In this document: in pieces, positions 1-11,715 of the stretch
Layout of the letters: each line of letters opens with the position of its first letter
Numbering within the stretch: the stretch's first letter is position 1
From: Nitrospinota bacterium
GTDB lineage: Bacteria; 2-12-FULL-45-22; JACOWJ01
Reading direction: 5' to 3'
Length of the DNA stretch: 11,715 bases
Assembly (NCBI GenBank): GCA_016176845.1
Contig: JACOWJ010000054.1
Span: 1-11,715 of the forward strand
Translations under genes and position numbers: made by a program
The notes under the pieces: model-generated
What the model was told of the DNA's origin: nothing
Databases searched by the model: none
What the model saw: the letters and a program-made list of their open reading frames with translations, nothing else

Positions 1-1
1 G

Positions 2-715
2 TTGGTCGATTATTGCCGGCATCCCCTTTCCACCACCTGCCTGATCTTCCTGGCCCCTAAGGCTACCTCCCTTTCTTCGAAGCTGTCCCAAGCGATCTCC
101 ACGCAGGGAAAGGCGGTGGAGTTTTCTCCTTTGTCGCCGGGAGAGGGGTTGAATTGGATGATCAAACAGGCCAAGGAGTGGGGCTATCGCCTCTCCCCTT
201 CGGCGGCCAAATATCTGCAAGAGGCAGTAGGGAACAGCCTGTCGGGGATCCGTAACGAACTGGAAAAGGCGGTCTCTTTTGTAGGGGATCGGCGTGCGAT
301 TGAGTTGGCAGACGTTCAGGATTTGTGTCCGCCCCAGGCCAATGTCTCCGTCTTCAGCCTGGTAGAGGCCTTAGGAGAAAGGAAACTGGCGCAGGCCCTC
401 TCCTCTCTCCACCGCTTGAGCCGGCAAAACGAGCCTTCCCTGGTGATCTTGAGCCTCATTAGCCGCCAATTTCGTCAGCTTTGGCAGATCCAGGGTTTAC
501 AGGAGAAGGGCTGTTCGAAGAGCCAGATCGCTCAGGAGATGGGCATACCTGCCTTTCGAGTGGAAAAACTCCTCGGGCAAGCCCGGAGGTTCTCCTCGAA
601 GGATCTGCGAAAGGTCTGGGTCCATCTCTTGGAGACGGATATCGCCCTCAAATCCAGCCCTCTCCAGGAGAAATTGGTTCTCGAGGGGCTTCTGTTAAGG
701 CTCTGCCAGGAATAG
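2..715 (+). CDS. holA: DNA polymerase III subunit delta (5' end cut off by the window)
   Basis: HolA is the delta subunit of the clamp loader, which opens the beta sliding clamp and loads it on primed DNA. The 237 visible residues match the second half of the family. First comes the end of the AAA+-like domain (PLSTTCLIFLAPK near the start, then the pattern W-x(n)-G-Y-x-L-S-x-A-A-x-Y-L). Next is the NELEKAV segment with an ADVQDL helix, where the family carries ELEKL and a DV step. The C-terminal collar domain follows (VFSLVEALGERKLAQAL, then ISRQFRQLWQIQ). The N-terminal ATPase half lies upstream of the window, so the first codon here is internal and not a start. The gene faces rpsT, with 16 bases between the two stop codons; this pairing is common in proteobacteria. 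Identification is by family pattern, not by a search. Confidence 0.93.
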   Translation: MVDYCRHPLSTTCLIFLAPKATSLSSKLSQAISTQGKAVEFSPLSPGEGLNWMIKQAKEWGYRLSPSAAKYLQEAVGNSLSGIRNELEKAVSFVGDRRAIELADVQDLCPPQANVSVFSLVEALGERKLAQALSSLHRLSRQNEPSLVILSLISRQFRQLWQIQGLQEKGCSKSQIAQEMGIPAFRVEKLLGQARRFSSKDLRKVWVHLLETDIALKSSPLQEKLVLEGLLLRLCQE

Positions 716-731
716 AGACGAGGAATGGGCC

Positions 732-1016
732 TTACAGGCCCGCCTCAGCGGGTTTTACCAGGGCCGAGACCCGCCTGGACAGCCGGGAGATCTTGCGGGA
801 GGCCCTTCGCCGGGGGATCACGCTCTTGGCACTGGCCTTGTTCAGCATCGAGGTGGCCTGGATCAATTCCTGCCGGGTGGCCTCTCGATCCCCGGACTGG
901 ATGGCATGATCCACCTTCTTGACGGCGGTCTTGACGGCCGATTTAACGCTCATGTTGCGGGCCCTTCGCTCTCTGTTTTGTCTGGCCCTTTTCACGCTGG
1001 ATTTCGATTTGGCCAA
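732..1016 (-). CDS. rpsT: 30S ribosomal protein S20 (bS20), TTG start
   Basis: S20 is a primary binding protein of the 5' domain of 16S rRNA in the small subunit. The 94-residue product has the family's style: a very basic N-terminus (MAKSKSSVKRARQNRERRARN), the helical segment KSAVKTAVKKVDHAI, and a C-terminal part (INKASAK-type stretch, then RRRASRKISRLSRRV). It is slightly longer than the usual 86-90 residues. The start is TTG: AAGGAG lies at 1025-1030 with an 8-base spacer to TTG at 1016. The ATG at 1021-1023 is in another frame and only one base from the Shine-Dalgarno. Escherichia coli rpsT also starts at UUG, where the weak start is part of autogenous control, so the same is plausible here. 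A strong promoter lies about 150 bases upstream, and the leader between them contains an inverted repeat. Confidence 0.96.
   Translation of the reverse strand: MAKSKSSVKRARQNRERRARNMSVKSAVKTAVKKVDHAIQSGDREATRQELIQATSMLNKASAKSVIPRRRASRKISRLSRRVSALVKPAEAGL
739..756 (+). terminator. Probable short intrinsic terminator of holA
   Basis: CCCGC and GCGGG pair around a CTCA loop and are followed directly by TTTT on the plus strand, 23 bases after the holA stop. The stem is only 5 bp, though all GC, and the T run is short, so termination may be partial. The site lies inside the 3' coding end of rpsT. It partly overlaps a second hairpin, GGGCCT-TAC-AGGCCC at 727-741, that contains the rpsT stop codon. 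Confidence 0.4.
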
Positions 1017-1024
1017 GTTTCATG

Positions 1025-1030
1025 CTCCTT
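1025..1030 (-). promoter_or_regulatory. Shine-Dalgarno of rpsT
   Basis: AAGGAG on the minus strand, 8 bases before the TTG at 1016. It decides the start: the nearer ATG (1021-1023) is out of frame and too close to be used efficiently. It sits just downstream of the last base of the heptamer-repeat region, so folding of that repeat could affect its exposure (inference). Confidence 0.75.
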
Positions 1031-1032
1031 AA

Positions 1033-1112
1033 ATTAGGGATTAGGGATTAGGGGCTAGGGGCTAGTAAGAAAAAAGAAGAGCTTTTGCTAATCCCTAGCC
1101 CCTAGCCCCTAA
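1033..1112. repeat. Inverted repeat built of 7-bp tandem units (heptamer hairpin 1)
   Basis: The left side reads as consecutive heptamers: ATTAGGG three times, GCTAGGG once, then GCTAG (1033-1065). The right side (1088-1112) is the same kind of array on the opposite strand. The perfect inverted arms are TTAGGGGCTAGGGGCTAG at 1048-1065 and its complement at 1095-1112, 18 bp each, with a 29-base loop rich in A and G. If rpsT is transcribed from the promoter at 1170-1198, the whole element lies in its 5' leader, ending two bases before the Shine-Dalgarno. No T run follows on either strand, so it does not look like a terminator. Its origin is unknown; it resembles short tandem heptamer repeats known from some bacterial genomes. 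Confidence 0.85.
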
Positions 1113-1169
1113 AAATGGAAATTCATCTGCGATGGAGTGATCGTGTTCTGACTGCACAATTAGGGGACA

Positions 1170-1198
1170 ATTATAGCATGAAGCCCAGAGAGAGCCAA
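1170..1198 (-). promoter_or_regulatory. Promoter of rpsT (sigma-70 type, extended -10)
   Basis: On the minus strand there is TTGGCT (1198-1193), a 17-base spacer, then TATAAT (1175-1170), a perfect -10 box. TGC directly before it makes an extended -10 (TGnTATAAT). The -35 matches TTGACA at three positions (TTG). Transcription would begin near 1163, giving a leader of about 147 bases that contains the heptamer hairpin. Strength and spacing suit a ribosomal protein gene. Confidence 0.72.
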
Positions 1199-1253
1199 GC
1201 CAAGAATTTTTGGTTAGCACGAATAAGTGTTGGGACGACCCATGGCAATGTAG

Positions 1254-1273
1254 GGGCGGGATTTATCCCGCCC
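1254..1273. repeat. GC-rich palindrome (REP-like)
   Basis: GGGCGGGATTTATCCCGCCC: 9-bp arms GGGCGGGAT and ATCCCGCCC around TT, preceded by TAG. It has the look of a small dispersed intergenic palindrome. A close relative, GCGGGATTTAAATCCCGC, occurs at 5998-6015 in the 3' end of the phoH gene. There is no T run to make it a terminator, and it lies between two promoters pointing away from each other. Confidence 0.65.
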
Positions 1274-1300
1274 GCCTCCATCCCCACGGTTTTTCGCGCC

Positions 1301-1306
1301 TATAAT
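1301..1306 (+). promoter_or_regulatory. Possible -10 box for xerD
   Basis: TATAAT lies 52 bases before the xerD start codon in an AT-rich patch. No convincing -35 box is found 16-18 bases upstream, and there is no TGn extension, so the call rests on the -10 alone. Confidence 0.3.
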
Positions 1307-1358
1307 TTTTTCGTAGCATCCAGAGATGTCGGTATTCCATACTATTTAGAGGATCAAC

Positions 1359-2252
1359 GTGATCGATCCATGGGTCGATGAGTTTCTGCACCATTTGGCC
1401 GTAGAGCGTGGACTGTCCCCGCATACGCTGGAGGCTTACAGCCGGGGGGTGAGGAGATTTATCTCGGAGGGGGGATGGGGCGGCGACCTGGAGGAACTGA
1501 AAAGGTTGGGTCGGCCAGAAATCTTGGATTATCTTTCTCAGCTGCGGCAGCGGGGGCTATCTCAGGCCTCATTGGCCAGCCATCTGGCGGCGCTGAGGGC
1601 TTTCTTCCGTTTTCTGGTTGCGGAGGGCCATTTATCGCAGGATCCCACCGCAGACCTGGAGTCCCCAGGGTTGGAGAGAAGGCTGCCGAAGGTGCTCAAC
1701 GGCGAGGAAGTGGAGGCCTTACTGGATCAGCCCGATCCTCGAACCCCGCTGGGACAAAGGGATGCCGCGATGCTGGAACTTATGTATGCTACGGGCCTGA
1801 GGGTCTCGGAGCTGATCTCTTTGACCCTGAACGACCTCAACCTGGAGGCAGGCTACCTGAAGTCACGCGGAAAAGGGGGAAAAGAAAGACTGGTCCCTTT
1901 GGGAGAATTGGCTTCCCAAAAGGCCAGGGAATACGTGGACGGGGCCCGTTCCCAATGGGCCAGGGATCAAGACCATTATCGGCTCTTCCTGAATCGGTCG
2001 GGGAAGGGCCTGACCCGGCAAGGTTTCTGGAAATTGATCAAGGGCTATGCCCGAAAGGCGGGGATCGAGGGGGAGATCAGCCCCCATTCGCTGAGGCACT
2101 CTTTTGCTACGCATCTGTTAGAAGGCGGGGCCGACCTCCGGTCCGTCCAGCAGATGCTGGGCCATGCAGACATCTCCACCACTCAGATCTATACGCGAGT
2201 CCGTAAGGAGAGGCTACGGGCCTTATATAACAAGTATCATCCCCGGGCGTAA
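1359..2252 (+). CDS. xerD: Site-specific tyrosine recombinase XerD
   Basis: XerC and XerD resolve chromosome dimers at the dif site under FtsK control during division. This 297-residue protein has an N-terminal SAM-like core-binding domain (about 1-90, ERGLSPHTLEAYSRGVRRF) and a C-terminal catalytic domain (about 108-290). All active-site residues are present: R148 (ATGLRVSEL), K172 (GKGGKER), H243 and R246 (HSLRHSFATHLL), H269 (LGHADISTTQIY) and the nucleophile Y278. Length and residue numbers almost equal those of E. coli XerD (R148, K172, H244, R247, H270, Y279), and ISTTQIYTRV is closer to XerD than to XerC; XerC cannot be fully excluded. The GTG start at 1359 has AGAGG six bases upstream. 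The gene stands alone and is bracketed by two heptamer hairpins. No integrase-type neighbours or att repeats are seen, which favours a housekeeping Xer protein over a phage integrase. Confidence 0.93.
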   Translation: MIDPWVDEFLHHLAVERGLSPHTLEAYSRGVRRFISEGGWGGDLEELKRLGRPEILDYLSQLRQRGLSQASLASHLAALRAFFRFLVAEGHLSQDPTADLESPGLERRLPKVLNGEEVEALLDQPDPRTPLGQRDAAMLELMYATGLRVSELISLTLNDLNLEAGYLKSRGKGGKERLVPLGELASQKAREYVDGARSQWARDQDHYRLFLNRSGKGLTRQGFWKLIKGYARKAGIEGEISPHSLRHSFATHLLEGGADLRSVQQMLGHADISTTQIYTRVRKERLRALYNKYHPRA

Positions 2253-2304
2253 TTCGTGCTAAGGACTGGCGACCAAATAACTTTCCCATGGTCGAATGGG
2301 ATAA

Positions 2305-2358
2305 TAGGTTTTAAGTTTTAAGTTTTAGGTTTTAGGGCTTAAAACTTAAAACCTAAAC
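2305..2358. repeat. Inverted repeat built of 7-bp tandem units (heptamer hairpin 2)
   Basis: Four consecutive heptamers, GTTTTAA twice then GTTTTAG twice (2308-2335), then GGC, then TTAAAAC twice and CTAAAC on the opposite strand. The perfect inverted arms are TAGGTTTTAAGTTTTAA at 2305-2321 and its complement at 2339-2355, 17 bp each, loop 17 bases. The plan matches hairpin 1 (heptamer period, arms of 17-18 bp), although the unit sequence differs. It lies in the xerD-glnD gap, and its right arm carries the in-frame TAA (2347-2349) that closes the upstream extension of the glnD frame. Confidence 0.85.
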
Positions 2359-2442
2359 ATCGCCGGGAGAAGGGAAAAGATCGCAGTAAGACATCGTGCG
2401 GGGGGCGGAGGGCGGGATGTCGCTCAGCGGCACGCCTGCCTG

Positions 2443-4989
2443 GTGGACGAGACCGTCGAGGAGGCCTACGCGGCGGTGTTCGAGTCGTTGCCGGATCCTC
2501 CTGCCGCCGAGGGTCTGGGCTTGTCCCTGGCGGCTTTGGGAGGATATGGGAGGGGAGAGCTCAACCCCTGTTCGGACGTGGATATCCTGTTCGTCCATCG
2601 GCGGACTACGCCCCCGGTGGAGAAGGCGATCCAGGAGATCTTTTGTCTCCTGTACGATATGGGCTTTCAGGTGGGCCACTTTTGTTACTCGGTGTTGGAA
2701 GATGGCCGGTTGGACGAGTTCGACCTGACGACGAAGACGGCCATGGTGGAGACTCGGCATCTGGCGGGAGATCGGGAGGTCTTCGAGCGCTTCAGCCAGA
2801 TCCTGCTGCGGGAATGGTTCGACCGAGAGGCCATCTCCTTCGTCGATCAGAAGATCCGGGAAAGAGAGGAGCGATACGCCCTCTATCAGGGCTCTACCCA
2901 CCTCCTTGAGCCCAATGTCAAAGAGGGTCCTGGAGGGTTGAGGGACTATCATACGGCCATCTGGTTGACCAAGGCCAGGTTTCGGTTAGAATCCCCCGAA
3001 GCCCTCTGGGAAGAGGGGATTCTTCCTCCTTTCCGGAGAGCCCATGTCCTCCGGGCTTATGACTTCCTGCTTCGAGTGAGAAGCGAGATGCATTACCTCT
3101 GTGGAAAGCGGAGCGATGTCCTGGACCTCTACCTGCAAGGGAAGGTCGCGGCTGGCCTGGGCTATCGGGATGGGGATCGCCTCTCTGCCGCAGAGGCCTT
3201 TATGAAAGATTATTATCGAAGTGCTCGGATCCTGGCGGATTTTTCCAATCGGGTGGTACGCCATTGTCTGGAGGAAAAAAGAGGACGGGGAACAGTGCAT
3301 GAGAAGGAATTGGGCGACGGATTTTTTGCCGTGAACGGGGAAATCAGGATCATGAAAGGGAGGGGAGATCTCCTCAAAGAAGATCCTTTATGGCTGATGA
3401 GGTTATTTTGCCTGGTCGAGGAGGGGCTCTTTCTCAGCGAAGATCTCAAACACGCGATTCGGTCTCATCTCTCCGAGATCGATGAGGCTTACCGCAGGAA
3501 CCCCGAGGTCTCCAGGCTTTTCTTGTCCATCCTCAAAGAGAAAAGTTCCGCTACGGCCCTCCGCCAGATGCACGAGGTGGGGGTCTTGGGAAGGTATCTC
3601 CCTGAGTTCGAGGGGATCACGGGACTGATCCAGTACGACATTTACCACCAATACACGGTCGATGAGCACTCTCTGCGAGGGATCGAGCATCTGGAGAAGC
3701 TTCCCCACAGCGGACAAAAGGAGCTCAAAGAACTAATCGCCCTCTACCAAGGATTGTCGAATCTGGAGATCGTCAAACTGGCGCTGCTGCTTCACGATGT
3801 GGGGAAAGGGGAAGGGGAGGGGGACCTTACCCGGGGGGGCGGGGACCCTTTAGGGGCGAGCCCATCCCTTGCCCAGCACATCGAAAAAGGGGCCGGGTTG
3901 GCCGGGCAAGCCCTCGATCGCATGGGCTTATCGGGGAAGATCCAGGAGAAGGTGGAGTTCCTGGTCCGGCATCACATCCTGATGAGCCATACGGCCCAGC
4001 GGCGAGATATGCACGACAAGGAGACCGTCCGGCAATTCGCCGAGGCGATGAAGAACGTGGACAACCTGCAGCGGCTTTACCTGTTGACTTACGCCGATAT
4101 CCAGGCGGTAGGGCAGGGGGTATGGACGGTGTGGAAGGGCGCTCTGCTGTGGGAGCTCTACCACAAAAGCCTCGATGAGCTCTCCCGAGATCCCCAGGAA
4201 GCTCTCACCGGAGAAGCTCGGATCGCCAGGATCAAAGAAGAGGTCCGGGAGGAGCTGTTGGACGAGGTCGAGGCCGAGATCCTCGAGGATTACTTCCAGG
4301 CCATGCCCTACAAGTATATCCTATCCACGACGGCAGAGAAGATCGCCGACCACATCCGTCTGATCTGGAAGCTGGGCGCCGGCCACGGGAAATTGGCCCT
4401 CAGTTACACCCATAACCTGAAGGTGGGGTATTCGGAGCTGATGGTCTGCACGGCGGACAAGCCGGGCATCTTTTCCCAGATCGCGGGCACCCTGACCTCC
4501 AAGAATATTAACATCCTGGGGGCTCAGATCTTCACCCGGAAGGATCGCATCGCCATCGATACCTTACAGGTGGCCAGCGTGGAGGGCACGCCGCTGATGG
4601 AGCCGGGCCTGTGGGAGGAGATCGAGGGGGATCTCCTGGGGATCGTCCAGGGGGAGAAAAGGGCGGAGGATCTGGTCGGGCGAAGGCGATGGGTTCGCCG
4701 GCCGAGCAGCGCTGTGGCCACCCGAATCGAGATCGACAATAAGATCTCCGATACCCATACCATCATCGAAATCTTTACCCAGGATCGCCTGGGTCTCCTG
4801 TATGATATCACTTGCGCGCTGCATCGATTGGGGATCGACATCTACCTGGCCAAGATCTCTACGGAGGCCAACCGGGCCATCGATGTCTTTTACGTGACCA
4901 ACTTGGGCGGGGAGAAGATCCTGGCCGAGGATAAGGTAGGGCAGATCCGGAAAGAACTATCCGAGGTTTTGGCCGACCCCAATGAGTAG
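2443..4989 (+). CDS. glnD: [Protein-PII] uridylyltransferase / uridylyl-removing enzyme; 5' end uncertain
   Basis: GlnD senses glutamine and adds UMP to PII signal proteins (GlnB/GlnK) or removes it, setting glutamine synthetase activity and NtrBC-type control. Numbering from GTG 2443 (848 residues), the nucleotidyltransferase motif GGYGRGELNPCSDVD is at 33-47 (catalytic aspartates 45 and 47), the GlnD signature YHQYTVDEHS at 401-410, the HD hydrolase motif at H451-D452, and further HD-domain histidines at 510-511. Two ACT domains (about 664-735 and 773-845) bind glutamine. A glycine-rich stretch at about 455-477 separates HDVGKG from HIEKGA, where relatives have only a short GGDHS-like link, so it looks like an insert. 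The start is doubtful. GTG 2443 has no Shine-Dalgarno, and the frame stays open back to 2350, encoding family-like residues (REKIAVRHRAG, then RDVAQRHACLVDE), but without ATG, GTG or TTG. The heptamer hairpin lies exactly where the start should be. Confidence 0.93.
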   Translation: MDETVEEAYAAVFESLPDPPAAEGLGLSLAALGGYGRGELNPCSDVDILFVHRRTTPPVEKAIQEIFCLLYDMGFQVGHFCYSVLEDGRLDEFDLTTKTAMVETRHLAGDREVFERFSQILLREWFDREAISFVDQKIREREERYALYQGSTHLLEPNVKEGPGGLRDYHTAIWLTKARFRLESPEALWEEGILPPFRRAHVLRAYDFLLRVRSEMHYLCGKRSDVLDLYLQGKVAAGLGYRDGDRLSAAEAFMKDYYRSARILADFSNRVVRHCLEEKRGRGTVHEKELGDGFFAVNGEIRIMKGRGDLLKEDPLWLMRLFCLVEEGLFLSEDLKHAIRSHLSEIDEAYRRNPEVSRLFLSILKEKSSATALRQMHEVGVLGRYLPEFEGITGLIQYDIYHQYTVDEHSLRGIEHLEKLPHSGQKELKELIALYQGLSNLEIVKLALLLHDVGKGEGEGDLTRGGGDPLGASPSLAQHIEKGAGLAGQALDRMGLSGKIQEKVEFLVRHHILMSHTAQRRDMHDKETVRQFAEAMKNVDNLQRLYLLTYADIQAVGQGVWTVWKGALLWELYHKSLDELSRDPQEALTGEARIARIKEEVREELLDEVEAEILEDYFQAMPYKYILSTTAEKIADHIRLIWKLGAGHGKLALSYTHNLKVGYSELMVCTADKPGIFSQIAGTLTSKNINILGAQIFTRKDRIAIDTLQVASVEGTPLMEPGLWEEIEGDLLGIVQGEKRAEDLVGRRRWVRRPSSAVATRIEIDNKISDTHTIIEIFTQDRLGLLYDITCALHRLGIDIYLAKISTEANRAIDVFYVTNLGGEKILAEDKVGQIRKELSEVLADPNE
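3801..3857 (+). other. G-quadruplex-type tract and G-rich insert inside glnD
   Basis: Runs of 4, 4, 4 and 5 G separated by AAA, AA and A (3801-3823) make a textbook four-run G-quadruplex pattern on the coding strand. It begins within the codons for the HD-domain GKG. A 7-G run (3833-3839) and the word GGGGACCCTTTAGGGGC (3841-3857) follow. The stretch encodes GKGEGEGDLTRGGGDPLG, most of which seems additional to the family's usual length. Whether the structure forms in the cell cannot be told from sequence. Confidence 0.6.
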
Positions 4990-4996
4990 AACAGGG

Positions 4997-5002
4997 AAGG
5001 AG
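4997..5002 (+). promoter_or_regulatory. Shine-Dalgarno deciding the phoH start
   Basis: AAGGAG with a 6-base spacer to ATG 5009. The earlier in-frame ATG at 4982 overlaps the glnD stop by 8 bases but has no comparable site, so 5009 is preferred. The arrangement still allows translational coupling to glnD. Confidence 0.65.
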
Positions 5003-5008
5003 CATTCG

Positions 5009-6031
5009 ATGGTCATCAAAGGGTCGGAAAGAGGCGCCAGCCTGAGAGAATTCACCGTGGCGGCAGAGCTTTTGGGCATTCGAGATGAGAACCTGAAGCT
5101 GATCGAGAAGGCTTTCGGCGTCAAGATCGTCGGGAGGGATAACGAGCTTCAGGTCCTGGGAGAGGAGAAAAGGGACCAGAAGGCCAGAGAGTTTTTGGGC
5201 TTTCTCTCCTCCCTGCTGCGGGAGGGGTACAATCTCCAGCAGGGAGAACTGAAATCTTTGTTGCGGACGTTCCAGGAAAACCCTACGGGAGATATGGGGG
5301 AGATCCTTCAGCAGAGGATCTCCGTCCCTTCCAAGCGCAGATATATCCTCCCCCGGAGCCCCGGCCAGCAGGAGTATGTGAGGGCCATTCGGCGATATGA
5401 CATTGTCCTGGGGATCGGCCCGGCGGGGACGGGGAAAACCTATCTGGCAATGGCCATGGCCATCTCGGGGTTGATGGCGCGGGAGTTCATCCGAATCATC
5501 CTCACCCGCCCAGCCGTAGAGGCGGGAGAGCGGCTGGGCTTCCTGCCCGGCGACCTCTATGAGAAGGTCAACCCTTATTTGAGGCCGCTCTACGATGCCC
5601 TTTATGACATGATGGATTTGGAGGATGCTCAACGGTTGATCCAGAAGGGGGTCATCGAGATCGCCCCCCTGGCCTATATGCGCGGCCGGACGTTGAACGA
5701 CTCCTTCATCATCCTGGACGAGGCCCAGAACACTACCTCGGAGCAGATGAAGATGTTCTTGACCCGAATGGGATTCAACTCGAAGATGGTCATCAACGGC
5801 GATATCACCCAGATCGACTTGCCCCCTGGGAAGACCTCCGGCCTGATCGAGGTGAGCAAGATCCTGCATCGCACCGAGGGGATCCAAATCGTTTACCTTT
5901 CCGATCAGGACGTCGTTCGCCATGAGCTGGTCCGACAGATCATCCGGGCTTATGAGGAATATGGGCGCAAGAGCGGCGGGAAGAAAAAAAGAAAGCCGCG
6001 GGATTTAAATCCCGCAAAGGGGACAGTTTGA
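5009..6031 (+). CDS. ybeZ: PhoH-family ATPase (PhoL/YbeZ type)
   Basis: A cytoplasmic P-loop ATPase of the PhoH family. Its close relative YbeZ works with YbeY in rRNA maturation and ribosome quality control; an RNA helicase-like role is suspected for the family. In the 340-residue form, residues 1-105 are the N-terminal region typical of the long PhoH proteins. The Walker A motif GPAGTGKT is at 137-144, TRPAVEAGERLGFLPGDL at 166-183, Walker B IILDEAQN at 234-241 and VINGDITQIDLP at 261-272, all family hallmarks. ATG 5009 is chosen because of AAGGAG six bases upstream; starting at 4982 would add nine residues. The C-terminal tail after RAYEEYG is basic (KKKRKPR) and its last codons run through a perfect 18-bp palindrome, so the tail may be an acquired extension. 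ybeY follows 15 bases later, the usual pairing. I cannot exclude that a PhoH-specific name would be used instead of YbeZ. Confidence 0.93.
   Translation: MVIKGSERGASLREFTVAAELLGIRDENLKLIEKAFGVKIVGRDNELQVLGEEKRDQKAREFLGFLSSLLREGYNLQQGELKSLLRTFQENPTGDMGEILQQRISVPSKRRYILPRSPGQQEYVRAIRRYDIVLGIGPAGTGKTYLAMAMAISGLMAREFIRIILTRPAVEAGERLGFLPGDLYEKVNPYLRPLYDALYDMMDLEDAQRLIQKGVIEIAPLAYMRGRTLNDSFIILDEAQNTTSEQMKMFLTRMGFNSKMVINGDITQIDLPPGKTSGLIEVSKILHRTEGIQIVYLSDQDVVRHELVRQIIRAYEEYGRKSGGKKKRKPRDLNPAKGTV
5998..6015. repeat. Perfect 18-bp palindrome in the 3' end of phoH/ybeZ
   Basis: GCGGGATTTAAATCCCGC is identical to its own reverse complement. It encodes part of the C-terminal PRDLNPA and ends 14 bases before the end of the gene. 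It shares GCGGGATTTA and TCCCGC with the intergenic palindrome at 1254-1273. It lies 19 bases before the ybeY Shine-Dalgarno (6035-6040), so a hairpin here could modulate ybeY translation or mRNA stability (inference). Confidence 0.7.
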
Positions 6032-6046
6032 GCCAGGGAGTCGGCC

Positions 6047-6496
6047 TTGGAGATCGGGTTGCTGAACCGCCAAAGGCGGATCAAGTTTGATCTGGCCAGG
6101 CTTAGCGGCTGGGTGGAAAGGATCTTGACGCATCTGGGTCAGGGAGAGGCGGAGATCAGCCTGGTCCTGGCCAACGATCGGCAGATCCGGGAGCTCAACG
6201 AGAGCTACCGAGGGATCCCGGCCCCCACCGATGTGCTCTCCTTTCCGATGGGAGAGGGGGGGGGGTGGGAACCCAATCCCCTCTTACTGGGAGACGTGGT
6301 GATCTCCCTGGAGACGGCCTCCCGGCAGGCCCGGGATCGAGGCCATTCCCTGGAGAAGGAGGTCTGCCTATTGTTGATCCATGGAATTTTACATCTGCTC
6401 GGCTACGACCATGAAGGCTCCGCGAAGAAAAGAAGAACGATGCAAGCCAAAGAGCGAGAGCTCCTGGAGCTGCTGGCCGAGGATGCCCAGGCGTGA
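6047..6496 (+). CDS. ybeY: Endoribonuclease YbeY (rRNA maturation, UPF0054)
   Basis: YbeY is a zinc-dependent endoribonuclease needed for 16S rRNA 3'-end maturation and for removal of defective 70S ribosomes. The 149-residue protein contains NDRQIRELNESYRG (43-56), TDVLSFPM (61-68), LGDVVIS (81-87) and the zinc signature HGILHLLGYDH with H112, H116 and H122. The start is TTG 6047: AGGGAG at 6035-6040 has a 6-base spacer, and no better in-frame start lies nearby. It is the expected partner of the PhoH/YbeZ gene just upstream, and they are probably co-translated. Many relatives have the HD-domain gene pgpH between the two; here it is absent. A 10-G homopolymer encodes the EGGGW loop at 70-74. 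Confidence 0.95.
   Translation: MEIGLLNRQRRIKFDLARLSGWVERILTHLGQGEAEISLVLANDRQIRELNESYRGIPAPTDVLSFPMGEGGGWEPNPLLLGDVVISLETASRQARDRGHSLEKEVCLLLIHGILHLLGYDHEGSAKKRRTMQAKERELLELLAEDAQA
6256..6265 (+). repeat. 10-G homopolymer within ybeY
   Basis: Ten consecutive G read as GGG codons in the loop between the DVLSFPM and LGDVV motifs. A gain or loss of one base would break the frame before the zinc-binding histidines. The frame as given is intact. Confidence 0.9.
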
Positions 6497-6523
6497 AGGA
6501 ATCAGGAGAGGGGGAGGTAAGGC

Positions 6524-7012
6524 ATGGAGCGGCTTTGGTCTCCATGGAGAATGGAGTACATCAAGCAGGCAAGAAGGCTGGAATGCCTCTTCTGCGTCAA
6601 GGTGGCAGAGAAGAATGATGTTGAGAATTATATCCTCCATCGAGGGAAGCGCTCTTTGGTGATCATGAATCGCTACCCTTACAACCCCGGCCATCTCATG
6701 GTGGCCCCTTACCGCCATGTGGCTTCTCTGGAGGAGATGGAAGAGGGGGAGTTGACGGAGATGATCCTGTTGACGCGAAAGTGCGAGAGGGTCCTGCAAG
6801 AGGTCTATCGGCCCCAGGGGTTCAATGTTGGGATCAACATCGGAGCAGCCGCGGGGGCTGGGATCGCCGACCACCTTCACCTCCACATCGTCCCTCGATG
6901 GAATGGAGATACCAATTTCCTGCCTGTTCTGGCCGATACCAAGTCCCTGCCCGAGGAGTTGAGCGAGTCTTACGGACACATGCGGCCTTTATTCCAGGTC
7001 GATGGCGGCTAA
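6524..7012 (+). CDS. HIT-domain nucleotide hydrolase/phosphorylase (Ap4A phosphorylase-like)
   Basis: HIT-family enzymes hydrolyse or phosphorolyse nucleotide phosphoanhydrides and phosphoramidates, such as diadenosine polyphosphates, through a nucleotidyl-histidine intermediate. The 162-residue protein has the C-terminal triad ADHLHLHIVPRW with H117, H119 and H121, preceded by NVGINIGAAAGAG, and MNRYPYNPGHLMVAPYRH (48-65) in the core. The N-terminus MERLWSPWRMEYI with a CLFC zinc-type CxxC at 21-24 places it in the branch that includes actinobacterial Ap4A phosphorylase rather than with the short HinT proteins; the exact substrate is inferred, not shown. ATG 6524 has GGAGG with a 6-base spacer. 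It sits 27 bases after ybeY, in the same run, and is followed by a 125-base gap before mutS. Confidence 0.9.
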   Translation: MERLWSPWRMEYIKQARRLECLFCVKVAEKNDVENYILHRGKRSLVIMNRYPYNPGHLMVAPYRHVASLEEMEEGELTEMILLTRKCERVLQEVYRPQGFNVGINIGAAAGAGIADHLHLHIVPRWNGDTNFLPVLADTKSLPEELSESYGHMRPLFQVDGG

Positions 7013-7058
7013 TCGCGACGCTTTCCACCTAAATCAATTTGGAGGAGGAAAGAAACCA

Positions 7059-7087
7059 TTGGATATCGGGCAGTAACTTTATACAAT
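7059..7087 (+). promoter_or_regulatory. Possible internal promoter for mutS and the kinase gene
   Basis: TTGGAT (7059-7064), 17 bases, then TACAAT (7082-7087), in an unusually AT-rich patch of the HIT-mutS gap. The -35 is a poor match (TTG only); the -10 differs from TATAAT at one position. It would start transcription about 45 bases before the mutS start and separate mutS and the kinase from the genes upstream. Confidence 0.33.
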
Positions 7088-7137
7088 TATTATTACGCTA
7101 TCAATCTGTCCTTCGATTTCCACAGGGAGAGTCCGGG

Positions 7138-9855
7138 GTGATGTCTGGGTTGACGCCGGCCATGCAGCAATATCGGGAGATCAAGCGGAGGCACCGCGAT
7201 GCCATCCTCTTCTTCCGGATGGGGGATTTTTACGAGATGTTCGGCGAGGACGCCCGCATGGCCTCCCGACTCCTGGAGATCGCCCTGACCACCCGCCAGA
7301 AGGGACAAGAGAACCCCATCCCCATGTGTGGCATCCCTTACCACGCCGCGGAGGCCTACATCGGGAAGCTGATCTCCGCAGGCCACAAGGTGGCCATCTG
7401 CGATCAGATGGAAGAGGCCTCAGAGAGCAAGGACATCGTCCGGCGGGAGGTCACCAAGGTGGTCACACCGGGGACGGTCTTGAGCCCTTCGCTTTTGCAG
7501 GAGAAGGAGAACCACTACCTCTGCGGGATCTATCCGGCCACAGAGGCCATCGGGCTGGCATTGCTCGACCACACCACGGGCGAGTTTGCCATGGCGGAGC
7601 TGGCCGAGCCTCAGGCCCTGGAAAGGCTCCAGGAGGAGCTATGCCGCTTCGCCCCCAAGGAGATCCTCATCCCTCCCGGCCAAAACTGCTCTTCCCCCCT
7701 GAGGGCCCTCCTGGAGCAGACGGGGGCCTTCCTGATGGACAACTTGGAGGAGTGGGCCTTCGAGGAGGGTTACGCCCGCCAGCAACTGCTCGACCACTTC
7801 CGGACCGTTTCCCTGGAAGGCTTCGGCTGTGAAGGAATGCCGGCAGCCACGATCGCCGCAGGCGTCCTTCTCCACTATTTGAAGGAAACCCAGAAGGGGG
7901 ATCTGGGGCACATCACCCGCCTTTCCCGTTACTCCCTGGAAGAGACCATGTTCCTGGACCCGGCGACTCAGAGGAATCTGGAGCTGACCGTCAGCCTGTC
8001 CACGGGCTCCCGGGAGGGCTCTCTGTTGGGGATCCTGGATAAAACGGTGACCGCCATGGGCGCCCGAAAACTGAGGAGCTGGGTCCTGCATCCCCTAAAG
8101 AAACTGGAAGAGATCGAGCGAAGGCAGGAGGGAGTCGCCATCTTTTACGAGGATCTCCTTTTGAGGGAGCGACTTCGCGGGCTCCTCAAGGAGGTGGGTG
8201 ACATGGAGCGGCTGATGGGGCGCATCGTGACTGGAGCCGCCAATGCCCGAGACCTGTTGGCTCTGAAGCGCTCCGTCCAGGGCCTCCCCCAGATGCGTGC
8301 GCTCCTCTCTGGCTGCCCGCTCTCCCCGGCGATCGAACCGCTGTTGCGCACCTGGGATGACCTGGAGGACCTCTTCCAGCTCATCGAGGCTGCTATCGTC
8401 CCCCATCCCCCGCTGGCCTTGAAGGAAGGGGGACTCATCCGAGAGGGGTATAGCCGGGAGCTGGACGAGATCAAAGAGATCGGCCGGCACGGCAAGGACT
8501 GGATCGCCCAGCTGGAGGCAACCGAGCGGGAGCGAACGGGCATCGTCTCCCTGAAGGTGGGCTACAACCGGGTCTTCGGCTACTATATCGAGGTGACCCG
8601 CAGGAATCTCGAGCGAATCCCCCCCGATTATCAGCGCAGGCAAACCCTGGTAAACGCGGAGCGCTTCATCACCCCCGAGCTCAAGGAGTGGGAGGAAAAG
8701 GTCCTGGGGGCGGAGGAGCGCATCGTCGAACTGGAGTACCGCTTGTTCGACCTGGTGCGGGAGGAAGTGGCCCGGAAGGCGATGCGGGTCCAGGCGATGG
8801 CCCGGACGATCTCCCAACTGGATGGGCTGGCGGCCCTGGGGGAGGTGGCCCAGGAGTACGATTACGTGAGGCCGCAACTGGACGAGGACGAGGCGATCCA
8901 GATCGTGGAGGGGAGGCATCCGGTCCTGGAGCGCCTGCTGCCGGAACGGTTCATTCCCAACGATGCCCACCTCGACTGCTCGGAGAATCAGCTGCTGATC
9001 CTTACCGGGCCAAACATGGCCGGCAAGTCCACTTACCTGCGCCAGGTGGCCCTGATCATCCTGATGGCTCAGATCGGCGGTTTCGTTCCGGCGCGAGAGG
9101 CCCGGCTCAGCATCGTGGACCGGATCTTCACCCGGGTGGGGGCGCATGACAACCTTTTAAGGGGGCAGAGCACCTTCATGGTGGAGATGAGTGAGGCCGC
9201 CAACATCGTCAACAATGCGACCCCTCGCAGCCTGATCGTGCTGGACGAGATCGGCCGGGGAACCAGCACTTTTGACGGCATCAGCCTGGCCTGGGCCATT
9301 GCCGAATACGTCCACGACCGGATCGGGGCCAAGACCCTCTTCGCCACCCATTACCACGAGCTGACGGAGCTGGAGGGGGCCTTGAGACGGGTGAAGAATT
9401 ACAGCGTCGCCGTGCGCGAAAGCGACGAGAAGATCCTCTTCCTCCGCAAGATCCTGCCTGGGGGGATGGACAAGAGTTACGGGATCCAGGTCGCTCAGCT
9501 GGCCGGACTCCCCCAGGAAATCCTGGAGCGAGCCCGGGAGGTCCTCAGTCGCCTGGAGAACGGACATCTGGACCCGGGGGGATCGCTCCACCCAGTGGGG
9601 TCCCCTCCTGCTCGCGGAGGGAGGATTCCCGGGACCGGCCATGCTCTATCTCGACCTCGCAGCGATTCCCGTCAGCTTCCCCTCTTCCCGGTCCCGGTCC
9701 ATCCGGTCGTCCAGAGGCTGCAGGAGATCGAGATCAACCACTTGACCCCCCTGGAGGCCTTGAACTTGTTAGGCGAATTACAAGGGATGGCGAAGCAGGG
9801 CCCCCGAACGAACGAAGGACAGCGGTCAGCGGGCGCAAAGGAGAGAAAAGCTTGA
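7138..9855 (+). CDS. mutS: DNA mismatch repair protein MutS
   Basis: MutS recognises mismatches and small loops and, as an ATP-driven clamp, recruits MutL. Numbering from ATG 7141 (904 residues), the mismatch-reading motif GDFYEMF is at 28-34 (Phe30 and Glu32, the counterparts of E. coli Phe36 and Glu38). The connector, lever and clamp regions follow to about 560. The ATPase domain has Walker A GPNMAGKST at 623-631, GQSTFMVEMSE near 665-675, Walker B LIVLDEIGRGTSTFDG with D702-E703, and ATHYHELTEL near 735-744. A proline/glycine-rich linker (about 800-834) leads to QLPLFP and a C-terminal helical segment like the tetramer-forming tail of other MutS proteins. GTG 7138 and ATG 7141 are adjacent and in frame; AGGGAG lies at 7124-7129, 8 bases before GTG. 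The frame stays open back to TTG 7039, but those extra residues do not resemble MutS. Its stop overlaps the next start by 4 bases. Confidence 0.95.
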   Translation: MMSGLTPAMQQYREIKRRHRDAILFFRMGDFYEMFGEDARMASRLLEIALTTRQKGQENPIPMCGIPYHAAEAYIGKLISAGHKVAICDQMEEASESKDIVRREVTKVVTPGTVLSPSLLQEKENHYLCGIYPATEAIGLALLDHTTGEFAMAELAEPQALERLQEELCRFAPKEILIPPGQNCSSPLRALLEQTGAFLMDNLEEWAFEEGYARQQLLDHFRTVSLEGFGCEGMPAATIAAGVLLHYLKETQKGDLGHITRLSRYSLEETMFLDPATQRNLELTVSLSTGSREGSLLGILDKTVTAMGARKLRSWVLHPLKKLEEIERRQEGVAIFYEDLLLRERLRGLLKEVGDMERLMGRIVTGAANARDLLALKRSVQGLPQMRALLSGCPLSPAIEPLLRTWDDLEDLFQLIEAAIVPHPPLALKEGGLIREGYSRELDEIKEIGRHGKDWIAQLEATERERTGIVSLKVGYNRVFGYYIEVTRRNLERIPPDYQRRQTLVNAERFITPELKEWEEKVLGAEERIVELEYRLFDLVREEVARKAMRVQAMARTISQLDGLAALGEVAQEYDYVRPQLDEDEAIQIVEGRHPVLERLLPERFIPNDAHLDCSENQLLILTGPNMAGKSTYLRQVALIILMAQIGGFVPAREARLSIVDRIFTRVGAHDNLLRGQSTFMVEMSEAANIVNNATPRSLIVLDEIGRGTSTFDGISLAWAIAEYVHDRIGAKTLFATHYHELTELEGALRRVKNYSVAVRESDEKILFLRKILPGGMDKSYGIQVAQLAGLPQEILERAREVLSRLENGHLDPGGSLHPVGSPPARGGRIPGTGHALSRPRSDSRQLPLFPVPVHPVVQRLQEIEINHLTPLEALNLLGELQGMAKQGPRTNEGQRSAGAKERKA

Positions 9856-11699
9856 ACCTGGAGGAGAGGACTCGACGTACTCGGAGGAAGATGCGTCGGG
9901 TCATTTCGGTGATATTTCTGGTGGTGATCGCTCTCACCATCTTAGAGACCTACCTGCGGGAGGTTCGGGCTCCCTCTCCTCTCTCTACCAACCTCCTCTT
10001 CTTCACCCTCTTCAACATCAATGTCCTCCTGCTCATGATTCTGGTCTTGCTGGTCCTGCGCAACTGGATCGAGCTCTACTTCGAGCGGAGGTCCCAGGTG
10101 TTGGGGGCCCGGTTCAAGGCCAAGCTGATGCTGGCCTTCGTGGGCTTCTCCCTCATCCCATCCGTTCTCCTCTTCCTCGTGGCCAGCGGACTTCTTACCC
10201 ACAGCATCGATAAATGGTTTAACGTTCAAGTGGAGAACTCGCTGAAGGCCGCCCAGGAGGTCGTGGAGATCCACTACCAGAGCCTGTCTAAAAACGCGGT
10301 CTTCTTCGCCGAACAGGTCGGGGAGCACGCCCCCTTAAAGAAGGCCCTGTCCGAGGGGAACAAGGCCTCCGTGACCCGAATCCTCCAGGCCTTCCGGGAG
10401 AACTATTCCCTGGATGCCATTCAGCTCTTCGACCAGGATCAGAAGCTGATCGCCTGGACGGTCAACCCTGAGATCAAGGAGAATATCCTGGTGCGCAACC
10501 CCTACCGATACATCCGCCGGAGCCTGGCCGGCCGCAGCAACGCTCGAATCAAGCCCGTACAGGAGGGGGTCGCCGTTCGGGGATTCGTGCCCGTCGGGGG
10601 GGGGGGCTCTTCATGGGCGGGAACCCTTCAGGGGCAGGGGCCCCGGGACGGAGGGAGGCCGTTGGGGGCGATCACGGTGACCTATTACATCCCCAGCGAC
10701 CTGGCCGCCAGGATCGATCAGATCACCGACACCTTCGAGGACTACCTGGAGCTCAAACCCTTGAAGAACCCGGTCAAGACCAATTACTTCATCACCTTCT
10801 TGATGATCACCCTGCTGATCATCTTTTCGGCCACCTGGTTTGGCTTTCACCTGGCCCGGGGGATCACCATTCCCATCCAGAAGCTGGCGGAAGGGACCCG
10901 GGCCATCGCCGCCGGGAACCTCGACTTCAAGATTGAGGCCCGGGCCCAGGACGAGATCGGGATTCTGGTGGACTCCTTTAACCAGATGACCGAAGAGCTC
11001 AAGGAGAGCAAGACCCAGCTGATCAAGACCCAGCGCGTGGCTGCCTGGCAGGAGGTCGCCCGTGGACTGGCTCACGAGATCAAGAACCCCCTGACCCCGA
11101 TCCAGCTCTCCGCCCAGCGCCTCAAGAAGAAATATCGCGAGAGGGCGCCGGATCTGGACGCCGTCTTCGACGACTGCATCGATACCATCATTGCCCAAGT
11201 GGATGGCCTGCGGGGCTTGGTGGACGAGTTCTCCCGTTTTGCCCGCTTACCCGAAGCCGACCCTCAGCCCCAGGACTTTCACGGGCTTATTGACGAGGTG
11301 GTCCTGCTCTACGAGGCTTCCCATCGGGGGGTGGAGATCCAGCGGGAGTACGACAAGGCAGTGGGGAGAGTGAAAGTGGATGGGGAGCAGCTCAAACGGG
11401 CCCTGATCAACCTGGTCGAGAATGCCATCGAGGCGATGGAGGGCCAGGGCAGGATCTGGATCCGCACCGGGCTTTCCAGGGATGCGAAGTTCGTCAGGCT
11501 GGAGGTCTCCGACGAAGGGGAAGGCGTGCCGATAGAGGATCGAGATAAGCTCTTCCTTCCCCATTTCTCCACCAAGAAACGGGGGACCGGATTGGGCCTG
11601 GCCATCGTCAGCCGGATCGTGGAGGAGCATGGGGGAAGCATCGCGGCCAGGGACCATCATCCCCGGGGAAGCACCTTTACGATGCTGCTGCCCGTTTGA
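9852..11699 (+). CDS. ntrY: NtrY-like membrane sensor histidine kinase
   Basis: A membrane-bound two-component kinase that autophosphorylates on histidine and would pass the phosphate to a response regulator, probably NtrX-like, which is not in the window. In 615 residues, hydrophobic segments lie at about 17-36, 47-70, 91-115 and 313-334. An extracytoplasmic region of about 195 residues precedes the last one. HAMP is at about 335-388, the H-box GLAHEIKNPLTPIQLSAQRL with H408, the N-box near N524, the G1 box DEGEGVP (554-560) and the G2 box GTGLGLAIV (578-586). The four-segment topology and TPIQLSAQRL are typical of NtrY, but the PAS domain most NtrY proteins carry between HAMP and the H-box is absent. 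The TTG 9852 start overlaps the mutS stop in TTGA and has AAGGAG 8 bases upstream, so coupling to mutS is likely. An 11-G tract and a G-rich stretch encode an insert-like GGGGSSWAG...RDGGRP at 249-270 of the sensor region. Confidence 0.9.
   Translation: MNLEERTRRTRRKMRRVISVIFLVVIALTILETYLREVRAPSPLSTNLLFFTLFNINVLLLMILVLLVLRNWIELYFERRSQVLGARFKAKLMLAFVGFSLIPSVLLFLVASGLLTHSIDKWFNVQVENSLKAAQEVVEIHYQSLSKNAVFFAEQVGEHAPLKKALSEGNKASVTRILQAFRENYSLDAIQLFDQDQKLIAWTVNPEIKENILVRNPYRYIRRSLAGRSNARIKPVQEGVAVRGFVPVGGGGSSWAGTLQGQGPRDGGRPLGAITVTYYIPSDLAARIDQITDTFEDYLELKPLKNPVKTNYFITFLMITLLIIFSATWFGFHLARGITIPIQKLAEGTRAIAAGNLDFKIEARAQDEIGILVDSFNQMTEELKESKTQLIKTQRVAAWQEVARGLAHEIKNPLTPIQLSAQRLKKKYRERAPDLDAVFDDCIDTIIAQVDGLRGLVDEFSRFARLPEADPQPQDFHGLIDEVVLLYEASHRGVEIQREYDKAVGRVKVDGEQLKRALINLVENAIEAMEGQGRIWIRTGLSRDAKFVRLEVSDEGEGVPIEDRDKLFLPHFSTKKRGTGLGLAIVSRIVEEHGGSIAARDHHPRGSTFTMLLPV
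10596..10606 (+). repeat. 11-G homopolymer within the sensor-domain codons of the kinase gene
   Basis: Eleven consecutive G encode VGGGGS at the end of the extracytoplasmic domain. Slippage by one base would put HAMP, HisKA and the ATPase domain out of frame. The frame as given is intact. Such a tract could be a site of phase variation or of sequencing error. Confidence 0.9.
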
Positions 11700-11715
11700 G
11701 AAATTGGAGCTCCAA

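Follow-up and report, generated by a model that had tools for sequence, protein, structure and literature searches.

What kind of genetic element is the perfect heptameric hairpin that lies between a xerD-like gene and glnD in a Nitrospinota bacterium, and does it belong to the same family as a second hairpin of the same plan at 1033–1112? The stretch of DNA in which both reside (the window, 11,715 nt) is one contig (C41) of a 1.53 Mb assembly that comprises 61 contigs and is 68 % complete. By Pfam matches or gene order it carries the C-terminal part of DNA polymerase III delta, rpsT (minus strand), a xerD-like tyrosine recombinase gene (1359–2252, Pfam) and glnD (PII uridylyltransferase), the open frame of which spans 2350–4989 (GlnD_UR_UTase, 3.5e-35; ACT). 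Further frames are phoH-, ybeY-, HIT-, mutS- and ntrY-like, the last names being assigned partly by eye. All features given below with window coordinates are on the plus strand. Frequencies within the genome were, unless the whole genome is specified, taken from a 404 kb sample (57.6 % GC) made up of the window and 20 further stretches totalling 392 kb, which were picked by contig and not by content.

An inverted-repeat search places the arms of the hairpin at 2305–2322 and 2338–2355, so that the perfect repeat occupies 2305–2355; each arm is 18 nt long, the two are 100 % complementary, and the loop is 15 nt. The original prediction of a hairpin with a period of 7 and GTTTTAA/GTTTTAG units is thereby borne out, save that its arms had been put at 17 nt. 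TRF recovers period 7 on both sides, with 4.6 copies at 2305–2336 and 2.9 copies at 2338–2357. The left array (2308–2335) reads GTTTTAA, GTTTTAA, GTTTTAG, GTTTTAG, and the right array (2339–2357), in inverted orientation, reads TTAAAAC, TTAAAAC, CTAAA. Folded as single-stranded DNA the hairpin reaches −14.9 kcal/mol; the mean of 200 shuffles is −6.18 (z −4.5), and 0 of the 200 fold as well. As RNA it folds to −25.6 on the plus strand (z −6.5) and −19.0 on the minus strand, the former being the better because mismatches turn into G–U pairs. The sequence GTTTTARGTTTTAR occurs 238 times in the 1.53 Mb genome and 0 times when read backwards, whilst 40 other sampled genomes contain 0–4 copies each; the hairpin sequence is no chance string.

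When the alignment is extended beyond 2305–2358, the sequence to the left proves constant, as does that to the right in many copies. The best explanation for the locus as a whole, and one that is very probably correct, is that it holds a copy of a gene-less MITE, a non-autonomous transposon, with the hairpin as its core. A search with the full element sequence returns about 24 dispersed copies in the genome, mostly with 92–100 % identity to the full element, which is some 130–150 bp in size (individual copies 115–200 bp) and has no gene inside. Complete copies are bounded by imperfect terminal inverted repeats of 21–27 bp, GGACTGGCGACCAAATAACTTTCCCAT on the left and ATGGGCAAGTTATTTAGTCCACGATCC on the right, and nine of ten such copies are flanked by a matching 3 bp target duplication, either TAA/TAA or TTA/TTA. 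The single mismatch belongs to L255 (GAA/TAA), and the matching cases include a copy without heptads (L101) as well as another that extends across an N gap (L263). Matched 3 bp TWA duplications are the mark of transposition, and terminal inverted repeats, a target duplication and many short, dispersed copies devoid of transposase are the features by which an element is assigned to the MITEs; all three are seen here.

In the window, the 5′ copy of the target duplication, TAA, lies at 2260–2262, with 7 bases between it and the end of the xerD-like gene. It is followed by the left terminal inverted repeat (2263–2289), which is identical in most copies, and by a small inner hairpin, TCCCATGGTCGAATGGGA (2284–2301), kept in nearly all copies that have a left end. 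A weak terminator-like stem was flagged in this inner hairpin, on the minus strand only. A search for the left end in viral contigs produced 0 matches.

Between copies, the number of heptads varies from 2 to 4 on the left and from 2 to 4 on the right, in steps of 7 nt, and the unit order of the left array, written by the last base of each unit, is AAGG (as in the window), AGGG, GGGG or AGG. The flanks of these arrays are nearly identical, which fits the gain and loss of whole units. Complete copies mostly have three or four right units, then a stretch opening with CTTTCTGCAGGGAACC, and then the right terminal repeat. One further copy (L101:7979–8098) displays the ends of the MITE and TAA duplications around a core of inverted, GATCGT-like palindromic units. 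Since the same ends can enclose another palindromic core, the heptad core is a replaceable module.

The copy in the window is incomplete. Its 5′ TAA, left end and hairpin are present, but unrelated sequence follows CCTAAA (2357), and the remaining right units, the CTTTCTGCAGGGAACC stretch and the right terminal repeat are missing. Due to this missing right end, only the 5′ TAA is readable. The glnD frame begins inside the right heptad arm and contains no ATG, GTG or TTG before 2443, and sequence homologous to glnD continues upstream of 2443, into the hairpin. In a comparison by eye with the orthologue of G001 (L062), a genome of the same order, about 20 N-terminal residues and the start codon are without counterpart, the start codon of G001 lying some 20 codons farther 5′, ahead of residues that can still be aligned. 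Nearly all copies with an AAGG left array stop at CCTA(AA), whereas copies with other left arrays run through this point. In two of the AAGG copies the stop coincides with a contig end (L265) or with an N gap that has matching TAA duplications on its two sides (L263). That AAGG copies stop at one point, there coinciding with a contig end and an N gap, suggests that the right end and the first codons of glnD were probably lost in assembly at the perfect palindrome. The alternative is a true deletion, with real truncation of glnD by the element. With loss in assembly, the complete copy would be expected to run from the right units through CTTTCTGCAGGGAACCAAATGGGCAAGTTATTTAGTCCACGATCC to TAA, with the real glnD start behind it. 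Short-read assemblies break at perfect palindromes such as this one, and the start of a gene can thereby go missing from the assembled sequence. The short copies were also considered as a subfamily ending in CCTAA with a right end of its own; this was rejected, as the flanking bases are sometimes TTA against TAA, and as the contig end and the N gap fall exactly there.

The neighbouring hairpin at 1033–1112, delimited by the inverted-repeat search and TRF, consists of TTAGGGA/GCTAGGG units, with arms of 18 nt and a loop of 29. It was correctly predicted to share its architecture, inverted and with period 7, with the hairpin at 2305–2358. The two do not, however, constitute one family: one is the core of a MITE with TWA duplications, the other the body of a different, tail-bearing element without duplication. 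Their supposed common TTAGG-like core also has two separate sources, arising from the target TWA plus the terminal GG in the MITE, and from the heptad itself at 1033–1112. The tail of the latter is a degenerate 3′ sequence, GGAAATTCATCTGCGAT (1117–1133; consensus GGAAATTCCTATRCGAT). No target duplication was found at tail-bearing elements (e.g. 1033–1133), and the similarity of their ends equals that of shuffled pairs. In the 404 kb sample the tail (consensus AAAATGGAAATTCCTATRCGAT) is present 50 times, and the palindromic bodies that precede it are of at least seven kinds, namely TTAGGG heptads, ACAGGGG, TAGCTCA, ATTGCTTCGC..GCAATC, ATTCCTCGC..GAGGAAT, CCCCCCTT and GACAGGATTTAC. With one mismatch allowed, this genome has about 119 copies of GGAAATTCCTATRCGAT and G001 has 16, the latter following other bodies; when 386 genomes were searched for exact matches, one copy turned up outside the phylum. 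These elements are often chained head to tail through a shared NAANTTA junction, in a cassette-like manner, and may be more novel than the heptad hairpin. Besides that in the window (1033–1133), examples include L092:3682–3850, L097:10467–10620 and L103:215–560, amongst others.

Whilst the two hairpins are not relatives, the proposal of a family defined by architecture survives at another level, in that inverted arrays of period 7 form a genome-wide class. The 404 kb sample contains 62 inverted repeats whose arms match exactly over 13 nt or more. The arms are of period 7 in 30 of these, against one of period 5 and one of period 6; two Markov shuffles of the sample generated 2 and 4 inverted repeats, none of them periodic. 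Tandem arrays (13/14 matches at lag p) show the same preference, with 78 of period 7 and 7 or fewer for each of the other periods between 4 and 15. The scan proposed with the original prediction, run on this sample, therefore returns period-7 inverted repeats far above chance and does not refute that prediction. The same scan of 54 loci from other phyla (675 kb) found 0 period-7 arrays. Within the phylum the comparison is with one other genome, G001 (139 kb), in which there are four arrays of period 7 (GTTCTAR, CTCACCC, AATTAGC and GCGTTAG units), two of period 14 and none of every other period. A set of 38 other families (663 kb) contributed 16 period-7 arrays (next period, 9). Period 7 is thus the rule in this genome and a weaker trend elsewhere.

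At least four unrelated classes of unit can be told apart: GTTTTAR; TTAGGGR with ACAGGGG; TAGCTCA; and AATTGNA with AAATGNA. An exact 11 nt inverted match within 130 nt accompanies 33 of the 78 arrays; 10.6 would be expected for positions adjoining other arrays, and 0.75 for random positions. In the ACAGGGG class, an inverted arm is found in only one of eight arrays. Inversion is therefore common but not universal. Degenerate 7 nt tandem units, mostly intergenic and with an excess of period 7, are what characterises heptameric simple sequence repeats of the Xanthomonas/Nostoc type, and the arrays of this genome have these features. As a separate observation, some AATTGNA arrays lie directly against GC hairpins whose triloops are GAA or GCA, such as CTCGCGCAGCGAG; these hairpins differ in sequence but share one form (L089:3756–3815, L107:11130–11187 and L101:13600–13675).

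It is conceivable that, in this poorly sampled phylum, a process with a fixed 7 nt step, independent of unit sequence, makes or maintains inverted arrays, and that unrelated miniature families took these up as a central hairpin because it is helpful, perhaps by exposing single strands at replication forks. We regard this as unlikely. In the reading favoured here, period 7 would recur in several unrelated element types because heptamer arrays form or persist preferentially in this genome, as reported for tandem repeats of other bacteria.

With regard to function, passive insertion is the best reading of the hairpin. Heptad arrays are intergenic at 81 of 87 loci by our own simple gene calls. Gaps that contain arrays are tandem, divergent or convergent in 57, 13 and 6 cases, respectively, which resembles all gaps (151, 32 and 18), and within tandem gaps 21 of 50 arrays are nearer to the downstream start (p=0.32). 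Both hairpins of the window do literally lie next to gene starts, as was noted originally, but this is not a rule across the genome, and the expected enrichment near starts is not seen. A mostly intergenic location with no preference for gap type or start is as expected for tolerated insertions. It is nevertheless conceivable, if improbable, that the hairpin works in the xerD–glnD transcript, as a terminator, an attenuator or an RNA-stability element, and has been kept for that purpose. The plus strand, on which the RNA fold is the stronger (−25.6 against −19.0), has the direction of both genes, and in G001 a GTTCTAR heptad hairpin (L062:1285–1340) occupies the same xerD–glnD junction, just before the glnD start codon, although this unit occurs at only five places there. 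We count the latter as a coincidence noticed afterwards. Against such a role, the stem is AT-rich and no U run follows it, the terminator scan gave no match and no Rfam family reaches threshold for the hairpin, for which reasons a terminator or known structured RNA was rejected. Arrays are, moreover, not in excess at gene ends, gene starts or convergent pairs genome-wide. Of the ten MITE copies in the sample, five are in gaps where both genes have the direction of the element, but one or both neighbours of the remaining five run the other way.

Still less probable is that an active mechanism in this lineage, such as fold-back synthesis in 7 nt steps, generates inverted heptad arrays whatever their sequence, with mobile elements serving only as carriers of its products. 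Several unrelated unit classes with one period, and the dominance of period 7 with other units in G001, are what such a generator would leave behind. However, as many arrays were copied with their element, independent origins are far fewer than arrays. Nor are the arms mirror images in the two elements inspected by eye: the left array of the MITE reads AAGG and the right, from outside to inside, GGAA, and at 1033–1112 ATTAGGG stands against GCTAGGG. The near absence of inverted arms from the ACAGGGG class (1/8) also argues against it.

Transposition of the MITE would require a transposase supplied elsewhere. The IS1031 group of the IS5 family has a TNA target and a 3 bp repeat (PMC12016507), and the TNA-type 3 bp duplications of the MITE accordingly point to an IS5/IS1031-type transposase. 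The MITE is like this group in its TWA duplication and short terminal inverted repeats, and differs in having no transposase gene; a partner was not found. In the 68 %-complete genome PF13340 had no match and PF01609 only a weak one, below cut-off, in L284, with no MITE-like ends nearby; the complete element, used as a DNA query, retrieved no autonomous or long copy with the same ends. Due to this lack of an autonomous element that combines these ends with an IS5 transposase, we do not file the MITE as a member of IS5/IS1031. Repeats are frequently lost from such incomplete assemblies. The missing transposase is therefore weak counter-evidence. In the mechanism proposed here, an IS5-family (IS1031-like) transposase would act in trans on the ends and spread the MITE into intergenic gaps. 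Replication slippage would add or remove heptads, as the differences in unit number suggest, and the inverted arms would allow the DNA to snap back, hitchhiking with the element and not being selected for a job between xerD and glnD. That the hairpin is instead REP-like, and is recognised and mobilised by a single-strand transposase of the RAYT/IS200 type, is scarcely credible, despite the high copy number of these intergenic hairpins and the GAA/GCA triloop hairpins that abut some other heptad arrays. Y1_Tnp (PF01797) is absent from the genome (the same search being positive in 5 of 14 control genomes), and terminal inverted repeats with 3 bp duplications contradict this reading for the MITE, the RAYT/IS200-type class not being known to make target duplications.

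The original prediction named no precedent for heptamers in this inverted form, but Rehm et al. report GGGAATC heptamers paired in inverted orientation 70 times in one Xanthomonas genome and 75 times in another (PMC4692102). The Xanthomonas GGGAATC and Nostoc GGGGAYT repeats are likewise degenerate intergenic heptamers, with hundreds per genome and 70–75 close inverted array pairs. Their length varies between relatives, whereas here variation is between copies within a genome. Each genome has a single class of G-rich unit, for which G-quadruplexes are discussed, and no transposon ends are reported in the sections drawn on here; in contrast, several unit classes, some of them AT-rich, are found here inside element types with defined ends. 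The BrickBuilt MITE of Porphyromonas gingivalis (PMC4596501) is similar in being MITE-like and intergenic, with terminal inverted repeats, a trapped tandem repeat that varies in number between its 19 copies, and predicted stem–loops. It contains 23 nt direct repeats in one direction and has non-uniform target duplications, as opposed to inverted heptamers and a constant 3 bp TWA. The TAACTGA repeats of Beggiatoaceae, Cyanobacteria and Bacteroidetes (PMC4679880), and the short tandemly repeated heptamers of cyanobacteria, are also intergenic. TAACTGA repeats are direct (with one inverted case) and sit right before start codons, unlike those described here, which are inverted and not tied to starts. 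What is new here is the combination of heptamer and MITE, with several unit classes in one genome and readable insertion marks. This links bacterial heptamer repeats and MITEs, which usually belong to separate literatures, and makes the gain and loss of heptads readable by comparison of element copies.

In most genomes heptamers are reported to outnumber every other repeat class, and polymerase slippage has been proposed (PMC4679880), so that both their frequency and the slippage idea are already in the literature (also PMC4692102). At about 190 arrays per Mb, the present genome offers a large natural data set with which to ask what favours period 7 over 6 or 8 in bacterial genomes. Clusters of period-7 arrays are also seen in other phyla, at L229 (G017:C1), L214 (G002:C1) and L252 (G030:C2), where the units include AAGGCGG, AGTGCTC, AACAATC and GGATTTT, with six in 20 kb at L229.
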